DNA from: Palaeococcus pacificus DY20341
GTDB lineage: Archaea > Methanobacteriota_B > Thermococci > Thermococcales > Thermococcaceae
Reading direction: 5' to 3'
DNA: 64,000 nucleotides
NCBI RefSeq assembly: GCF_000725425.1
Contig: NZ_CP006019.1
Coordinates: 992,001-1,056,000, forward strand
Notes under the pieces: generated by a model
Databases searched by the model: none
Told to the model about the DNA's origin: nothing
The model's input: the letters and a program-made list of their open reading frames with translations, nothing else
Part shown: positions 1-64,000 of the stretch, in pieces
Numbering within the stretch: the first letter of the stretch is position 1
How the letters are laid out: every line of letters starts with the position of its first letter
Program-made: the position numbers and the translations under genes

Positions 1-1045
1 AATTGTCGTCTAGCTGAGCAACAACCGCTCTCTCTACTCTCTCTTTCCCCTCGGCTCTTAGAATAGTATGTCTCGTTAGAATTGGAATCCCCAAGCGTCT
101 GACTTTAGCAGCGTGAACGAAATAGCCTCCAACTTTTGGCATGGCCTCAACTATTGCTTTAACCTCAACACCTGCCTGTACAAGTTGATATGCCAAAATT
201 AAGCCCACATTACCAGCACCAACTATTAAAACTCTATCTCCTGGTTTTACCCCATACGTGTTCATTAGAGTTTGAATTGCTCCAGCGCCGTAAACTCCGG
301 GTAAATCGTTGTTCTCAAAAGGAATCATGCGCTCCATAGCTCCTGTAGCCACTACGACAGCTTTTCCCCTAAACTCCATAAGCTCCTTATTCTTTTTGAC
401 TGCCACAACGAGCTTTTCTTCCCCATCTTGAAACATTGCTATAGCTGAAGTCTCCATAAACACTTCAATGTTCTCCCGCTTCTTAAGCTCCTCTTCAAGT
501 ATCTCTGCTATCTTAATACCCCTAACTCCAGCGAACTGCTCCCTCTTTCCAAAGAACTTGTGCGTCTGTTTAACTAATTGACCGCCGAGCATGGGGTTTT
601 CATCGAGCAATACAACTTTTGCACCAGCATCGGCTGCGTTTATTGCTGCCATTAGGCCAGCTGGCCCTCCTCCTATCACAATTATATCGGCGTTCACTTT
701 TTGAGCATCTTTCCACTTCGGCGGCTTAGCGTCTCTTGGCAGCTTTGGCTTGTCCACCTGCTTCTCTATCCTCATGCCCTCTTCGACTAATGTTATACAA
801 GAGCGGACATTTGGAATTCCATTGACTGCAACCAAACAAGAGGAGCACTTCCCTATTGCACAGAAGAGTCCTCTCGGTCTTTCCCTCTTTTCGCTCGTTT
901 TGTACACCCAAATTCCTGCCGCATGAAGCGCCATTGCTATTGTTTCCCCTTCGTATGCTTCTATCGGTTGTCCTTCGAAGTATATCGTTACTTTCTTGCC
1001 CCGTCTATAATCGAAGTTTAGAATAGGATGTTCATTGAGGCGCAT
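1..1045 (-). CDS. Proline dehydrogenase alpha-like flavoprotein with N-terminal [2Fe-2S] domain (partial)
   Basis: The C-terminus is cut off by the window edge; about 348 residues are visible. An N-terminal ferredoxin-like domain (about residues 12-95) carries FCAIGKCSSC plus a later Cys, the usual [2Fe-2S] ligand pattern. A Rossmann FAD site (VIGGGPAGLMAA) and a second nucleotide site (IVGAGNVGL) follow. This is the architecture of the alpha subunit of archaeal dye-linked L-proline dehydrogenase and sarcosine oxidase-like enzymes. The start ATG at 1043-1045 has GGTGA nearby upstream. A 191-nt spacer separates it from the beta gene. The neighbouring proline symporter supports proline as substrate, but this is inference. 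Confidence 0.85.
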   Translation of the reverse strand, partial: MRLNEHPILNFDYRRGKKVTIYFEGQPIEAYEGETIAMALHAAGIWVYKTSEKRERPRGLFCAIGKCSSCLVAVNGIPNVRSCITLVEEGMRIEKQVDKPKLPRDAKPPKWKDAQKVNADIIVIGGGPAGLMAAINAADAGAKVVLLDENPMLGGQLVKQTHKFFGKREQFAGVRGIKIAEILEEELKKRENIEVFMETSAIAMFQDGEEKLVVAVKKNKELMEFRGKAVVVATGAMERMIPFENNDLPGVYGAGAIQTLMNTYGVKPGDRVLIVGAGNVGLILAYQLVQAGVEVKAIVEAMPKVGGYFVHAAKVRRLGIPILTRHTILRAEGKERVERAVVAQLDDN

Positions 1046-1236
1046 AGACTTTCACCAATGTAAATAGATGTGAATAGCTTTATGAGTGTTTTTTCATAGA
1101 AATGTTATGCACCTTTGGTTAGAAAAGCACTTTCTACGGTTCATCGTGCAGTGTTTTGCTTGTGCTGAGCTCACTAACTTTGAGAGATTACTACAAAAAG
1201 CAAAGATAAAAATGGGGGATAAACCCTGATCGGGCA
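1046..1236. other. Intergenic spacer inside the proline dehydrogenase cluster
   Basis: A 191-nt stretch with no convincing gene. It separates the beta gene from the alpha-like gene, both on the minus strand, and may hold a terminator and a second promoter. I see no strong TATA box and no C/D box RNA with a full set of boxes. Confidence 0.5.
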
Positions 1237-2373
1237 TCATCCCATTTGAATTGCCTTGGTTCTGAGCTCGCCCTTCTCGAAACGATAGGGGTCGTACCAC
1301 CAGAGCGGTAATTTGGTTTTGCCCTTCGTTATTAGTTCCGCTAAAGCTTCTGCAACGGCAGGAGCCATCATGAAGCCGTGGCCAGAGAATCCAGCAGCAA
1401 TATAGTAGTCGTTTATCTCCTCTATCCTACCTATTGCAGGATTGCTATCGGGTGTTTTTGCGTAAAAACCAGCCCACGTTCTAAGTATCAGCAAATCCTT
1501 TAAAGCGGGGACTATTTTAATAAAGTTCTTGCTGACTTCCTTTACAAACTCATAAGTTGATGTTAGATCATAAGTAGGGCCGTATTCAAGCCCAATTCCA
1601 CCTACTATTCCTCCATGGGCCGTTTGAGTGAGGTAGGCGTGGTTGTGCTTAAAGGATATAACCATTGGATTAATCTGTCCCTGTCTTAATGGTTGAGTGA
1701 TAACCGCTTGGTGCTTGTAGGGCTCAATAGGGATTTTGATCGGAACTTTTGCCATGGCATTTATGAGCTTAGCCCATGCATTTGTAGCGTTGATTACTAT
1801 ACTTGTCCTGAAGAGACCTCTATTAGTCTTAACACCCTTTATTTCACCGTTTTCCATAACGATGTCCTTAACTTCAGTGTATTCGTGTATCTCTGCTCCG
1901 AGCTTCTTAGCTTCTTGGGCAAAGGCTATGGTGGTCTTGAAAGGATCGGCTTTTCCATCAGTTGGATTCCATGAGGCCGCTAAAACATCCTTTGTGTTTA
2001 GAGGAGGCACTATTTCTTTGGCTTCTTCTGGAGTTATGAGTCGTGTGGGAATGCCAAACCTGTTTTGGAGAGCTATGTTATGCTTGAATTCTTCAACTTC
2101 TTTTTCATCATAGAGCAAAAACAGATAGCCCGTTTGCTTAAAGGGGAACCCAAACTCTTCGCTATATCTTTTCCAAAGCTCGACTGAACGCTTCATCACC
2201 TGGATATTGGCTTCATCGCCAAACTGTTGCCTTATTCCCGTTCCGCACCTAAAAGTTGAGCCTGAGCCAATGAAGCGCTTCTCCAAGATTATAACATTTT
2301 CACCTCTCTTTGCGAGCTCATAAGCTAAAGTTGCCCCAATAATGCCGCCGCCTATGATTGTTATCTCACTCAT
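1237..2373 (-). CDS. FAD-dependent oxidoreductase, proline dehydrogenase/sarcosine oxidase beta-like subunit
   Basis: A 378-residue DAO-superfamily flavoprotein. The N-terminal dinucleotide motif GGGIIG (residues 8-13) is followed by an acidic residue (ILEKR) at the end of the second strand. GTGIRQQFGDEAN follows, and a C-terminal FSGHGFMMAPAVAEALAELI matches the FAD-capping segment of glycine/sarcosine oxidase-type enzymes. In archaeal dye-linked L-proline dehydrogenases the beta subunit of this family oxidises proline to pyrroline-5-carboxylate. It overlaps the upstream BFD-like gene by 8 nt, so the two are translationally coupled. Substrate identity rests on the adjacent PutP-type symporter. 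Confidence 0.88.
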   Translation of the reverse strand: MSEITIIGGGIIGATLAYELAKRGENVIILEKRFIGSGSTFRCGTGIRQQFGDEANIQVMKRSVELWKRYSEEFGFPFKQTGYLFLLYDEKEVEEFKHNIALQNRFGIPTRLITPEEAKEIVPPLNTKDVLAASWNPTDGKADPFKTTIAFAQEAKKLGAEIHEYTEVKDIVMENGEIKGVKTNRGLFRTSIVINATNAWAKLINAMAKVPIKIPIEPYKHQAVITQPLRQGQINPMVISFKHNHAYLTQTAHGGIVGGIGLEYGPTYDLTSTYEFVKEVSKNFIKIVPALKDLLILRTWAGFYAKTPDSNPAIGRIEEINDYYIAAGFSGHGFMMAPAVAEALAELITKGKTKLPLWWYDPYRFEKGELRTKAIQMG

Positions 2374-2653
2374 CGCTGACCACCTTCATCTTTACTGGCT
2401 TAATCGGCATCCTTGCGGTTGGGAGGGCTATCTCTTCCATTTTCTTTCCAGTCCTCTTGCTAATAATTTCGGCAGCCGTTACTATGCAAAACCTCCCTTG
2501 GCAGAAGCCCATTCCAACGTGGGTTAAGCGCTTTATTATCTCCAAATCAGTTATTCCTTGATCAACAACGTCTAATATGTCCTTGAGCGTTACGTCACAT
2601 CCGCATACGAAGGTCTTCTCGGGGTCAATCTTATTGAGGTCAATCTTTATCAT
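2366..2653 (-). CDS. BFD-like [2Fe-2S] electron-transfer subunit
   Basis: A 95-residue protein with CGC near residue 17 and a second pair in GFCQGRFC near residue 50. This is the CxC-x(n)-CxxxxC layout of bacterioferritin-associated ferredoxin-like [2Fe-2S] domains, which are also found fused in sarcosine oxidase and proline dehydrogenase alpha chains. It probably passes electrons between the flavin subunits. Its ATG overlaps the stop of the 407-residue flavoprotein by 4 nt and its 3' end overlaps the beta gene, so the three form one unit. Confidence 0.8.
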   Translation of the reverse strand: MIKIDLNKIDPEKTFVCGCDVTLKDILDVVDQGITDLEIIKRLTHVGMGFCQGRFCIVTAAEIISKRTGKKMEEIALPTARMPIKPVKMKVVSDE

Positions 2654-3873
2654 AATCTCACCTCCTCCAATAAGGCTGCCTTATCCTTAACGTGTTCCAA
2701 GAACTCTTCCTTCAGCTCTTTGCTTCTATTCTCTATGCCAAACGACTCCAAAATGTACGCTCCGACCAATCTTCCTTCCAAGTAGTTCTCATAGTGTCCC
2801 TTTACCCAAGAAGCACTTCCTGCAATGTAAATACCATCAACAACTTCATTCTTAGAATTTCTAAGTGGTAAATATCCACCAAGCTCTTCTACATATTTTA
2901 TTTTTGCTCCCACCTGTTGGGCTAAGTTTATATCCGGCCTCACGCCTTCGGCGATTATGATGGAATCCACCTCGTAAACATTGCCATCCTCATCAACAAC
3001 CATCTCAACACTATTCTCTCCTTCCGCCCTCACTATGGGCTTTTCAATGACTATGAAGTCTAGTTCTGCGTTTTCAAGCTCTCTAACGATTTCTTGAGTG
3101 TGGCTTCCAACAACGGCTATTCTGTTCCCCGGTTTAACTCCCCAAACATTGATGACCTCTAGCGCGAAATCCTGACGGAAAATCCCTGGCATCTCATTGT
3201 TTTCAAAAAGAATGTAGTTCGGTATTGCACCCACGGCTATAATAACTCTCTTGGCTGTGATCTCAAAAAGCTTATCTCCCCTTGCAGCTACAACTAAGAA
3301 AAAGTCTCCATCTCTAATAACTCCTAAAGCAGTCGTCCCTGTAAAAGTCTTAACCCTGTTCAGCTTTTCCACGAGCTCTTTCTTAACCATCTTGGGTGCT
3401 TTTCCACCAAAACCCTCAATTGGGGTGCTCCTTCTTCTGAGCTCTCCTCCTAAAGCCCCTTTTTCTTCTATTATTACAACATTGAGCTTCTCTTGGATTT
3501 CTAAAGCTGCGCCTATTCCCGCGGGCCCTCCCCCTATTACAACAACATCCGCTACATGACGCTCCACGCCGCCTCCAGCACCGGGAACTTCTTGGAGTCC
3601 TTCCATATAGCTCTGCATTTCAATTTTCATGCCTTCTTTAACCTTAGTTTTTCGTGCATCTTGATTTTTAACGCCATTTATAGTAACCAACGCTGGGCCA
3701 AATGTGAAAGCACCTCTCTTCCTTCCACCACCGCTTAGTGTAATCCACCTTATTCCATTCGCCAAAAGGGCAATTGCAATGGGTTCTCCTTTATATGCTT
3801 CCAGTGGTTTTCCTTCAAAATAGATTGTCACTTTTTTAGAAGGGTCTTTTTCGTATAAGTCAAAGGGCCTCAT
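2650..3873 (-). CDS. Alpha-like flavoprotein lacking the N-terminal Fe-S cysteines
   Basis: A 407-residue paralogue of the truncated protein at the window edge. The N-terminal ferredoxin-like fold is recognisable (KKVTIYFEGKPLEAYKGEPIAIALLANGI), and the segment GAFTFGPALVTINGVKNQDARK aligns with the cluster-binding segment of the paralogue. All four cysteines are missing. A Rossmann site (VIGGGPAGIGAA) and a pyridine-nucleotide oxidoreductase-like fold follow. It heads the BFD-beta unit. A plausible role is a structural or flavin-carrying subunit of a multi-subunit proline dehydrogenase. The ATG follows AGGTGAAATACT. Confidence 0.82.
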   Translation of the reverse strand: MRPFDLYEKDPSKKVTIYFEGKPLEAYKGEPIAIALLANGIRWITLSGGGRKRGAFTFGPALVTINGVKNQDARKTKVKEGMKIEMQSYMEGLQEVPGAGGGVERHVADVVVIGGGPAGIGAALEIQEKLNVVIIEEKGALGGELRRRSTPIEGFGGKAPKMVKKELVEKLNRVKTFTGTTALGVIRDGDFFLVVAARGDKLFEITAKRVIIAVGAIPNYILFENNEMPGIFRQDFALEVINVWGVKPGNRIAVVGSHTQEIVRELENAELDFIVIEKPIVRAEGENSVEMVVDEDGNVYEVDSIIIAEGVRPDINLAQQVGAKIKYVEELGGYLPLRNSKNEVVDGIYIAGSASWVKGHYENYLEGRLVGAYILESFGIENRSKELKEEFLEHVKDKAALLEEVRL

Positions 3874-3922
3874 AGTATTTCACCTATGCTCAAGTTTTTA
3901 CATCAATAAAATATCATCTCAT

Positions 3923-3934
3923 GCTTATAAACTT
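3923..3934 (-). promoter_or_regulatory. TATA box of the proline dehydrogenase genes
   Basis: Read on the minus strand this is AAGTTTATAAGC, a good archaeal TATA element about 50-60 nt upstream of the flavoprotein start. Transcription is expected to begin about 25 nt downstream, near 3903. The symporter genes therefore have a separate promoter. Confidence 0.6.
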
Positions 3935-3990
3935 TAATCTTAAAACTTTAGGTTTTAAACTAAAGGTTAAGAAAAGAGAAAACAGAGAAA

Positions 3991-5607
3991 TCAAACAAGT
4001 CCAGCAGCTTTAACAAACTCAGCTACATTTTCAACTTGGCTCTTTGCCCTTGTCTCCATGATGCTCTTCTTTCCGCCTTCAATTGGAACTTTCTTAAAGA
4101 GCTTCTCGTGGGTCTCAACGACATCCTCTGGTGGCTTTGTAAGTAAGCTCACTATGATAATTATCAAGAGCGTTATGAAGAAGTTCACGAAGAACACTGG
4201 CACATCTTGGAACCAGCCGCCGATTGTTCCAAATATTCCTGGTGCATCGGAATGGAATGCCCATCCATATATCTTAGCCTCTAAGAGGACTTCTGAGAGC
4301 AGACCATAAGCCATTCCAACGATTCCTGCTTCCTTTGTAACGCGCTTCCACCAGAGGCTGAGTGTTAAAATTGGCCCAAATCCAACGGCTAATCCTCCCC
4401 AAGCTGTTGCTACCATTTGATAGACTATTTTACTTCCACGCATAGCCCAATACATAGCTAAGATGGCTATCGCTAGGACTACAATCCTACCAATGTTGAC
4501 CATTTGCTTCTTTCCGAGCTCTTTTCCGAGCACTTTGTGGTATAGGTCTCTTGAAACTGCTGAAGAAGCTACAAGCAATTGTGAATCTGCCGTACTCATG
4601 ATGGCTGAGATTATACCCGCTATGATAAAACCTGCTATCCAAGAGGGCATTAACTCAAGAGCCATTGCGGGGATTATTCTCTCTGGGTCGCTTACTTGTA
4701 GTATTCCTCCCTTAACCATTGCAAATCCTAAAAATCCTGCAAAGAAAGCTCCCCATAGGACAATGATGGTCCAAATGCCGCTTATGAATATACCGGGCCT
4801 CCTAAGCTTTCTTGGGTCTTCAACGCTCATATACCTCGTGACTATGTGGGGCTGACCGAGGTAGCCAACTATCCATGATGCATAACCTATAGCAAATATT
4901 AAAGCTGCTACCCCAGCTGCGCCTCCAAATGGATGAATGTGATTGGGATCAACTTGACTCATTATCTCTGTGGCTTTTTCAAGTCCTCCAACCTTCGATA
5001 ATGCTAAGAAGGGCACGATTATCAATGTTAATAACATGAATAATGCTTGAACGACATCAGTCCAAACAACGGCGAAGAATCCTCCTGTAATAACGTAAGC
5101 TGTCAAGATTATCACTGTTATTAATATTGCAGTATTAACATTTATTCCAAATGCTTCGGCGAGTGCTTTACCACCAGCTGCGAACTGAGCGGCAACATAA
5201 GCTGTCATGAAAACAAGGATAATTAAAGCACCTATCACTCTTATTAGCTTAGTGTCATCTTTTAACCTTGCTTCGATATAGTCTGGAACCGTAATTGCTC
5301 TAAATTTACCTGCATAGATTCTAAGCCTCGGTCCGATTAAAACATAATCTGCTAAGGTTCCAAAGAGGCATCCAATCGCTGCCCAAAACGCTCCAAGACC
5401 TGCTTTAAACGCCGCACCGGGATAACCAAGCATTAACCAACCGCTGAAATCACTTGCTTTATCGCTAAGAGAAGCAGCCAATATGTGAACCTTTCTTCCA
5501 CCGACGAAATACTGGTCTTCAGTCTTAGTGTATTTATTAGCCCACCAACCGATGTAAGCTAAAATACCCAGATATACCAAAAATCCAAGCAAAACACCGG
5601 TGTTCAT
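3991..5607 (-). CDS. putP: Sodium/proline symporter (SSS family)
   Basis: A 538-residue polytopic membrane protein of the sodium:solute symporter family with about 13 hydrophobic segments. PutP-like signatures are visible: SDKASDFSGWLMLGYPG near residue 48, GQPHIVTRYM near residue 252, and a Na+-site-like SAIMSTADSQLLVASSAVSRDL near residue 335. It sits directly downstream of its small accessory gene (4-nt overlap) and upstream of the proline dehydrogenase genes. It therefore most likely imports proline with Na+ for catabolism. Another amino acid cannot be excluded from sequence alone. Confidence 0.87.
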   Translation of the reverse strand: MNTGVLLGFLVYLGILAYIGWWANKYTKTEDQYFVGGRKVHILAASLSDKASDFSGWLMLGYPGAAFKAGLGAFWAAIGCLFGTLADYVLIGPRLRIYAGKFRAITVPDYIEARLKDDTKLIRVIGALIILVFMTAYVAAQFAAGGKALAEAFGINVNTAILITVIILTAYVITGGFFAVVWTDVVQALFMLLTLIIVPFLALSKVGGLEKATEIMSQVDPNHIHPFGGAAGVAALIFAIGYASWIVGYLGQPHIVTRYMSVEDPRKLRRPGIFISGIWTIIVLWGAFFAGFLGFAMVKGGILQVSDPERIIPAMALELMPSWIAGFIIAGIISAIMSTADSQLLVASSAVSRDLYHKVLGKELGKKQMVNIGRIVVLAIAILAMYWAMRGSKIVYQMVATAWGGLAVGFGPILTLSLWWKRVTKEAGIVGMAYGLLSEVLLEAKIYGWAFHSDAPGIFGTIGGWFQDVPVFFVNFFITLLIIIIVSLLTKPPEDVVETHEKLFKKVPIEGGKKSIMETRAKSQVENVAEFVKAAGLV

Positions 5608-5783
5608 GCTTTACCCTCCTTTTGTAGTTCTTTAACAAGGTCTTCGTCGTAGGCCAAAATCTCATCGTCCACATAGTACTCTTTTCCAGTTATTTTGTCC
5701 CAATAGCCATACAGCACCATTACCAAAATTCCCAAAATGGTCGGGATAATCAGCGTTGCCCAAGCTGCTCCACTAAGCCCCAT
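5604..5783 (-). CDS. Symporter small accessory protein (59 aa, one membrane segment)
   Basis: A short protein with one membrane helix (about residues 7-27, WATLIIPTILGILVMVLYGYW) and an acidic C-terminal tail. Such proteins regularly precede SSS-family symporters in archaea. I chose the ATG at 5781-5783 because a strong GGAGGTG lies just upstream. A GTG further upstream falls inside the operator-like palindrome and would overlap the predicted leader. The 3' end overlaps the symporter start by 4 nt, implying coupled translation. Confidence 0.78.
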   Translation of the reverse strand: MGLSGAAWATLIIPTILGILVMVLYGYWDKITGKEYYVDDEILAYDEDLVKELQKEGKA

Positions 5784-5803
5784 GTTTTCACCTCCAAGGA
5801 CAT

Positions 5804-5827
5804 AATGCAGCACTATAGTACTGCATT
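5804..5827. promoter_or_regulatory. Palindromic operator-like site at the symporter promoter
   Basis: A 24-nt near-perfect palindrome with arms AATGCAG and CTGCATT and a central ACTATAGT. Only one symmetric pair of positions mismatches. It begins at the expected transcription start (about 25 nt from the TATA box) and ends before the Shine-Dalgarno sequence. This is where an archaeal repressor would block initiation. The binding protein is unknown. Confidence 0.55.
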
Positions 5828-5843
5828 GTGTTTTTTGGTGGTT

Positions 5844-5857
5844 GATATATATAAAGT
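5844..5857 (-). promoter_or_regulatory. TATA box of the symporter operon
   Basis: On the minus strand this reads ACTTTATATATATC, a strong archaeal TATA box preceded by an A-rich BRE-like stretch. Predicted transcription start is near 5825, at the edge of the palindrome. Confidence 0.7.
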
Positions 5858-5956
5858 TATTTCCTTGGCCTTTGGAGAATTATGCCAAAAATTTGTGAAA
5901 CACACTTCATAGATAATATTTTAAATTTGCCAATACAATATTTAAGAGGTGATAAA

Positions 5957-6400
5957 ATGATGAAGGTTAAAGTTATGAGGCCTATTTTCAAACCAGAAGA
6001 ACCGGCTAATTTTATATTATATCCATATTATGTATTTCATTTGAAACTCTTTTACAAACGTATTGGGAGGGAAGATAAAGAGTTTGATTACTTTGCCTAT
6101 GTTGATTGTTATCGCTTTGGTGTAGAGAGGGGAGATGGATTCATTGAAATTCAGGAGTGGAATGTAAGAGAGGATCAAATCATGGAGGAACTTGTAAATA
6201 AAGAGAAGGCACGAGAAAAAGCTCTTGAAAGCGCTTTCCAGTGGGGAAACTTAAGGGTTATTTCCTGGTGGACACCGAGAATTGAAATGATTAAGGAAGA
6301 AAAAGTGTACAAAGTTTTTTGGATATTTGAAGAGGAGGGAGAGAAATATATCATGGACAGCTTAACTGGAGATAAATTTAAACTAAAGGATCTCACCTAA
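5957..6400 (+). CDS. Hypothetical protein (147 aa)
   Basis: A soluble, charged protein rich in aromatic residues (Trp and Tyr) with no recognised motif. The chosen ATG has GAGGTGAT just upstream. A reading extended to 5882 would run back into the promoter region. The TAA-containing 3' end overlaps the end of the convergent GTPase gene by 8 nt. No function is proposed. Confidence 0.65.
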   Translation: MMKVKVMRPIFKPEEPANFILYPYYVFHLKLFYKRIGREDKEFDYFAYVDCYRFGVERGDGFIEIQEWNVREDQIMEELVNKEKAREKALESAFQWGNLRVISWWTPRIEMIKEEKVYKVFWIFEEEGEKYIMDSLTGDKFKLKDLT

Positions 6401-7556
6401 TGTGGAACTCCACTATATCGCCATCCTCCAAAACGTGCTCTGCACCTACCCTCTGGCCGGGGAACTTCACGCTCTTTCCCCAAACTCTTGCATACTTAAA
6501 GTTCTTTGCAAAGTCCTTGTGGACTTTTTTAGCGACATCTATTACTGTTGAACCTTTTTTCATTGGGATTGGAGGATATGCGGGCTCTTCACCGGGAGAC
6601 TTTGTGAACACTCTCACAATACCAGCGAGCTCATAGAGCGTCTCTTTTAAATCTCCGAGCTTTATTTTCTTTCTAGCCGAAACTGGAATTATTCTAAACC
6701 TCTCGCCATAAGCCTCCACAAGCTTCTCGTATCTCTCCTTGCTCCCCGGAGCATCTCCTTTATTCGCAATGATTATGGCTTTCTTCCACACCAGGCTGTT
6801 GTCAAGGGCCTCAGAGAAGTCTTCTAAAGTCACGGGCTCTTTAACGGTAATTTCTGCACTGTGTATCTTTTCTTCCCTGAGCATTTTCATAACTTCACTT
6901 ATGTCTCCTTGGATAAGCTCCTGACCGTTGATGACAATACCGCCCATGGAGGTTCTCTTTATCTCAATCCTAGGCTTTCTCTTGTTTACTTTAATCCCTG
7001 CTCTCTCAAACTCCTTTAAGAGTATCTCCATCTGCTTAATTGGATCTTGAGAAAGGTCAACTACAATAGCTATGGCATCTGCGTTTCTAATTACGGCCAA
7101 AAGCTGAGTTCCCATACCTTTGCCCAAAGCAGCACCTTCAACGAGTCCGGGAACCTCAACGAGCTGAATTTGAACATCTTTATGGAACATCATACCGGGA
7201 ATTGGCTCAACAGTTGTAAAAGCATAGTCCGCAACATCAACATCTACGTTGGTGAGCTTCTTGAGAAGGGAGGACTTTCCAACATTGGGTAATCCTACGA
7301 GAACTATTTGAGCAGCACCTTCCTTTCTAACGCTAAAAGAGTATCCCCCACCCTTCTTTTGGGCCTGCTGTTTTTCTAGTTCTTTCCTAAGCTCCGCTAA
7401 CTTGCGCTTGATTTGAAGCCTGAGCTTCTCTGTTCCCTTGTGCTTTGGAACAGTAGCATACATTTTTTCTAGGGCCCTTATCTTTTGAGGAATTGTCTTT
7501 GCTTCTTTGTACTCCTCTTCGGCTTTTAGGTACTCTATAGTGACGTTGGTGGGCAT
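6393..7556 (-). CDS. DRG/Obg-like GTPase with C-terminal TGS domain
   Basis: A 387-residue GTP-binding protein of the DRG (developmentally regulated GTP-binding) branch of the Obg family. There is a basic helical N-terminus (residues 1-75). G1 is GLPNVGKSS near residue 88, G3 is VEVPGLVEGA near residue 133, G4 is NKGD near residue 265, and a C-terminal TGS domain ends in EDGDIVEFHIR. DRG proteins associate with translating ribosomes. The 3' end overlaps the convergent hypothetical gene. The ATG is preceded by GGGGGTGTTGAA. Confidence 0.9.
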   Translation of the reverse strand: MPTNVTIEYLKAEEEYKEAKTIPQKIRALEKMYATVPKHKGTEKLRLQIKRKLAELRKELEKQQAQKKGGGYSFSVRKEGAAQIVLVGLPNVGKSSLLKKLTNVDVDVADYAFTTVEPIPGMMFHKDVQIQLVEVPGLVEGAALGKGMGTQLLAVIRNADAIAIVVDLSQDPIKQMEILLKEFERAGIKVNKRKPRIEIKRTSMGGIVINGQELIQGDISEVMKMLREEKIHSAEITVKEPVTLEDFSEALDNSLVWKKAIIIANKGDAPGSKERYEKLVEAYGERFRIIPVSARKKIKLGDLKETLYELAGIVRVFTKSPGEEPAYPPIPMKKGSTVIDVAKKVHKDFAKNFKYARVWGKSVKFPGQRVGAEHVLEDGDIVEFHIR

Positions 7557-7596
7557 TTCAACACCCCCTTTCCCTCGCCATTACTCTTAACTCGAG

Positions 7597-7640
7597 CCTT
7601 TTTATAAACCTATGGTAATCACTTTGCGCCAAATTTATAA
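7597..7640. promoter_or_regulatory. Divergent TATA boxes for the GTPase and Lrp genes
   Basis: On the minus strand 7597-7610 reads GGTTTATAAAAAGG and serves the GTPase. On the plus strand 7631-7640 reads AAATTTATAA and serves the Lrp regulator. The two sites are about 30 bp apart back to back, so an autoregulating Lrp protein bound here could affect both. Confidence 0.6.
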
Positions 7641-7672
7641 AGTCTATCGAAAAATTTTAGACAGGTGATGTC

Positions 7673-8125
7673 ATGAGGGCCACTCTTGATGAGATTGATA
7701 AAAAGATCTTGGCGATCCTTCAGAGAAATAGTCGAACCCCTCTCAGAGAGATATCAAAAGCAGTTGGTTTAGCTGAGTCAACCATCTATGAGAGGATTAA
7801 AAAGCTTAAAGACAATGGAGTTATAGAGAGATTCACGGTAATCTTGAATCCAGAGGCGTTGGGCTTTACTATGCTCTCTTTCATTCTAATAAAATCAAAA
7901 GCTGGTATGTATGCTCAAGTTGCAAAAGAACTAATGAAGTACTCTGAAATTGTGGAAATTTATGAAACGACTGGAAACTATGACATGGTAGTGAAGATTA
8001 GAACGAGGAGCAGCGATGAGCTCAATTCATTTTTGGATAAGATTGGGGAAATTAAAGGAGTTGAAGCAACTCACACGATGGTGGTCTTAAAAGCACATAA
8101 AGAGACAACTGAGCTTCCCCTTTAA
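7673..8125 (+). CDS. Lrp/AsnC family transcriptional regulator
   Basis: 150 residues. An N-terminal winged HTH (residues 5-60: DEIDKKILAILQRNSRTPLREISKAVGL and a recognition helix in STIYERIKKLKDNGVI) is followed by a RAM effector domain (about residues 70-145) with TTGNYDMVVKIRT. Lrp proteins are feast/famine regulators that bind amino acids. The start ATG follows AGGTGATGTC. It stands alone and is divergent from the GTPase gene. Confidence 0.92.
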   Translation: MRATLDEIDKKILAILQRNSRTPLREISKAVGLAESTIYERIKKLKDNGVIERFTVILNPEALGFTMLSFILIKSKAGMYAQVAKELMKYSEIVEIYETTGNYDMVVKIRTRSSDELNSFLDKIGEIKGVEATHTMVVLKAHKETTELPL

Positions 8126-8157
8126 TTACTCACTTTTGACCTTTTATGAATGGAAAT

Positions 8158-8169
8158 GCTTATAACTGT
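8158..8169 (+). promoter_or_regulatory. TATA box of pfpI
   Basis: TGCTTATAACTG. The expected start of transcription is near 8190, just upstream of GGAGGTG. This supports the ATG at 8213 and not an in-frame upstream start, which would begin before the promoter. Confidence 0.6.
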
Positions 8170-8212
8170 TCTTTTTCTAATTCTATTTGAACGTTATTAT
8201 GGAGGTGTTGAG

Positions 8213-8713
8213 ATGAAGGTGTTGTTTTTAAGTGCGGACGGATTTGAGGATTTAGAGCTGTTCTATCCTCTCCACCGCATAAAAGAGGAAGGGCATGAAG
8301 TCTTCATAGCGAGCAACAAAAAGGACTACATAACCGGAAAACATGGCTATTCTGTAAAAGTTGATTTCACTTTCGATGAAGTTGATCCAGACGCTTTTGA
8401 TGCTCTCGTTTTGCCGGGAGGAAGGGCGCCTGAGCTTGTTAGGATACATGAAAAGGCTGTTGCAATTGCCAAAAAGATGTTTGAGGATGGAAAGCCTGTT
8501 GCTTCAATATGTCACGGCCCACAGATTTTGATTTCCGCCGGTGTGCTCAAAGGAAGAAAGGGAACGAGCGTGATAACTATTAAGGACGATCTAATAAACG
8601 CTGGAGCGGAGTACATAGATAGTGAAGTCGTTATTGATGGTAATTGGGTTAGCTCAAGACATCCTGGAGATTTGTACGCTTGGATGGGAGAGTTTGTGAA
8701 GTTGCTCAGATGA
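8213..8713 (+). CDS. pfpI: PfpI/DJ-1 family intracellular cysteine protease
   Basis: 166 residues, the usual length of Pyrococcus PfpI (protease I). The nucleophilic elbow is ASICHGPQ with Cys near residue 100 followed by His. The N-terminal strand MKVLFLSADGFEDLEL contains the conserved Glu. The C-terminal GNWVSSRHPGDL is typical. Family members form ring-shaped oligomers and also show deglycase-type activity in some assays. The start is fixed by GGAGGTG at 8201. Confidence 0.93.
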   Translation: MKVLFLSADGFEDLELFYPLHRIKEEGHEVFIASNKKDYITGKHGYSVKVDFTFDEVDPDAFDALVLPGGRAPELVRIHEKAVAIAKKMFEDGKPVASICHGPQILISAGVLKGRKGTSVITIKDDLINAGAEYIDSEVVIDGNWVSSRHPGDLYAWMGEFVKLLR

Positions 8714-8755
8714 TTTCTCCATGCTCTTTTTGTGTTTTAACTTTTCCATTGCGTA

Positions 8756-8767
8756 AAAGTTATATGT
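8756..8767 (+). promoter_or_regulatory. TATA box of the pspC operon
   Basis: AAAGTTATATGT. Predicted transcription start is near 8788, leaving a leader of about 75 nt that contains the inverted repeats at 8802-8819. Confidence 0.55.
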
Positions 8768-8801
8768 CCCGACTTTGTCTTATTATTGATAGATGCCTAA
8801 T

Positions 8802-8819
8802 GGTTAGGACTAACCGGTT
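8802..8819. promoter_or_regulatory. Inverted repeats in the pspC leader
   Basis: GGTTAG-GA-CTAACC (8802-8815) is a perfect 6-bp inverted repeat with a 2-bp centre. It overlaps AACCGGTT (8812-8819), itself a palindrome, and a further TTTTAACC lies downstream. The cluster sits in the predicted 5' leader of the pspC gene. It is a candidate operator or RNA hairpin. Confidence 0.4.
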
Positions 8820-8862
8820 GGGTTTTAACCTTTGAACACATAACCGAAATTGGGGTGAAAAA

Positions 8863-9330
8863 ATGGGAAAAAGGCTTTACAGAAGCAAAAAAGAGAGAAT
8901 GTTTTTGGGAGTGTTGGGGGGAATTGCAGAGTATCTCGAAATAGATCCAACGATTATCAGGATAATTTATATCCTTTTGCTAATTGCAAGCGCTGGAACC
9001 GCTATACTGCTATACTTTTTGCTGGCAATAGTTATGCCCGAAGAACCGGGAGAGGAAGTTACTTTCGAAAAAATCCCTGGTAAAGTAGAAAAAATAATCA
9101 AAGAAGTTGATGAAACTATAGACAGCGTTACTAAAAAGGACATTGAAGAGCTGAAGAATATTAAAATTGCGGAGAAAGATGATACTAAGTTCTTTGCGCT
9201 GATTCTTATACTCCTTGGTTTTGCCCTAATAGCAAGCAACTTGAACATCTTTATGCCTTGGTTCTCGTTTAAGGTCCTCTCAGCTCTGGTGCTCATACTA
9301 TTTGGCATATACCTGCTGGTGAGGGGATGA
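8863..9330 (+). CDS. PspC-domain membrane protein
   Basis: 155 residues. The PspC domain (residues 1-62) contains MGKRLYRSKKERMFLGVLGGIAEYLEIDPTIIRI and a membrane helix. A charged coiled linker (about 65-105) follows, then two more hydrophobic segments near the C-terminus. PspC proteins act in membrane-stress sensing in bacteria; their archaeal role is not established. It is 3 nt from the next gene and forms an operon with it and the CitG-like gene. Confidence 0.83.
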   Translation: MGKRLYRSKKERMFLGVLGGIAEYLEIDPTIIRIIYILLLIASAGTAILLYFLLAIVMPEEPGEEVTFEKIPGKVEKIIKEVDETIDSVTKKDIEELKNIKIAEKDDTKFFALILILLGFALIASNLNIFMPWFSFKVLSALVLILFGIYLLVRG

Positions 9331-9333
9331 AAG

Positions 9334-10215
9334 ATGAGAAAAGCTTTGGGCCTCTTTCTGACTTTTATAGGTCTTTTGATACTTTTGAAAGTATTTTATC
9401 CTGAAGTGTATAACTATTTGGCTCCATACGCTAGATACATAAGGGCATCCTTTTTAGGCGTAGCCTTGATTCTCTTTGGGCTGTATATTCTCTCAAAAAA
9501 CAGAACTTGGAGAACCGCTATAGCAGTAATTTTCGTGCTTTATCTTGCATTATACATAGCCGTTCCTGAGGAATCTGGGGAATGGAAGTGGTACTCAGTT
9601 GGCTGGAGCATTGAAGGAAAAATTGAAGGCGATATGCACACATTTGGGAGCTTTAAAGCATCCACGCTGATGATAGAAAATCTTGCTGCTGAGATGAAGC
9701 TGATGAGCGCTGATGGAGACGAGATAAAGGTCATTTCCAATCTTCCAATAGAAGTTAAAGACGAAGGCGGAGTATTAAGCATAAAGTGCACGAATGCATG
9801 TGAGAGATATAAAAATGGGAAGCTTATCGTGGAAGTGGGAAGAGATGCGAATTTGAGAAGCATTGAGATGGCAAACACCGTGGGAGATTACAATATAAAC
9901 CTAGAGAACGAGCTTGAAAGATTGACCATAGAAAACACCGTTGGGGACTTTGAGATTTCCAACTTAACCAGCGATGAAGTTTATCTGGAGAACACCGTTG
10001 GCAGGTTCATAATCTCCATTGATGATGTCTCCACACTCACCGTGAGGGATGGGATAGGCGACATCGATATCCACGTTCCCGCGGAGTACAAAGTCTCACC
10101 GAGCGTCAAAGGTTCTTTAGCGAGCCTTGAGATAAACGCAAATGAAAACGGGACAAAAACCTTAAATCTGGTCATAGAGAACGTCATAGGCAAAGTGGTG
10201 GTGGAGAGGAGATAA
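9334..10215 (+). CDS. Membrane-anchored protein with beta-strand repeats (DUF4097-like)
   Basis: 293 residues. Three or four hydrophobic segments lie in the first 80 residues. A beta-rich domain follows, with repeated units ending in NTVGDYNI, NTVGDFEI, NTVGRFII and GIGDIDIHVP, spaced about 20 residues apart. This looks like a short right-handed beta-helix or beta-solenoid as in DUF4097/LiaF-like proteins that accompany PspC genes in bacteria. Its stop TAA overlaps the next ATG (TAATG). Confidence 0.6.
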   Translation: MRKALGLFLTFIGLLILLKVFYPEVYNYLAPYARYIRASFLGVALILFGLYILSKNRTWRTAIAVIFVLYLALYIAVPEESGEWKWYSVGWSIEGKIEGDMHTFGSFKASTLMIENLAAEMKLMSADGDEIKVISNLPIEVKDEGGVLSIKCTNACERYKNGKLIVEVGRDANLRSIEMANTVGDYNINLENELERLTIENTVGDFEISNLTSDEVYLENTVGRFIISIDDVSTLTVRDGIGDIDIHVPAEYKVSPSVKGSLASLEINANENGTKTLNLVIENVIGKVVVERR

Positions 10216-11126
10216 TGGAGCGCTGGAGGATTATTAAGGCCTTTACTTTGGGACCGCTCTTGGAGGTTGCTATTCCAAAACCAGGGAATGTGAGCAGACA
10301 CAGGGACTTTGAGGACTTAACACTCTACCACTTTCTTTTTGGTAACGTTGCCACGCTTGACATTCTATATGAAGCCACTCAGGTTGGCATAATGCTTAGG
10401 CGTGGCGAGCTGGAATTTAGTGAAGCGAGAATAGGGGAGATGATAAAGCGGGCCGTACAGAATTCTAAAGCTTCCCAGAATGCAAATCCAAACTTTGGGG
10501 TTATTACGCTCTCAATTCCCCTCGTCACTGCACTGACAATCTCAAAGCACATATATCATGCGAGAGAAGTCGTTGTTAGGTTAATAAACCAATCAACGGT
10601 TAGAGATACGATGGAGTTTTACAGGGCCATAAGAATAGCGAATCCAAAAGGCGTCAAGAGCGGTGTTAAGTATGACGTTTACGATGAGAATGTCTTTGAA
10701 GAGCTGTTTAAGGACAGGATAACACTAAAAGACCTGGCTGAAATGAGTCAGGAAAGGGAGCTTATATTTGGAGAGTGGCTCAACGGCTATGAGCTGAGCT
10801 ATAAAACGTTCTTAAGGCTAAAAGAGCTTACCGGAGAGCTTGACCTTGAGGACGCTGTTGTTAGGACATTTTTAGAGCTTTTAGCAAGCAAAAAAGATAC
10901 GCTAATTATTAGAAAAGCTGGTTTGGATGAGGCAAAGCTTGTTCAGGAAAAAGCAAGGGCAGTTTTGGATGAAGAGATGAGCTTAGAGGAGTTTGACGCA
11001 TTCTTAAGAGAAAAAGGGGATTTAAGGAACCCCGGCAGCTTGGCCGATATAATGGCTATAGCTTTGAGCCTGCTCATTTTACAGGGGTATACACTTAAAA
11101 GGAGTAAACTGGGCATCAATCCTTGA
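10215..11126 (+). CDS. CitG-family triphosphoribosyl-dephospho-CoA synthase-like protein
   Basis: 303 residues. Family motifs KPGNVSRHRDFED (residues 17-29), NPNFGVITLSIPL and, near the C-terminus, NPGSLADIMAIAL are all present. Bacterial CitG makes the citrate lyase prosthetic-group precursor from ATP and dephospho-CoA. No citrate lyase genes are in the window. Archaeal members occur without citrate lyase and may have a different substrate. It is translationally coupled to the beta-repeat gene. The 3' end overlaps the convergent gene by 11 nt. Confidence 0.82.
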   Translation: MERWRIIKAFTLGPLLEVAIPKPGNVSRHRDFEDLTLYHFLFGNVATLDILYEATQVGIMLRRGELEFSEARIGEMIKRAVQNSKASQNANPNFGVITLSIPLVTALTISKHIYHAREVVVRLINQSTVRDTMEFYRAIRIANPKGVKSGVKYDVYDENVFEELFKDRITLKDLAEMSQERELIFGEWLNGYELSYKTFLRLKELTGELDLEDAVVRTFLELLASKKDTLIIRKAGLDEAKLVQEKARAVLDEEMSLEEFDAFLREKGDLRNPGSLADIMAIALSLLILQGYTLKRSKLGINP

Positions 11127-11400
11127 TGACCTTTAGTCTTTTTGCTCCTCCCAATCCGAGGCCGAGGACTTTGCTGTCTATAACTACGGCATCCTCTCCA
11201 AGCTCTTCTAAGAGTTTAACTTTAAGCCCTGAAATCTCTGTTATTCCCTCTTCTCCTCCGAACTCCTCAGTAACCTGCTCTTTTAAAAATTCGTAAGCCT
11301 TGTCTCCAAAAAGTACTAAGTCAGGCTCATAGCCATCCATCTTTAGCTCATTTGCTTTTTCTTCAACAGCACTTAGCACTCTAATTAAATCTCCCCTCAT
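11116..11400 (-). CDS. Encapsulin A-domain-like small protein (DUF1884-like)
   Basis: A 94-residue protein. After a helical N-terminus (1-22) comes YEPDLVLFGDKAYEFLKEQV, then ITEISGLKVKLLEELGEDAVVIDSKVLGLGLGG. The order (PDxVxxxxxxxxxL, G-hydrophobic-V, then aVViD) matches the HK97-fold capsid A-domain. It also resembles DUF1884 proteins of Thermococcales, which have been described as stand-alone A-domain encapsulins. The DUF assignment is from memory. The start ATG is preceded by GGTGATTTT. It stands alone next to the CRISPR leader, with no evident cargo gene co-transcribed. Confidence 0.5.
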   Translation of the reverse strand: MRGDLIRVLSAVEEKANELKMDGYEPDLVLFGDKAYEFLKEQVTEEFGGEEGITEISGLKVKLLEELGEDAVVIDSKVLGLGLGGAKRLKVIKD

Positions 11401-11933
11401 AAAATCACCATAATATCATCTCCCTGAGAGATTAAAAAGGTTGGGTTTTCGTGGGGTGTGTATCTATCACGTTAAAATGCTTTTTGTCGTGATTTATTAT
11501 TTGTAATGTCTGTTTTTTTAAGCTTAAAAACTCTTTAAAGATTTTGAAGTTTTTAATAATACAAGGTTATTAAATTGATTTTCGTCATAGTTTTTGATTA
11601 AATCTGTAACATTTTGAACGTACATGTTTGAAACTGGGCACTTGGAAGCTTTGCTTATCCCTGCTCCCAGTGCGAAGTTGGCCATTTTAAGTTTCGAGAA
11701 TTTAAAAACGGGGTTTTTGGATTTAATGCTTTGTTGGAACTTTGGGAGTCTTATGAACAATGTTGTGCAACTTCTCAGAGGATATTTTTGAAGCATCATT
11801 TTGAGCACTGGAATAGTGAAAATGGTTTGAATAGAGGCATTTAAGCGTGTAATTTTCACCCCTTTGGCAAAATGCTTATAACTTTTAAGCTCTCTACTTA
11901 CTTTGTACGCAAAATAAAGCAAAAATTCCTCCT
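11401..11933 (+). promoter_or_regulatory. CRISPR leader
   Basis: About 530 nt, AT-rich, without a believable gene, directly upstream of the first repeat. Length and position match Thermococcales leaders. The array is read on the plus strand because repeats end in ATTGAAA(T/G), the known crRNA 5' tag side, and degenerate repeats lie at the far end. A TATA box at 11874-11886 (GCTTATAACTTTT) would start the precursor near 11905. The promoter of the small minus-strand gene lies at its left edge. Confidence 0.75.
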
Positions 11934-13710
11934 GTTCCAATAAGACTTTAGAAGTATTGAAATGAGCTGGCAGAACGTGCTTTAACAGCAACGGAGCTTA
12001 AGTTCCAATAAGACTTTAGAAGTATTGAAATGAGCTGGCAGAACGTGCTTTAACAGCAACGGAGCTTAAGTTCCAATAAGACTTTAGAAGTATTGAAATC
12101 AGTGCCCTTTCTCGTCATCGAGGCGACAGGGTGGAGGTTCCAATAAGACTTTAGAAGTATTGAAATTTGAAGGACCTCCAACCTCGAGCTTTTCGACAGC
12201 AGTGTTCCAATAAGACTTTAGAAGTATTGAAATCATTTTTGTCGCCAAGGCCACAGCGGCGGCACTGAAAGTTCCAATAAGACTTTAGAAGTATTGAAAT
12301 GACTTTACGAAGCACAACAAGGATATTCTACCGATTTTCAGGTTCCAATAAGACTTTAGAAGTATTGAAATATGAGATGCTTAGTTTTGATGATATTAGC
12401 CTGGTCTGTTCCAATAAGACTTTAGAAGTATTGAAATTGACCCTGAGCGGCCTGGCGTATATGGAGCTTTCGGAGTTCCAATAAGACTTTAGAAGTATTG
12501 AAATTAGAGAAAGTTAGGGAGGAGTTGGGAGAGGCTAATGGTTCCAATAAGACTTTAGAAGTATTGAAATTCAATTCCTGCAGGGGGGAGCATTACAATT
12601 TATCTTTAGTTCCAATAAGACTTTAGAAGTATTGAAATATGGTGCTTAATTTTGTATGAAAAAAACGCTTTTTAGGTTCCAATAAGACTTTAGAAGTATT
12701 GAAATATTGCGTTATTGTCTTTAGTGTAAACCACTGAGCCGGTTCCAATAAGACTTTAGAAGTATTGAAATTAAGGGGTGTAATAGTCTTCAACTCATTG
12801 TAAATTGTGTTCCAATAAGACTTTAGAAGTATTGAAATTGCAAGTATCGAAAGACGGGGATTTATTGGCAATATGTTCCAATAAGACTTTAGAAGTATTG
12901 AAATCGGTCTTGAGGTTATCTCGGTTTTGGAGGAGCTTGAGTTCCAATAAGACTTTAGAAGTATTGAAATTTGACTACCGCTTTGGTAGTAGATTTCACG
13001 GTAACCGCGTTCCAATAAGACTTTAGAAGTATTGAAATTTGTGTTGCTAAAGGCATAATAAAGGGTTACTGAAGTTCCAATAAGACTTTAGAAGTATTGA
13101 AATAACTTTGGGAAAACTGGAAAACAAGGGCTTCTTTGGGGTTCCAATAAGACTTTAGAAGTATTGAAATAGTGATAAGGTGATATACATGGAAGAATTT
13201 AAGGATGTTCCAATAAGACTTTAGAAGTATTGAAATTTCCTTGGAAGATCAATTGAGTTGTTAGTAAGTGTAAGTTCCAATAAGACTTTAGAAGTATTGA
13301 AATTTCCTTGGAAGATCAATTGAGTTGTTAGTAAGTGTAAGTTCCAATAAGACTTTAGAAGTATTGAAATTTTATGTGCACCCTACTTATCCTGCAAAGA
13401 AAATAGACTTGTTCCAATAAGACTTTAGAAGTATTGAAAGTATTAATTAACAGCTGTTTGGCTGTTTCGTAGTCAAGTTTCAATAAGACTTTAGAAGTAT
13501 TGAAAGGTGAGAAATGGAGTGGAGGCAGTTAAATCCCTCTTCACAGTGTTTCAATAAGACTTTAGAAGTATTGAAAGAGTGTATTTGAGCTTGTATCGTT
13601 CAGTGGAGCAACTGTTCCAATAAGACTTTAGAAGAATTGAAAGACTTGGGGCTTGGTGGTGGGTTTCAGGGAAAAGAAAAGTTCCAATAAGACTCTAAGA
13701 GAATTGAAAG
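11934..13710 (+). CRISPR. CRISPR array, 27 repeats and 26 spacers
   Basis: A 30-nt repeat beginning GTTCCAATAAG and ending ATTGAAAT recurs at 11934, 12002, 12070, 12137, 12204, 12271, 12342, 12408, 12475, 12541, 12609, 12676, 12742, 12809, 12875, 12941, 13009, 13074, 13141, 13207, 13274, 13341, 13411, 13477, 13548, 13614 and 13681. Spacers are 35-41 nt. Copies 1-22 are identical. Copies 23-27 end in G and carry changes, as expected for the leader-distal end. Spacer 1 equals spacer 2, and spacer 20 equals spacer 21, giving 24 distinct spacers. No cas gene lies in the window, so the array depends on Cas proteins encoded elsewhere. Confidence 0.98.
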
Positions 13711-13920
13711 ACGTGGGTAGGGTTCACACTCTTGGGCTTCTTAATGTTGGAGATAAAAGAAGTGTTCCAATACATCTTCATTCTGCTGGTTTGCTGGAGT
13801 GCGAGGGGAACTTGGGGAGTTCTGGAGGATGTCCGATAGAAAGCAGGAAAACACTCCCAGCCAAAGACTCTATTTCGCCAGCCTTTGTAAAAAGATGTGG
13901 GGACGGGATTATGTCCCAGC
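13711..13920. other. CRISPR trailer
   Basis: Between the last repeat and the marC stop. A fragment GTTCCAATAC at 13764, 53 nt past the last repeat, matches only the first nine bases of the repeat and looks like a decayed terminal copy. A small hairpin (GGGAC/GTCCC) lies near 13900. No gene is recognised here. Confidence 0.5.
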
Positions 13921-14559
13921 TCAAATACCAAAAGCGCTTTTGATGCCGTTTATTATCATTTGTATGGCCATTGAGGCCAATATTAAACCCATCATTCTAG
14001 TTAACACTTTGATTCCTACGTTTCCGAGCGTTTTCTCAATTCTATCTGCCGACAGAAGGACGAAGTATGTTGTTAGCCCTATTAGAAATATTGTCACTAA
14101 TACAAGTGCTCTCTCTAAGACGGCTTGATTCTTCGCCATATAAAGCATTACTGTGGTTATTGCACCCGGGCCGGAGATTAAGGGAATTCCCAGTGGAATT
14201 ATCGCTATATCTTCGAGGGTTATCATCTCTGCCTCTTCTTCCTCAACGTCACCCATCTTTACCTTTGAAATCTCACCGCTCAGCATTTCCAGCGCCATCT
14301 TAAAGAGCAAAATTCCGCCGGCTATTGAAAATGCATCGACGCTTGAGCCGAAGAATGAGAATATCCACTGCCCAATGAGAGCAAACACTGTGAGCGTCAC
14401 TACTACGGTGGTGCCAACTTTCCTCGCCACTTCAATCCTTTCTCTCAGTGAAATCCCATGAGTCACGCTTAAGAATACTGGCACTGCTCCTATGGAATTT
14501 GTGATTGCGAATAGACCTGCATACATATATAAAAAGCTCTTCACAATCCCCACGTTCAA
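13921..14559 (-). CDS. MarC/SNARE-associated-type multiple-antibiotic-resistance-related membrane protein
   Basis: About 212 residues with six hydrophobic segments. MarC family features include NSIGAVPVFLSVT near the start, the IPLGIPLISGPGAITTVM segment in the middle, and a charged loop rich in Glu between helices 3 and 4. Function in archaea is unknown; bacterial MarC is not an efflux pump as first thought. I favour a TTG start at 14557-14559 because GAGGGTGATAG lies just upstream and the TATA box predicts a start of transcription near 14575. Confidence 0.85.
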   Translation of the reverse strand: MNVGIVKSFLYMYAGLFAITNSIGAVPVFLSVTHGISLRERIEVARKVGTTVVVTLTVFALIGQWIFSFFGSSVDAFSIAGGILLFKMALEMLSGEISKVKMGDVEEEEAEMITLEDIAIIPLGIPLISGPGAITTVMLYMAKNQAVLERALVLVTIFLIGLTTYFVLLSADRIEKTLGNVGIKVLTRMMGLILASMAIQMIINGIKSAFGI

Positions 14560-14590
14560 AGCTATCACCCTCTGGATTAGCGGGGGCACT

Positions 14591-14603
14591 GCTTTAAAAA
14601 GTT
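14591..14603 (-). promoter_or_regulatory. TATA box of the marC-like gene
   Basis: Minus strand AACTTTTTAAAGC, about 40 nt upstream of the chosen start. It lies just beyond the surE stop codon. Confidence 0.5.
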
Positions 14604-14619
14604 AAGGGTTTAAAAAAGT

Positions 14620-15405
14620 TCAGAGTTTTAAGACCTTCTTCAGCTCGTTGAAGTCAATCTTAGCGGTCATATCAATGTTTATGGGACTAACGCTAACCTT
14701 TCTCTCAACTTTAACCGCGTACATGTCTGTTCCTGGCTCCAGCACTTCTCTAGGACACTGTGTGCCGACTATCCAATAGTATGGGTTGCCCTTAGGGTCT
14801 ATCCTTTCTTCAATTGAAGGCTGATACATGCGCTTAGCCAGACGTGTAAAGGCTATTTGGGTTTTTTCCGTTGCATCGTAAGGGACATTGACGTTTAGCA
14901 TTTCCACGCTCCTTGGAAGTCCTTTTTTCAGCACAGCCTTTGCGATCTTCCTTAGGAAAAATTTTGCAGTTTCAAAGTCTATCTCCTCACCGCTGCCAAA
15001 TTTATGCTTTTCCCTGTTCACTTCTAAGCTTATGGCTATACTTGGCATCCCATGGGTTGCCGCTTCTATTGCTGCACTGGCTGTGCCGGAAATTGTAATC
15101 TCGGTGCTCATGTTTTCTCCCAAATTTATGCCGCTTACGACGAGGTCAAACTCTCCAAAGCGAGCTAAAGCGAAAATTATGCAATCCACAGGCATGCCGT
15201 CTAAAGCATAAGCTGCCTCAGCACCATCGAGCTTCACATGTTTTGCTCTAAGGGGCCTGTGAAGGGTCATAGCTCTACCGCTTGCGCTCCTTTGGGACAT
15301 TGGAGCAACAACATATATCTCACCAAGACCTTGAAGGGCTTCAATAGCCGCTTTAATGCCCTTTGAGCGTATTCCATCGTCATTTGTTATCAAAATCTTT
15401 GCCAT
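14620..15405 (-). CDS. surE: 5'/3'-nucleotidase SurE
   Basis: 261 residues, standard SurE length. The metal-binding N-terminus is ILITNDDGIRSKG. APMSQRSASGRAMTLHRPLR is the phosphate-binding region, and VSGINLGENMSTEITISGTASAAIEA is the family signature. SurE is a metal-dependent nucleoside monophosphate phosphatase in the cytoplasm. No operon partner is evident. Confidence 0.95.
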   Translation of the reverse strand: MAKILITNDDGIRSKGIKAAIEALQGLGEIYVVAPMSQRSASGRAMTLHRPLRAKHVKLDGAEAAYALDGMPVDCIIFALARFGEFDLVVSGINLGENMSTEITISGTASAAIEAATHGMPSIAISLEVNREKHKFGSGEEIDFETAKFFLRKIAKAVLKKGLPRSVEMLNVNVPYDATEKTQIAFTRLAKRMYQPSIEERIDPKGNPYYWIVGTQCPREVLEPGTDMYAVKVERKVSVSPINIDMTAKIDFNELKKVLKL

Positions 15406-15466
15406 AAACTAAACTTTTCAAGGAAACTTATAAATTTGGTGCCAAAAAGAAAAGATGGGAAAAAAT

Positions 15467-16054
15467 TTAAATCGCCACAGGAACTTCTTTGGAGGGAATC
15501 TCCTCCGGAAGAGAGAAGTATGCGACTATCTCCAACACTTTGGCTACGAAAAGGAGCAGTGCTCCAAGACCAAAGACTATTAGAAGGATTGCTCCTATGA
15601 AATAGAGAAGTCCGGTGGTTTTGAAGATGCCAACTCCTGTGTGCATCGCAATCAATTTGTAGCTTTCCTTCAGATAATACGCCCCTATGGTGAATACAAC
15701 CCAAGCGATTAAGATGCCAATGAGTATGCCTCCAATTATCGCACTAATCTCATGGAAACTCTCAACCTCTCTTTCGAATGCTTCCATCCCGCCCTTTGTT
15801 AAGATTGTCCCTCCTATCGCTGCTACAACTACAACGATTAAGACAATAAAGGCCCCAATTTTTAGAATAAAGGACATTAAGTATTTTTTGAATATTGATT
15901 CATCGTTTACTTCTTCGGAGATACCTTTCACTGCTAGCAGAATTAACACAAAACCAAATAGGCTCAATACCCCGCCTACTCTTGGTATTGCACCTCCTAC
16001 GAGTGAAAGAATTGCTCCGATACCACCATAAGTTTTTGCTTGGCTTAATGTCAT
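15467..16054 (-). CDS. DUF996-like membrane protein
   Basis: 195 residues with about five hydrophobic segments, many Gly/Ala/Ile, and a short hydrophilic segment (residues 43-57 and 88-100). The opening SQAKTYGGIGAILSLVG resembles the archaeal DUF996 family of integral membrane proteins of unknown function. It stands between surE and the divergent radical-SAM gene. Confidence 0.65.
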   Translation of the reverse strand: MTLSQAKTYGGIGAILSLVGGAIPRVGGVLSLFGFVLILLAVKGISEEVNDESIFKKYLMSFILKIGAFIVLIVVVVAAIGGTILTKGGMEAFEREVESFHEISAIIGGILIGILIAWVVFTIGAYYLKESYKLIAMHTGVGIFKTTGLLYFIGAILLIVFGLGALLLFVAKVLEIVAYFSLPEEIPSKEVPVAI

Positions 16055-16108
16055 ACAAACACCCAGTTAGATTATATCCTCTCTCCTATAATAACTTAGT
16101 GCCCAACA

Positions 16109-16120
16109 AGCTTAAAAACT
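16109..16120 (+). promoter_or_regulatory. TATA box of the RaSEA gene
   Basis: AGCTTAAAAACT. Transcription should begin near 16138, just before the AGGTGAGAGA ribosome binding site, supporting the ATG at 16150. Confidence 0.55.
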
Positions 16121-16149
16121 CCGCATCTCATTTTGCCTTAGGTGAGAGA

Positions 16150-17121
16150 ATGACGTTTTGGACAGCTGAAGACAACGTTGCGGGAGAAAAAGGGGTCACG
16201 CTTTATATTATTTTGCCCACCACTGGGTGCTACCGCTATAAAATAGGCCAAGCGTGCTACATGTGCTCTTATCCAAGCGAAGCGCCGAAAATTCCATGGA
16301 GCCAAGAGGAGCTTATTGATTACCTCAAAAAAGCCCTCAAGAAGATAGAAGGGAAAGAGGGAAGATTTGCGGTGAGGATTTTCACCTCGGGAAGCTTCTT
16401 AGACGACGGTGAAGTTAAACCTTGGGCTAGGAGGGAGATGTTTAAGCTTCTGGCAGAGATGGAGAATGTAAAGGAAATCGTCGTGGAGACGCGCTCCGAG
16501 CTCGTTAGATATGAGGCCGTTAGTGAGTTGGCGGAGATTGTTAAAGGCAAGCACTTTGAAGTTGCCTTGGGCTTGGAGACGGCAAATGATGACGTGGCCG
16601 ATGTGAGCATAAACAAGGGCAACACCTTTGAGCAGTTTGTTAGGGCAAGTGAAATAATACACGAAGCAGGAGCGAAGGTCAAAACTTATGTCCTCCTCAA
16701 GTCGAGCTTTTTGAGCGAGCGCCATGCTATAGAGGATGCCAAAGAGACCATAAGGCAAGCCGCTCCATACACTGACACCTTCTCGATTAACATTATGAAC
16801 ATTCAAAAAGGAACCACTTACGAAAGGCTCTGGGAGAAGGGCGAATACAGGCCGCCGTGGCTGTGGAGTGCTGTGGAAGTTTTAAAGTGGGCCAAAAAGA
16901 CCTACCCACACTTAAGGATTTTAAGCGACCCTGTGGGCGCTGGCTCTAAGAGAGGCCCCCACAACTGCGGTGAGTGCGACAAAGCTGTGGCAAAAGCTAT
17001 AAGGAACTTTTCAAACACGCAGGACTTAAGATATCTTGAGAATATTGAGCATGGATGCATGGATGAGTGGCGCTACATTGTGAGCGAAGGCCTCTTGGAC
17101 TGGCAGCTCTTGACCTGGTGA
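16150..17121 (+). CDS. Archaeosine biosynthesis radical SAM protein RaSEA
   Basis: 323 residues. The radical-SAM cysteines lie in TTGCYRYKIGQACYMCSYPSE, a CX7CX2C spacing characteristic of RaSEA and distinct from the common CX3CX2C motif. A conserved GLETANDDVADVSINKG follows, and Cys residues near the C-terminus sit in GPHNCGECDKA. RaSEA acts with ArcS to convert preQ0-lysine at G15 of tRNA to archaeosine. The ATG at 16150 follows AGGTGAGAGA. Its stop abuts the stop of the convergent ABC permease with no gap. Confidence 0.87.
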   Translation: MTFWTAEDNVAGEKGVTLYIILPTTGCYRYKIGQACYMCSYPSEAPKIPWSQEELIDYLKKALKKIEGKEGRFAVRIFTSGSFLDDGEVKPWARREMFKLLAEMENVKEIVVETRSELVRYEAVSELAEIVKGKHFEVALGLETANDDVADVSINKGNTFEQFVRASEIIHEAGAKVKTYVLLKSSFLSERHAIEDAKETIRQAAPYTDTFSINIMNIQKGTTYERLWEKGEYRPPWLWSAVEVLKWAKKTYPHLRILSDPVGAGSKRGPHNCGECDKAVAKAIRNFSNTQDLRYLENIEHGCMDEWRYIVSEGLLDWQLLTW

Positions 17122-17733
17122 CTATTTTAAAGCCTCTGGCGTTATTTTTCTTTCTATTACTGTGAAAGATACGTCTATAAGTATTGCAAGGACTATAGCG
17201 GGTAAAGCTCCAGCTAAAATTTTGTCCATGTTGAAGCTCGCCAAACCTTCAAAAACAAGGCTCCCCAAGCCGCCGCTCCCAATTATGGCTGTTAGTATCG
17301 CGATGCTGTTTGCTAAAATCGCTGCAAATTTAATTCCCGCAAACATTGCTGGATACGCATGTGGGAAGCGAATGTGCCGTATTATTTGCCATTCCGTCAA
17401 TCCTAAACCTTTAGCGGCGTCAATCATGGACTCATCGACCTTAGAAAGGCCGATGTATGTGTTTTTGACTATCGGAAGGAGCGCTCTAAGGAAAATGGCG
17501 AAAACCGCTGGAGTAAAGCCTATCCCGAGGAGAGGCACCACTATCGCAACCACAGCTAGGCTTGGAATTGCTTGAACGAGGTTTGCAAATGCTATGATAA
17601 AGGAGGCAATCTTTCTGCTGCGGAGAGAGATTAAGGCTAAAGGAATCCCTACCCCTATGCTTATGAAGAGTGCGGAGTAAGTAAGGATTAGGTGCTCCCA
17701 AGTAGCGCCCAAAATGTTCTCAATGGCTACCAT
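17122..17733 (-). CDS. Osmoprotectant ABC transporter permease (OpuC type, second)
   Basis: 203 residues, about five or six membrane helices. The EAA-like cytoplasmic loop is DAAKGLGLTEWQIIRHIRFPHAYPAMFAG. Family: glycine betaine/choline/proline permeases (OpuBB/OpuCD, ProW). It overlaps the preceding permease gene by 14 nt, giving a heterodimeric membrane core. It is the last gene of the four-gene transporter operon. Confidence 0.88.
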   Translation of the reverse strand: MVAIENILGATWEHLILTYSALFISIGVGIPLALISLRSRKIASFIIAFANLVQAIPSLAVVAIVVPLLGIGFTPAVFAIFLRALLPIVKNTYIGLSKVDESMIDAAKGLGLTEWQIIRHIRFPHAYPAMFAGIKFAAILANSIAILTAIIGSGGLGSLVFEGLASFNMDKILAGALPAIVLAILIDVSFTVIERKITPEALK

Positions 17734-18358
17734 GGAACCTCGCCTCGAGTTTTTTCTCTATTAATGCCGCAAGCCCGTCCAAGGCTATTGCCAGAAAGCC
17801 CACCCAGAGGCTGGAAACCAAGATGATGTTTTTATCATAGAGGTGAATCCCTGTTTGAATTGGGGCTCCAAGGCCTCCTGCCGCTATAAGTCCTCCTAAA
17901 GTTACAACGCCCATCGTGAAGACTATCGCTATCCTTATTCCTGCAGCAATTAGAGGAAGCGCTAAAGGAAAGCGCACCTTTAAGAGTATCTCCTTCTCAG
18001 TTAGGCCAAGTGCTTGGGCCACCTCTATATGGCTCTTACTCACGCTCGTTAAGCCTGTGTAGGTGTTCCTCGCTATTGGCAGAAGGGAGTAAAGGATTGA
18101 AGCTATTATCGTGGGCCCTTTTCCTAGTCCCGCTAATGGAAGGAGGAGGACTAACAGTGCTAAAGATGGAATTGTTTCGACGATGTTCAGGAAGTTGAAG
18201 GCCAAGTCCGCTAACTTTGGGTTTTTATAGAGGATAAAACCAATTAAAACGCCTAAAATGATTGAAACAAAAAGCGCTATGCCGAACATGGAGAGGTGCT
18301 CCACTGTTCTTGCGCCCAAATTTTGGCTTTCCCAAACTTCTAAAAACGTGTTTATCAT
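17720..18358 (-). CDS. Osmoprotectant ABC transporter permease (OpuC type, first)
   Basis: 212 residues, about six helices. The EAA loop is EVAQALGLTEKEILLKVRFPLALPLIAAG. Similar in size and fold to its neighbour, so the two probably form the translocation pore together. It follows the ATPase gene by 9 nt. Imported compounds may be betaine, choline or similar solutes; the exact ligand cannot be read from sequence. Confidence 0.88.
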   Translation of the reverse strand: MINTFLEVWESQNLGARTVEHLSMFGIALFVSIILGVLIGFILYKNPKLADLAFNFLNIVETIPSLALLVLLLPLAGLGKGPTIIASILYSLLPIARNTYTGLTSVSKSHIEVAQALGLTEKEILLKVRFPLALPLIAAGIRIAIVFTMGVVTLGGLIAAGGLGAPIQTGIHLYDKNIILVSSLWVGFLAIALDGLAALIEKKLEARFHGSH

Positions 18359-18367
18359 TTGGACACC

Positions 18368-19483
18368 TCAAATCAGCCTTAAGAGAACTTCATCTGCGAG
18401 GAGCATTCCTATGGGTTTATGGTTTTCAACAACAATGGCTATCGATGCTTTCTCTATCTTCAAGATTTGAAGGGAAGAGGCTAAATTGTCTTTGGAAGTG
18501 AAGGAGAGGGCTTCACTAGCTGAATCCCCTAGCTTTCTTTCACCATCTAGCCTCAGGAGGGTTTTAAGCTCGATAATACCTTGATATTCCCCTCTCTCAA
18601 CGACTATCCCAAATTCTACACCTCTCTCAGTCATGAGATTTATAGCCTCTTTGACCGTTAAGCTCCACTCAAACAGGTATTTTTCTTCGATTGGCCGCAT
18701 AACATCCCCAACTCTCAGTGTATCCATGTGCTTGAACTTTTTATCAGCGTTCACGAGCTTTGCGACAAACTCATTAGCAGGGTTTAGAACCAGCTCATCA
18801 GGTGCCCCCACTTGAATTAATTTTCCATCCTTCATTACCGCTATTCTGTCTCCGAGCTTAAATGCCTCCTCTATGTCGTGGGTTACGAAGATTATCGTCC
18901 TGCCGAGCTTTTCTTTAATCTCAAGGAACTCCTCTTGGAGCTGTTTTCTTAAAATCGGGTCTAGTGCTCCAAAGGGCTCGTCCATTAATAGAAGGGGTGG
19001 GTCAAGCATGAAAGCCCTCGCCAAGCCTACCCTCTGCTGCTGCCCTCCGCTCAGCTGTCTCGGATAGCGGTTCATAAACTGCTCTGGGGGTAAGTCCACA
19101 AGCTCTAAAAGCTCTCTAACACGCCTATCAATCTCTTCATCGCTCCACCCTTCGAGCTTCGCCAAAAGCCCTATATTGCCTCTAACCGTCATATGGGGGA
19201 ACAGTCCTATTTGCTGGATTGCATAGCCTATGTTCCTTCTAAGCTCTATGGGGTTGAAACTCATGATATTCTGCCCGTTTATTGTAATCTCCCCTTCATC
19301 GAGTTCAACCAGCCGATTTATCATCCTTAAAGTGGTTGTCTTTCCGGAACCACTTGGCCCAATGAGAATTAGCAATTCCCCACCAACTACCTCTAAATCA
19401 ACGTGATCAACTGCCACAAAATCCCCATACCTTTTGGTGACGCCGTTAAGCTCCACCTTCTCTATTTTATCAAAGAGCCTCAT
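18368..19483 (-). CDS. Osmoprotectant ABC transporter ATPase with CBS domains
   Basis: 371 residues. Walker A is GPSGSGKTT near residue 42, the signature is LSGGQQQRV, and Walker B is LLLMDEPFGALD. A H-loop FVTHD follows. A C-terminal pair of CBS domains (about residues 250-370) is typical of OpuCA/ProV-type ATPases, where they sense ionic strength or nucleotides. The order ligand-binding protein, ATPase, permease, permease fits a complete importer. Confidence 0.93.
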   Translation of the reverse strand: MRLFDKIEKVELNGVTKRYGDFVAVDHVDLEVVGGELLILIGPSGSGKTTTLRMINRLVELDEGEITINGQNIMSFNPIELRRNIGYAIQQIGLFPHMTVRGNIGLLAKLEGWSDEEIDRRVRELLELVDLPPEQFMNRYPRQLSGGQQQRVGLARAFMLDPPLLLMDEPFGALDPILRKQLQEEFLEIKEKLGRTIIFVTHDIEEAFKLGDRIAVMKDGKLIQVGAPDELVLNPANEFVAKLVNADKKFKHMDTLRVGDVMRPIEEKYLFEWSLTVKEAINLMTERGVEFGIVVERGEYQGIIELKTLLRLDGERKLGDSASEALSFTSKDNLASSLQILKIEKASIAIVVENHKPIGMLLADEVLLRLI

Positions 19484-19510
19484 AAAACCACCCCAAAAAA
19501 GAAAAAGGGG

Positions 19511-20413
19511 TTATCCCTTAATTAAGCCCTGCTCTATTAAAAACTCCCTCGCTATTTCTCTAGCGTCTTTCTTTTCTACGTCATACTTGTAGTTGAGCTT
19601 TCTCATGGTGTCAGTGTCAATTTTATTCTCAAGCTTTTTGAGAACTTCCATGACTTCTGGATGCTTGTCTGCGAACTCTTTCGTAACGATTATTATGGCG
19701 TCGTAGGGAGGCAGAGCTCCTTTATCATCCTCCAATATTTTAAGATTGAATAAATCTACCCTTGCATCTGTTGTATAAGCTGTTATCGCGTCCACTTGGT
19801 CGTTTTTAATTGCTTCATACATCAAAGTTGGCTCCATTTGTTTTACATCTTCAAATGTGAAGCCGTAGACCTTCTTTATTTGCGGCAGTCCATCGGGCCT
19901 CGAAGCAAACTCTGGATCTGTTCCAAGCGTCATTTTGGAAGCGTATTCTTCAAGCTCACTTATCTTTGAAATTCCTTTTTCGTCTGCAAAGCTCTTTTTA
20001 ACTGCTATTGCATAATCATCCCTAAAACCGAGCTTTACAGCAACTAAAACTCCATCCCTCTTAAGGAGCTCTTCTTTGCTCTTTTCATAAACTATATTAG
20101 GATCCCACTTCTCTAGAGGAGGAAGTTTAAGAATAACATTGTATGCTGTGCCAGTGTATTCAACATACATGTGGATCTGACCCTTCTTCAGGGCTTCATA
20201 GTTAACTAAAGTTCCTCCCAAGCCTTCTTTTACATCAACATCGTATCCCTCTTCTTCTAGGAGAAGAGCAATCATATGAGCTAGGATATACTGCTCATTA
20301 AAAGGCTTTGAACCGATTACAATGGTTTCTTTTTCTCCCCCACTTATGCATCCACTCAATACTATCATGGTTGCTAGAAAAAACAATAGTGGTATAACAA
20401 AAGTCTTTTTCAA
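19511..20413 (-). CDS. Osmoprotectant ABC transporter substrate-binding lipoprotein
   Basis: 300 residues. Lipoprotein signal peptide with lipobox VLSGC at about residue 21. The mature part is a QAT-type binding fold: [23 protein letters not shown] and [27 protein letters not shown] match the OpuAC/ProX family. It heads the transporter operon and has a TTG start preceded by GGTGGTCGAAC. Membrane-anchored outside the cell. Confidence 0.9.
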
Positions 20414-20445
20414 GTTCGACCACCGACATAAGTTAGGTGTTAAAG

Positions 20446-20456
20446 ATTTAAATAAC
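20446..20456 (-). promoter_or_regulatory. TATA box of the osmoprotectant transporter operon
   Basis: Minus strand reads TTATTTAAAT, with transcription expected near 20425. This leaves a very short leader before the TTG start. Confidence 0.5.
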
Positions 20457-20637
20457 TTTTTGCTAAACTAAAACCCCATATTTGCTTTACGTCTATCAAT
20501 TTCACCACGACAAAATAATTTTAAAAACGTTCATTCATTTTCTAAAATTTCCAAAAAAGCTTATCTAATGCACGCTTTTTTATCAAATAGCATCCAAATC
20601 ACGGCAATGCCCAATAGTGCACCTTTGGTAGGCGAAA

Positions 20638-20663
20638 GCTTTAAATGTTTTACATACGTAAAA
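20638..20663 (+). promoter_or_regulatory. Promoter and operator-like palindrome of the 2-oxoacid oxidoreductase operon
   Basis: TATA box GCTTTAAATG at 20638-20647 is followed at once by TTTTAC-ATAC-GTAAAA (20648-20663), a perfect 6-bp inverted repeat. The repeat lies between TATA and the predicted start of transcription (near 20668), a classic place for an archaeal repressor. The remaining upstream spacer back to 20414 shows no gene. Confidence 0.5.
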
Positions 20664-20690
20664 GGATTTAGCAAATCGTAGGTGATGATT

Positions 20691-20948
20691 ATGGCAGATG
20701 TCGAAGTCAAAAAGGAAGAATACCTTGTTATAGGAAAAACTGATGCCGTTGAGATAAGTGTTGACACATTTTTATGCAAGGGTTGCGGTATTTGTTTGGA
20801 ACTCTGCCCAAGAACAGTTTTTGAATGGAGCCAAGAGCTTAGCGAAAAAGGTGTCCACTATCCTGTGGCTGTTAAAGCTGATAAGTGTGTTAAATGTAAG
20901 CTGTGCGAGCTTTTATGCCCTGACTTTGCAATAGCGGTTAAATGGTGA
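20691..20948 (+). CDS. korD: 2-oxoacid:ferredoxin oxidoreductase delta subunit (two [4Fe-4S])
   Basis: 85 residues. Two CxxCxxCxxxCP motifs, FLCKGCGICLELCP and CVKCKLCELLCP, bind two [4Fe-4S] clusters and pass electrons to ferredoxin. It is the first gene of a seven-gene operon and the only delta subunit, so it may serve both alpha-beta-gamma sets or only the first. The ATG at 20691 follows GGTGATGATT. The gene order matches the 2-ketoglutarate ferredoxin oxidoreductase cluster of Pyrococcus. Confidence 0.9.
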   Translation: MADVEVKKEEYLVIGKTDAVEISVDTFLCKGCGICLELCPRTVFEWSQELSEKGVHYPVAVKADKCVKCKLCELLCPDFAIAVKW

Positions 20949-20953
20949 TTTTA

Positions 20954-22177
20954 ATGATAATACGTGGTGACGAGCCCGAACAGATTGAGCTCTTAAAAAA
21001 ACTATATCCCAAGGGCAACTACTTCATGCAGGGCGATGAAGCCATAGCCTATGGCGCTCTTTTTGCTGGCTGTAGGTTCTATGCAGGTTATCCAATAACT
21101 CCCGCAAGCGAAATAGCAGAGACTATGGCGAGGGAGCTCCCAAAGGTGAAAGGTTACTACATCCAGATGGAGGATGAGATAGCGAGCATTGCTGCTGTTG
21201 TTGGTGCTTCATGGACAGGGTTAAAGAGTATGACCGCCACTTCCGGCCCCGGCTTCAGCTTAATGCAGGAAAATTTAGGCCTCGCAATAATGACTGAGAC
21301 TCCTCTAGTTTTGGTGGATGTCCAGAGGAGCGGTCCATCAACAGGTCAGGCCACAAAAGGGGCCCAAGGAGATTTCTTCCAAGCAAGATGGGGAACTCAT
21401 GGGGATCACCCAATAATAGCAATCTCACCTACGAGCGTTGAAGATAGCTTTTGGGAAACTATTAGGGCATTTAACTTGAGTGAAAAGTTTAGAATTCCTG
21501 TTGTCCTTTTGGCCGATGGGGTGATAGGACATACGAGGGAACAGATTAGACTTCCTGACCCAGAGGACGTCGAAATACTCTATAGAAAGCTTCCAAAGAA
21601 TGAGGAAGAAGCTAAGTATCCTTTTGGTGATGTCCACGGCGATCTAATCCCACCGATGCCACTGTTTGGGAAGGGCTACTTCACACACGTCACAGGCTCA
21701 ACACACAAAGAGACTGGCCTTAGAGATGTTTACACTCCTGAGGTTCACAACCGCTTAGTGAGAAGGCTGCACGATAAGATAGAGAAGCATAGGGCTGAGA
21801 TAGAAAAGTGGGAGGAGTATTACACTGAGGATGCTGAGATTTTAGTGGTGAGCTGGGGAGTAAGTGCAAGACCTTCGCTTGGTGCCGTTCTCAAAGCGAG
21901 AGAGGAAGGCATTAATGTTGGTCTCTTCGTTCCAAAGACTATGCACCCGTTCCCAGAGAAGCGCATAAAAGAGCTTGGAAAGCAGGTTAGGGCCATTTTA
22001 GTGCCTGAGATGAACCTCGGTCAGATCATATTAGAAATTCAAAGATTTGTCAACGATGACGTTGTGCTAAAGGGTGTTAACAAGATTGGCGGTGTTCCAT
22101 TAACGGTGCAAGAAATACTAAAAGAGATAAAGGAATTGAGCTCAGCCGAGCGTTCTCGTCACCGTTCGGCGGATTAG
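20954..22177 (+). CDS. korA: 2-oxoglutarate-type ferredoxin oxidoreductase alpha subunit, set 1
   Basis: 407 residues. The pyrimidine-domain segment FMQGDEAIAYGALFAGCRFYAGYPITPASEIAE carries the YPITP motif of KorA/VorA. TSGPGFSLMQENLGLAIMTETPLVLVDVQRSGPSTGQ follows. The start ATG is preceded by GGTGATTTTA. The C-terminal tail SSAERSRHRSAD is absent from the paralogous alpha protein of set 2 and is encoded by the strand opposite a C/D box RNA gene. Confidence 0.9.
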   Translation: MIIRGDEPEQIELLKKLYPKGNYFMQGDEAIAYGALFAGCRFYAGYPITPASEIAETMARELPKVKGYYIQMEDEIASIAAVVGASWTGLKSMTATSGPGFSLMQENLGLAIMTETPLVLVDVQRSGPSTGQATKGAQGDFFQARWGTHGDHPIIAISPTSVEDSFWETIRAFNLSEKFRIPVVLLADGVIGHTREQIRLPDPEDVEILYRKLPKNEEEAKYPFGDVHGDLIPPMPLFGKGYFTHVTGSTHKETGLRDVYTPEVHNRLVRRLHDKIEKHRAEIEKWEEYYTEDAEILVVSWGVSARPSLGAVLKAREEGINVGLFVPKTMHPFPEKRIKELGKQVRAILVPEMNLGQIILEIQRFVNDDVVLKGVNKIGGVPLTVQEILKEIKELSSAERSRHRSAD

Positions 22178-22193
22178 ATATTCATCATAGCTC
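22138..22193 (-). ncRNA. C/D box sRNA (16S rRNA 2'-O-methylation guide), antisense to korA 3' end
   Basis: Read on the minus strand: C box ATGATGA (22182-22188), a 12-nt guide ATATCTAATCCG, D' box CCGA (22166-22169), a 3-nt spacer, C' box GTGACGA (22156-22162), a 10-nt guide GAACGCTCGG, and D box CTGA (22142-22145). Flanking GAGCT and AGCTC form the terminal stem. The D' guide complements CGGATTAGATA, the conserved 790 loop of 16S rRNA. The fifth-base rule points to U788 (E. coli numbering). The D guide's target is not recognised. A TATA box stands at the right distance upstream. Confidence 0.88.
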
Positions 22194-22214
22194 ATGTGAG
22201 GTTTAGTCGTTGGG

Positions 22215-22222
22215 TATTTAAA
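22215..22222 (-). promoter_or_regulatory. TATA box of the C/D box sRNA
   Basis: TTTAAATA on the minus strand, centred about 25-26 nt upstream of the predicted RNA 5' end at 22193. It lies in the spacer between korA and korB. Confidence 0.65.
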
Positions 22223-22232
22223 GGTGATGCGT

Positions 22233-23069
22233 ATGGAAAAAATTCACACCAAGTATGATATGGCCAAATATTTGAGAAAAGAAGCCCTTCCCACGGCTCT
22301 CTGTCCGGGTTGTGGTGGTGGGACTGTCTTAAACGCTTTTGCCAATGCAGTTGACCAGCTCAAAATTGATCCCAAGGACTTGGTAATGGTGAGCGGAATC
22401 GGCTGTTCAGCATGGATTGCCTCGCCATATTTCTTAGCTGATACTTTGCATACAACTCATGGAAGAGCAATAGCCTTTGCAACGGGCGTTAAAGTTGGTC
22501 TTCCCGATAAGAAGGTAGTGGTTATTAGTGGTGATGGTGATTTAGCGGGCATTGGAGGAAACCACCTCATCCATGCAGCAAGGAGGAACGTAGACATAAC
22601 CGTAATTTTGGTGAACAACTTTATCTACGGTATGACCGGGGGTCAGGTGGGTCCGACTACACCCTTTGGTGCCAACACGACGACAAGTCCATACGGCAAC
22701 ATAGAGCACCCAATCAATATAAGCGAGACAATAGCTGCTGCTGGAGCTTCTTATGTCGCGAGGTGGACGACTTTTCATGTGTATCAGCTCATAGAGAGCA
22801 TAAAGAAGGCTCTCCAGGTTAAAGGCTTCTCCCTTGTTGAGGTCGTCTCTCAGTGCCCCGTCCAGTTCGGAAGGAGGAATAGAATGAAAACTCCCGCTGA
22901 GATGCTTAGATGGTTCCAAAAGAACAGCGTACCGATAAGTAAGGCTAAAAATATGAGTCCAGAAGAGCTTGAAGGCAAAATAGTCATTGGCGAAATTATC
23001 AGCAGGGAGAGGCCAGAGTTCACAGAAGAGCTCAACAAAATCATCGAAAAGCTGGGGGGAGGAGAATGA
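22233..23069 (+). CDS. korB: 2-oxoglutarate-type ferredoxin oxidoreductase beta subunit, set 1
   Basis: 278 residues. LCPGCGGGTVLNAF near residue 20 and a later Cys (GIGCSAW) are beta-subunit cluster ligands. GDGDLAGIGGNHLIHAARRNVDITVILVNN is the thiamine-diphosphate/Mg motif. The ATG at 22233 follows GGTGATGCGT. A 63-nt stretch near the 3' end is identical to the set 2 beta gene. The stop overlaps the gamma start. Confidence 0.9.
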   Translation: MEKIHTKYDMAKYLRKEALPTALCPGCGGGTVLNAFANAVDQLKIDPKDLVMVSGIGCSAWIASPYFLADTLHTTHGRAIAFATGVKVGLPDKKVVVISGDGDLAGIGGNHLIHAARRNVDITVILVNNFIYGMTGGQVGPTTPFGANTTTSPYGNIEHPINISETIAAAGASYVARWTTFHVYQLIESIKKALQVKGFSLVEVVSQCPVQFGRRNRMKTPAEMLRWFQKNSVPISKAKNMSPEELEGKIVIGEIISRERPEFTEELNKIIEKLGGGE

Positions 23070-23581
23070 CCCAAATTAGGATTGCCGGTTTTGGCGGCCA
23101 AGGAGTTATACTAGCTGGTGTAATTTTGGGTGAAGCGGCCGCTATTGAGGGTCTAAACGTTATCCAAACGCAGGACTATGGCTCCCAAAGCAGAGGAGGG
23201 CACTCTGTAGCAGATGTCATCATTTCAAAGGAGCCTATTTACGATGTTATAGTCACGAAAGCCGATGTCCTTCTGGCAATGTCGCAAATTGGTTATAGGG
23301 GCACAAAAGAGAGTTTGAAAGATGAAGGTCTTTTGATAATCGACACGGACTTAGTGGAGCCGGACAGGGAGTTTATAGGTGCTCCTTTCACAAGGCTGGC
23401 TGAGGAAGAAGTTGGTTTGGCTTTGACAGTCAATATGGTGGCTTTAGGCTATTTAGTGGCTAAGACAGGGGTTGTGAAAAAAGAAAGTGTTGAAGAGGCT
23501 ATAAAGAGAAGAGTCCCAAAGGGGACAGAAGAAGTTAACCTAAAAGCATTTAGAATTGGATATGAGGAGGGAGCAAAATGA
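23066..23581 (+). CDS. 2-oxoglutarate-type ferredoxin oxidoreductase gamma subunit, set 1
   Basis: 171 residues. The opening IRIAGFGGQGVILAGVILGEAAA is the gamma-domain signature, followed by TQDYGSQSRGGHSVADVIIS. The gamma domain completes the CoA/oxoacid site in heterotetrameric enzymes. It overlaps the preceding beta gene by 4 nt and the following alpha gene by 4 nt, so translation is coupled throughout. Confidence 0.9.
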   Translation: MTQIRIAGFGGQGVILAGVILGEAAAIEGLNVIQTQDYGSQSRGGHSVADVIISKEPIYDVIVTKADVLLAMSQIGYRGTKESLKDEGLLIIDTDLVEPDREFIGAPFTRLAEEEVGLALTVNMVALGYLVAKTGVVKKESVEEAIKRRVPKGTEEVNLKAFRIGYEEGAK

Positions 23582-24723
23582 AGTATCCATTTCCAGTTGG
23601 AGAGAGCGATTTTATACAAGGGGATGAGGCCATAGCGAGGGCAGCCATTTTGGCAGGATGCAGGTTTTACGCTGGATATCCAATTACCCCTGCAAGCGAG
23701 ATATTTGAGGCAATGGCTCTCTACATGCCTCTCGTAGACGGTGTTTCAATACAAATAGAGGATGAAATTGGAAGTTTGGCAGCTGTGATTGGCGCTTCAT
23801 GGGCAGGCGCTAAAGCAATGACTGCCACTTCTGGTCCAGGCTTTAGCTTGATGATGGAAAACCTTGGCTATGCAATTATGACCGAGACCCCATTGGTTTT
23901 GGTCGATGTCCAGAGGAGTGGCCCATCAACAGGACAGCCCACTTTAGCAGCTCAGGGCGATGTTATGCAGGCTATATGGGGCACTCACGGAGATCACAGT
24001 ATAATTGTTTTAACCCCTGCAACGGTTCAGGAAGCCTTTGATATGACAATTAGGGCATTTAACTTGGCTGAAAAGTATAGGACTCCCGTTGTTTTGCTAA
24101 CGGACGGTGAAGTTGGACACATGAGGGAGCGCGTCAACATACCAGATCCAGATGAGATTGAGCTCGTTTATAGGAAGCTTCCAAGGAATGAGGATGAAGC
24201 TAAATATCCTTTCAGAGACTGGGACAGCGACGGAATTCCACCAATGCCGGTCTTCGGCAAAGGCTATCACGCATATGTGACGGGGCTAACGCACGATGAG
24301 AGAGGAAGGCCCAAGACTGTTGAGGCGGAGATTCATGAGAAGCTCATTAACCGTATCATAGGCAAAATTGAGAAAAATAAGGATGATATCATCGAATATG
24401 AAACGTTCGGCCTTGAAGATGCTGAAGTAGCGATAGTGAGCTATGGAATTGTTGCCCGCTCTGCAATAAGGGCCGTTAAAATCCTCCGCAAAGAGGGGAT
24501 TAAAGCTGGACTGTTAAAGCTCAACGTTGTTTGGCCTTTTGACTTTGAGATGATTGAGGATATAGCGGAGCAGGTGGGCAAGATATACGTGCCAGAAATG
24601 AACCTTGGACAGGTCTACCACCTTGTCAAAGAAGGAGCAAACGGTAAAGCAGAGGTTGAGCTAATTCCAAAGATAGGTGGGGAGATACACACACCCGATG
24701 ATATAGTTAGAGCGGTGAGGTGA
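23578..24723 (+). CDS. 2-oxoacid:ferredoxin oxidoreductase alpha subunit, set 2
   Basis: 381 residues, close in sequence to the set 1 alpha (YPITPASEIFEAMA, TSGPGFSLMMENLGYAIMTETPLVLVDVQRSGPSTGQPT). It ends normally at IGGEIHTPDDIVRAVR, without the extra tail of set 1. In Pyrococcus the corresponding second set encodes an oxidoreductase of uncertain substrate. The TGA overlaps the following gene's upstream codons. Confidence 0.88.
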   Translation: MKYPFPVGESDFIQGDEAIARAAILAGCRFYAGYPITPASEIFEAMALYMPLVDGVSIQIEDEIGSLAAVIGASWAGAKAMTATSGPGFSLMMENLGYAIMTETPLVLVDVQRSGPSTGQPTLAAQGDVMQAIWGTHGDHSIIVLTPATVQEAFDMTIRAFNLAEKYRTPVVLLTDGEVGHMRERVNIPDPDEIELVYRKLPRNEDEAKYPFRDWDSDGIPPMPVFGKGYHAYVTGLTHDERGRPKTVEAEIHEKLINRIIGKIEKNKDDIIEYETFGLEDAEVAIVSYGIVARSAIRAVKILRKEGIKAGLLKLNVVWPFDFEMIEDIAEQVGKIYVPEMNLGQVYHLVKEGANGKAEVELIPKIGGEIHTPDDIVRAVR

Positions 24724-24728
24724 TGCTC

Positions 24729-25574
24729 ATGTATCTTAAGTCAAGCTATGATATTAGGGACAAATACTTAAGAAAGGATATGCTTCCCACAATATTTTGC
24801 CCGGGATGTGGTATAGGAGCGGTTCTCCAATACACCCTTAGGGCCATAGATGAATTGGGATGGAGCAAAGATGAAGTAGTGTGGGTGAGCGGAATCGGCT
24901 GCTCCGCGAGAGTTCCAGGCTTTGTTGATTTCGACGGATTGCACACGACTCACGGAAGGGCCTTAGCATTTGCCACGGGAATTAAGATGGCTAACCCTGA
25001 TTTAAAGGTAATCGCGTTTATGGGCGATGGTGATGCTGCTGCGATAGGTGGAAACCACTTTATCCACGCAATAAGGCGTAACTTAGATGTTACGGTTATC
25101 TTAATAAACAACTTTACCTATGGAATGACCGGTGGACAGGTTGCTCCTACCGCTCTTAAGGGCTTAAAAGGAACCACCGCCCCATACGGCAACTTTGAGA
25201 ATCCCTTTGACATTGCAAACCTTGCAGTCGCGGCCGGAGCCAACTATGTGGCAAGATGGAGCGTGTTTAACTACCTGCAAGGAATAAACAGCATAAAGAA
25301 GGCTTTGCAAAAGAAGGGCTTCTCATTGGTGGAGTTTCTAAGTCAGTGCCCGATAAGCTTTGGAAGAAGGAATAAGATGAAGACAGGTGCAGAGCTAATA
25401 AGGTGGTATCAAAAGATTACAGTGCCGATAAGTAAGGCTAAAAATATGAGTCCAGAAGAGCTTGAAGGCAAAATAGTCATTGGCGAATTCGTGGACAGGG
25501 ACAGGCCAAGCTTAGATGAGGAGTATGAGCGTTATAAAAGGAGAGCGAAGGAGATAATGGGGTGGAAGGAATGA
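24729..25574 (+). CDS. 2-oxoacid:ferredoxin oxidoreductase beta subunit, set 2
   Basis: 281 residues. FCPGCGIGAVL and GIGCSARV bind the cluster. GDGDAAAIGGNHFIHAIRRNLDVTVILINN binds TPP. The ATG at 24729 is favoured by GAGGTGATGCTC upstream. Nucleotides 25425-25487 are identical to 22932-22994 in the set 1 beta gene, although the rest of the genes differ. Overlaps the gamma start by 4 nt. Confidence 0.88.
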   Translation: MYLKSSYDIRDKYLRKDMLPTIFCPGCGIGAVLQYTLRAIDELGWSKDEVVWVSGIGCSARVPGFVDFDGLHTTHGRALAFATGIKMANPDLKVIAFMGDGDAAAIGGNHFIHAIRRNLDVTVILINNFTYGMTGGQVAPTALKGLKGTTAPYGNFENPFDIANLAVAAGANYVARWSVFNYLQGINSIKKALQKKGFSLVEFLSQCPISFGRRNKMKTGAELIRWYQKITVPISKAKNMSPEELEGKIVIGEFVDRDRPSLDEEYERYKRRAKEIMGWKE

Positions 25575-26131
25575 GGCAAGAAGTCTTAATAGGTGGCTTT
25601 GGAGGCCAAGGAGTTATACTAGCAAGTGTTATACTGGGAAGAGCCGCTTCCGTTTACGATGGGCTTTACGCAGTGCAGACACAAGCTTATGGCCCAGAAT
25701 CAAGAGGAGGGGCTAGTAGAGCAGAAGTAGTCATAAGCGATGAACCTGTGGATTATCCAAAAGCTTTGAAGCCCAAATACATGGTTCTGCTCTCTCAAGA
25801 GGCCTACGACAAATATTTACCATTAGCTGCAGAAGGAGCGGTGGTTTTGGTTGAGGCTGATCTCGTTCCCCATAGGAACAAAGAGCTCGAGAAAAACCTC
25901 AAAGTTTACGCTTTGCCTTTCACGGAGATAGCTGAAGAAACAACTGGGCTAAGCTTAACTATGAACATCCTTGTTTTGGGCTTTTTGGCAAAGGTTACAG
26001 GCTTAGTTGAGCAGGATTCAATAGAGAAAGCGATTCTCGATGCTGTTCCAAAAGGAACGGAGCAAATAAACCTTAGGGCACTCCACAAGGGCTTTGAGCT
26101 TGGGGAGAAAGCTTTGAACGGGGACTTGTAA
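25571..26131 (+). CDS. 2-oxoacid:ferredoxin oxidoreductase gamma subunit, set 2
   Basis: 186 residues. EVLIGGFGGQGVILASVILGRAAS and TQAYGPESRGGASRAEVVISD are the gamma signature. The ATG at 25571 (ATGA overlap with the beta stop) follows GGTGGAAGGA. Last gene of the operon; no further delta subunit follows. Confidence 0.88.
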   Translation: MRQEVLIGGFGGQGVILASVILGRAASVYDGLYAVQTQAYGPESRGGASRAEVVISDEPVDYPKALKPKYMVLLSQEAYDKYLPLAAEGAVVLVEADLVPHRNKELEKNLKVYALPFTEIAEETTGLSLTMNILVLGFLAKVTGLVEQDSIEKAILDAVPKGTEQINLRALHKGFELGEKALNGDL

Positions 26132-26158
26132 TTTTTCATTTCTCCTTCCTTTCTGCGA

Positions 26159-26170
26159 AACTTTAATAAC
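26159..26170 (+). promoter_or_regulatory. TATA box of the archaemetzincin gene
   Basis: AACTTTAATAAC, with transcription expected near 26190. This supports the GTG start at 26202 over an in-frame upstream TTG at 26178. Confidence 0.5.
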
Positions 26171-26201
26171 TTCTTCATTGCTATTTCTCAACGGTGAAAT
26201 C

Positions 26202-26897
26202 GTGGAGCTGATTGGGATAACTTTCATTAGCAACGTGAGAGATGAAAAGGTAATGGGAAATGGGATTATTTTTAGAATTTATGAGAGAGTCGCTGAGTAT
26301 TTAAATCTCAACGATATCTCTGAGGATACTCACCTAGTTCTCCTTCATAAGATATCCCTTGACCCAGTCTACTTAATTTCCATCCCGACTGAAAACGGCA
26401 AAGTTAAGGCATATTCTTTAAAGGCAGTCATTGACGCGCTGTACTCAAAGCTCCTCGAAGAGAGGGAGGATTTGGTTTGGAAGAGGGAGCAGAATCTTCA
26501 AGAAAAAGCAAAAAAGCTTGGAGAAAACGTCAATATCTACGATGAGCTCAAGAAGTTCAAGTTTAACAAGATTATTGGAATTGTTAGCTTTCCGCTCATA
26601 GACAGGAACCCCTACTTCGGCTACTATGAGAAGTTTTTGGGCATACATAAAAAAATTGGTGAGAAAGAAGTCATGGTGCTCTCAATAAAGCCGTTCTTTA
26701 GTGAGGATACCGATCTTTTGGTGGATAGAGTTGCCAAAGGTATACTTCACGAAATAGGCCACAGCTATGGCTTAGACCACTGCGAGAACAGTTGTATAAT
26801 GCATCCTCCAAAGAACATCCAAGATTGGGATAGGAGGAGGCCTTACTTCTGTGCAGAATGCCTAGCGGAGCTGAAGAAAAATGCTGGGTGGATTTAA
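26202..26897 (+). CDS. amzA: Archaemetzincin-like zinc metalloprotease
   Basis: 231 residues. The zinc motif HEIGHSYGLDH is followed by CENSCIM and, near the C-terminus, CAECL. This gives the HExxHxxGxxH-CxxxxCxM-CxxC layout of archaemetzincins with two zinc sites. The GTG start follows GGTGAAATC. The substrate in archaea is unknown. It overlaps the glycosyltransferase gene by 17 nt. Confidence 0.9.
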   Translation: MELIGITFISNVRDEKVMGNGIIFRIYERVAEYLNLNDISEDTHLVLLHKISLDPVYLISIPTENGKVKAYSLKAVIDALYSKLLEEREDLVWKREQNLQEKAKKLGENVNIYDELKKFKFNKIIGIVSFPLIDRNPYFGYYEKFLGIHKKIGEKEVMVLSIKPFFSEDTDLLVDRVAKGILHEIGHSYGLDHCENSCIMHPPKNIQDWDRRRPYFCAECLAELKKNAGWI

Positions 26898-27531
26898 AAT
26901 TAGCGTTATTATTCCCGCCTATAATGAAGCCAAGAGGATTGGGGGAGTTCTCTCGAGGATTCCTGACTTTGTGGATGAGGTTATTGTGGTCGATGATGGA
27001 AGTGGAGATGAGACGAGTGAAGTTGCGCGGAGCTTTGGTGTTAAAGTAATCCGCTTAAATGAAAACCAAGGCAAAGGCGCTGCTATGAGTGCTGGCATCG
27101 AAGAGGTATCGGGGGATATAGTGGTTTTTATGGATGCGGACGGCCAGCACAAACCTGAGGAGATTATTAAACTCCTAAAGCCAATTGTAGACGGAAAAGC
27201 TGACTTTGTAGTAGGCTCTAGAATGATAAAGACCCAAGGAAAGAGGCCATTTATAAGGAAGCTCAGCAATTTTCTGAGTACCGCGCTTATTAGACTTAAG
27301 CTCGGTGTAAATGTTAAGGACACTCAAAGCGGCTTTAGGGCAATAAAAAGGGAGTTTCTTCCTCAAATCGAGAGCAAGCGCTATGAGGTAGAAACCGAAG
27401 TGCTGATAAAAGCGGTAAAGAAGGGTGCAAGAGTAAAGGAAGTTCCTGTAGAGAGAATTTACGGCATTGAGACGGGGCACTTTAGGTTCGAAGATATCCT
27501 GCGGTTTTTATGGACTCTCTTAAAATATTAA
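26881..27531 (+). CDS. Family 2 glycosyltransferase (dolichol-phosphate sugar synthase-like)
   Basis: 216 residues, GT-A fold: KISVIIPAYNEAKRIGGVL, VVDDGSGDETSEVA, and the metal-binding DADGQHKPEEI. No C-terminal membrane helices, unlike some dolichol-phosphate mannose synthases. Likely transfers glucose or mannose to a lipid phosphate for N-glycosylation or glycan assembly, but the donor and acceptor cannot be told from sequence. Coupled by overlap to the protease gene. Confidence 0.88.
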   Translation: MLGGFKISVIIPAYNEAKRIGGVLSRIPDFVDEVIVVDDGSGDETSEVARSFGVKVIRLNENQGKGAAMSAGIEEVSGDIVVFMDADGQHKPEEIIKLLKPIVDGKADFVVGSRMIKTQGKRPFIRKLSNFLSTALIRLKLGVNVKDTQSGFRAIKREFLPQIESKRYEVETEVLIKAVKKGARVKEVPVERIYGIETGHFRFEDILRFLWTLLKY

Positions 27532-27534
27532 AGG

Positions 27535-29958
27535 CTAAAGGCGCCTTCTCAAGACTAGAGGGACTAAAGCAATGGCTAAAATCATCACAGGCCCACATAT
27601 GCCTTCTTCTGGAACTGTTGTGGTCGTTTCGAAGGGAGAAGATGTCGAGACTTCGCATTTTGCTAAACCAGCGTTTACAGTTTCTTCTGTCCAGTTAAGC
27701 CAAGCATAGACGTGCTTATCGAAGATGAACTCAGCCCAGTAGAAGTCGCTGTCCATGGCTTGAGAAAGGCCGTAAAGGGCTTTATAGTAAACTTCGTTTT
27801 TACTGCATTTTTCTTTATACTCCTGAATTAGTGTGTAAACTTTCTCATCACGCTTCCACATTGGTTCTTGAAGGTTTTTGCGCTCTCTTGTCCACTTGTC
27901 CCAAGAGCACAGCCAGGAAGTCGCTAGGGGGGTAACGTTTTGATAGGGCTTGAGCTTTAGTGTGGCTTCTCTAAACGTTACTGTTTTTAAGAGGCCTTTC
28001 TCTTGAGCTTCCTCTAAGTATTGAAGGAGAGCCTCAAAGTAGAATGCTGTTAAGGGAGGATTATTTGAGAAGATAATCCAATTTTCACCGTCAGCTGCTA
28101 TCGTTACGACTTCGGCACTTGGATCTTTGCTTCTAACGCTCAAAATTTTCTCCACTATCTCTTTGGCTTTTTCCCTTGCTTCTTCTTCGCTTCTGAAGTT
28201 GTTGTTAAATGCAAACTCGTCGCTTAGGGAGTGGTCTCTAAAGAGGATTAAAGTGCTTGAGTTTTCAAGCTTATAAAGGTGGTAGGGGGAATATGGATAG
28301 AGAACCCTCAGATGGCATCTATCATCGAGAGGGAAATATTTTATAGAGTATTTGTCAAACAGGTATGCCAGCTTAGGACTAAATGCCATCTCTGGGAGCC
28401 ACATTCCATTTGTTTTAATGTTCATTACTTCCTCCGTCGTTTTCATTCCCAAATTGAGCTCATAGTCTAAGAGGTCAAACCACCCGTACTTCTCCGCGAT
28501 GTATCCACTAATTGGGTGGGCAAAGTAGCTCGATAAAATGTCTATCTGCCCTCTTTCATAGAGCTGCTTGTAGAGTTCTATGGTTTCTTGTACACGTTTT
28601 GCCTCTGCGCTGTCTGGAGTAAAGCATTGGTATTGGGGATAGCTCTGACACCAGCCGCTTTTAGTAAGGTTCCACTGCCACAGAAGTGAGGGGGAAAGAT
28701 GGTACGTCATCTTTATCTGCGGATATTTTTGAAGTATGTAAGCGTGGAAGTAGTATGCTCCTCCGGGATAGTAAGGATAAAGCTCGTCTTCATAAGTGTG
28801 TACAAGGGCCCACGGACCGTGAAGGGTTCCATTGGGCCAAACACCAGGGCTCTGGTGATGATGCCATATAAAGACCACATATAAAGGTGTTCCTTCCTTT
28901 TTGAATGCTGACACCTCTTTCTCTGCGGAGGAAATAACCTCATCTTTAAGCTCCAGCGTAGCCTTTATTTTGCATACGCCTGAAACAGCGCCTTCGAGAG
29001 TTGTTTCACTTTCTTTTTCAAGCGAAACTGGAACTGTAACTTGGCTAACTCCCTTTTCACTACACACCAGCTGGGCTTTTAGCTCTGCAGTTTCGTTGAG
29101 TGGTTCTTTGGGTATTAGCCTTATTTTAATGGTTATTTTCTCACCTTCAATTGGAAAATCAGGAACTTCAAAAATTATCTTAAACTTCTCCTTTGAGATG
29201 TATTTTATCATTCCTCTATAAATCTCGGGATAAATGCTCTCTACGTCTTCAATAGTCCCAACAAATATCTCAAATACATAGGTCTTGCTTTCCCCGGGAT
29301 TTAGCTCTAATGGAGCAAATTCCGCTCTTGTTTCGCTTCCCCAGCCCGAGCTCTCGAGCCAAAGAGCTTTGCTTTCCTCTTTCGGAAAAATCAGTGCTAT
29401 CAAATCTTCCTCAAAATCCACCAGCCCAAAGGCCTTAAGTTTAGTTCCCAGCCTAACCCAGTTTTTGTTATCTACATGGAGCTCGTCATCAACCCAAATC
29501 TGCTTTTCGCCTCCGGGTTTTCCTAAATAGCCTGCCCAAGCCATTGCATAGCCCAAAGAAAAGCCGTCCCAATTGGTCTCACTTTTAAATGTCTCTTTTC
29601 CGTTGTTAGTGAACCTAACAGTGAGCCTTGCCCTATTCTCATCCAGTTGCTCAAAAATCTTCTCAACAAAAAGGTCGCCAACTTCTGTTGTTCCAATTAT
29701 TTTTTCTCCTTCTACCCGCAGCTGATACTCTTTGGTTGCTAGAGAACCGGGCCATGGTTCGCTCAGCAGCCAATCCCAGAGAGGATAGCTCTTCCCTAAA
29801 GCGCCCCTATCTCCTGCATCAATGATATTTTTGCTGTTTATCTCCCACTGTTCCAGTACAAAGCCATTATTGGAGATTTTAACATCTCCTTGTGCACTTG
29901 AATATGGAAGCAGAGAGAACACCAAGAGGAAAATCAATACAATACTGGCTTTGCGCAT
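27535..29958 (-). CDS. GH57 glycoside hydrolase, secreted, with CGP-CTERM anchor
   Basis: 807 residues. Signal peptide (1-22), a beta-rich N-terminal region (about 25-350), then the GH57 catalytic domain beginning at VFIWHHHQSPG (motif 1, about 363-372). GQIDILSSYFAHPI is motif 2, NGMWLPEMAFS motif 3 with likely nucleophile Glu523, and FRDHSLSDEFAF motif 4 with an acidic catalyst. A Ser/Thr-rich stalk and CGPVMILAIALVPLVLRRR form the CGP-CTERM sorting tail of Thermococcales. Probably acts on alpha-glucans at the cell surface. The distinct N-terminal region sets it apart from the classic amylopullulanase. Confidence 0.9.
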   Translation of the reverse strand: MRKASIVLIFLLVFSLLPYSSAQGDVKISNNGFVLEQWEINSKNIIDAGDRGALGKSYPLWDWLLSEPWPGSLATKEYQLRVEGEKIIGTTEVGDLFVEKIFEQLDENRARLTVRFTNNGKETFKSETNWDGFSLGYAMAWAGYLGKPGGEKQIWVDDELHVDNKNWVRLGTKLKAFGLVDFEEDLIALIFPKEESKALWLESSGWGSETRAEFAPLELNPGESKTYVFEIFVGTIEDVESIYPEIYRGMIKYISKEKFKIIFEVPDFPIEGEKITIKIRLIPKEPLNETAELKAQLVCSEKGVSQVTVPVSLEKESETTLEGAVSGVCKIKATLELKDEVISSAEKEVSAFKKEGTPLYVVFIWHHHQSPGVWPNGTLHGPWALVHTYEDELYPYYPGGAYYFHAYILQKYPQIKMTYHLSPSLLWQWNLTKSGWCQSYPQYQCFTPDSAEAKRVQETIELYKQLYERGQIDILSSYFAHPISGYIAEKYGWFDLLDYELNLGMKTTEEVMNIKTNGMWLPEMAFSPKLAYLFDKYSIKYFPLDDRCHLRVLYPYSPYHLYKLENSSTLILFRDHSLSDEFAFNNNFRSEEEAREKAKEIVEKILSVRSKDPSAEVVTIAADGENWIIFSNNPPLTAFYFEALLQYLEEAQEKGLLKTVTFREATLKLKPYQNVTPLATSWLCSWDKWTRERKNLQEPMWKRDEKVYTLIQEYKEKCSKNEVYYKALYGLSQAMDSDFYWAEFIFDKHVYAWLNWTEETVNAGLAKCEVSTSSPFETTTTVPEEGICGPVMILAIALVPLVLRRRL

Positions 29959-29997
29959 GATATCACCAATAGGGATACACGAAAGATGTAAATAAAG

Positions 29998-30861
29998 TTA
30001 TTGCCTTTGGAGGAGTATGTCCAAGAGGGAAGCGAGCAAAATCAGCCCGCCGCCGATTATGGTCATAAGGCTGGGGATTTCTCCAAAAATTAGAGATGCA
30101 TACACTATGGCGCTTAAGGGATCTAAATAGCTTAGCAAAGCTGCTTCATTGGCCTTAACGCTCTTAAGCCCCTGCATGTAGATTAGCAATGCAAAGACCG
30201 TGTGAACTAGGGCTATTACGGAAGCGGCATAGAAAGAGCTTGAGGAGAAAGTTAGACCCCTACCTAAAACCACTGGGAGCAGAACAATAGTTGCAAAGAG
30301 GAGCTGGAAGAAAGTTAGGGCAGAGCTCTCAACATCTCTGAGGTATCTCCCAAGTATTGTAACGCATGCGTAGAAGAATGCCCCACCTAAGGCAAATAAA
30401 ACTCCCAAAAAGTCCCTATTTGAGAAGGAAATCTCTTCTTGGCCTGCTATTATCAGTGCACCTAAAAAGGCCGTGAAAACTAGGGCAGACTTCTTTAGTG
30501 TTATAGGCTCCTTTAAAAACACTATTGAGAGGAGAACTACAATTATGGGCGCTAGGTAATAAATGAGGGTAGCTTTGGGGATATCCGTGTAGAGAACTGC
30601 TGAAAAAAAGAGAATCCAATTTAAACCAAGGGATAGGCCTAATAAGAAGACGAGCTTTATTCTTGGCTTAATGCTCAGATACGCATTTTTAATCCACATA
30701 GGACTCTTCAGAGTGTAGATGAAGGCAAATATTAAACTGCCGAGGAACACCCTAACAAAGGCTAAGCTTATTCCGTCCATCTTGGAAAAGCGGGCAAAAA
30801 TTCCTACGCTTCCCCATATTATCATGGAAAGGATGATTTTACCTCTTCCAGAGTCCATCAC
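29998..30861 (-). CDS. EamA/DMT superfamily transporter
   Basis: 287 residues with ten hydrophobic segments in two EamA repeats. Opening GKIILSMIIWGSVGIFARFSK and the second half SYLDPLSAIVYASLIFGEIPSLMTIIGGGLILL are typical of RhaT/EamA exporters of amino acids or metabolites. The 3' end follows closely on the GH57 promoter; its ATG overlaps the primase stop by 4 nt, joining it to the primase operon. Confidence 0.88.
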   Translation of the reverse strand: MMDSGRGKIILSMIIWGSVGIFARFSKMDGISLAFVRVFLGSLIFAFIYTLKSPMWIKNAYLSIKPRIKLVFLLGLSLGLNWILFFSAVLYTDIPKATLIYYLAPIIVVLLSIVFLKEPITLKKSALVFTAFLGALIIAGQEEISFSNRDFLGVLFALGGAFFYACVTILGRYLRDVESSALTFFQLLFATIVLLPVVLGRGLTFSSSSFYAASVIALVHTVFALLIYMQGLKSVKANEAALLSYLDPLSAIVYASLIFGEIPSLMTIIGGGLILLASLLDILLQRQ

Positions 30862-31889
30862 TCCTCCTCCGAAGATTCAAGCCAGAGCTTATACGCTTCC
30901 TCAACTTCCTTTGCTCTGAATTTGGGAACAGCTTTTTTGAATGGGTTAAACTTCTCCAAATCTCCCTCCTTTGAACCTATATATGTAGTTACAAAGCCTA
31001 CTCTGGAGTGGAGAGATGATGGAACCCTCAAAATTCTCTTGACATCTATGGTAACTTTACCGTCGAAGTATGCCTTTGAGAAAGTCGTTGAGAGTGCGAA
31101 GAGTTTGAGAAGCGTCCTATATCCAATACCTCCTGGAAACGCTCTTAGTATTGCTTTTTTGACAAATCCCTCGTAGATTTGTTCCTTATTGTGCAAGATA
31201 CTTGCTATTTGGTTTTTATTTAACCCAATATTCCTAAGATGATTGAAGTTCGTCCTCAGAATAAAGTAGCCAAAGCGCAGCCTGAACACCCTCGGGTATC
31301 CAGAGGAGAGTATTATCTTCTTGGAGCTTAAATCGTCGAATGTTATCTCATGAGCTGCTGATATGTATGATAAAAGTTTTTCCCTCGCTTTTGAGTCCAA
31401 ATCAAGAGCCCAATCGTCAAGAACTCTTATATGATAGCCCCTTCCGGAGTAGACAACGTGAATATCCTCAAACCCTAAATCCTCATTCAAGACTATAAGC
31501 GTGTCCTTGGCAAGCTCTCTAGCATCTTCTAAGCAAATTGGGCACACTTTCCCGCTCTCGTGGTTGCAACGCTTTAGGGGTAAGTCCTTAGCGTCTATGT
31601 CAAAAACGAGCTCTGCCCCAAGCCAGCCCTCCATCCCCGCGGGGTCTTCATATAATGCAACGCTCGAGAACATAGCGTAAGGAGCGGTAGTTTTAACGTA
31701 GTCTTCCAAGTCTCTAATGTCGTGGAAAACATTTTTGCGGTCGCTCGGGCCGTCTCCAGTGTGGTCAAATCCAAATTCTCGATTCTCAAGGTGTTCCACC
31801 AAGAACTTGGGTAGCTTTGTTGCGTTCCACTCCTTTGAATAGTATAGCCTCCTCTCTTTCTTACTTACTTCCCTAAAGAGCTCGCTCAT
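30858..31889 (-). CDS. priS: DNA primase small (catalytic) subunit PriS
   Basis: 343 residues from the ATG at 31887-31889, which follows GGAGGGGAAGGA. A reading extended by 32 residues would overlap the PriL gene. The catalytic aspartates lie in LVFDIDAKDLPL, the zinc site in KRCNHESGKVCPICLEDA, and the nucleotide-binding segment in YSGRGYHIRVLDDWA. Archaeal primase makes RNA and DNA primers at forks. Forms a heterodimer with the adjacent PriL. Confidence 0.96.
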   Translation of the reverse strand: MSELFREVSKKERRLYYSKEWNATKLPKFLVEHLENREFGFDHTGDGPSDRKNVFHDIRDLEDYVKTTAPYAMFSSVALYEDPAGMEGWLGAELVFDIDAKDLPLKRCNHESGKVCPICLEDARELAKDTLIVLNEDLGFEDIHVVYSGRGYHIRVLDDWALDLDSKAREKLLSYISAAHEITFDDLSSKKIILSSGYPRVFRLRFGYFILRTNFNHLRNIGLNKNQIASILHNKEQIYEGFVKKAILRAFPGGIGYRTLLKLFALSTTFSKAYFDGKVTIDVKRILRVPSSLHSRVGFVTTYIGSKEGDLEKFNPFKKAVPKFRAKEVEEAYKLWLESSEEE

Positions 31890-33067
31890 TCCTTCCCCTC
31901 CGCTTTCTTGCTTTCTATATAGAGCTTCCTCAGGTAGTAGGTTAGCGGGTTCTTGATGTAGCGGCAATCTTTGTCGGGCTTGCATAGCTCTGGGGCATTG
32001 GCTCTAATTTTGGAACAGTTCGGTGGAAAGTACCATGTAGAACTACCGCTGTCTTCGAGGGTTGGAGTCATCGTAAACCCGAAGCCCAAATGGTACCAAA
32101 TGTTCTTTATCTCGTTTGGCTGGTCCTCAAAGAGCGGTGGATTGCAGCGATTGCCTGCTTCTATGATGATTGGGAGTATCTCTTTCTCTATGATGCTCAT
32201 ATCTTTAATGCAGTCTTTAACTCTAACATCCCTTCTTTGAGAGTTTGGACAAATCCTCGCATAGCTCAAGAAGGATGTTAAGAGCACGGTTATGGCGTAG
32301 TTTCTAAGGCCGCTCCCAACGCCGCTGAGAGCAATCCTAACGCACGGTGGGAAGAGCTCAAAGCGCAAAGGCTGTGCTTCACCTCCAATTCTCTCCAAAC
32401 GCTCTTTAAAGTGCTCTCTAGCAATTTCGCTGAGACGGTTGTAAAGCTCAAGATAATAAGAGGGGAGTTCTTCTCTAAGCTCGTAGAACAGATTAACAGC
32501 TCTCTCAAGGTTTCTCTCAAAAGCACTTTCCCAAAGCTCCTTCAACTGCCCTTTTGTTAAATAGGCATAGCCTCCTCTAATGTAGTACTCACTGAGCTCT
32601 TTTGAGCTTAGGGAGAGCAGATTTTTAAGGTGAATTTTGTATTTAAGTCTCAGCTCTTCCTTTTCTTCCTCGGGGAGTGCGTCCTCTAAGCGCTTTTCCA
32701 ATATGACAGCATCTCCCTTTGGAATTTCATCCTTTCCGGCGAGCACAATGGGGATAGCTAGGTTATCCAAGTCAAAACTTTGAGAAATCTTCCTCCTGTA
32801 GATTTCCAAGTTCGCTTTTTTAACGAGCTCCATTTCAATACCATAGGGAGAGAATGCTAAAGCTCCAAGCAGCGCGTAGAAGCTCATTAAGTCTCTTAAG
32901 TCGTCCAAGTTTAGGATATACTCCGGGATTTTTCCTTCTTTAACCCATCTAACTCTATCTAATGCCACCTCAATGTCAAGATAGTTTGGAATAAGCCTCA
33001 AGAAGTTGTTCATGCTCTCAAATTCAGCGAGTGTTTCCTTTGCCTTCTTTCCGAAGGGGTCTATCAT
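31886..33067 (-). CDS. priL: DNA primase large subunit PriL
   Basis: 393 residues. The four [4Fe-4S] cysteines appear in FPPCVRIAL, YARICPNSQRRD region, and the C-terminal WYFPPNCSKIRANAPELC with KDCRY. The helical N-terminal half contacts PriS. It overlaps the priS start by 4 nt, so the subunits are made together. Its own start GTG/ATG at the upstream end follows CTAAGGTGAGGCG. Confidence 0.95.
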   Translation of the reverse strand: MIDPFGKKAKETLAEFESMNNFLRLIPNYLDIEVALDRVRWVKEGKIPEYILNLDDLRDLMSFYALLGALAFSPYGIEMELVKKANLEIYRRKISQSFDLDNLAIPIVLAGKDEIPKGDAVILEKRLEDALPEEEKEELRLKYKIHLKNLLSLSSKELSEYYIRGGYAYLTKGQLKELWESAFERNLERAVNLFYELREELPSYYLELYNRLSEIAREHFKERLERIGGEAQPLRFELFPPCVRIALSGVGSGLRNYAITVLLTSFLSYARICPNSQRRDVRVKDCIKDMSIIEKEILPIIIEAGNRCNPPLFEDQPNEIKNIWYHLGFGFTMTPTLEDSGSSTWYFPPNCSKIRANAPELCKPDKDCRYIKNPLTYYLRKLYIESKKAEGKE

Positions 33068-33105
33068 CGCCTCACCTTAGACGTGTTGAAGCTTATGACA
33101 TAAAA

Positions 33106-35013
33106 CTATTGTGCTTTCCTAACCTCCACCCAAGTTGAGTGATATGCCGAGGCTTTGCCGTATTCTTCTACGGTTGAGTCGCTCGTTAAAAAGTTCACGT
33201 TCCATCCCAAAAGTTTCGGCCAAAATGCTTTGTAAAGGAGCACTACTCCGCTTGGAACGTCCTCACTGAGTTTTGCCCTGGTCTTTATGCTCCCTTTTGA
33301 ATTGTACACCTCCACCAAATCCCCATCTTCGATTCCCCTTTCTTTAGCGTCTTTTGGGTTTATATACAGGTTGGGGTCTATTATGCCGTAGGTGTTGTGA
33401 TATTGGCTCGTTATGGTCATCCTATGCGTTGGACTCAGGAGCTGCAACCCCTTACCTTTTAAAGGCTTATATTCAGGGAATGGGTTTAATCCCCTCTCAG
33501 TGGCTCTTTGGGAATAAAATTCAATCCTTCCGCTCGGCGTTTTGTATTCTCTCTGTCTTTCGGGCACCTTCACAAAGCCTTTCTCCTTAAGCTCCTCCCA
33601 GCTTAACCCATTTTGCTCTAAGATTTTTCTAATTACTTGCTCTTCGCTCTCGTAGAGATAGGGATTATCTATTTCCAGGGCTTTCGCCAGGAGGGTAGTT
33701 ACTTCACGGTTGCTCTTGCCGTAGAGCTTTGTAACCGGTTCGTTCAGCATAACGTAGGGGTGGTAATAGGAGTCTGCTATGTCCAAGCGCTCGAAAAATG
33801 TATTTGCAGGAAGAACGATGTCCGCATGGAGAGCTGTGTCAGTTAAAAATATGTCGTGCACCACAACAAAAACATCGCTCTCTTTTAAAGCCTTCCTCAA
33901 ACGGTTTTGATTTGGTAGAGAAGCTAAAGGATTGGAGTTATAGATGTAGAGAAACTTTATCTCCCCACTTTCTATATGCTCAGCCAGCTCCATCTGCGGA
34001 ATTCTTCTAATAGGCTTTGTTCTTAAGAAAGACCCTTCAGCATAGCTTTTGTCTATGGTTTTCATATCATAGATAAAGCCGAACTTGTGGCCGACGAGGG
34101 CTGGAAGAATACTTATCGCTCTAACCGCTTCACCTCCGCTGAGGCTCCTTTGGAAGCCGTAGCCTATGTGAATTACACCCTTTTTCTCAGCGTAATTAAA
34201 GGCGAACTCTTCTATCGCATGCTTTGAAATCCCTGTTTCTGCACTTACAAAGTCCAAATCAAGACGTGACACGTATTTCTTGAATTCCTCAAACCCATAG
34301 ACATTTTTCTCAACGAAGGCCTTATCATAAAGCTCATTCTCGATTATAAGCTTAGCTATTGAAAGTGCGAACAGAACATCAGTGTTGGGCTTTATTTGGA
34401 AAAACTTATCGCTCCGCTTAGCAGTCTCTGTCTTTACAACGTCAACTACCCACTTTTCAAGCCCGTATCTTTTAGTCAACATAAATCCGTGGAGGTTTGT
34501 CCAAAAGGCGTTAATTCCCCAGTAAACAATTAATTTCTGATTTTTGAGATCTTCAGGGTTAAATCCTACTGCACTTCCATAAACGTCTTTCAAAGCCTCC
34601 TGCCCAGCCCGATCACAAATAGCATAATCTATGAAGCTGGCGTTTAGATAATGAAAAAGCCTTAGGGGGAATGAGTAATTTACTACCCCTCTATCTCCAG
34701 CATATTGGTAAACAAGGACGCTTTCACTCCCATTCTTTTTTATAGTTTCTTTCAACTTTTGAGCTATTAGGGATATGACTTCACTCCAATCGGCCCTTCT
34801 AAACTTACCTTCCCCTCTTCCGCCAGTGCGTATTAAGGGGCTTTTAAGCCTCTCCTCACTGTGAAACCACTTTGGGAGGAGAGCTCCTTTGGGACACAGC
34901 AAACCTTGGGTAATTGGATGGTTGGGATTTCCCCTCACTGTAAGCGTTCCATTTTTAAATTGACTTATTACAGAGCATGTATCGTAGCAGTCACGCATAC
35001 ATACGTTGAACAT
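33106..35013 (-). CDS. Molybdopterin (or tungstopterin) oxidoreductase, single-subunit gene
   Basis: 635 residues. N-terminal [4Fe-4S] motif CMRDCYDTCSV with the fourth Cys in LLCPKG. The pterin-binding regions cover the rest, including HADIVLPANTFFERLDIADSYYH and the C-terminal molydopterin-binding domain (about residues 520-630, RMTITSQYHN, GDLVEVYNSKG). It belongs to the DMSO reductase family. No electron-transfer or membrane subunit lies beside it. Its redox substrate is unknown; tungsten is likely in Thermococcales. Confidence 0.88.
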   Translation of the reverse strand: MFNVCMRDCYDTCSVISQFKNGTLTVRGNPNHPITQGLLCPKGALLPKWFHSEERLKSPLIRTGGRGEGKFRRADWSEVISLIAQKLKETIKKNGSESVLVYQYAGDRGVVNYSFPLRLFHYLNASFIDYAICDRAGQEALKDVYGSAVGFNPEDLKNQKLIVYWGINAFWTNLHGFMLTKRYGLEKWVVDVVKTETAKRSDKFFQIKPNTDVLFALSIAKLIIENELYDKAFVEKNVYGFEEFKKYVSRLDLDFVSAETGISKHAIEEFAFNYAEKKGVIHIGYGFQRSLSGGEAVRAISILPALVGHKFGFIYDMKTIDKSYAEGSFLRTKPIRRIPQMELAEHIESGEIKFLYIYNSNPLASLPNQNRLRKALKESDVFVVVHDIFLTDTALHADIVLPANTFFERLDIADSYYHPYVMLNEPVTKLYGKSNREVTTLLAKALEIDNPYLYESEEQVIRKILEQNGLSWEELKEKGFVKVPERQREYKTPSGRIEFYSQRATERGLNPFPEYKPLKGKGLQLLSPTHRMTITSQYHNTYGIIDPNLYINPKDAKERGIEDGDLVEVYNSKGSIKTRAKLSEDVPSGVVLLYKAFWPKLLGWNVNFLTSDSTVEEYGKASAYHSTWVEVRKAQ

Positions 35014-35040
35014 TTGACCACCAGGAGAAAATTAGAAATT

Positions 35041-35052
35041 CTTTTTAAAAAT
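35041..35052 (-). promoter_or_regulatory. TATA box of the molybdopterin oxidoreductase gene
   Basis: Minus strand TTTTTAAAAAG. Predicted start of transcription near 35022, next to the GGTGGTCAA ribosome binding site. The interval up to the KaiC promoter (about 35053-35225) is AT-rich and holds no gene. Confidence 0.5.
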
Positions 35053-35225
35053 TGTTTCCACATGTATTTGTTTTATATTCTAATTATCGAAACTTTTAAA
35101 GAATCTTGAAGATTTCGCTATATGGAGCTTTCCCCATTATAAAAATTTTAAAAGTTGGTCAAGGGTTATCCAAAAATCTTATAATAGTGTAACTCACAAA
35201 GAATTAAACAATGCAGTATTGGAAT

Positions 35226-35238
35226 CTCTTTATAAATT
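35226..35238 (+). promoter_or_regulatory. TATA box of the KaiC-like pair
   Basis: TCTTTATAAATTA. Transcription is expected close to 35258, giving a very short leader before AAGGTGGTA and ATG at 35265. Confidence 0.55.
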
Positions 35239-35264
35239 ATTGCTGATAATTGTGTAAGGTGGTA

Positions 35265-36017
35265 ATGATGACTCTTGAATATAAGATGAAAAGGATAAAA
35301 AGTGGAATCCCTGGCTTTGATGACCTTATTCAAGGGGGGTTCCCTGAGAACACGACTGTTTTAGTTGCCGGTGGTACGGGAACAGGAAAAACAACATTTG
35401 GCCTTCAGTTTATATATAAAGGTGCTGAAGAATATGGAGAGCCAGGAGTTTTTGTTACACTTGAAGAGAGAGCTAAAGATATTAGAAGAGAGGTTAAATC
35501 TTTCGGTTGGGACTTTAAAGCGTTAGAAAATAAGGGTCTAATAGCAATAATTGATGGGGTTAGCTCTGCTGTGGGTTTGCCCTCTGAAGAAAAGTTCGCT
35601 CTCGAGGAAAAGTTCAATATTGATAACTTTTTGAGATACATTTACAGGGTTGTCAAGTCAATAAACGCTAAGCGTTTGGTTATAGATTCGATTCCATCCC
35701 TAGCATTTAGACTTGAGGATGAAAGACAAATTAGGGAGGTTCTCCTTAAATTGAATACTATTCTTCTCGAAATGGGGGTTACAACAATTTTAACGACAGA
35801 GGCTCCTGATCCTCAAGCGGGCAAAATTAGCAGGTATGGTATTGAGGAGTACATCTCTAGGGGACTTGTCTTGCTGGATCTCCAAGAGAGAAACATTGAG
35901 CTTAAGCGCTATCTCCTTATTAGGAAGATGCGTGAAACGAAGCATTCAATGAGGAAGTATCCCTTTGAAATCACCAACACAGGAATCGTGGTTTACCCGA
36001 GTGGAGAAATATACTAG
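35265..36017 (+). CDS. KaiC-like RecA-fold ATPase, catalytic member
   Basis: About 250 residues. Walker A GGTGTGKTTFG near residue 36, the tandem glutamates FVTLEERA near residue 69, Walker B RLVIDSIPSLAF near residue 140, and a C-terminal KMRETKHSMRKYPFEITNTG typical of single-domain archaeal KaiC proteins. The ATG at 35265 follows AAGGTGGTA. Single KaiC domains in archaea act as signalling or regulatory ATPases. It is 14 nt ahead of its degenerate partner. Confidence 0.88.
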   Translation: MMTLEYKMKRIKSGIPGFDDLIQGGFPENTTVLVAGGTGTGKTTFGLQFIYKGAEEYGEPGVFVTLEERAKDIRREVKSFGWDFKALENKGLIAIIDGVSSAVGLPSEEKFALEEKFNIDNFLRYIYRVVKSINAKRLVIDSIPSLAFRLEDERQIREVLLKLNTILLEMGVTTILTTEAPDPQAGKISRYGIEEYISRGLVLLDLQERNIELKRYLLIRKMRETKHSMRKYPFEITNTGIVVYPSGEIY

Positions 36018-36040
36018 CAACGCTATCTCAGGTGATAACT

Positions 36041-36802
36041 TTGTTTCCAGATGACATCCTCCAAGATAGGATTGAGAAGGATATAACCCGAGTTTCGACT
36101 GGTATTATAGATGAGTTAATTACGGGGGGGATACCCAAAGGTAGCGTAATTCTTCTCATAGGTGATCCTAAAGCGGGAAAAACTACTTTTATAAGCCAAT
36201 TTATGTATAATCAGGTTATATACGGTGCCCCTGTTATTGGAATTCTTACAGACGTTTCAAAGTATGAGTTTTTGAGCAACAGCTTGGACTTTGGTTGGGA
36301 CTTTACACCCTATGTGGATGATAGACTCTTTATAATAGATGCCTATTCAAGCAGAATCGGTGGAAAACCAAAATTTGCATTTGAGGAGGCAACTATTACT
36401 AACGTTGCCGACATGGGACAAGTTATAAGTGTGATTAAAGACATAACCCTTAGAATTGTTCAAAATGCAAACCCTTCGTTCATAACAGGAGTTATTAGTT
36501 CATTAACTCCCTTATTCTTTGAATCAGAAGTTAAAGATATCTATAAGTTTTTAGAAGATCTAAAGGACTTGGCCCATAGGCACAAGCAGGTGTGGATATT
36601 AGAGATGAACTCGGGAATTGAGGCACCACATGTCGAAACTATGGTAAAAGCTATAGTTGATGGCATAATAGAGCTTAAGCTCATGGAAGAGGACAAAACT
36701 TTGAGAAGATACATGAGGGTCTATGGAATGAAGAGGACGAGGCATGTGCTATCATGGGTGCCTTACGAAATTACATCCACAGGAATACAGATTAAGCTTT
36801 GA
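36041..36802 (+). CDS. KaiC-like protein lacking catalytic residues
   Basis: 253 residues from a TTG at 36041 preceded by AGGTGATAAC. Walker A GDPKAGKTTF survives, but the catalytic glutamates seen in its neighbour are replaced by GILTDVSKY. The Walker B position reads SFITGVISSLTPLF without an acidic residue. The C-terminus MKRTRHVLSWVPYEITSTGIQI mirrors the partner. It may bind nucleotide but not hydrolyse it, and could be a regulatory subunit of a mixed complex. Confidence 0.78.
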   Translation: MFPDDILQDRIEKDITRVSTGIIDELITGGIPKGSVILLIGDPKAGKTTFISQFMYNQVIYGAPVIGILTDVSKYEFLSNSLDFGWDFTPYVDDRLFIIDAYSSRIGGKPKFAFEEATITNVADMGQVISVIKDITLRIVQNANPSFITGVISSLTPLFFESEVKDIYKFLEDLKDLAHRHKQVWILEMNSGIEAPHVETMVKAIVDGIIELKLMEEDKTLRRYMRVYGMKRTRHVLSWVPYEITSTGIQIKL

Positions 36803-36803
36803 T

Positions 36804-37799
36804 TTATTTTTTAATTTTTAGTCCCATTATTTTTCTGCATATTTCTAAGTGAAACTTCATCTCCTCGTATTCTCCTCTCAAGAGCATTTTGAGCTCGTTT
36901 AACTTGGCCTTCCCTCTAAATTCCCCAAATAGATATGCCCGGTTTATTTGAATTACTCCAAAAACTGCTGCGAGGTTGAATAGCAGGGCGCGAAGCTGAT
37001 GAGGTGCAGCAAACAGCTCATCGAGCTCTCCATGAGGATATTCAAACAAAAAGTGCTCTACTCCTTCGAGCTTTGCTATATCTGTCATAGCTATGTCTGC
37101 AGTTAAAAGTATGGTTAGGGGTGCGTTTTCTTGGTCGAATTTCTTTAAAGTCTTCACTATTAGCTCATCGTTGGTTCTTGCTTCCTCCTTTACGGACTCC
37201 ACTTCAATAGCCCTATCCTTCAGCTTGTCGAATTCTTTCAAGGCTATATATGCAGCCTTTCTTGATTTCATCTTCCTTTTGTTATAGAACTCATTTAAAA
37301 GCTCGCCGTGGTATAAAACCCTCCTCAATGCTTTTATATCCGCTGGTCGGTACTTAAAGTTCATTGAATTTTCAATTTCTTTCTTTACTAGGTCCACGAT
37401 GATTATTTCATAGCCTTTCAAAGGTTTGAAGTTTGATATGAATGAATGGTATAGCACATTGGTATCAGGAGCGAAGACAACTCCTTTTGTCAGCCCTTTA
37501 TAGAGCTCCAAACGCTCTAAGAACTCATCAACGTTGTCATAGCGTATTATGCCTGAGGCCAAAAAACACTCCCTAAAGTCTCTATATGTTGGCAGCTCCT
37601 CCAAAAACTCTTTTCTATCTTTTAGGAAGTCTCTGAAATTTTTTTCACTGGCTAAAACTTTAATCCTGTAGCCGTCGTCATAGACCTCAGCTTTTAGAAG
37701 GTCCATATTGTAAAGTGGGTAGCTAACGGTTATGCCTCTCTTCTGAATTAAATTTAAAAAAATTTGAAGCTCAGGCTTTTCTATTATCAGCTCCCTCAT
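36804..37799 (-). CDS. PIN-domain nuclease-like protein
   Basis: 331 residues. A PIN-type domain lies at about 105-240: D112 in FAPDTNVLYHSF, Glu in DLVKKEIENS near 141, TNDELIVKTLK near 210, and LLTADIAMTDIA near 235. These four acidic sites match PIN ribonucleases. The N-terminal 100 residues and the C-terminal 85 residues are unassigned. Its ATG overlaps the stop of the CARF-like gene by 4 nt, so the two are co-expressed. No typical small antitoxin is next to it. Confidence 0.72.
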   Translation of the reverse strand: MRELIIEKPELQIFLNLIQKRGITVSYPLYNMDLLKAEVYDDGYRIKVLASEKNFRDFLKDRKEFLEELPTYRDFRECFLASGIIRYDNVDEFLERLELYKGLTKGVVFAPDTNVLYHSFISNFKPLKGYEIIIVDLVKKEIENSMNFKYRPADIKALRRVLYHGELLNEFYNKRKMKSRKAAYIALKEFDKLKDRAIEVESVKEEARTNDELIVKTLKKFDQENAPLTILLTADIAMTDIAKLEGVEHFLFEYPHGELDELFAAPHQLRALLFNLAAVFGVIQINRAYLFGEFRGKAKLNELKMLLRGEYEEMKFHLEICRKIMGLKIKK

Positions 37800-38266
37800 T
37801 GCTTATCCTCCATAAAATCCTTGAGAATTTGAATCTGCATCGGGATCATCATGTAGGGCCTGTTGGCAAACTCCATGCTTCGAATTGCCAAATAGAATAC
37901 ATGGTCAACTTTTAAAGGAATGCCATGAATTAGAGCTCCTGCAACTAAAGCTTTTCTCCCGGAGGTTATTTCAACTGCAATTTCACACCCTCTCGATTTT
38001 AGCTCTCGTAAAAGCTCTCCAATTTTTTTGTCTGCCTCCAAAAAATTGGCCTCCTCAATTATCTTCCAACTTATCTTTGGTTTAAATCCAAATGCTTCAG
38101 AAATTATCTCTAAGGCTTCAACAGCTTTAGGAAGCTTGTCCACGTAGATATCTTCAAGAAATATGTAAATTTCGTCAGGATGGTACTTTTTGTGCATGAC
38201 AACCGCGTAGTAAGCGTTTATCATTGCCCATGTAGAGCGGCCCAGCATAGTTACGTAAGCTTTCAT
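37796..38266 (-). CDS. CARF-like Rossmann-fold protein paired with the PIN protein
   Basis: 156 residues. A Rossmann-like pattern: strand YVTMLGRS, helix, strand DEIYIFLED, long helical middle, then IAVEITSGRKALVAGALIHG (97-115) and VDHVFYLAI. The ITSGRKA segment occupies the place of the D(I/T)TGGTK motif of CRISPR-associated Rossmann-fold domains that bind cyclic oligoadenylates. The match is partial (S-G-R for G-G-T). It is the first gene of a two-gene unit with a PIN nuclease. Confidence 0.55.
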   Translation of the reverse strand: MKAYVTMLGRSTWAMINAYYAVVMHKKYHPDEIYIFLEDIYVDKLPKAVEALEIISEAFGFKPKISWKIIEEANFLEADKKIGELLRELKSRGCEIAVEITSGRKALVAGALIHGIPLKVDHVFYLAIRSMEFANRPYMMIPMQIQILKDFMEDKQ

Positions 38267-38275
38267 AGTATCACG

Positions 38276-38737
38276 CTAATCAATTAGTATCAACCCATAC
38301 AAAACGCTTTCGTTGAAGTCAATCTTCACAAGCTTGAAAAGCTCAATACCAATGGCATCCAGTGAGGGCCTCACTTTTGTGGGCATACTGCACTCTCCAT
38401 TTCTTTGAAAACTGCACTCCTCACATAGGTTACAGTTTCCAGGGAAAAGCCCAAAGGCATAGTAATAGCCTGCTTTGAAAAATTCTTCTTCCTTTTTGAG
38501 GAGATAATTTATGGCATCCCTCTTTTCTCTGTCAAAGTTCTCATAGTCGATTTCGAACTTGATTAGGAGAGCTTTCTTAAAATGTCCTACCCACTCCTTT
38601 GCTTCCTTCCAAGATGGAGTATGAGGGGGGCATGAAGGAGATTTCCCATACATTGGACACGCTCTACACTTCCAAATAGGCCGCGGGGAAATCACTATGT
38701 CCCCTGCACTGATTTCACGCTCAGAGATTATCCTCAT
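38276..38737 (-). CDS. DUF2284 metal-binding protein
   Basis: 153 residues. Two Cys clusters: KCRACPMYGKSPSCPPHTP near the N-terminus and NCNLCEECSFQRNGECSMP in the C-terminal half, eight or more Cys in all, as in DUF2284 (predicted metal or Fe-S binding). The ATG at 38735-38737 follows GGTGGTTCA. It lies 10 nt after the small hypothetical gene on the same strand. Function is unknown. Confidence 0.8.
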   Translation of the reverse strand: MRIISEREISAGDIVISPRPIWKCRACPMYGKSPSCPPHTPSWKEAKEWVGHFKKALLIKFEIDYENFDREKRDAINYLLKKEEEFFKAGYYYAFGLFPGNCNLCEECSFQRNGECSMPTKVRPSLDAIGIELFKLVKIDFNESVLYGLILID

Positions 38738-38747
38738 TGAACCACCG

Positions 38748-38927
38748 CTAATCTTCGAGGTCATACACAACAATTTTGACTTTCTTGCCTTTCACGACTT
38801 CTTTGAGCTCCCACCAGAGTTTAGTTGGGCTTTCTTTTTTGTGGACTATTTTGTCTCCTTCCCTAATTTCAACCGCTTTCTCGTTGTATTCGACAAAGAC
38901 GCCTTCCTTAGTGAAAATCTGTCTCAT
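38748..38927 (-). CDS. Small conserved hypothetical protein (59 aa)
   Basis: A charged 59-residue protein (MRQIFTKEGVFVEYNEKAV..., ending KVKIVVYDLED) with an alternating pattern that suggests a small beta-rich fold. The ATG at 38925-38927 follows GGGGTGGTGGGA. It is flanked on the same strand by a HAD phosphatase gene (11 nt) and DUF2284 (10 nt). No function is proposed. Confidence 0.65.
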   Translation of the reverse strand: MRQIFTKEGVFVEYNEKAVEIREGDKIVHKKESPTKLWWELKEVVKGKKVKIVVYDLED

Positions 38928-38938
38928 TCCCACCACCC

Positions 38939-39580
38939 CTAAATTTCTTTCGTTATCTTCATCAGCTCGTAGAGAGTCCTTATCTCGTAATCTGAAAAGT
39001 AGTAGTCATTTTCCCCATTTCTGTTTATCCAAATTCCTTTCATTCCAACATTTTTAGCTCCAAAAACATCCTGGTGTAGGCTGTCGCCCACCATAGCTGC
39101 ATCTTTTGGCTCAATACCTGCTTCTTTGAGAGCATAGAAGAAAATTTTTGGATCTGGCTTTACTGTGTTTACATCTTCTCTCGTTACAATAACGTCGAAG
39201 TACTTAGACAGCTTAGTTAAGCGAAGCTTTAACCTTTGATACTCAGGCCCGCTGGTTATCACTCCCAAAAGGTATCCTTCTTTTTTGAGCCATTCAAGCG
39301 TGGGTTTTACGTCAGGAAAAACTGTGAGCTTGTGGGGATAGGCTTTTAAAAGCTCCTCATACGTGATATCCACTCCAAAAAGCTTAAAGAAGAAGTTCCA
39401 ATCATGCCACTCGTAGGTCTCTCTCCGGCCAATAATCTCCTTTAAAAATAAATCTCTTGCTTTTTTCTTTGTTATGCCGAGCCTTTTTGAGAGCTGACTG
39501 TAAACTTGGGGCAAAAGGAGCATTATTAGGGGCTTCTCAGATAACAGAGTCTCATCGATATCAAAGAAAACAGCCTTCAT
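38939..39580 (-). CDS. HAD superfamily hydrolase
   Basis: 213 residues. Motif I FFDIDETLL, motif II ITSG near residue 110, a Lys in motif III (TVKPDPKIF), and motif IV MVGDSLHQDVFGAKN. The cap is helical, as in class I phosphatases such as phosphoglycolate phosphatase. It converges on none; it follows the FtsZ-like gene by 1 nt and belongs to the same run of minus-strand genes. Confidence 0.9.
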   Translation of the reverse strand: MKAVFFDIDETLLSEKPLIMLLLPQVYSQLSKRLGITKKKARDLFLKEIIGRRETYEWHDWNFFFKLFGVDITYEELLKAYPHKLTVFPDVKPTLEWLKKEGYLLGVITSGPEYQRLKLRLTKLSKYFDVIVTREDVNTVKPDPKIFFYALKEAGIEPKDAAMVGDSLHQDVFGAKNVGMKGIWINRNGENDYYFSDYEIRTLYELMKITKEI

Positions 39581-39581
39581 T

Positions 39582-40346
39582 TCACCACCTCTTGATTAGC
39601 AGAGCTAGCACTTCCACGTCGTCGTTTGACTCGTTATCTATCTGAACGCCCCATATTATGTCCTTTTCCTCTAAAATCTCTTGAAAGTGGTTTAGGATTT
39701 TGTGGGCGTTGCTTAGAGGGACGTTCCTCCCTGCTCGTATGTTTATCAGTCCTCTCTCCCAAATTCCCCAATGCCAGTTGAAGTCGATTTCATTAATTAG
39801 CCTCAATATACCAACGTTTCCGCCTTTAATCATGGCAAAAAAGTCCGCATAGTCAACGTTCACTAACATGTTCGCTTCCAAATAGTTGTAGAGCTTTGAG
39901 AACATTTCTCCAATCCTCTTACCTGCCGCATTGAATGCATCCTTTAAAGAGGCCTCCTTGTATTCGTCCAAAACTTCCCACAAGGAGTCATAGAAGACTG
40001 TCTCAAATGTTCCAGCCCACGTAGGCTTTTCAGTGTTCACAAGCTCTATGTATGGCGTGAGCACATAAGCTAGCCTCATGACATCACTTGGAAGGTAAAA
40101 ATCAATTATCTTAGCGATTTCAATGTTCATAGGCTTTTTTTCAAAAATCAGCCATAATATAGCATTCTTATCAACTTTCTTGAAGAAATCCTCAACTTCA
40201 TCAATGAAAGCCTTTTTGTTGAGTAAGTAATCGGAAGTATCAATAACAACTCTCGTTGCTTCAGGTATATTTATATTCCTAACTATAAGCGAGCCATTGT
40301 TTCCAATACCCACAAAAATATGGTTAAAAGGAAAAGAAACTTCCAT
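39582..40346 (-). CDS. Degenerate FtsZ/tubulin-like protein
   Basis: 254 residues. The N-terminal FVGIGNNGSLIVRNI and VVIDTSDYLL align with the FtsZ loop 1 and NTD region. The C-terminal VNVDYADFFAMIKGGNVGI, GLINIRAGRNVPLSNAHKIL and IIWGVQIDN align with FtsZ IN(V)DFADV, ALINITGG and IIFGAVID. The central GGGTGSG signature is absent; its place is taken by FEKKPMNIEIAKI. At 254 residues it is shorter than FtsZ. It likely lost GTPase activity. Assignment rests on motif comparison by eye. Confidence 0.6.
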   Translation of the reverse strand: MEVSFPFNHIFVGIGNNGSLIVRNINIPEATRVVIDTSDYLLNKKAFIDEVEDFFKKVDKNAILWLIFEKKPMNIEIAKIIDFYLPSDVMRLAYVLTPYIELVNTEKPTWAGTFETVFYDSLWEVLDEYKEASLKDAFNAAGKRIGEMFSKLYNYLEANMLVNVDYADFFAMIKGGNVGILRLINEIDFNWHWGIWERGLINIRAGRNVPLSNAHKILNHFQEILEEKDIIWGVQIDNESNDDVEVLALLIKRW

Positions 40347-40355
40347 GAAAATCCC

Positions 40356-41576
40356 CTATTCTAAAGTAGCGTGCTTTTTCTTCATATCCTTTTCGGTCTT
40401 TTGGAATGTTGCCATGAGGAGAGCTATTATTCCGTCGAGGAATATCATTGTAGAGTCCTCAAAGAGCGTCCCCATCGGGGCTACCCACTTATACTCGGTG
40501 AGCATTTGCCTTGCTATATAATCGGTTGGAACGTCTGTTTTTGCTCTTCCTGGGATTGTGACAACTACATCAGATATTCTTCCTAGAGTCGAGTTCTTAT
40601 ATGATGTTAGAGCTACTACTTTTCCTCCTTGGTCTTTAGCTATCTCCGCTGCATCTACTATGCTCTTTGTCTCACCGCTTCCGCTGATTGCTATGAGTAA
40701 ATCCCCTTCTCCAAATGCAGGAGTTATTGTTTCACCGACAACGTAAACGTTAAAGTCAAGGTGCATCAGGCGCATAGCAAAAGCCTTTCCTACCAGACCG
40801 CTTCTTCCAGCACCGTAAATAAAGATTTTATTTGCTCCAATCATTGCGTCGATCATTCCTCTAACTTCTTCGAGCTTTAGTGCATCTACTACATGATTTA
40901 TGTGATCCATTATGTCTCTCATAGCCTTTTTGATTGTGAGCATGTATTCACCCCAAAAGAGGTCTATAATCTTCCTCGTGGTTTCTTCTGGATCTTTTGC
41001 CTTTGTTATTGCTCCTCCGACAATTATAATTGTGGCGCCCATCTCAACGACTTTTGGTATTGTCTCTAAGTTCAGCCCTCCAGCAACTGCAACCGGTATT
41101 TTTACAGCTTTTACAACTTTTTCTAGGTCTTCTAGTGGGGATTTCCCTTGAACTTGCTCATCGATTCCTGTATGGACTAATATATAGTCAACTCCCATCT
41201 TCTCAAGTTGCTTTGCTCTCGCAACCTTATCCTTGACACCGATTAAATCTACCATAACCCTTATTCCATACCTCTTTGCTACCTTAACAGCATCTTTGAT
41301 TGTTTTATCATCTGCAACCCCAAGAATAGAGACAACATCTGCTCCATGCCTTACGGCCATTTCTACCTCCAAAGCCCCTGTGTCCATTGTTTTTAGATCT
41401 GCCACGACCTTTCTATCAGGGAACCTGCGCTTCATGAGCTCAACAGCTCTCATACCCTCCTTCTTGATGAGTGGAGTTCCAACTTCAAGCCAATGGGCTC
41501 CTCCGTGAGCAGCTTTCTCAGCTATGGACATAGCTTGCTCAATATCGGTTAAATCCAGTGCAACTTGCAGGATCAT
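40356..41576 (-). CDS. hps-phi: Bifunctional 3-hexulose-6-phosphate synthase/6-phospho-3-hexuloisomerase
   Basis: 406 residues. The N-terminal HPS half (1-210: LQVALDLTDIEQA, VADLKTMDTGALE, VHTGIDEQVQG) is an orotidine decarboxylase-like barrel. The C-terminal PHI half (215-406: FIYGAGRSGLVGKAFAMRLMHL, ISGSGETKSIVDAA) is a SIS isomerase. The fusion interconverts ribulose 5-phosphate plus formaldehyde with fructose 6-phosphate and supplies ribose phosphate in Thermococcales, which lack the usual pentose phosphate route. The ATG at 41576 follows GGAGGCACTCAAG. Confidence 0.95.
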   Translation of the reverse strand: MILQVALDLTDIEQAMSIAEKAAHGGAHWLEVGTPLIKKEGMRAVELMKRRFPDRKVVADLKTMDTGALEVEMAVRHGADVVSILGVADDKTIKDAVKVAKRYGIRVMVDLIGVKDKVARAKQLEKMGVDYILVHTGIDEQVQGKSPLEDLEKVVKAVKIPVAVAGGLNLETIPKVVEMGATIIIVGGAITKAKDPEETTRKIIDLFWGEYMLTIKKAMRDIMDHINHVVDALKLEEVRGMIDAMIGANKIFIYGAGRSGLVGKAFAMRLMHLDFNVYVVGETITPAFGEGDLLIAISGSGETKSIVDAAEIAKDQGGKVVALTSYKNSTLGRISDVVVTIPGRAKTDVPTDYIARQMLTEYKWVAPMGTLFEDSTMIFLDGIIALLMATFQKTEKDMKKKHATLE

Positions 41577-41688
41577 CTTGAGTGCCTCCATAAGAGTTTG
41601 TCAATAGGAACTCCTTTCGAGCATTTTTAACTTTAACTATTCAAGTGTTGAAGAGAACAATTAGGGAATAGACAAATTTATGACAAGC

Positions 41689-42570
41689 TTAAATAAGACC
41701 GATATCCTCTAATACTTTTTCGACTTCATGGAGTTCTTCTTCACTTAGGGGAAGAATAGGGCTCCTTGGCAGTCCTACGTTTAATCCCAACATGTTCATG
41801 GATTCTTTAATTGCGCTTAGCTGGTTGTACCTCTTTACAACGACCTCATTTAGATAATTGAGCTTTAATTGTATTCTCTTAGCCCTCTCAAACTTCTTCT
41901 CTTTGAATGCGCTGTAGAGGTCTACACAAAGCCTTGGGGCAACATTTGCCACTGCCACAACAGCCCCATGGGCTCCCAAAGATAATGCAGGATATATCAA
42001 ATCCCCAGTGCCTGCTAAGATACTTATCTTGTCTCCCAGCGTTCTAATGAGCTCTCCTATTCTCGAAATTAGTCCGCTTGAGTCCTTTATACCAATTATT
42101 TGTGAATATTCTTCTGCCAGCCTATTGATTACCTCTAGGGGGATATTATAGCCTGTAAATTTAGGCACGTTGTATATTAGAATAGGAACATCCGTGGCCT
42201 CAATAATCGCGGCATAGTGGTAGTAAAGCTCTCTTGGGGAAGGCTTGAAGTAGTACGGTGGGGCAATTATCACAGCGTCAACTCCTATGTCCCATGCTTC
42301 TTTTGTTAGTGCTATTGTTTCTTTAGTTGAAGAAAACGCAGTTCCTCCTATAACTGGAACTCGACCATTTGTCTGGTCTACAACAATCTTTAAAACCCTC
42401 TTTCTCTCCTCATAACTTAAATATGGGAATTCTCCATTACTTCCCAAAGTTACGAGCCCATAGATCCCGCTGTTTATGAAGTGTTCAACAAGCTCTCTAA
42501 GGGCTTCTTCATTTATCTCCTCTGCATCATCAAAGGGCGTTACATGGGGCACAAATATCCCTTCAATCAA
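41689..42570 (-). CDS. Dihydrodipicolinate synthase/N-acetylneuraminate lyase family protein
   Basis: About 293 residues, a class I aldolase barrel. The Schiff-base Lys is in GIKDSSG near residue 160, the Tyr in YNVPKFTG, and GSNGEFPYLSYEER is the substrate loop. Possible products include 2-keto-3-deoxy sugar acids; lysine synthesis by this route is not expected in Thermococcales. The start is uncertain (TTG at 42568-42570 after GGTG, or GTG three codons earlier). Confidence 0.85.
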   Translation of the reverse strand: MIEGIFVPHVTPFDDAEEINEEALRELVEHFINSGIYGLVTLGSNGEFPYLSYEERKRVLKIVVDQTNGRVPVIGGTAFSSTKETIALTKEAWDIGVDAVIIAPPYYFKPSPRELYYHYAAIIEATDVPILIYNVPKFTGYNIPLEVINRLAEEYSQIIGIKDSSGLISRIGELIRTLGDKISILAGTGDLIYPALSLGAHGAVVAVANVAPRLCVDLYSAFKEKKFERAKRIQLKLNYLNEVVVKRYNQLSAIKESMNMLGLNVGLPRSPILPLSEEELHEVEKVLEDIGLI

Positions 42571-42638
42571 AAGCAACACCAGATAATGAAACGTGCTCGA
42601 TGGTTAAAGCTTTTTTGATTTTGATGAAAGGAGATGCA

Positions 42639-42652
42639 TAAAGTTTAAAAAT
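42639..42652 (+). promoter_or_regulatory. TATA box of rpl40e
   Basis: AAAGTTTAAAAATG region. Transcription should begin near 42675, upstream of the CACGGAGGGATTGTA ribosome binding site. Confidence 0.55.
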
Positions 42653-42697
42653 GGAGGGACTGAAAAGTGCATAGGTCAAGATCACGGAGGGATTGTA

Positions 42698-42853
42698 ATG
42701 GCAAGGTTTCCAGAAGCTGAGGCAAGACTCTTTAAGAAGTATGTGTGCATGAAGTGTGGTGCCACAAACCCATGGAAAGCTGACAAGTGCAGAAAGTGTG
42801 GCTACAAGGGATTAAGACCAAAAGCAAAAGAGCCGAGAGGAGCTGGGCGCTGA
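42698..42853 (+). CDS. rpl40e: 50S ribosomal protein L40e
   Basis: 51 residues. A compact zinc-ribbon ribosomal protein: [20 protein letters not shown], then [18 protein letters not shown]. The two CxxC pairs bind one zinc. It is encoded as a stand-alone gene in archaea, without the ubiquitin fusion of eukaryotes. Its stop is 1 nt from the stop of the convergent PadR gene. The ribosome binding site is GGAGGG. Confidence 0.96.
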
Positions 42854-42854
42854 T

Positions 42855-43181
42855 TCAGCTCTTAAGTTTTTCTACCATATTTTCTATAAAATCAGTTCCT
42901 TCTTTTAAGAGCTTTCCACCTTTTTCTGTTAGTGCATAGTACTTTCTAGATGGTTTTCCTGTTTCACTTTCTTGCCACTCCGCTGTAACATAACCTTCTT
43001 TCTCGAGCTTATACAAAACAACATAACTGCTAACTGTAGCTGGTTCGAATCCAAATTTTTCTTTTATCTTATTTTTAAGCTCGTAGGCATACATGGGCCT
43101 TTCTTTTAGGAGGCTCAGTATGTATATCCACAAAACTTCTTTGGTAAGCTTTTCTTGCAGTCTTTCCATTGGACTCGTCAT
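42855..43181 (-). CDS. PadR-family winged-helix regulator
   Basis: 108 residues. Winged HTH with EVLWIYILSLLKERPMYAYELKNKIKEKFGFEPATVSSYVVLYKLEKEGYV and a wing GKPSRKYYALTEKG, the PadR signature, followed by a C-terminal dimerisation helix. Usually a ligand-sensing repressor acting on a nearby gene. The start follows AAGGTGATATAAA. A TATA-like CTTGTATATAAT lies upstream. Confidence 0.9.
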   Translation of the reverse strand: MTSPMERLQEKLTKEVLWIYILSLLKERPMYAYELKNKIKEKFGFEPATVSSYVVLYKLEKEGYVTAEWQESETGKPSRKYYALTEKGGKLLKEGTDFIENMVEKLKS

Positions 43182-43295
43182 TTTATATCACCTTCAATGA
43201 TACATATTATATACAAGGAAATGTTTCATAAGCATAAATACTTTTCGCTCATGTTCCTTAAACATTTTTTGGTATGCACAACTGCCGCCATAGGA

Positions 43296-43307
43296 AGATT
43301 TATAACC
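43296..43307 (+). promoter_or_regulatory. TATA box of the small HTH gene
   Basis: AGATTTATAACC. It places the start of transcription near 43330, right at GGTGGTGCT and the ATG at 43337. This argues that the true gene start is 43337 and not an ATG at 43374. Confidence 0.55.
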
Positions 43308-43336
43308 CCTTACTGGTACCTAGAAACGGTGGTGCT

Positions 43337-43559
43337 ATGAGGGGGGATTTACTTTGTTCTACCAAACTCGGCTATGAGAATACTGAGGATATTAGCAGAC
43401 TCTAAAGTGCTCTCTTCTAAGGAAATTTCCGTAAAGACTAGAATGTCTGAAAGAACCGTTAGATATGCCCTGAAGGTTTTAAAAGAAAAAGGTTTTGTGG
43501 AGGAAGTCTATATTTTAGGGGATATGAGGCGGAGGGGATACAAACTAAAGAGTACTTGA
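43337..43559 (+). pseudogene. Small HTH regulator with a frameshift at a G6 run
   Basis: The ATG at 43337 has a good ribosome binding site (GGTGGTGCT) and a TATA box, but this frame stops after 22 codons. After the run of six G at 43341-43346, the other frame is open and reads IYFVLPNSAMRILRILADSKVLSSKEIS..., an HTH protein with SERTVRYALKVLKEKGFVEE. With five G the gene would be one continuous frame of about 73 residues. The run may be a sequencing error, a slippage site or a real mutation. Without repair, translation could begin only at 43374 (61 residues). Confidence 0.6.
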
Positions 43560-44735
43560 AATGCCCTCTGCTTCATATAATTTCTTCTTAAATTCTTCTA
43601 GTTCTTTATTTCCATCTAAGATTTTGTGGGATATATCAAATGCTTTTAGGAGGTCTCCTCTCCGCATGTAGAACTCAATCTGTTCTATCTTCTCCAGGAG
43701 ATCTGTATCCTCCTTTTCAGCTGCTAGATATTTCAAAAAGGCTATCCTAATGGTGATTTTGTAGTCCAGCTTTGGAGAATCCGCTATGACATCCTTGTAG
43801 ATGGCTAAGGCCTCTCTTAGTTTTCCTAATCCTAAAAGTGCTTGAGCTAGACGCATCATCTTTTCATAAGCTTTTTCGTAGTTTCCAGAACTTCTATGTG
43901 AATTTATTAGCTGATAAAGCATCCTAGAAACGTTCACTCCAATTAACTTCGCTCTACCTGTTTTTCTAGCTAATAGGTAAGCATATTGGGCTTTGAGCAA
44001 AATTTCAGTTGTTTTTTCCAAATTCCCCTCAGCATAAGCCATTTTGCTAGCCTTTTCATAGTTTTTCGCTGCTGTTTCGAGCATTTCTTTGTAATGTTCA
44101 TCATATCCAAATAAATCTTTGACAAAGTAGCCTATCCTGTAGAATATGTCCGCAGCGTTCTCGTGATCTTTTCTCCCTAGATACTCAGTGGAAATCTTTC
44201 CATATAGGTCTATTAGCTTTCCAGCTACAGATTTTGTTTCTTCCTCTGCATCTATGAATTTGTAATACCTATATGCGGCTTCGTAGGCCACTATAGCTGA
44301 CTCAATCTCATCGCTATCAAAATATGACTCTGCTAGCTCTTCATACATCTTTGCAAATTCTTTTGTATACTTGTTTAATTTTTCTCTGTCGTTTAATATT
44401 GCAAAGCTTTCGATAACATTCACGCAGAAATCCTCTAATTTAAATAGATTTACCTCATACTTTTCTATCTCACCGCTTATTAGATGAAGATACAAAAAGG
44501 CACTTTTCAGCAGAAAAGGTCGCGCTTTTTCTTTTAATGTGGGATTCGGTAATAATTTGAGTCCGATATATTTATACACTTTGGCAGCGGCCAGTGTATC
44601 TCCGAATTCCTCATATTTTTTGCCTGCTTGAACAAGTAGCTTCACTCCCCTCCTTAGATCTCCGTCGTTTATTTTTTTGCGCCCAATGTTTTCTAAGTCT
44701 TCTGGGGATGTTGGGGAGGTCATATTTAATGGCAA
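43545..44735 (-). CDS. TPR-like helical repeat protein
   Basis: 396 residues, almost all helical with TPR-like helix pairs, e.g. AAAKVYKYIGLKLL, ESAIVAYEAAYRYYKFI, ENAADIFYRIGYFV, EKAYEKMMRLAQALLGLGKLREALAIYKDV. Probably a protein-interaction scaffold; the partner is unknown. Start taken as TTG with GAGGTGATTAACT upstream (an in-frame ATG lies four codons further on). The 3' end overlaps the small HTH gene by 15 nt. Confidence 0.75.
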   Translation of the reverse strand: MPLNMTSPTSPEDLENIGRKKINDGDLRRGVKLLVQAGKKYEEFGDTLAAAKVYKYIGLKLLPNPTLKEKARPFLLKSAFLYLHLISGEIEKYEVNLFKLEDFCVNVIESFAILNDREKLNKYTKEFAKMYEELAESYFDSDEIESAIVAYEAAYRYYKFIDAEEETKSVAGKLIDLYGKISTEYLGRKDHENAADIFYRIGYFVKDLFGYDEHYKEMLETAAKNYEKASKMAYAEGNLEKTTEILLKAQYAYLLARKTGRAKLIGVNVSRMLYQLINSHRSSGNYEKAYEKMMRLAQALLGLGKLREALAIYKDVIADSPKLDYKITIRIAFLKYLAAEKEDTDLLEKIEQIEFYMRRGDLLKAFDISHKILDGNKELEEFKKKLYEAEGISSTL

Positions 44736-44797
44736 AGTTAATCACCTCAGATGAATTAAAAATTAAGATTCACTAATGAACTTCTAACTACGATCAC

Positions 44798-44805
44798 GTA
44801 TTTAA
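44798..44805 (-). promoter_or_regulatory. TATA box of the TPR gene
   Basis: Minus strand TTAAATAC within CACTTAAATACG. Transcription should start near 44776. Confidence 0.45.
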
Positions 44806-44813
44806 GTGTTGCC

Positions 44814-45842
44814 TTATTGAACTTTGATTATTTTATAGCCAGCGGCTTTTCTCAATCTGTTCATAATAGCTAATCCCAGGCCCTTCTCTTCTATTCCTTC
44901 CGCTAGAATCACATCTACGCCTTTTTTGTCAAGCTCCCTCAACGCTTTGAACATATTCCGTGCTATCTCCTCCTCACTCTCACCTAAGTTGAAGTATTCA
45001 TCGGCTTCATAGAAGTCTCCGGTTGCCATTACCCCAATTTTGAGGCCTTCTGCTTTGAGATCTCTAATGAGCTCTTTTAATTTCTCTCTAACTTTTTCCT
45101 TTTTCCCCTCTACAACCACGACCTCGGCATTTGGGGAATAGTGCTTGTACTTCATCCCTGGTGATTTAGCTAAGTCCACTTCTTTTCCCATAACTGCAGG
45201 ATGTATTTGAATCTCCCCAATAACTTCCTCAATTTTTTCTAGAGGTAGCCCTCCAGGCCTTAAGAGCATCGGAGGCCATGTAGTTAAATCCAAGACCGTG
45301 CTCTCAACGCCTATTTTAGTCTCGCCGCCATCAATTATACACTCGATTTTGCCATAAAAGTCGTCTACAACATGCTCAGCTAGAGTAGGGCTTGGTCTTC
45401 CGCTTATGTTTGCTGATGGAGCAGCTATGGGCTTCTTACTTGCCTTTATCAGTCCAAGAGCTATTTCGTGAGATGGCATCCTAATTGCAACGCTGTCTAA
45501 ACCTCCCGTTGTTTCGTTTGGAACATTTTCCTTCTTTGGAAGAACCATGGTTAATGGACCGGGCCAAAAGTGCTTTGCCAGAAGCTCAGCCTCTTTTGGA
45601 ACCTCTCTCGCGAGTTCATAGACTTGTTCAAAATCCGCTATGTGAACTATTAAAGGATTATCTGCAGGTCTGCCTTTGGCATGGAAAATCTTAATAACAG
45701 CTTCTTTATCTAAAGCATTAGCTCCCAGACCATAAACTGTTTCAGTTGGAAATGCAACCAACTTTCCTTTCTTAATAAACCTTGCTGCGATTTTAACTTT
45801 TCTCTCATCCAGTCCGTCCCGCATATTTATTACTATAGTCAC
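44814..45842 (-). CDS. sua5: Threonylcarbamoyl-AMP synthase Sua5
   Basis: 342 residues. YrdC/Sua5 domain (1-205) with PTETVYGLGANALD, FHAKGRPADNPLIVHI and APSANISGRPSPT, then the archaeal Sua5 C-terminal domain (about 230-342). It makes threonylcarbamoyl-AMP from threonine, bicarbonate and ATP for t6A in tRNAs reading ANN codons. Start: GTG at 45840-45842, after GGGGTGAGAGA, in preference to an upstream codon. Convergent neighbour: none; the TPR promoter lies downstream. Confidence 0.93.
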   Translation of the reverse strand: MTIVINMRDGLDERKVKIAARFIKKGKLVAFPTETVYGLGANALDKEAVIKIFHAKGRPADNPLIVHIADFEQVYELAREVPKEAELLAKHFWPGPLTMVLPKKENVPNETTGGLDSVAIRMPSHEIALGLIKASKKPIAAPSANISGRPSPTLAEHVVDDFYGKIECIIDGGETKIGVESTVLDLTTWPPMLLRPGGLPLEKIEEVIGEIQIHPAVMGKEVDLAKSPGMKYKHYSPNAEVVVVEGKKEKVREKLKELIRDLKAEGLKIGVMATGDFYEADEYFNLGESEEEIARNMFKALRELDKKGVDVILAEGIEEKGLGLAIMNRLRKAAGYKIIKVQ

Positions 45843-45898
45843 TCTCTCACCCCACAAATCTTATTTTGTATCAGAGCAAATAAACTTTGGTGTTTCAA

Positions 45899-46207
45899 AT
45901 GAAGAGTAAAGCAGACCTTCTTAAGTACGCTATAGTCGAGTTAAAAAGATTGTTCCCAAACGCACCGTTTTTGGGAATTAGAAGTGAGGTCTTCGAAGGG
46001 ACTCAAGTTAAAGTTGAGTCTTTAGAAGAACTTCTCGATGTTTGTAACAAGCTCAATCTTCTGGTAGAGTACTATCTGGACGAGGATACGGGGAAGGTTC
46101 ATTTCTCAACTGCCTACCAAGGAAGGATTTTTGTTCATGAATGCATAGTAGAAGAGCTTTATGACATTACAAACAGATTGAGAGAACTTAAGGAGAGCGT
46201 AGTATAG
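45899..46207 (+). CDS. Hypothetical protein (102 aa)
   Basis: A small acidic protein (MKSKADLLKYAIVELKRLFPNAPFLGIRSEVFEG...) with an alpha/beta alternation. It ends NRLRELKESVV. The ATG at 45899 follows TTTGGTGTTTCAA. It is divergent from sua5 and overlaps the 3' end of the convergent glycosyltransferase by 20 nt. No function is proposed. Confidence 0.6.
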   Translation: MKSKADLLKYAIVELKRLFPNAPFLGIRSEVFEGTQVKVESLEELLDVCNKLNLLVEYYLDEDTGKVHFSTAYQGRIFVHECIVEELYDITNRLRELKESVV

Positions 46208-47225
46208 AGTTATATGCTTTTTCTACCTCTTCTGCAGCTTTTTTCCACGTGTATATTTTAGAAACGTCCTCTCCAACTGCTCCGAGTTTTCTTCTCTGCT
46301 TCGCACTCTTTAAAAATTCCTCAACTTTCTTCACAAGTTCTTCAAAGTCCTCAAAAGTAGCTCCGTTTTTTCCTTCCCGTATAAGTTCAGGAATTCCTCC
46401 CACTTTGCGGCCGATAACAGGGACTCCTAAAGAGTTCGCCTCTAAGATGACAAGGCCAAAACCTTCTCTAAGGGAAGGTAAAATAAGGAGCTTCGTTTTT
46501 GATAGGATTACCTCTATATCACTTCTATAACCTAAGAATCTTACATTTTTTGGCGCTTCTTTTTCAAGACTTCTCCTGAGCGGCCCATCTCCCACAATTA
46601 CGAACCTCTCGTGGGGAAAGGCCTCCGCAAGTCTCAGCATTGTTTTGGGGCTTTTATATTTTCTCAACGCTCCAATGAATGTTATATACTCTGATTTGCT
46701 TTTAGCCACTTTCATCTCTTTGACACCGTTTGGGATAACTTTGACTCGCTTTGCTCCTAAAGAGAGAGCTTTTTTTGCCAAGTAATGGCTAACCGTTATT
46801 ATCTCATCTGCTGTGATTAAGCTTTTTTTAACAAAAAATTTCCCTAAAGGGAGTTTTGACATAAAATCGAGATCACTTCCATGGGCGGTAATAATTAAGG
46901 GTTTTCCAGTTTTTTCTTTTGCCAAAACTCCCGCATATGAGGTAGTTCCTATGTAGTGGGCATGGAATACATCAAAGTTGAACTCCCTGTCGAGTTCAAC
47001 GATCTTTTTTGATGCCAAAAGAGCAAAGCTTATCCCCCTGATTCCAAAAACATTAGGAACTTTAACTTGGTGAACAAATTCCTTCTCAAAGTCTCTCGGT
47101 TTTATTGGACCATAGGTTAAGATGTGCACCTCATGCTTTTCCCTGAGCTCTCTAACTAAGCTGTTGAGGTGATTTGCTATTCCACCGCCATGGGGAGGGT
47201 AGTGGCCGATCATTAGAATCCTCAT
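46188..47225 (-). CDS. Family 4 glycosyltransferase
   Basis: 345 residues, GT-B fold. N-terminal MRILMIGHYPPHGGGIANHLNSLV with the glycine-rich loop, AHYIGTTSYAGVLAKEKTGKPLIITAHGSD, and the C-terminal donor-site ELPSLREGFGLVILEANSLGVPVIGRKVGGIPELI containing EGFGLVILE. Probably builds a surface polysaccharide or glycolipid; the sugar is unknown. Start at the ATG at 47223-47225. Its 3' end overlaps the convergent hypothetical gene. Confidence 0.9.
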   Translation of the reverse strand: MRILMIGHYPPHGGGIANHLNSLVRELREKHEVHILTYGPIKPRDFEKEFVHQVKVPNVFGIRGISFALLASKKIVELDREFNFDVFHAHYIGTTSYAGVLAKEKTGKPLIITAHGSDLDFMSKLPLGKFFVKKSLITADEIITVSHYLAKKALSLGAKRVKVIPNGVKEMKVAKSKSEYITFIGALRKYKSPKTMLRLAEAFPHERFVIVGDGPLRRSLEKEAPKNVRFLGYRSDIEVILSKTKLLILPSLREGFGLVILEANSLGVPVIGRKVGGIPELIREGKNGATFEDFEELVKKVEEFLKSAKQRRKLGAVGEDVSKIYTWKKAAEEVEKAYNSILRSP

Positions 47226-47269
47226 AGCGATCAAAAAGAGTTAGAGCAAAAGAATAAAAACGTTTCTAA

Positions 47270-48493
47270 TTAAGGCTTTTCTTTCCTATCTCCAGGCTTT
47301 GGTGGTGTTACTGGCATGTGCTCTTCACTTTTTTCTTTCTTGTATTTAAATGACTCTTTAAGCTTCTCTTTTATGTCCTCTATGATTTCTTGAGCCTCGT
47401 CATATTTATGCTGCTTTAGGGCAAGCTCTGCACTATTTAAGAGCTGCTCTATTTCACCAACATCCACTCCCGTGTTTCTGAGACCTATCATCATCCACTT
47501 TAGCCTCGTCAATTGGTGCTCTAATGCGAACCCCATACTTCCCTGAAATATTCCTCTTAACATCTCGTTAGAGGACCTCAAAGCAATCTCAGCATGCCCT
47601 TTAGCAGTCATGGCTTTTATATACGCTTTTTGATAATCCCCTTTGTCGTAAGCATCTCTTGCTTCTTCAATTTCTTTCTCCGCGAGCTTTATCATCGCTT
47701 TAGCCTTTGGCTCTTCAAGTCCATCCAAAGTATCCTTCGCCTCCAAAATCCTGTTTTCGGCGAGGTGAATTACCTCAAGAACATAATCCTCTTTTAGGGA
47801 TATGTTTATGATGGAGAGCGAAACGCCACTGCTTTGTCCATACTGAAGTGCCAGCTCCATGGTTTTGCTGTGTCCGCTAAAGACATTATTGCGCCCATAC
47901 ATCAAAACAGGCAGGACAATATTTTCCGCTTCTGCGGTGTGTATTACCTCCTCTAGCTGCTCTTCGAAGTCTTTAGAATTGTAATTGACGAATGCTATGA
48001 GAATTTGTGAAGGACTTCCTTCATACTCCTTTATGAGCTTGATGGTCTTGTAGCTTACTGCCTCCCTACCATCGATTAAATACAGCTCGTCAACTTGTTC
48101 CAGTATGTTGGGAAAGTATTCTTTCATACCTTTAATAACATCCAAGCTCGTTTCCTCTCTGTTCTTACCGGCCCACCTAATCACTTCAATCTCCATATCA
48201 TCTAAATCCTCTTCATATTCCTCTGGAACAGCTACTTCTCCTCCAATTATTATGACTAAATCCGGCTCTTTTTCAATAATCTGGGCACTAATTTGCGGAT
48301 CGTAAAGTCCCCATGTTGTTGTAACAATTTGGGCCCCTAAAAGCCCACCAACATTCTCAGCCACAGCTGAGTCCGCTTCATTATCACTCACCAAAATCAC
48401 AATGTTATTGCCCTCTTGGGCACTTATGAAGGGCATTAAACTTATAACAGTCAGTAGCCCCAAGATGATTGCGAAGCCTTTTTTCCACACCAC
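47270..48493 (-). CDS. Secreted protein with cell-wall-binding-2-like domain and helical C-terminus
   Basis: 407 residues. Signal peptide (1-25, ending ISAQ). A domain resembling CWB2 repeats (about 30-110: NIVILVSDNEADSAVAENVGGLLGAQIVTTTWGLYDPQ, DLVIIIGGEVAVPEEYEEDLD). A Rossmann-like stretch follows, and from about 245 a long charged helical/coiled-coil region (AIDEAKDT..., EKEIEEARDAYDKGDYQKA) ends in a Pro-Lys-Glu tail. Likely a surface or envelope protein. No membrane anchor is visible at the C-terminus. Confidence 0.75.
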   Translation of the reverse strand: MVWKKGFAIILGLLTVISLMPFISAQEGNNIVILVSDNEADSAVAENVGGLLGAQIVTTTWGLYDPQISAQIIEKEPDLVIIIGGEVAVPEEYEEDLDDMEIEVIRWAGKNREETSLDVIKGMKEYFPNILEQVDELYLIDGREAVSYKTIKLIKEYEGSPSQILIAFVNYNSKDFEEQLEEVIHTAEAENIVLPVLMYGRNNVFSGHSKTMELALQYGQSSGVSLSIINISLKEDYVLEVIHLAENRILEAKDTLDGLEEPKAKAMIKLAEKEIEEARDAYDKGDYQKAYIKAMTAKGHAEIALRSSNEMLRGIFQGSMGFALEHQLTRLKWMMIGLRNTGVDVGEIEQLLNSAELALKQHKYDEAQEIIEDIKEKLKESFKYKKEKSEEHMPVTPPKPGDRKEKP

Positions 48494-48597
48494 ACTCTAT
48501 CACCCTCACTATTCTCTACAAAAACCAACTATTTAAGCCTTTTTCACGAAATCGTTTTGTTAAATTAATCTTTGGGCGTCAATAAGGCAAAGATAAC

Positions 48598-48654
48598 GGT
48601 TTAGTGTTAAAGAAGGTTTAAGATGGTTTAAAAACGTTTAAAAGCTGTTAAAAC
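48598..48654. repeat. 10-bp phased GTTTAA motifs
   Basis: Copies beginning at 48605, 48615, 48625, 48635 and 48645 are spaced exactly 10 bp, each a variant of NGTTTAA, with an extra GGTTTA at 48598. The run lies upstream of the surface-protein gene and downstream of asnB. The phasing suggests curved DNA, archaeal histone positioning or a multi-site activator; function is not shown. Confidence 0.5.
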
Positions 48655-48683
48655 TGGGCAGACTTTAGATAGGCCCTCCTTCA

Positions 48684-50129
48684 TCATTTTGCGTTGGGGA
48701 ATAGTTCTGAATAGACCTTTATCGCAAATTCTCTAGGCTTCAATCCCTGCATTTTCGAGATTTTCTCAAGCATTTTTTGAGAGTTGCTTCCATATTGGCA
48801 AGCCTTCTTTTCACGGTATGCCACTTCCTTCGGAAGACCCATTTCTAGTGCTACGTCCCTCAAAATTTTCTTTCTAATTCTTCCGCTTATCTTGTACTCC
48901 AGAGGAGTTCTTAAAGCAAGTCTGACGACATTTAAATCCAAGAAAGGAATTCTCCCTTCAACACTGTTGATCATAGCTATTTTGTCGTCTCTCACTAAAT
49001 TCTTTTCTCCAATTTCAATGATATCCTTCTCCATCAAGGAGGGATTCTCCAAATACTTAGCATAGCCCCCGAAGAGCTCATCCGCCCCTTGTCCGCTTAG
49101 GAGGACTTTAACACCATCCTCTCTAGCAAGCTTTGTCGCAAAGTAAAGAGGAATTCCTATGGCTAAGTTCATGGGATTTGGCTCTTCTATGGCAAAAGCA
49201 ACCTTTGGGAGTGCCTCTTTAACGTCTTCTAAGTCAAACACGTATTCTCTGAGCTCCAATCCTAGAGCTTCGCTCACTTTTCTTGCCCACTCTAAATCCA
49301 CACTTCCTTCAGCTCCTGCTGTATAAAGGATGATATCGCTGTGCTCAGAAGCTAACATGGCTAAGAGAGAGCTGTCGAGACCACCACTAAAAAGAACTCC
49401 CGTTTTTTTGCTCGCTCTAATTTTTACAGCATACTCCAAAGATTTTTTCAGTCCTTCTTTTGCTCTTTTATATGGCAGAGGAGCACCTTTAAAATCTCCT
49501 ATACTAAGTAGCTTAGTTTTTTTAATCCCCTCTTTGGATATTGCTACTAGTTCACCGGGTTCAACTGGAACTGCCTTTTCTCCAATACTCCAGAGAACCT
49601 TCTTTTCGGATGCAAATAAGCCGTTTGGTGAGTAATATAATGGTCTTACCCCAATAGGGTCCCTAAAAAGGTAGATTCTATTCTTATCGGAAAATGCAAC
49701 AGCATAATCGCCTATTAATGAATTCACAGCTGTTTTAACAGCTTTCTCAACGGAATATCCTTTGTCAATTAAGTACTCCAATAGCCGAAGTATAACCTCA
49801 GTATCAACGTCGCTTTCAAAAGAAACCCCTTTTTCCTCCAAAAATTCTCTGATTTGAACATGATTATAAATTTCACCGTTATGCACCAAAACAAAGTCAT
49901 TAAAGAAAGGCTGTGTGAAGGATTTTGACCCTGTCATCGCTAAGCGGCATTGGAGAAGCCCTATATTCCCGTTGGGGATATCACTAACTTTTGAGAAATT
50001 CTCACTCTTTAAAACTCCCTCGTCCGTCCAAACTCCGAAGGAGTCTCCTCCTCTATGCTTACCTGAGTTTATCATCGTTATAAGCTTGGATTTAATGTTT
50101 GAAGTTAATCCTCCAGCTATCAAACACAT
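48684..50129 (-). CDS. asnB: Asparagine synthase (glutamine-hydrolysing)
   Basis: 481 residues. Met is followed directly by the catalytic Cys2 (MCLIAGG). Class II glutamine amidotransferase domain: RGGDSFGVW and LVHNGEIYNH, to about residue 185. ATP-pyrophosphatase SGGLDSSLLAML near residue 245, and SGQGADELFGGY near residue 340. It converts Asp to Asn with glutamine. Start fixed by Cys2 and CGGTGAGAAT upstream. Confidence 0.93.
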   Translation of the reverse strand: MCLIAGGLTSNIKSKLITMINSGKHRGGDSFGVWTDEGVLKSENFSKVSDIPNGNIGLLQCRLAMTGSKSFTQPFFNDFVLVHNGEIYNHVQIREFLEEKGVSFESDVDTEVILRLLEYLIDKGYSVEKAVKTAVNSLIGDYAVAFSDKNRIYLFRDPIGVRPLYYSPNGLFASEKKVLWSIGEKAVPVEPGELVAISKEGIKKTKLLSIGDFKGAPLPYKRAKEGLKKSLEYAVKIRASKKTGVLFSGGLDSSLLAMLASEHSDIILYTAGAEGSVDLEWARKVSEALGLELREYVFDLEDVKEALPKVAFAIEEPNPMNLAIGIPLYFATKLAREDGVKVLLSGQGADELFGGYAKYLENPSLMEKDIIEIGEKNLVRDDKIAMINSVEGRIPFLDLNVVRLALRTPLEYKISGRIRKKILRDVALEMGLPKEVAYREKKACQYGSNSQKMLEKISKMQGLKPREFAIKVYSELFPNAK

Positions 50130-50156
50130 ATTCTCACCGAAAGTAGTCTAATTTAT

Positions 50157-50169
50157 CGTTTAAAAAACC
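50157..50169 (-). promoter_or_regulatory. TATA box of asnB
   Basis: Minus strand GGTTTTTTAAACG, with transcription expected near 50138, just before the CGGTGAGAAT site. Confidence 0.5.
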
Positions 50170-50262
50170 TTTTTGCGTTGCTCTTGTTTGCTTTTTCATA
50201 TTTTTATGCTCTCTCTTGAAAATTTGTACAAAAGTCTTTGATTTTCTTAGGCCTAGGTTCAC

Positions 50263-51009
50263 TCAAGTTAAGTCTCCACAAGTGCAGTAGTGCTCATATG
50301 CTACGGTCTCTAACTCCTCAAACCCAGCTCCACTTATGGCCGAAAGGTAGAGGAGCCTAACCGAAGAAATAACGTCGGGCAAAAAAGAACACAGCTTGTA
50401 GGCTAAATATCCCTGTGTTGAGGGGTCTAATCGTAATCTCGAGCTCAAATACTCCAGATTATCCAAATATTTTTTGTAATATTCGAGCTCATTTTTAATT
50501 ATATCTATCTTATTTAGGGCTGGAATTGTAGTGGCACTAAGCCGAAGATCAATCATCAAAGCAAAGAATCTAACGAAGCAGTAATCGTACAGGTTCTTTA
50601 GAATGTTTGGATCAAAAAGGTAAACCACTAAAGGCTCTCTTAGATTCTCCATAAGATTTGAGCCAAAATCGTGGAACAGAAAACTCTCCATCTGCCCTGG
50701 AGTGTCTATTAAAACATAATCGAACTCTTCTTCGAGTTTTGATATTTCATTGGCATATTCTTTTGCATGAGGTGTTAAAATGTCATAGCTTTTTACTATG
50801 GCTCCGTTGGGGCCAAGCCCGCTCTTCATAAGCTGCTCCACGGTAATCATTTCTCTAACATCAACGTGGGGTGTGTAGGGGAGGGATTTAACTCCTGTGT
50901 CCAGATTAATATAAGCAACGTTATGCCCTTCTTTCTCTAAATATTGTCCAAATTTGGCTGTTAAAGTCGTTTTACCGCTTCCTGCTGTCCCAATGAATGT
51001 TAAAATCAT
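50263..51009 (-). CDS. GPN-loop GTPase
   Basis: 248 residues. P-loop GTAGSGKTTLT near residue 6. The GPN motif sits in SGLGPNGAIVKS near residue 66, DTPGQMESFLFHD is the switch region, and LNKIDII the NKxD motif. Homologous to archaeal PAB0955 (homodimeric GPN GTPase). Eukaryotic relatives assemble RNA polymerase II. It precedes MinD by 9 nt in transcription order after it, in one operon. Confidence 0.92.
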   Translation of the reverse strand: MILTFIGTAGSGKTTLTAKFGQYLEKEGHNVAYINLDTGVKSLPYTPHVDVREMITVEQLMKSGLGPNGAIVKSYDILTPHAKEYANEISKLEEEFDYVLIDTPGQMESFLFHDFGSNLMENLREPLVVYLFDPNILKNLYDYCFVRFFALMIDLRLSATTIPALNKIDIIKNELEYYKKYLDNLEYLSSRLRLDPSTQGYLAYKLCSFLPDVISSVRLLYLSAISGAGFEELETVAYEHYCTCGDLT

Positions 51010-51018
51010 TCAACCACC

Positions 51019-51759
51019 TTAATACATTACTTTTGCTTTAAACCCTGAGATGCGCATAACCTGCTCTGCTAGCTCCATAAATGCCTTTGCTCCTTCTGAA
51101 TTTGGTTTATATACTACAACAGGGATTCCTTCCAGCGTGCCTTCTCTAATAGCTCTGTCTTCAGGAATTACTGCTAACAATGGGACTTCCATAGCTTCGG
51201 CGGCAGCATCTGGTGGAATATCGTTATCGCTCCTCCCATATCTATTCAAAACGAATCCCAAAATAGCCAATCCCGCTTTTTTCAACACTATTCCTACTTT
51301 CATAGTGTCTGCAATACATGAGATTTCGGGATTCGTTACAAGTATAACCTCTTCAGAACTCAGCATAGCACTCATAGCATCAACTTGAAGCCCAGCAGGA
51401 CAATCTATTAGCACGAAGTCAAATTTTTCCTTTAAGGGAGCTAGGGTTTCAGGTAATCCCCTAGGGTCGGCTTTAATGACATGTTCCCAATCAACTGCAG
51501 CAGGAATAACGTAAACATTTTCGAACTGTGGAAGAGAGTATATGGCTTCATCTATTGAAGCGTCTCCCATAAGAACATCATGAATAGTAACGCTAGCATC
51601 GTCCATTCCCATAACCAGACTTAAATTAGCCATTGTTAGGTCAGCGTCAACAGCAACAACTTTTTTCCCAAGTTTACCGAGAGCCACTGCTAGGTTTGCG
51701 GCCACAGTTGTTTTTCCAGTCCCTCCTTTTCCCGACACGAGTGATATTAACTTTCCCAT
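51019..51759 (-). CDS. minD: MinD/ParA family ATPase
   Basis: 246 residues. Deviant Walker A GKGGTGKTTVAANLA near residue 10, ADLTMANL, and DCPAGLQVDAM near residue 120. The C-terminal amphipathic helix (MELAEQVMRIS GFKAKVMY) resembles a membrane-targeting sequence. In Pyrococcus MinD homologues are numerous; the partner here is uncertain. Divergent from the PINA gene. Confidence 0.9.
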   Translation of the reverse strand: MGKLISLVSGKGGTGKTTVAANLAVALGKLGKKVVAVDADLTMANLSLVMGMDDASVTIHDVLMGDASIDEAIYSLPQFENVYVIPAAVDWEHVIKADPRGLPETLAPLKEKFDFVLIDCPAGLQVDAMSAMLSSEEVILVTNPEISCIADTMKVGIVLKKAGLAILGFVLNRYGRSDNDIPPDAAAEAMEVPLLAVIPEDRAIREGTLEGIPVVVYKPNSEGAKAFMELAEQVMRISGFKAKVMY

Positions 51760-51811
51760 CCTCTCACCTTATAGTAATCTGACATTCCCCTTTATGAACT
51801 TTTCATTGCTA

Positions 51812-51822
51812 AGGTTTATATG
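51812..51822 (+). promoter_or_regulatory. TATA box of the PINA gene
   Basis: AAGGTTTATATG region, predicting transcription near 51843, ahead of AGGTGAGAAAA and the ATG at 51872. Confidence 0.5.
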
Positions 51823-51871
51823 TTGTTCAAATGCTTATTAAATTGAAGATCATGGTGAGAAGGTGAGAAAA

Positions 51872-53686
51872 ATGAGAGTTTTAATTCCCGATACGAGTGT
51901 GATTGTGGATGGGAGACTAACTCAGTATCTTGAAAGCTTAGGTGAGAAGGTTAGGATAATTATTCCGGAAGCTGTTGTTGCGGAGATAGAGCATCAAGCT
52001 AACCAAAAGAAAGCAATTGGGCATGTTGGACTGGAAGAACTTAAAAAACTTAGGAAGATGGCTGATGAAGACAAAATAGAGCTTGAATTCTATGGTGAAC
52101 GGCCAGAGCTTTGGCAGATAATCAAAGCAAAATCTGGAGAAATAGACAATATGGTCAGAGAAGTCGCTAAGGAACTAGGTGGAACACTGATTACAGGAGA
52201 TCAAATCCAAAGGGATATTGCCTTGGCTAAAGGGATAGATGTCATTTACTTGGAGGCCAAGCGCGAAGTTAAACACCGCCTTGAGGACTTTTTTGATGAG
52301 CACACTATGAGCGTTCACTTAAAAGCTGGCGTAAGGCCTTTAGCCAAGAGAGGAAGACCAGGAGAGTGGCGCTTAGTTCCTATAAGAGAGGAGCTTTTAA
52401 CAGATGAAGAAGTAGAGAAGATTGCCGATGATATCGTCGAGAGAACGAAGAGAGATCCGGAGTCCTTCATAGAGCTCGATGCTCAAGGAGCCACAGTTGT
52501 GCAGATGCGTAACTATCGTATAGTCATAGCAAGGCCTCCTTTTGCAGACAGAATAGAGATAACCGCAGTGAGACCTATCACGAAGCTTACTATAGAGGAC
52601 TACAAGCTCTCAGAGAAGCTCAAGGAGCGCTTAACCACCAAAGCAGAGGGAATACTCATCGCTGGAGCTCCGGGTGAAGGTAAGACAACCTTTGCTCAAG
52701 CCTTGGCCGAATATTATGCCTCAATGGGCAAGATAGTCAAGACCATGGAGAAGCCGAGAGACCTGCAGGTCAGTGAAGAGATAACACAATATACCGCTTT
52801 AGAAGGCAAGATGGAGCTCACCGGAGATTTACTTCTCCTTGTGAGGCCTGACTACACAATATACGATGAGATGAGGAAGACAAGGGACTTCAAGATTTAT
52901 GCTGATTTAAGATTAGCTGGCGTTGGGATGGTAGGTGTTGTGCACGCCACTAAGCCTATAGATGCTATCCAAAGGTTCATTGGAAGAGTAGAGCTTGGAA
53001 TGATACCCCAAATCGTTGATACGGTGATTTTCATAAAATCTGGAAAAATCGAGAAAGTGCTCAGTTTAGAATATAAGGTTAAAGTGCCAAGCGGAATGAC
53101 AGAAGAGGACTTAGCGAGGCCTGTTATAGAAGTGAAGGACTTTGAGAGCGGCGAGCTTGAGTATGAGATTTACACCTACGGTGAGCAGATAAGCATTGTT
53201 CCAGTCAAGAAGAAAGGGGAAAAGGCCCCTGCCCTAAGACTGGCCGAAAGAAAGCTTAGACAGGAGATTAAGAGGTTTTTACCCGATGTTTATACTGAAG
53301 TTGAGCTCGTAAGTCCCCACAGGGCCATAATATATGCGGATGAGTTCGACATCCCGGCCATAATAGGCAAGAAAGGGAAGCGCATAACGGAAATAGAGAA
53401 AAAAGTAGGTATAAGCATAGACGTCAAGAGCTTTGAAGAGAGAGCTATAGAAGAAGGGCCCAAGGAGAAAATACACGTGGATGTTGATGAAAAGAAAAAC
53501 CAGTTTGTTCTTAGAGTCAGCAAGGACTTTGCGGGGATGCCAATAAAGTTCTACGCAGGTGAGGATTATATATTCACGGCAACGCCGTCAAAGAAGGGCA
53601 TGGTTAAAGTGAACAAGAAGACACCAATAGGAAGAGAAATAGCGCGCATGCTGGAAGAGGGAAGGGAAATCTGGGCATCCCTCTAG
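51872..53686 (+). CDS. PIN-PilT-type ATPase with KH domain (PINA)
   Basis: 604 residues. N-terminal PIN domain (1-130: VLIPDTSVIVDGRLTQ, EIDNMVREVAKEL, LITGDQIQRD). Central PilT/secretion ATPase with GAPGEGKTTFAQALAEYY near residue 265 and Walker B-region LLVRPDYTIYDEMRKTRDF. C-terminal KH-like RNA/DNA-binding fold (EFDIPAIIGKKGKRITEIEKKVGI near residue 495). Archaeal PINA forms hexamers that branch-migrate Holliday junctions with Hjc. The ATG at 51872 follows AGGTGAGAAAA. Confidence 0.9.
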   Translation: MRVLIPDTSVIVDGRLTQYLESLGEKVRIIIPEAVVAEIEHQANQKKAIGHVGLEELKKLRKMADEDKIELEFYGERPELWQIIKAKSGEIDNMVREVAKELGGTLITGDQIQRDIALAKGIDVIYLEAKREVKHRLEDFFDEHTMSVHLKAGVRPLAKRGRPGEWRLVPIREELLTDEEVEKIADDIVERTKRDPESFIELDAQGATVVQMRNYRIVIARPPFADRIEITAVRPITKLTIEDYKLSEKLKERLTTKAEGILIAGAPGEGKTTFAQALAEYYASMGKIVKTMEKPRDLQVSEEITQYTALEGKMELTGDLLLLVRPDYTIYDEMRKTRDFKIYADLRLAGVGMVGVVHATKPIDAIQRFIGRVELGMIPQIVDTVIFIKSGKIEKVLSLEYKVKVPSGMTEEDLARPVIEVKDFESGELEYEIYTYGEQISIVPVKKKGEKAPALRLAERKLRQEIKRFLPDVYTEVELVSPHRAIIYADEFDIPAIIGKKGKRITEIEKKVGISIDVKSFEERAIEEGPKEKIHVDVDEKKNQFVLRVSKDFAGMPIKFYAGEDYIFTATPSKKGMVKVNKKTPIGREIARMLEEGREIWASL

Positions 53687-53728
53687 AGCCCTTTTGTTAT
53701 CTTTTTTAGCATCAAGTTTGAGCTCTGT

Positions 53729-54973
53729 TCATGACTTTTTGACAAGCTCTATAACTGCTTCAACATGCGGTGTGTGAGGAAACATGTCAATCAAAACAGC
53801 CTTCTCAATTTTGTATCTTTCACTTAAGGCTTCAAAGTCCTTAAGGAAGGCCCTTGGATTGCACGAAACGTAAACTATCCTCTCCGCTCTGCTTTTGGCT
53901 AAGAGTTTTGCACCTTCTTTTAGACCTTTTCTTGGGGGGTCAACAATTATTGTGTCATAACTTTCAAGCTTGACTTCTTCAGCATTGCCAACCCTAAAGA
54001 GGGCATCTACGTCGTTAAGTTCGGCGTTTTTGTTTGCCATTTCAACGGCAAAAGGATTAATCTCAACACCCTCAACATCAAAACCCCTTTTGGCGAGATA
54101 AACGCCGAAGGTGCCAACTCCCGCGTATAAGTCAAAAACCTTCTCACCATCAGTGAAGTCTTCGACCGCTTTTAAGAGGGCAGGTAAGGCGTATGAATTG
54201 GTTTGAAAGAAGCTGTTCGGATGAATTAAATAAACCACATTCCCGATTTTCTCTTGTATGTATTCTTTACCCTTGACCAAGCGGGGTTCTCCCCTTGGAT
54301 CGTCTCTCTCGTCAGTCTTAAAGCTCCAATAGATGGAATCAGCAAAGGAAAAATAGTCTTCAAAGCTCTCTGGAACTTTTTCGGAGTGGGCTATTAAGTT
54401 AACCATTACTTCCCCGGTGAATTTCCCCTCACGAATGCTTAGATAGTGAAGAATACCGCGCTTGGCTTTAACATCCCAAGGCTCTATCTTTTCCTCGCGC
54501 ATGAATGCCTTTAGAGCGCTCAGATATTCACGAGTTCTATTTGAGAAGATTGGACACTCTTTCACATCAACGATGCTCCACCACTTGCCGAACTCCTTGA
54601 AGCCAATTCCTTGAGTTGTAATTATGAAGTTGCTGGCGTTTCTAAAGTTCCACACTTGGGGAGAGCCCTTAATCTCGGCGTTTATGCCGGTTATTTTCTC
54701 AAAAGTTTTCTGCTTAATCTTTAACTGTTCTTTGTACTTAATGTGCTGCCAAAGACAAGCACACTTTCCAAAGTGCATGCACCTCGGCCTCTGTCTTAAC
54801 CTCGACTCTTCTAAGAGCTCGAAGTCCGTGGCGAGATGTCTTCCAAAGCGTCTTCTTGTTTTTCTTACTTCTACTAAATCCCCTACCACCGTGTAAGGGA
54901 CATAGATGGGTTTTTTACCTAAGAGGCCGTAGCCATCTTCGCTCATCTCTTCTATGCGGCCTTTTCCTTTCAT
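53729..54973 (-). CDS. RlmD/TrmA family RNA (uracil-5-)-methyltransferase
   Basis: 414 residues. TRAM-like N-terminus (GKGRIEEMSEDGYGLLGKKPIYVPYTVVGDLVEV), a [4Fe-4S] site CMHFGKCACLW plus KECPIF, a Rossmann core with DLYAGVGTFGVYLAKRGF, DPPRKGLK, and catalytic VSCNPRAF. Pyrococcus relatives methylate U54 of tRNA or a 23S uridine. Start: ATG at 54971-54973, within about 30 nt of a TATAAAAA box, giving a nearly leaderless message. A longer frame to 55087 would run through the promoter. Confidence 0.88.
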   Translation of the reverse strand: MKGKGRIEEMSEDGYGLLGKKPIYVPYTVVGDLVEVRKTRRRFGRHLATDFELLEESRLRQRPRCMHFGKCACLWQHIKYKEQLKIKQKTFEKITGINAEIKGSPQVWNFRNASNFIITTQGIGFKEFGKWWSIVDVKECPIFSNRTREYLSALKAFMREEKIEPWDVKAKRGILHYLSIREGKFTGEVMVNLIAHSEKVPESFEDYFSFADSIYWSFKTDERDDPRGEPRLVKGKEYIQEKIGNVVYLIHPNSFFQTNSYALPALLKAVEDFTDGEKVFDLYAGVGTFGVYLAKRGFDVEGVEINPFAVEMANKNAELNDVDALFRVGNAEEVKLESYDTIIVDPPRKGLKEGAKLLAKSRAERIVYVSCNPRAFLKDFEALSERYKIEKAVLIDMFPHTPHVEAVIELVKKS

Positions 54974-54989
54974 GTATGGTGGTAGGTAA

Positions 54990-55001
54990 AGGGCCTTTTT
55001 A
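54990..55001. promoter_or_regulatory. Shared TATA element between the methyltransferase and gyaR
   Basis: On the minus strand AGTATAAAAAGG; on the plus strand CCTTTTTATACT. One AT element lies at a suitable distance from both starts, 54973 (minus) and 55058 (plus), so the two genes may share a bidirectional TATA box. Confidence 0.45.
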
Positions 55002-55057
55002 TACTCATCGAAAACCTCAAATTCTCTGCAATGGAGAACATTTGGGGGTGAGTAAAA

Positions 55058-56059
55058 ATGAAGCCTAAAGTCTTCATTACAAGACAAATTCCCGACAACG
55101 GAGTTGAGCTCCTTGAGAAATACTACGATGTCGAAGTCTGGGGAGAAGAGAAAGAGCCGCCTAGGGAGGTTCTCCTTGAAAAAGTGAAGGAAGTCGATGC
55201 ATTAGTAACCCTTTTGAGCGATAAAATTGACAGGGAGCTTTTGGAGGGTGCGCCCAAGCTCAGGATTATTGCCCAATATGCAGTCGGCTACGACAATATT
55301 GACGTTAAAGAAGCGACTAAGAGAGGGATATACGTTACAAACACTCCAGACGTTTTAACCGACGCCACCGCGGACTTAGCTTTTGCCCTCTTATTAGGGG
55401 TGGCAAGGCGCTTAGTCGAGGCGGATGAGTTCGTTAGGAGCGGCGAGTGGAAGAAGAGAGGCGTTGCGTGGCACCCGCTAATGTATCTCGGCTATGATGT
55501 CTATGGAAAGACTATTGGAATAATCGGCTTTGGAAGGATTGGGCAGGCAATGGCAAAAAGGGCGAAGGGATTTGGGATGCGCATTCTATACTGGAACCGC
55601 ACGAGGAAAGAAAAAGCAGAGAAAGAGATAGGTGCTGAGTTCGTGGACTTAGAGACGCTTCTAAAGGAGAGCGACTTCGTTAGCTTGCATGTTCCATTGA
55701 ACGAAGAGACCAGCGGTTTGATCGGTGAGCAGGAGCTCAAAATGATGAAGCCAACTGCCATTCTAATAAACACCGCAAGGGGAAAAGTAGTTGATACAAA
55801 AGCACTAATTAAAGCTCTAAAAGAGGGCTGGATTGCTGGCGCGGGTCTTGACGTCTTTGAGGAGGAGCCATACTACAACGAAGAGCTCTTTAAGCTGAGC
55901 AATGTTGTCTTAGCTCCGCACATAGGAAGCGCTACTTACGGAGCGAGAGAAGCTATGGCCGAGCTAGTTGCTAGGAATCTGATAGCCTTTGCTAAAGGCG
56001 AGGTTCCGCCGACGCTCGTCAATAGGGATGTTTTGAGCGTTAGAAAACCTGGCTTTTGA
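55058..56059 (+). CDS. gyaR: Glyoxylate reductase (D-2-hydroxyacid dehydrogenase)
   Basis: 333 residues. NAD(P)-binding [15 protein letters not shown] near residue 152, catalytic Arg in NTARGKVVD, Glu in [10 protein letters not shown] and His in [15 protein letters not shown]. It is close to Thermococcus litoralis glyoxylate reductase, which reduces glyoxylate to glycolate with NAD(P)H. The ATG follows GGGGGTGAGTAAAA. Confidence 0.94.
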
Positions 56060-56078
56060 GTTTTTCTCTTTTCCCAAA

Positions 56079-56092
56079 AACTTTAAATTTTC
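56079..56092 (+). promoter_or_regulatory. TATA box of the IPCT/DIPPS gene
   Basis: AAACTTTAAATTTT; transcription expected near 56110. This supports a GTG start at 56122 after GGTGGTGAA. Confidence 0.55.
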
Positions 56093-56121
56093 CAAATGTT
56101 ACTAAAATTGTAGGTGGTGAA

Positions 56122-57402
56122 GTGAAGGGAGTAATTTTGGCGGCAGGACTTGGAAGTAGGATGGGCAGACTAACTGAAGAAACGCCTAAGGGACTCTTAA
56201 GGATCGCGGGGAGGGAAATCCTCTATCGAACTATGAAAACCTTAGAGGAGCTTGGAGTTGAAGAGTTCATTATTGTCACAAACCCTAAGTATGAAGACAA
56301 GTTTAGGGAATTCCTCAGAGAGAACGGTTTCAATGCCCAAATCATCGTAAATGAACACCCTGAGAAGGGAAACGGGTATTCTCTCTATCTTGCAAAGAAT
56401 TATGTTGGGGAGAAATTCATCCTCGTTATGAGCGACCATGTCTACGAGAGGGCTTTTCTCGAAAGGGCGATTCGCGGGGAGGGCCTTATAATTGATAGGA
56501 ATCCAAAATATGTTAACCTAAAGGAAGCGACTAAAGTTTTAGTTGAAGATGGGAGAATAAAAGATATTGGGAAGAGATTGAAAGCGTACGATGGCGCTGA
56601 TACAGGCTTTTTCGTGCTTACGAAGGAGACTTTTAAATATGCCGAGGGGATTCTTGAGCAGAGGGGGAAAGCCGAGCTGAGCGAAATCGTCAAAAAAGCG
56701 GGTCTTAAGGTTACTGAAGTGTCGGGCCTCTTTTGGATGGACGTTGATACTCCCCAAGACCTCAAAAAAGCGAACCGCTTTATAGTCCTGAACGCGGTGA
56801 AGGGAACAGGTGACGGGTTCATTTCAAGGCATTTAAACAGAAAAATCTCCACGCGAATATCTGCTCTTTTGGCAAACCACATAACTCCTATGCAAGCAAC
56901 AATCTTTACTTTCCTTTTGGGGCTCTTTGCTGCAGTTATGACCTTCCTAAGCATCCCTTTAGCAGGCTTACTATATCAAATGAGCTCAATTTTAGATGGT
57001 GTTGATGGTGAGATAGCGAGAGCCTCAATGAGGACGAGCAGATTTGGAGGCTATTTAGACTCAATTCTCGACCGCTACGTTGATTTTGCATTCATCCTAA
57101 TGCTGGCTTTAGCTTATGGAAAAACTTCCTTGGGGTTTTGGAGCTGGGTTGCTTTGGCCATATTTGGCTCTGTCATGGTGAGCTATTCAACTGAGCGATA
57201 TAAAGCAGCATACGGAAAAGATATTTACAAAGAAACCCCAACAATGCGCTATCTTCCCGGAAAGCGAGATGAGAGAATATTTTTAACGATGCTGTTTTGC
57301 TTGCTTGGATTAATCGAGTGGGTTTTTATCGTGCTTGCAGCACTAACGCATCTTAGGGTCTTCACAACAGTTCTGCTGGTGAGAAGAAACGCAAAAACTT
57401 AA
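56122..57402 (+). CDS. Bifunctional inositol-1-phosphate cytidylyltransferase/DIPP synthase
   Basis: 426 residues. N-terminal nucleotidyltransferase ([24 protein letters not shown], then [11 protein letters not shown]) makes CDP-inositol. The C-terminal CDP-alcohol phosphatidyltransferase ([30 protein letters not shown], with about six membrane helices) couples it to inositol 1-phosphate. The product, di-myo-inositol-phosphate phosphate, is dephosphorylated to the heat-protective solute DIP. Pairs with the downstream inositol-1-phosphate synthase. Confidence 0.93.
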
Positions 57403-57409
57403 TATATCA

Positions 57410-57487
57410 CCGAAAGTGTTATATATGGCTCACCGCTAAAAAGCTCATAGTTTAAAAATATTACAAAACCGAAAACTATTTAATATG
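57410..57487 (+). promoter_or_regulatory. Tandem promoters upstream of the inositol-1-phosphate synthase
   Basis: Two strong BRE/TATA units. First: CCGAAAG (57410-57416) plus TGTTATATATGG. Second: CCGAAAA (57469-57475) plus CTATTTAATATG. The second would start transcription near 57509, just ahead of GGTGGTAGAG. The first would start near 57450. High expression is expected; the similarity of the two BREs is notable. Confidence 0.55.
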
Positions 57488-57519
57488 TGTAAAATAAAAC
57501 TGGGGTTTAGGTGGTAGAG

Positions 57520-58671
57520 ATGGTGAAGGTTGTAATCTTAGGGCAAGGATACGTTGCAAGCATATTTGCAGTTGGTCTTGAGAGAATAAAGAATGGAGAG
57601 CTTGGCTACTACGGTATTCCTTTGGCTAATGAGCTCCCAATAAAAGTTGAGGATGTTGAAATCGTTGGAAGCTACGATGTTGATAAGAGCAAGATAGGAA
57701 AGCCTCTCTATGAAGTAGTTAAGAGGTATGACGATGGTGAGATTCCTGAAAGCCTCAAGAATATTATTGTGAGAAAGGGAATCCACCTCAGGAGCCTTAG
57801 GAACCTCCCAATTGAGGCAGAAGGTTTGGAAGATGAGATGAGCTTAAGCGAAGCTGTTGAGAGGCTCGTCGAGGAGTGGAAGAGCTTAGGCGCTGAGGTG
57901 TTCATAAACGTCTGTACCACTGAGGCTTTTGAACCCTTTGGAAGCAAGGAGGAGATAGTAAAAGCAATTGAAGAGAACAACAAGGAGAGACTAACAGCCA
58001 CTCAGGTTTACGTCTATGCTGCTGCTAAGTATGCTAAGGAAGTGGGAGGTGCTGCCTTCGTCAATGCAATCCCAACGCTCATAGCAAATGACCCAGCTTT
58101 CATCGAGCTCGCAAAGGAGAGCAACCTTGTGCTCTTCGGTGATGATGGGGCAACAGGTGCAACCCCATTAACCGCTGATGTTTTGACACACTTAGCCCAA
58201 AGGAACCGCTATGTAAAGGACGTTGCTCAGTTCAACATAGGTGGAAACAACGACTTTCTGGCTTTGACTGACAAAGAGAGGAACAAGAGCAAGGAGTTCA
58301 CAAAATCAAGCATTGTTAAGGACTTGCTCGGCTATGATGCACCACACTACATCAAGCCTACTGGATTTTTGGAGCCCCTCGGCGACAGAAAGTTCATTGC
58401 AATGCACATCGAGTATGTGAGCTTCAATGGGGCTATAGACGAGCTCATCATAAACGGTAGGATAAACGACAGCCCAGCCTTGGCAGGCCTTTTAGTGGAC
58501 TTAGCTAGACTTGGAAAGATAGCCATTGAGAAGAAGGAGTTTGGCCCAGTCTATGAAGTAAACGCCTTCTACATGAAAAACCCAGGACCAAATGACAAAC
58601 CAAACATTCCAAGGATTATAGCCTATGAGAAGATGAGGATGTGGGCAGGGCTGGAGCCAAAGTGGTTCTGA
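57520..58671 (+). CDS. ino1: myo-inositol-1-phosphate synthase
   Basis: 383 residues. NAD-binding VVILGQGYVASIFAVGLERIKNG at the start, NVCTTEAF near residue 135, DGATGATPLTADVLTHLAQRN near residue 210, and GGNNDFLALTD near residue 250, all standard for archaeal MIPS. It converts glucose 6-phosphate to inositol 1-phosphate, the first step to di-myo-inositol phosphate. The ATG at 57520 follows GGTGGTAGAG. It lies downstream of the second-step enzyme on the same strand but has its own promoter. Confidence 0.94.
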   Translation: MVKVVILGQGYVASIFAVGLERIKNGELGYYGIPLANELPIKVEDVEIVGSYDVDKSKIGKPLYEVVKRYDDGEIPESLKNIIVRKGIHLRSLRNLPIEAEGLEDEMSLSEAVERLVEEWKSLGAEVFINVCTTEAFEPFGSKEEIVKAIEENNKERLTATQVYVYAAAKYAKEVGGAAFVNAIPTLIANDPAFIELAKESNLVLFGDDGATGATPLTADVLTHLAQRNRYVKDVAQFNIGGNNDFLALTDKERNKSKEFTKSSIVKDLLGYDAPHYIKPTGFLEPLGDRKFIAMHIEYVSFNGAIDELIINGRINDSPALAGLLVDLARLGKIAIEKKEFGPVYEVNAFYMKNPGPNDKPNIPRIIAYEKMRMWAGLEPKWF

Positions 58672-58700
58672 GCTCTTTCATTTCTCTTTTAGTATTTCCA

Positions 58701-58720
58701 ACCGAAAACTTTTTAGTTAC
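58701..58720 (+). promoter_or_regulatory. BRE/TATA promoter of the UPF0147 gene
   Basis: ACCGAAAACTTTTTAGTTAC. The BRE has the same CCGAAAA form as the inositol synthase promoter. Transcription expected near 58740. Confidence 0.5.
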
Positions 58721-58785
58721 AAAAGTGCAATATAGGATGAGGAAATTTTAGTTACTAATTCTTACTAAATGGCGGAGGTGGTAGA

Positions 58786-59040
58786 ATGAGCGAAGAGAGA
58801 ATTCAACAAATTATTCAAGTTCTAAAGGAACAAGTTGTTCAAGATACAGTCGTTCCAAGGAACATTAGAAGGGCTGCAGAGCAGGCAATTGAGAGACTAA
58901 TGGATACAAATGTTGAGCCTGCTGTTAGAGCAGCCGATGCTATAGCCATTCTTGAAGAAATAAGTGAAGATCCAAACATGCCCTTGCACACTAGAACTAT
59001 AATTTGGGAAGTTCTTGGAGCTTTAGAGCAGGTCCAATGA
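58786..59040 (+). CDS. UPF0147 family protein
   Basis: 84 residues, all helical: SEERIQQIIQVLKEQVVQDTVVPRNIRRAAEQAIERLMD..., ending EVLGALEQVQ. The archaeal UPF0147 family forms small helical bundles and has no known function. Start fixed by GGCGGAGGTGGTAGA. High-quality promoter upstream, so probably well expressed. Confidence 0.9.
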   Translation: MSEERIQQIIQVLKEQVVQDTVVPRNIRRAAEQAIERLMDTNVEPAVRAADAIAILEEISEDPNMPLHTRTIIWEVLGALEQVQ

Positions 59041-59067
59041 GTTTGATTTTCTTCCCTATGGATTTTT

Positions 59068-59631
59068 CTACTTCTTAAATTTGCTCAGATACCACAGCTT
59101 TGCGCTCTCCTCTACGAGCTCTGCCTTGTAGAACGTTTCTCTTAGGCTTTTTCCAACAGTTACAATCCCATGCTTTTCCATTATTGCGGCGTCGTAGTCT
59201 TTTAAGTGCTTTGTTACTTCGAGAGCAAGCTCTTCAGTCCCTGCTGGCTTAAAAGGCACTATGGGAATCTTCTTGAGGTAAATCTCAGCCTCAGGGGTTA
59301 TTATTGGTAGCTCTCCCTTCAAAAGGGCTGATGCTGCTATTGCGTATGGAGGGTGGAGATGCGCTATTGCTCTAACATCTTCCCTTTCTTTATAAATGTA
59401 AAAGTGGAGCCTCCACTCGGATGAAGGTCTTATTGCGCTAAGTTGCTTCCCCTCTAGGTCCATGACCGCTACTTGGGAGAAGCTCAAATCATCCATTACG
59501 GCACCAGTGGCCTTTATAAATATCTTATCTCTAAAGAGAATGCTTAAATTTCCTCCAAAAGCTGCTGTTAGTCCTCTTTCATGGGCTAAGCGGGAGTACT
59601 TGAGGAGCTGGGACTTTACTAGGAAGCTCAC
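59068..59631 (-). CDS. Class II aldolase/adducin family protein
   Basis: 187 residues. Zinc ligands AHLHPPYA and KHGIVTVG, the GGNLSI phosphate loop near residue 28, and a Glu near residue 55. Similar to L-fuculose phosphate aldolase/methylthioribulose-phosphate dehydratase. GTG start at 59629-59631 after GGGGGAGAAAAA, overlapping the Zn-ribbon gene stop by 4 nt. Substrate not determined. Confidence 0.85.
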   Translation of the reverse strand: MSFLVKSQLLKYSRLAHERGLTAAFGGNLSILFRDKIFIKATGAVMDDLSFSQVAVMDLEGKQLSAIRPSSEWRLHFYIYKEREDVRAIAHLHPPYAIAASALLKGELPIITPEAEIYLKKIPIVPFKPAGTEELALEVTKHLKDYDAAIMEKHGIVTVGKSLRETFYKAELVEESAKLWYLSKFKK

Positions 59632-60218
59632 TTTTTCTCCCCCCTTATCCTTATACCAAATCCACACGACGGACAGTAGGCAAAGCTCTCCTTCCACACT
59701 AAACCCTCAGCACCACAGATAGGACAGATTTCAAGCTTACCGCTCTTTTTCCAAAGGTTATATGCTTCTTCATCAATAACGAGGGAAATTTCCTCTTTTT
59801 CTTCCTCAAAATATCCCAAAACAGGTGTGCTCTTAAGCTCAAAGTTCTTATCGTCTATTATTGCTGGTTCAAGTCCAACGTTGCCCTCAAACTCTAGCTC
59901 ATTGGCAGGAATTATGTCTATGATATAGCCTTCAATCTGCTTGTCATGGTAGGCTATGACTTCTAAGGCATCGCTAAGCTCTCCACTCGATGAGAGCAAA
60001 TCAATAACGAGTGTATTTTTCTTAGGGAGTGTTATTGCGAGGATGAATCGGTTTCTGTGAACGGCCATACCTTTATCTAAAAACACCTCTTCAAAACCCA
60101 CAGATTTGAAAAACTCTCTAACCTCATCCCCCGTTGGAATCCTCCGCTCTTTTACCACAAATTCCCCAAGCCACTTCGCTAAAGGCATTGCGACCATTAA
60201 CGGTTCGTACGCTATCAT
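59628..60218 (-). CDS. Hypothetical protein with C-terminal zinc ribbon
   Basis: 196 residues. A mixed alpha/beta body (1-150), then a zinc ribbon at the C-terminus: CPICGAEGLVWKESFAYCPSCGFGI. The ATG at 60216-60218 follows GGGGTGAGAGA. It is coupled to the aldolase gene. The rest matches no family I recognise. Confidence 0.65.
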   Translation of the reverse strand: MIAYEPLMVAMPLAKWLGEFVVKERRIPTGDEVREFFKSVGFEEVFLDKGMAVHRNRFILAITLPKKNTLVIDLLSSSGELSDALEVIAYHDKQIEGYIIDIIPANELEFEGNVGLEPAIIDDKNFELKSTPVLGYFEEEKEEISLVIDEEAYNLWKKSGKLEICPICGAEGLVWKESFAYCPSCGFGIRIRGEKK

Positions 60219-60276
60219 TCTCTCACCCCAATTAACTAATGGCATCACTCTTTAAATCCATTCCTCTATTCATGTT

Positions 60277-60846
60277 TCAAGTTCTCTGCTCTTCGGGCAT
60301 TAGCCTTTGACTTTTTTTGTAAAGCGAGTTCCCGTATGCATCCATTGCCACAACTAGGGGCAAATCCTCAATTTCAAGAATCCAAACTGCTTCAGGAATC
60401 CCAAGCTCCTCAAGCCAATAAACATCCAAGACACGCTTTATACTTTTAGCGGCTAAAGCGCCTGCTCCACCTGTGAAGGCAAAATAAACGGCTTTGTGCT
60501 TTTGCAGAGTGCTTAGAGTTTTTTCTCCCATCCCACCTTTTCCAATAAGGCCTTTGACTCCTAAAGATAAAATATCGTCACTGTATTTTTCCATCCTCGC
60601 ACTTGTAGTTGGCCCAGCTGAGACTACCTCATAGCCTTGGAGTGTTTTCCTCACTATGGGACCGCAGTGATAGATAACTGCGCCTTTCAAGTTGAAGGGG
60701 AGCTCTTCTCTTTTGGCGAGCTCTATAATTTTCCTATGGGCTAAATCTCTTGCGGTGTAGATTATTCCCGAAAGCTTTACGATATCGCCAGCTTTAAGCT
60801 TTAAAACATCCTCTTCCCTCAGAGGAGTCTTTAGTCTCACTGCCAT
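60277..60846 (-). CDS. fumB: Fumarase class I (fumarate/tartrate dehydratase type) beta subunit
   Basis: 189 residues. The beta domain signature GDIVKLSGIIYTARDLAHRKIIE and VGKGGMGEKTL-type GLIGKGGMGEKTLS, and FTGGAGALAAKSIKRV. It pairs with the alpha subunit encoded directly upstream (10-nt overlap). Together they hydrate fumarate to malate using an oxygen-sensitive [4Fe-4S] cluster held by the alpha chain. Confidence 0.9.
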   Translation of the reverse strand: MAVRLKTPLREEDVLKLKAGDIVKLSGIIYTARDLAHRKIIELAKREELPFNLKGAVIYHCGPIVRKTLQGYEVVSAGPTTSARMEKYSDDILSLGVKGLIGKGGMGEKTLSTLQKHKAVYFAFTGGAGALAAKSIKRVLDVYWLEELGIPEAVWILEIEDLPLVVAMDAYGNSLYKKSQRLMPEEQRT

Positions 60847-61694
60847 ATTATAACCCCTCCATCCTTGCTAATCTCTACGAAAGCCTTCCTATTTGCCCAG
60901 CACTGGACAACCAAGCCTACGGGAAATGAAGCTGGGTGTCGGTGTGCATATTCTATTTTAACATCAAGCGCCGTTATCTTTCCCCCTAAGCCCATTGGAC
61001 CTATTCCTAAAGCATTAACCTCGTTGAGGAGCTCCTCTTCAAGCTCAGCTATCCTTTCATCTTTGTGCCTAGCTCCTAAAGGCCTCAAAAGAGCTTTCTT
61101 AGCGAGCTTTAAGGCAAAGTCCGCACCGCCCCCTACCCCTATTCCTAGAATTACCGGCGGGCAGGGTTTTCCTCCGCATTTTTTAATGTGCTCGACCACA
61201 AAGTGCTTTACTCCCTCTAAGCCCTCGCTTGGGTTTAACATTGCTAAAGCGGAGCAATTTTCACTCCCACCACCCTTTGGAAAAACAATAATTTTTATTT
61301 TATCTCCTTCAATGAGTTCCCAGTGGATTATTGGAACAAATCTCCCTGTGTTATCTCCTGAATTCCTATTGGTTAGTACGTCAACAGCGTTTGGCCTTAG
61401 TGGAATTTCCTTTGTGGCTCTTTTCGTGGCGTTAATTAGAACTTCCTTTAATTCCTTTAAATGGGGATTATCAATTCCAGCTTCAACAAAAAAAGTAAGT
61501 GTTCCCGTATCTTGACACATAGGGAGGGAATAATCCTTTCCAAGTTCAATTGTTTTTAAAATATTCTCCAGCTGCAGCTTTGCTATGGGGTTTTCCTCTT
61601 TTTCATAGGCCCTTTTTAATGCATTAACTGTGTCATCGGGTAGTTTAGTAACTGCAAGACGGATTGCCTCGACAATATAATCTTCAAGTTCCAT
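60837..61694 (-). CDS. fumA: Fumarase class I alpha subunit
   Basis: 285 residues. Cluster cysteines in LPMCQDTGTLTFF (near residue 60), KGGGSENCSALAML (near residue 150) and KPCPPVILGIGVGGG (near residue 178). This three-Cys layout is characteristic. Overlaps the beta gene by 10 nt. Part of the partial citric acid cycle. Confidence 0.92.
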   Translation of the reverse strand: MELEDYIVEAIRLAVTKLPDDTVNALKRAYEKEENPIAKLQLENILKTIELGKDYSLPMCQDTGTLTFFVEAGIDNPHLKELKEVLINATKRATKEIPLRPNAVDVLTNRNSGDNTGRFVPIIHWELIEGDKIKIIVFPKGGGSENCSALAMLNPSEGLEGVKHFVVEHIKKCGGKPCPPVILGIGVGGGADFALKLAKKALLRPLGARHKDERIAELEEELLNEVNALGIGPMGLGGKITALDVKIEYAHRHPASFPVGLVVQCWANRKAFVEISKDGGVIIWQ

Positions 61695-61727
61695 AGTGCA
61701 TCACATCAAATTTTCACAAGTTAAAGG

Positions 61728-61820
61728 TATAAATTTATTTGGATTGTCTTTGCAAAAACCCACATCAATGAGCTTTTTTAATCATTAAAGACCATATTTT
61801 AAGTGCATAAAACTTTTATA
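61728..61820. promoter_or_regulatory. Divergent promoters for fumarase and acyl-CoA synthetase
   Basis: Minus strand AAATTTATACC at 61728-61738 serves the fumarase genes. Plus strand AACTTTTATAGC at 61811-61822 serves the ADP-forming synthetase, with transcription expected near 61842. Confidence 0.5.
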
Positions 61821-61901
61821 GCATTAAACAGAGAATTTCCAAATGAGAACTTTCAATTCCGAAGAAATTTCAACGAAGGTTTTTAACCAAAGGTGATGAG
61901 G

Positions 61902-63320
61902 ATGGAGAAGTCAAGGATAGTGGAAGAGTTGAAGCCTTTCTTTGAGCCCAAGGGTGTCGCCATCATCGGTGCTACGGACAAGAAGGGAAAGGTTGGAAAT
62001 GTTATTTTTGAGAACTTTAAGGTGAACAAAGAGAAGGGCATTTTTAAGGGGAACATATATCCAGTTAACCCAAAGCTTACAGAGATTGAAGGTGTTAAGT
62101 GCTATCCAAGCATCAAAGACGTCCCAGAGGATGCAGATTTAGCCGTCATATCAATCCCAGCCAAGTTTGTGCCAGCCACAATGAAAGACATTGCTGAGAA
62201 AGGCATAAAGAGCGTCATAATCATCACAGGCGGCTTTGGAGAACTCGGTGAAGAAGGAAAGAGAATGGAGCAGGAGATACTTCAAATAGCAAGAGAAAAC
62301 GGGATAAGAATTGTCGGGCCAAACTGTGTTGGTGTTTATGTCCCAGAAACCGGTGTTGATACTGTTTTCTTGCCTGAGACAAAGATGGACAGGCCAGAAA
62401 CAGGAGCGATAGCATTCGTTACCCAAAGCGGTGCTTTTGCAGCGGCTATGCTTGATTGGGCAGCAATGGCTAACATAGGAATAGGAAAGATGGTCAGCTA
62501 TGGAAACAAGCTCGATGTGGATGATGCAGACTTAATGGAGTATTTCATGTATGATGATCAGATTAGGGTTATAACCTTCTACATTGAGGGAGTTAAAGAC
62601 GGTAGAAAATTCATAGAGACCGCGAGAAAAGTCACACCCCACAAGCCTATAATCGCTTTAAAGAGTGGAAGAACCGAATACGGTGCTAAAGCCGCTTCAT
62701 CTCACACGGGAAGCTTAGCGGGTGCGGATACAATTTATGATGCTGTCTTCAAGCAAACGGGTATTTTGAGAGCTGAGGACTTTGAGCACATGTTCGACAT
62801 GGCAAAGGCCTTTGCAAAATGCAAGCTTCCAAAGGGAGACAGGATAGGGATAATCACAGATGGTGGCGGAGCAGGAGTTATGGCAAGTGATGCTGTTGCT
62901 AAGTTCGGTCTTAAAATGGCTGAGCTTAGCGAGGAGACACTCAAATATATGAAGGAGAAATTCCCACCACACGCAGTTGCAGGCAACCCAACCGATGTTG
63001 TTGGAGATACAGACGCTCAAAGATACAAAATTGCAATTGAAGCTTTTGTAAATGATCCGAATGTGGACGTTATAGTGGTCATAACACTGTTCCAAGTTCC
63101 TCTCTTGGATGAGATGGAGCTAATTGACATCCTAGCGGAATATGCAAAGAAGAGCGACAAGCCAATCATTGCAGTTGCTATGGGTGGTAAAAAGACAGAG
63201 TATTATGCAAAGATTCTCGAGGATAAGGGAGTTCCAGTATACCTAACACCTGAGAGGGGAGTTAGGGCGGCAGCGGCTTTAGTTCAATACGTAAAATATT
63301 TGGAGAAGCTCAAGGAGTGA
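61902..63320 (+). CDS. ADP-forming acyl-CoA synthetase alpha subunit
   Basis: 472 residues from the ATG at 61902 (after GGTGATGAGG). CoA-binding domain FFEPKGVAIIGATDKKGKVGN, succinyl-CoA-ligase-like domains with ITGGFGELGEEG, VGPNCVGV and VTQSGAFAAA, and the phosphohistidine site SSHTGSLAGADT near residue 265. It makes ATP from ADP, phosphate and acetyl- or branched-chain/aryl-acyl-CoA. Works with the following beta subunit as an alpha2beta2 enzyme. Confidence 0.92.
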   Translation: MEKSRIVEELKPFFEPKGVAIIGATDKKGKVGNVIFENFKVNKEKGIFKGNIYPVNPKLTEIEGVKCYPSIKDVPEDADLAVISIPAKFVPATMKDIAEKGIKSVIIITGGFGELGEEGKRMEQEILQIARENGIRIVGPNCVGVYVPETGVDTVFLPETKMDRPETGAIAFVTQSGAFAAAMLDWAAMANIGIGKMVSYGNKLDVDDADLMEYFMYDDQIRVITFYIEGVKDGRKFIETARKVTPHKPIIALKSGRTEYGAKAASSHTGSLAGADTIYDAVFKQTGILRAEDFEHMFDMAKAFAKCKLPKGDRIGIITDGGGAGVMASDAVAKFGLKMAELSEETLKYMKEKFPPHAVAGNPTDVVGDTDAQRYKIAIEAFVNDPNVDVIVVITLFQVPLLDEMELIDILAEYAKKSDKPIIAVAMGGKKTEYYAKILEDKGVPVYLTPERGVRAAAALVQYVKYLEKLKE

Positions 63321-63358
63321 GCTTCTTTACTTTTTACTCTTAAAATGGGGGGAAAAGT

Positions 63359-64000
63359 ATGAAGGAAGAGGCTTTGAAGATTATTAACGAAGTTTTGGCG
63401 CAAGGTAGGAAATCTTTGGTTGAATACGAAGCAAAGCAGGTTTTAAAATCTTACGGTTTGCCTGTGCCGGAGGAGAAGCTTGCTAAGACCGTGGATGAGG
63501 CCATCAAATATGCAGAAGAGCTTGGATATCCGGTTGTTCTGAAGCTCATGTCACCGCAAATACTCCACAAGAGCGATGCCAGGGTTATTGCCCTCAAGAT
63601 TAAGGATGAGGAAGAGTTAAAGAAAAAGTGGGAAGAAATCCACGAGAATGCCAAAAAATACCGCCCAGATGCAGAGATTTTAGGTGTTCTCGTTGCACCA
63701 ATGCTCAAGCCCGGAAGGGAGATTATCATCGGTATTACAGAAGACCCCCAATTTGGACACGCAATAATGTTTGGTCTCGGTGGTATATTCGTCGAGATAC
63801 TCAAGGATGTAACCTTCAGGATTATTCCAATTGAGGAGAAGGACGCTTGGGCAATGATACGGAACATCAAAGGCTATCCAATTCTCGCAGGAGCAAGGGG
63901 AGAAGAGCCAGCGGACATGAAGGCAATAGTTGACATGATGCTCAAGGTTTCCCAATTGGTTGATGATCTCAAGGACTACCTTAAAGAGATGGACTTAAAC
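63359..64000 (+). CDS. ADP-forming acyl-CoA synthetase beta subunit (partial)
   Basis: Runs off the window; 214 codons are visible of about 230 expected. ATP-grasp domain with VEYEAKQVLKSYGLPVPEEKLAKTV and SPQILHKSDARVIALKI, GHAIMFGLGGIFVEILKDVTFRI. ATG at 63359-63361 after GGGGGGAAAAGT, 38 nt behind the alpha gene. It grips ATP/ADP and the phosphorylated alpha histidine. Confidence 0.92.
   Translation, partial: MKEEALKIINEVLAQGRKSLVEYEAKQVLKSYGLPVPEEKLAKTVDEAIKYAEELGYPVVLKLMSPQILHKSDARVIALKIKDEEELKKKWEEIHENAKKYRPDAEILGVLVAPMLKPGREIIIGITEDPQFGHAIMFGLGGIFVEILKDVTFRIIPIEEKDAWAMIRNIKGYPILAGARGEEPADMKAIVDMMLKVSQLVDDLKDYLKEMDLN

Follow-up and report, generated by a model that had tools for sequence, protein, structure and literature searches.

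A gene for a small C/D box RNA (sRNA) was found on the minus strand at the junction of korA and korB of Palaeococcus pacificus, within a window (the whole stretch of DNA that was analysed, 64 kb) corresponding to positions 992001-1056000 of the single 1,859,370-bp chromosome. Taken together, the features and comparisons described below make it very probable that this is a C/D sRNA gene which probably has its own promoter, which guides modification of 16S rRNA at U788 through its D′ guide, which had a single origin at the korA/korB junction, and which provided korA with a new C-terminal tail. The sRNA is real, apparently not described before, and an ordinary member of the archaeal C/D guide kind.

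Structure of the sRNA gene

The elements of the sRNA gene and of its surroundings (coordinates in the window; "carriers" are the genomes that contain the sRNA and g4 is a second genus of Thermococcaceae) are as follows:

20942-22177, plus strand: korA, alpha subunit of 2-oxoacid:ferredoxin oxidoreductase (NF006412, 592 bits)
22138-22193, minus strand: C/D box sRNA gene, about 56 nt (covariance model match of 89.8 bits; conserved in 13 other genomes)
22138-22141, minus strand: 3′ arm of the terminal stem, GCUC, read from the sequence
22139-22177, plus strand: C-terminal tail of korA, SSAERSRHRSAD, and stop codon; antisense to the sRNA, present only in carriers, synonymous sites frozen
22142-22145, minus strand: box D, CUGA, invariant
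22146-22155, minus strand: D guide, GAACGCUCGG, with a single substitution across 14 genomes
22156-22162, minus strand: box C′, GUGACGA; among carriers the first base alone varies, being G or A
22163-22165, minus strand: D′-C′ spacer, ACG, 3 nt, read from the sequence
22166-22169, minus strand: box D′, CCGA, invariant
22170-22181, minus strand: D′ guide, AUAUCUAAUCCG, forming 11 Watson-Crick pairs to the 790 loop of 16S rRNA; only its first base varies
22182-22188, minus strand: box C, AUGAUGA, which fits RUGAUGA; TGATGA is invariant among relatives
22190-22193, minus strand: 5′ arm of the terminal stem, GAGC, pairing with 22138-22141
22215-22222, minus strand: TATA-like box, TTTAAATA, a putative promoter; the same box in 12 of 12 g4 loci, TTTTTAA in genome G001
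22224-23069, plus strand: korB; best match to a 2-oxoglutarate ferredoxin oxidoreductase beta subunit, under the cut-off of that model

All the boxes, guides and the spacer that a first-pass annotation had assigned to a C/D box sRNA are located at the expected places on the minus strand between 22138 and 22193. The terminal stem described there is also present, but it consists of 4 bp (GAGC/GCUC) and not of the 5 bp GAGCT/AGCTC, because the fifth pair would use the last base of box D. In genome G001 a stem pair is changed from A-U to G-C, which is a compensatory change, few sequences varying in the stem.

The sRNA shows the characters of archaeal C/D box sRNAs, namely C and D boxes near the ends with a short stem, internal C′ and D′ boxes with a short linker, a guide of about 9-12 nt (that of D′) complementary to rRNA, and conservation as an RNA rather than as a protein, as indicated by the synonymous sites and by the conserved block beyond the korA stop codon. 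The D′ box CCGA is a variant of the canonical CUGA, and the same form is present in other Thermococcus C/D sRNAs. The complete pattern C-guide-D′-spacer-C′-guide-D occurred once in the 64-kb window versus no occurrence in 100 dinucleotide shuffles. The predicted fold of the sRNA (z -1.5) was not informative, as is expected for C/D RNAs. By analogy with the known family, the sRNA would fold into a K-turn (C/D) and a K-loop (C′/D′) and would assemble with L7Ae, Nop5 and fibrillarin.

The search of Rfam at gathering thresholds gave no match at the locus. In the E-value mode of Infernal, many archaeal sR families and snoPyro_CD aligned to exactly the same strand and extent, all of them below their gathering scores; the best score was that of sR9 (27.0 bits versus a gathering score of 36 bits, E 0.0011), and sR14 and sR1 gave E values of 0.00017 and 0.00038. 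The alignment with sR families proposed in the first-pass annotation was obtained end to end with archaeal models, and since no family reached its gathering score, the sRNA is not a catalogued family and its guide pair is absent from the library. It resembles the C/D sRNAs of Pyrococcus and Thermococcus (Rfam sR, snoPyro_CD RF00095) in its length, box order, short D′-C′ linker, two guides and stem, and differs from these families in its guides.

An exact-pattern scan of 85,000 genomes returned, besides one match in Enterovibrio that was taken as chance, only metagenome assemblies of Thermococcales/Thermococci. The D′-C′ linker GCCGAACGGTGACGA is identical to that of a C/D sRNA at loci L095 and L108 of other Thermococcaceae, which is nevertheless a separate gene in which both guides differ. 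The guide CGGATCAACCGG of that C/D sRNA is apparently complementary to the 5′ end of 16S rRNA.

Distribution and conservation

The decisive evidence for the sRNA comes from the comparison of genomes. In a search of 94 Thermococcaceae genomes, performed at the DNA level and with a covariance model based on the first homologues found, both methods recovered the 56-nt RNA in 14 genomes, comprising two of the three in Palaeococcus, the genus of the window, and 12 of the 13 in g4. It was found in none of the 78 genomes of the other four genera (g2, g3, g5 and g6), including g3, the largest genus of the set, with 0 of 61. The carriers include Palaeococcus pacificus and presumably some Thermococcus species, and in all of them the sRNA sits at the korA/korB junction. 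The covariance model scores were 84-90 bits in the 14 genomes and then fell to 30 bits or less; those of the weaker matches in other genera that were read have C/D architecture and unrelated guides.

The identity to the window was 0.89-0.95 over the RNA versus 0.27-0.70 upstream and 0.23-0.57 downstream (30-base flanks). Both guides, whose conservation in neighbouring species had been suggested as a check, are retained in relatives, that of D′ being fixed except for the first base and that of D having one substitution.

The sole g4 genome without the sRNA is G079, in which a close korA is missing too (best E 2.6e-107); this reflects either loss of the kor operon or an assembly gap.

The D′ guide and 16S rRNA

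The part TATCTAATCCG of the D′ guide forms 11 Watson-Crick pairs with the 790 loop of 16S rRNA, a match that was reached by none of 300 shuffled guides. Its partner is CGGATTAGATA, which in P. pacificus 16S rRNA runs from C722 onward. The 790 loop is functional, universally conserved and close to the P site. The position of modification is given by the fifth-base rule, which is established C/D biology: the fifth base upstream of D′ faces U726 of P. pacificus 16S rRNA, that is, U788 of Escherichia coli, the numbering having been checked against an E. coli 16S gene. The target named in the first-pass annotation was thus recovered, both in the 11-base match and in the residue. The sequence of the D′ guide predicts 2′-O-methylation of 16S U788, and the sRNP would place the methyl group on this residue (P. 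pacificus U726) through the D′ guide.

A search with a more relaxed pattern, for further sRNAs directed at this 16S site, revealed no other 790-loop guide in the family. A lineage-specific guide and a predicted Um788 would be added to the 790 loop; since the guide is present in two genera of Thermococcaceae and absent in four, the U788 site can be tested by comparison of species.

The D guide

The scan for targets of the D guide covered 8.1 kb of rRNA and tRNA, and no target holding across species was found among them. The D guide is treated here as an orphan guide; such guides are known in archaeal C/D sRNAs (PMC7994747). Part of the conservation is left unexplained because the D guide is nearly invariant without a cross-species target.

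Two candidate targets were considered. An 8-bp pairing of the D guide, including two G-U pairs, was found in eight of eight carrier genomes examined at a 23S site next to U2552, which we take to be the A-loop. That the D guide directs methylation at this site has a small chance of being correct, helices 90-93 of 23S rRNA being a known methylation hotspot (PMC7994747); however, the two D-guide positions adjoining box D are unpaired, the A-loop would be conserved regardless, and chance alone should yield about one 8-bp match of this kind in the 8.1 kb of rRNA and tRNA. Methylation in the variable arm of tRNA-Ser(CGA) is considered quite unlikely. In P. pacificus all ten D-guide positions pair with this tRNA (8 Watson-Crick and 2 G-U pairs), but the pairing was equalled by 23 of 300 shuffled guides, two mismatches occur in 7 of 12 carrier relatives although their D guide shows little or no change, and the pairing persists in a genome without the sRNA.

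Two further matches in the 23S region were rejected. The sequence CTGGGCGTTT, just beyond the end of the 23S model (L029, about 4525-4545, reverse complement; also L030), forms 10 bp with the D guide, 3 of them G-U, in both rRNA copies of P. pacificus, and this trailer match was not retained in the g4 carriers examined. The match near position 1314 of 23S rRNA was retained only in G000 and G078.

Antisense arrangement and the kor message

Lying opposite korA, the sRNA is perfectly complementary to its mRNA, a complementarity that the first-pass annotation had pointed out. Of 17 antisense snoRNA candidates described in Thermococcus kodakarensis, 16 extend over the 3′ end of a gene (PMC4247193), and archaeal C/D sRNAs in general show such overlap with gene ends (PMC7994747). 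Since 3′-overlapping antisense candidates are so frequent in T. kodakarensis, the complementarity to the korA mRNA is accounted for by a common arrangement of genes, and nothing was found in support of the suggested link between carbon metabolism and rRNA methylation. The sRNA resembles the T. kodakarensis antisense snoRNAs in lying over the 3′ end of the complementary gene; unlike them, it allows the link between an RNA and a new protein tail to be read by comparison at korA.

It is very unlikely that the RNA, though real, serves chiefly to regulate korA/korB as a cis-antisense RNA, or that its RNP methylates the korA mRNA. Both guides pair with this mRNA, the fifth-base position of the D′ guide being U22174, which directly precedes the UAG stop codon, and such a target would explain the conservation of the D guide without one in rRNA or tRNA. 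However, an RNA is always complementary to the strand opposite its gene, and nothing can be read from this, the same arrangement being common in T. kodakarensis (PMC4247193), whereas the 16S match does not depend on korA and would be most improbable by chance. Very unlikely, too, is an sRNP with two jobs, combining methylation of 16S U788 with an action on the korA mRNA, for example a 2′-O-methyl group before the stop codon. If true, the output of the 2-oxoglutarate oxidoreductase would be coupled to ribosome modification, and the nearly invariant D guide would be kept for the korA mRNA.

The C-terminal tail of korA

The order of genes at the locus is korD, korA, korB, korC, encoding a 2-oxoacid (2-oxoglutarate type):ferredoxin oxidoreductase, and then a second alpha/beta pair. 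All korA ends that were read from g2, g3, g5 and g6 finish in EIRGV or EIRGVA, with small variations, and there the korA stop abuts or overlaps the korB start. The tail of the SSAERSRHRSAD type was seen only together with the sRNA and is the RNA gene read backwards. Among codons for the same residue in korA, 44-50% are identical in the gene body versus 91-100% in the last 12 codons, and conservation of the block does not end at the stop codon but includes box C and the stem. What few changes the tail shows over the RNA affect the first base of C′, the D′-C′ spacer and one base of the D guide.

The earlier proposal that this tail is coded by the strand opposite the RNA agrees with its occurrence only where the RNA is and with its frozen synonymous sites. 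Loss of the boxes in relatives that keep the tail, which had been named as the contrary outcome, is the opposite of what was seen: the boxes and guides are retained, and the tail is confined to genomes with the RNA. That there is no RNA, and that the block merely reflects a constrained KorA C-terminus with boxes arising by chance, is hardly credible: most of the block is coding and its residues are nearly invariant among carriers, but synonymous sites are frozen only over the sRNA and conservation extends past the stop through box C and the stem, which refutes a reading by protein constraint alone, while the tail is missing in four other genera, and one would have to put both the boxes and the 11-base 16S match down to coincidence.

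With a C/D sRNA at the junction, the RNA gene would have parted korA and korB, which abut elsewhere, and would have given korA a new 12-residue tail read from the complementary strand. This would be a clear example of a metabolic enzyme whose C-terminus was rewritten by an RNA gene at a gene junction, the prior state being visible in sister genera.

The promoter-like element

The TATA box reported upstream of the sRNA in the first pass is present as a promoter-like box at conserved spacing: the putative 5′ end of the RNA lies 22 nt downstream of it, and the distance from the end of the box to the TGATGA core is 25-27 nt in 14 of 14 carriers. In T. kodakarensis the median distance from TATA box to start site is 23 bp (PMC4247193), by which the 5′ end of the sRNA falls at the stem. 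The start region of korB contains GGTGATG beside the reverse complement of the TATA-like box, and the box overlaps the A-rich stretch of this ribosome-binding region; for this reason its conservation is not purely promoter evidence. Transcription of the sRNA probably starts from a TATA promoter of its own at 22215-22222.

Origin of the junction

In the trees of korA and korB a single branch separates the carriers from the other genomes (support 94/91 and 96/90), from which it follows that the association of the sRNA with kor arose once, with the kor genes. The protein tree of rpoB places Palaeococcus nearer to the non-carrier genera, weakly (87/86); it was preferred to the rpoB nucleotide tree, which was set aside for composition bias. 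The sRNA gene probably originated or was inserted a single time between korA and korB, in a lineage today represented by Palaeococcus and one other genus of Thermococcaceae, and its distribution would reflect either descent with losses or transfer. The trees are unrooted, and gain of the sRNA is favoured over loss because four genera share the compact korA/korB junction.

Other observations in the window

The second korA/korB-like pair (23578-25574) directly follows; its alpha gene lacks a tail and runs directly up to the next gene, like korA in other genera. At 13550-13710 there are a few degenerate CRISPR-type repeats, two of which reach Rfam CRISPR-DR6, forming a very short array that looks like a remnant.

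What the first reader, a model, noticed from the sequence alone, without database searches (positions are those of the whole stretch)
39582..40346. FtsZ-like protein without the GTP-binding signature
The C-terminal third matches FtsZ (VNVDYADF, GLINIRAG, IIWGVQIDN) and the N-terminus keeps VGIGNNG and VIDTSDYLL in FtsZ-like positions, but GGGTGSG is missing and replaced by a charged helix-like segment. A tubulin-superfamily protein that has lost GTPase would be expected to act as a scaffold or regulator of other FtsZ proteins. The chain is also about 100 residues short.
Basis: inference. Interest (0 to 1): 0.64.

Follow-up and report, generated by a model that had tools for sequence, protein, structure and literature searches.

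The report
GTP-site-less FtsZ relative in Thermococcaceae
A shortened relative of the cell-division protein FtsZ that has lost its GTP-binding site but kept the loop FtsZ uses to trigger its neighbour's GTP hydrolysis is found throughout one family of heat-loving archaea, always in a gene cluster with sugar-phosphate enzymes, which suggests a filament cap or regulator that could be tested directly.

Summary
In detail: 39582-40346 (-) encodes a 254-aa protein whose C-terminal half (residues ~124-254) is homologous to FtsZ (profile comparison score 89.9; 0 of 100 shuffled controls came close). T1 (GxGxxG) survives. T3 and T4 are deleted and the T6 asparagine is lost. N163, D165, A167 and D168 are invariant in 89 of 89 aligned orthologues and in one more read by eye.

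It is not a decaying fragment. Orthologues occur in 89 of 94 Thermococcaceae genomes; in the other five the gene cluster is missing from, or broken in, the assembly. None occurs in 21 other genomes of the phylum. dN/dS is about 0.15. The order HPS-PHI > FtsZ-like > HAD phosphatase > 62-aa protein is kept in 89 of 91 loci; both exceptions lie at contig ends. All nine Thermococcaceae genomes scanned for FtsZ also carry three canonical FtsZ/CetZ proteins.

Best reading: an FtsZ2-derived paralogue that docks by T7 on the nucleotide face of canonical FtsZ and caps or stimulates it, possibly tied to sugar-phosphate metabolism. Homology and loss of the GTP site are shown; capping is inference. No usable structure model was obtained.

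The parts
39582..40346 (-). FtsZ-like protein without GTP site, 254 aa (called FtsZs here)
   Evidence: ORF; homology to FtsZ; orthologues in 89 of 94 family genomes
40293..40310 (-). T1-like loop, G13-I-G15-N-N-G18
   Evidence: G13 and G15 invariant in 88 of 88 rows, G18 in 87 of 88; aligned to FtsZ T1
40221..40247 (-). T2-like segment VIDTSDYLL (IN-P-x-x-Y-L in most orthologues)
   Evidence: alignment and column counts
40125..40145 (-). site where T4 (GGGTGTG) is deleted; S4 runs almost directly into H4 (F68-EKKPM-N74)
   Evidence: alignment
39981..40007 (-). S6/T6 region FETVFYDSL; the guanine-contacting Asn of FtsZ T6 is absent
39873..39947 (-). core helix H7 equivalent (residues 134-158)
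   Evidence: hhalign from residue 130; helix in the low-confidence model
39843..39869 (-). T7 loop MLVNVDYAD, with both acidic residues of FtsZ T7 (D165, D168)
   Evidence: N163, D165, A167, D168 invariant in 89 of 89 aligned orthologues; the one left out also has it
39585..39836 (-). FtsZ C-terminal domain, shortened: S7-H9 replaced by GNVGILR...WxWGxW; S8, H10, S9 (KDIIWG) and S10 kept
   Evidence: hhalign residues 197-254 score 48.2, 0 of 100 shuffles; FtsZ_C E 0.00047
40356..41591 (-). bifunctional HPS-PHI (RuMP pathway), immediately upstream
   Evidence: NCBIfam RuMP_HxlAB 576.7 bits against a cut-off of 500; conserved neighbour
38939..39580 (-). HAD phosphatase immediately downstream, close relative of PDB 4ygq
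   Evidence: TIGR02253, 172 bits against a cut-off of 169.75; PDB 4ygq E 1.1e-98; conserved neighbour
38748..38936 (-). 62-aa protein with conserved PTxLWWxLKE, last gene of the conserved block
   Evidence: 90 rows found in the fetched loci; conserved neighbour; no Pfam or NCBIfam family

Best explanation
A fast-diverged paralogue of archaeal FtsZ2, present throughout Thermococcaceae, that cannot bind GTP in the FtsZ way but keeps the bottom half of FtsZ: helix H7, the catalytic T7 loop and a trimmed C-terminal domain. Proposed mechanism: it docks through T7 on the exposed GTP face of the terminal subunit of an FtsZ1 or FtsZ2 filament. It offers no nucleotide face of its own, so it ends the filament there. 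Because both T7 acidic residues are intact, it may also trigger hydrolysis in the subunit it caps. It would therefore act as a nucleotide-free cap or GTPase activator that restrains FtsZ assembly. Shown here: homology of the C-terminal half, loss of T3/T4/T6, retention of T7, purifying selection, presence throughout the family, fixed gene neighbourhood. Inferred: FtsZ2 origin, docking, capping, GTPase stimulation, and any link to the neighbouring sugar-phosphate enzymes.
For: C-terminal half homologous to FtsZ. Of 86 FtsZ positions conserved in at least 26 of 27 canonical rows, 13 are identical in all 16 short rows, including all three T7 positions (N, D, D), while 24 are deleted, including the T3 and T4 ones. 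T7 invariant in 89 of 89 plus one although the stem branch is 6.6 changes per column. In FtsZ, T7 of one subunit inserts into the GTP pocket of the next and starts hydrolysis (PMC8456036, passages read). The short clade groups with FtsZ2 rather than FtsZ1 at 94/85 support, and CetZ lies apart at 100/100. Median dN/dS 0.148 over 504 pairs. The own genome has FtsZ1, FtsZ2 and CetZ as possible partners.
Against: No interaction or structure evidence. The model is unusable and its Foldseek search gave no match below E 0.001. The middle of the protein (60-128) has no detectable FtsZ similarity. S7-H9 is replaced by a new tryptophan-rich stretch, so the docking face may be remodelled. T7 residues could be kept for folding. 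The conserved neighbours are metabolic enzymes, not division genes. The long branch makes the FtsZ2 origin uncertain.
Confidence: 0.42

Rival explanations
1. It has left cell division and is a structural or regulatory subunit of a sugar-phosphate module with HPS-PHI, the HAD phosphatase and the 62-aa protein. T1 and T7 would then be remnants forming a different ligand pocket or a subunit contact.
For: Same gene order and strand in 89 of 91 loci, the other two cut by contig ends; genes are 9, 1 and 2 bases apart in the window; no genome was found with the cluster but without the gene; upstream neighbours differ between lineages among the 20 loci compared.
Against: Does not explain why the FtsZ hydrolysis loop is invariant when the protein has no GTP of its own. 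Operon partners in archaea are often functionally unrelated (general knowledge).
Confidence: 0.3
2. It is incorporated along or beside FtsZ filaments as a side-binder or spacer, or forms its own nucleotide-free polymer, acting as a scaffold.
For: New invariant tryptophan-rich stretch W191-x-W193-G-x-W196 and invariant C-terminal W254 look like contact surfaces.
Against: Without T3/T4 the upper face of the FtsZ longitudinal contact is missing; no evidence of polymerisation.
Confidence: 0.15
3. The N-terminal ~125 residues are not a reduced FtsZ domain but an unrelated domain joined to an FtsZ C-terminal half, giving it a ligand-binding function of its own.
For: Residues 60-128 match nothing; N-terminal match to FtsZ1+FtsZ2 is reached by 1-3 of 100 shuffles.
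Against: Residues 12-51 align at the co-linear FtsZ place and beat 100 of 100 shuffles with a wider FtsZ profile (25.2 against a maximum of 20.8), but match HPS-PHI and HAD profiles no better than noise.
Confidence: 0.1
4. Pseudogene or assembly artefact of an FtsZ copy.
For: One of two copies in one genome (G069) is frameshifted.
Against: Open frame in 89 genomes apart from contig-end cuts and that one extra copy, invariant residues, dN/dS about 0.15.
Confidence: 0.01

Closest known systems
Archaeal FtsZ2 (and FtsZ1)
   Same: H7, T7 NxDxAD, C-terminal domain, T1 glycines; tree groups it with FtsZ2 at 94/85
   Different: No T3, T4 or T6 Asn; C-terminal domain trimmed; about 130-150 residues shorter; 27.2 bits against the FtsZ cut-off of 295.2
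ARC3 of plant chloroplasts
   Same: FtsZ-like domain (PMC4593956, passage), thought to inhibit FtsZ1 assembly (PMC3728212, passage). That the domain lacks GTPase residues is recalled. A precedent for a degenerate FtsZ that restrains FtsZ
   Different: Large chimeric plant protein; no sequence comparison made here
FtsZl1 and FtsZl2 families
   Same: Divergent FtsZ-superfamily families found beside canonical FtsZ (PMC2875224, passages)
   Different: FtsZl2 keeps T1, T4, T6 and T7; FtsZl1 has no confident T6-H7. Here the reverse: T4 lost, H7-T7 kept
CetZ
   Same: Third tubulin-superfamily protein of Thermococcales; own genome has one
   Different: The own CetZ keeps GGGTGAG and CetZ lies on a separate branch, 100/100
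FtsZ end-blockers SulA and MciZ
   Same: The proposed result, blocked filament ends (recalled; both named as FtsZ inhibitors in passages of PMC8456036)
   Different: Unrelated in sequence; neither is known as an FtsZ paralogue (recalled)

Membership tests
Canonical FtsZ (TIGR00065) | score over the curated cut-off of 295.2 bits | tested here: not met
   27.2 bits, E 2.3e-6
Canonical FtsZ (TIGR00065) | T4 tubulin signature GGGTG[ST]G | tested here: not met
   deleted in 16 of 16 aligned orthologues; absent from the window protein
Canonical FtsZ (TIGR00065) | T7 NxDxAD | tested here: met
   89 of 89, plus G022
Canonical FtsZ (TIGR00065) | GTP binding and polymerisation | not testable with these tools
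   needs protein
FtsZ/tubulin superfamily (by descent) | significant profile similarity over H7-T7-C-terminal domain | tested here: met
   score 89.9, P 98, 0 of 100 shuffles; PDB FtsZ E 1.2e-7
FtsZ/tubulin superfamily (by descent) | two-domain fold | tested here: inconclusive
   AlphaFold on two sequences, pLDDT 46; Foldseek nothing below 0.001
FtsZ_C (PF12327) | gathering score of 27 bits | tested here: not met
   20.9 bits; 22 of 30 members match at E up to 1
CetZ | groups with CetZ on a tree | tested here: not met
   CetZ apart at 100/100
FtsZl1/FtsZl2 | family-specific inserts between T1 and T4, with T4 kept | tested here: not met
   T4 deleted and the T1-T4 region shortened; definition from passages of PMC2875224
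FtsZ assembly inhibitors (works-like) | binds FtsZ and lowers assembly | not testable with these tools
   needs protein or genetics

The most novel reading that the evidence does not exclude
A built-in metabolic brake on division: in Thermococcaceae a GTP-less FtsZ paralogue with a catalytically complete T7 loop caps FtsZ filaments and triggers hydrolysis at their ends. Its activity is set by sugar phosphates or by its fixed neighbours (HPS-PHI, HAD phosphatase, 62-aa protein), so that pentose-phosphate supply controls when the cell may divide.
Probability: 0.15. Interest if true: 0.82.

Novelty: new variant of a known kind. Interest (0 to 1): 0.57.

Why it matters
A tubulin-superfamily protein that has discarded the nucleotide site but preserved the trans-acting hydrolysis loop would be a natural separation-of-function FtsZ: half of the GTPase active site without the GTP. 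If it caps filaments, it gives a direct handle on how archaeal FtsZ1/FtsZ2 rings are restrained, in a genetically tractable hyperthermophile (Thermococcus kodakarensis; tractability recalled). Its unbroken tie to HPS-PHI raises a testable link between central carbon metabolism and division. The window protein reaches the cut-off of no Pfam or NCBIfam model, so annotation that relies on those models would miss it.

Tried and rejected
Foldseek against PDB gave 0 matches at E up to 0.001. Neither is used as evidence for the fold.

Relatives elsewhere: the search for related loci in genome contigs found one locus, a close relative; viral contigs gave none. Other archaeal phyla could not be searched with the profile, so restriction to Thermococcaceae is shown only within the phylum.

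Alternative folds: HPS-PHI and HAD profiles as decoys score 9.9-15.8 against the pieces of the protein, i.e. noise. eIF4A and other weak PDB hits at E about 1 rejected as chance. DUF4962, ICE1_C and Urm1 Pfam hits rejected: each seen in one of 30 members only.

Pseudogene: rejected on dN/dS and invariance.

Literature: no description of this short family found in the searches; only search listings and passages were seen, never whole papers. PMC9856176 (passages) reports at least one CetZ in each Thermococci species analysed, plus an extra highly divergent superfamily protein in two strains only; whether those are this family was not checked. PMC8178401 and PMC7617429 (passages) mention nothing of it in the passages shown.

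Rows dropped before counts: 90 loci were offered; L146 (G022) was left out by the script's motif filter because it reads FRTVFYDS, not because of T7; L162 lacks the N-terminal part (contig end), so N-terminal columns have 88 rows. That filter also required N[VI]D.AD, so the T7 count is partly by construction; only one of 90 loci failed the filter and that one has NIDYAD. L054 (frameshifted second copy in G069) was not but also has NIDYAD. L116 was left out of the FtsZ conservation count because it is frameshifted, and L115 (partial) out of the tree.

Full report
What is there. The minus-strand ORF 39582-40346 encodes 254 residues from an ATG. The genome it lies in is a single contig of 1,859,370 bases; from memory this length fits Palaeococcus pacificus, but no call names it, and the family name Thermococcaceae used here is likewise my reading: the tools give the family only a code (f1), and one close relative is titled a Thermococci archaeon. 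No curated family reaches its cut-off: FtsZ_C gives 20.9 bits against 27 and NCBIfam ftsZ 27.2 against 295.2. Nevertheless a profile of 30 orthologues finds M. jannaschii FtsZ structures at E 1.2e-7.

How much is FtsZ. Profile-profile comparison with FtsZ1 and FtsZ2 of the phylum gives score 89.9 (probability 98) for residues 124-254, against a maximum of 22.7 in 100 column shuffles. The T7 region (129-182) and the C-terminal domain (197-254) each pass alone with 0 of 100 shuffles. The N-terminal part is weaker: residues 12-51 align with S1-T1-H1-S2-T2 of FtsZ at the co-linear place, reached by 3 of 100 shuffles for 1-112 and 1 of 100 for 1-60, and by 0 of 100 for either when CetZ is added to the FtsZ profile. 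HPS-PHI and HAD decoys score at noise level. Residues 60-128 are not recognisable (30 of 100 shuffles as good); their mapping to S4-H4-S5-S6 rests on order alone.

What is lost and what is kept. Against 27 canonical FtsZ1/FtsZ2 rows, 86 positions are conserved in at least 26. In 16 diverse orthologues 13 of these are identical in every row: three T1 glycines, P172, T197, V198, A218, the three T7 residues N244, D246 and D249 (FtsZ1 numbering), L307, W329 and G330. Twenty-four are deleted, including eight from the end of T2 to T3 (A92 to P112) and six of T4 (G141 to T148). The T6 asparagine (N203) aligns with leucine or phenylalanine. Across 89 aligned orthologues N163, D165, A167 and D168 never vary; the locus dropped by the script's filter, G022, also reads NIDYAD. 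In FtsZ the T7 loop inserts into the GTP pocket of the adjacent subunit and starts hydrolysis (PMC8456036, passages). The protein has thus lost its own GTP site but kept the part that acts on a neighbour's GTP. New invariant features include S6 F114, T116 and F118-S121, GxNxGIxR (175-182), WxWGxW (191-196), KDxIWG (228-233) and a C-terminal tryptophan. Loop and helix names follow the FtsZ convention (PMC8456036, passages); their placement on this protein is from the alignment.

Distribution. In the family Thermococcaceae 89 of 94 genomes carry an orthologue. One search reports matches in 91, but two of these (G049, G061) match only canonical FtsZ; one search counts 91 loci in 89 genomes. Of the five without, G035 and G049 have neither HPS-PHI nor HAD in the assembly, G061 and G063 have HPS-PHI cut at a contig end, and G056 has HAD cut at a contig end. 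No genome was found with the cluster but without the gene. In the 21 other genomes of the phylum, 16 have a match at E up to 0.001, the best at 8.8e-7, far below the orthologues (E 1e-77 or stronger); those whose places are listed are canonical FtsZ genes. Other phyla could not be searched with the profile.

Neighbourhood. HPS-PHI > FtsZ-like > HAD > 62-aa protein, same strand, in 89 of 91 loci; the two incomplete ones (G048, G064) lie on contigs that end there. In the window the gaps are 9, 1 and 2 bases. Among 20 longer loci (the window stretch and 19 others), upstream neighbours differ between lineages. Downstream, another gene is present in 19 of 20 (all but the window); its G022 relative is a D-glutamate-cyclase-like protein, while the window has DUF2284 instead. 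HPS-PHI is the fused RuMP enzyme; the HAD is a close relative of PDB 4ygq. In the outgroup families, 12 of 21 genomes have HPS-PHI-like matches, mostly as separate pieces. So the fused enzyme and the FtsZ-like gene both appear to be features of Thermococcaceae.

Origin. On a 48-row tree the short proteins form one clade (100/100) on a stem of 6.6 changes per column. They group with FtsZ2 (94/85), apart from FtsZ1, and CetZ is separate (100/100). The apparent sister L116 is a frameshifted copy and is not to be trusted. FtsZ2 origin is therefore likely but open to long-branch error. Median dN/dS is 0.148 over 504 pairs with dS between 0.3 and 1.5, maximum 0.40: the gene is under purifying selection.

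Mechanism. The most economical explanation for invariant T7 without T3/T4/T6 is heterotypic docking: T7 enters the GTP pocket of the last subunit of an FtsZ1 or FtsZ2 filament, no further subunit can follow, and hydrolysis in the capped subunit may be triggered. The own genome has FtsZ1, FtsZ2 and CetZ as candidate partners, and all eight other Thermococcaceae genomes scanned have three such proteins each. A precedent for a degenerate FtsZ restraining FtsZ is plant ARC3 (passages). Steps shown: homology, losses, retention, conservation, synteny. Steps inferred: docking, capping, hydrolysis, metabolic control. The main rival is recruitment into the sugar-phosphate module.

Limits. No usable model was obtained. 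No expression or interaction data. Literature was seen only as listings and passages.

Noticed in passing
37796-38266 and 36804-37799 (-): A 156-aa protein weakly similar to the Csa3 CARF family (TIGR01884 E 0.0013) overlaps by four bases a 331-aa PIN-domain protein (PIN_4 E 1e-8). The CARF-like gene is also seen beside this cluster in G001, G002 and G093. Possibly a CARF-PIN ribonuclease pair.
   Followed up: no
38748-38936 (-): The 62-aa protein is found in 90 rows of the fetched loci with a conserved PTxLWWxLKE motif and has no Pfam or NCBIfam family; it is missing from the cluster only at a contig end.
   Followed up: partly
L109, L110, L111, L112, L113, L114 (FtsZ2 genes): In the six FtsZ2 sequences read from genera g2-g5 the T4 signature is GNGTGTG instead of GGGTGTG; the three from g1 and g6, including the window's genome, keep GGGTGTG.
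   Followed up: partly
L018 1498-3480 (-): In genome G074 HPS-PHI and the FtsZ-like protein lie in one open frame of 662 codons, either a fusion or a frameshift error in the assembly.
   Followed up: no
L054 5945-6699 (-) and L033: Genome G069 has two copies of the cluster, one with a frameshifted FtsZ-like gene; G066 also has two copies of the FtsZ-like gene.
   Followed up: no
L120-L139: In the outgroup families HPS and PHI occur mostly as separate genes, whereas Thermococcaceae have the fused enzyme.
   Followed up: partly
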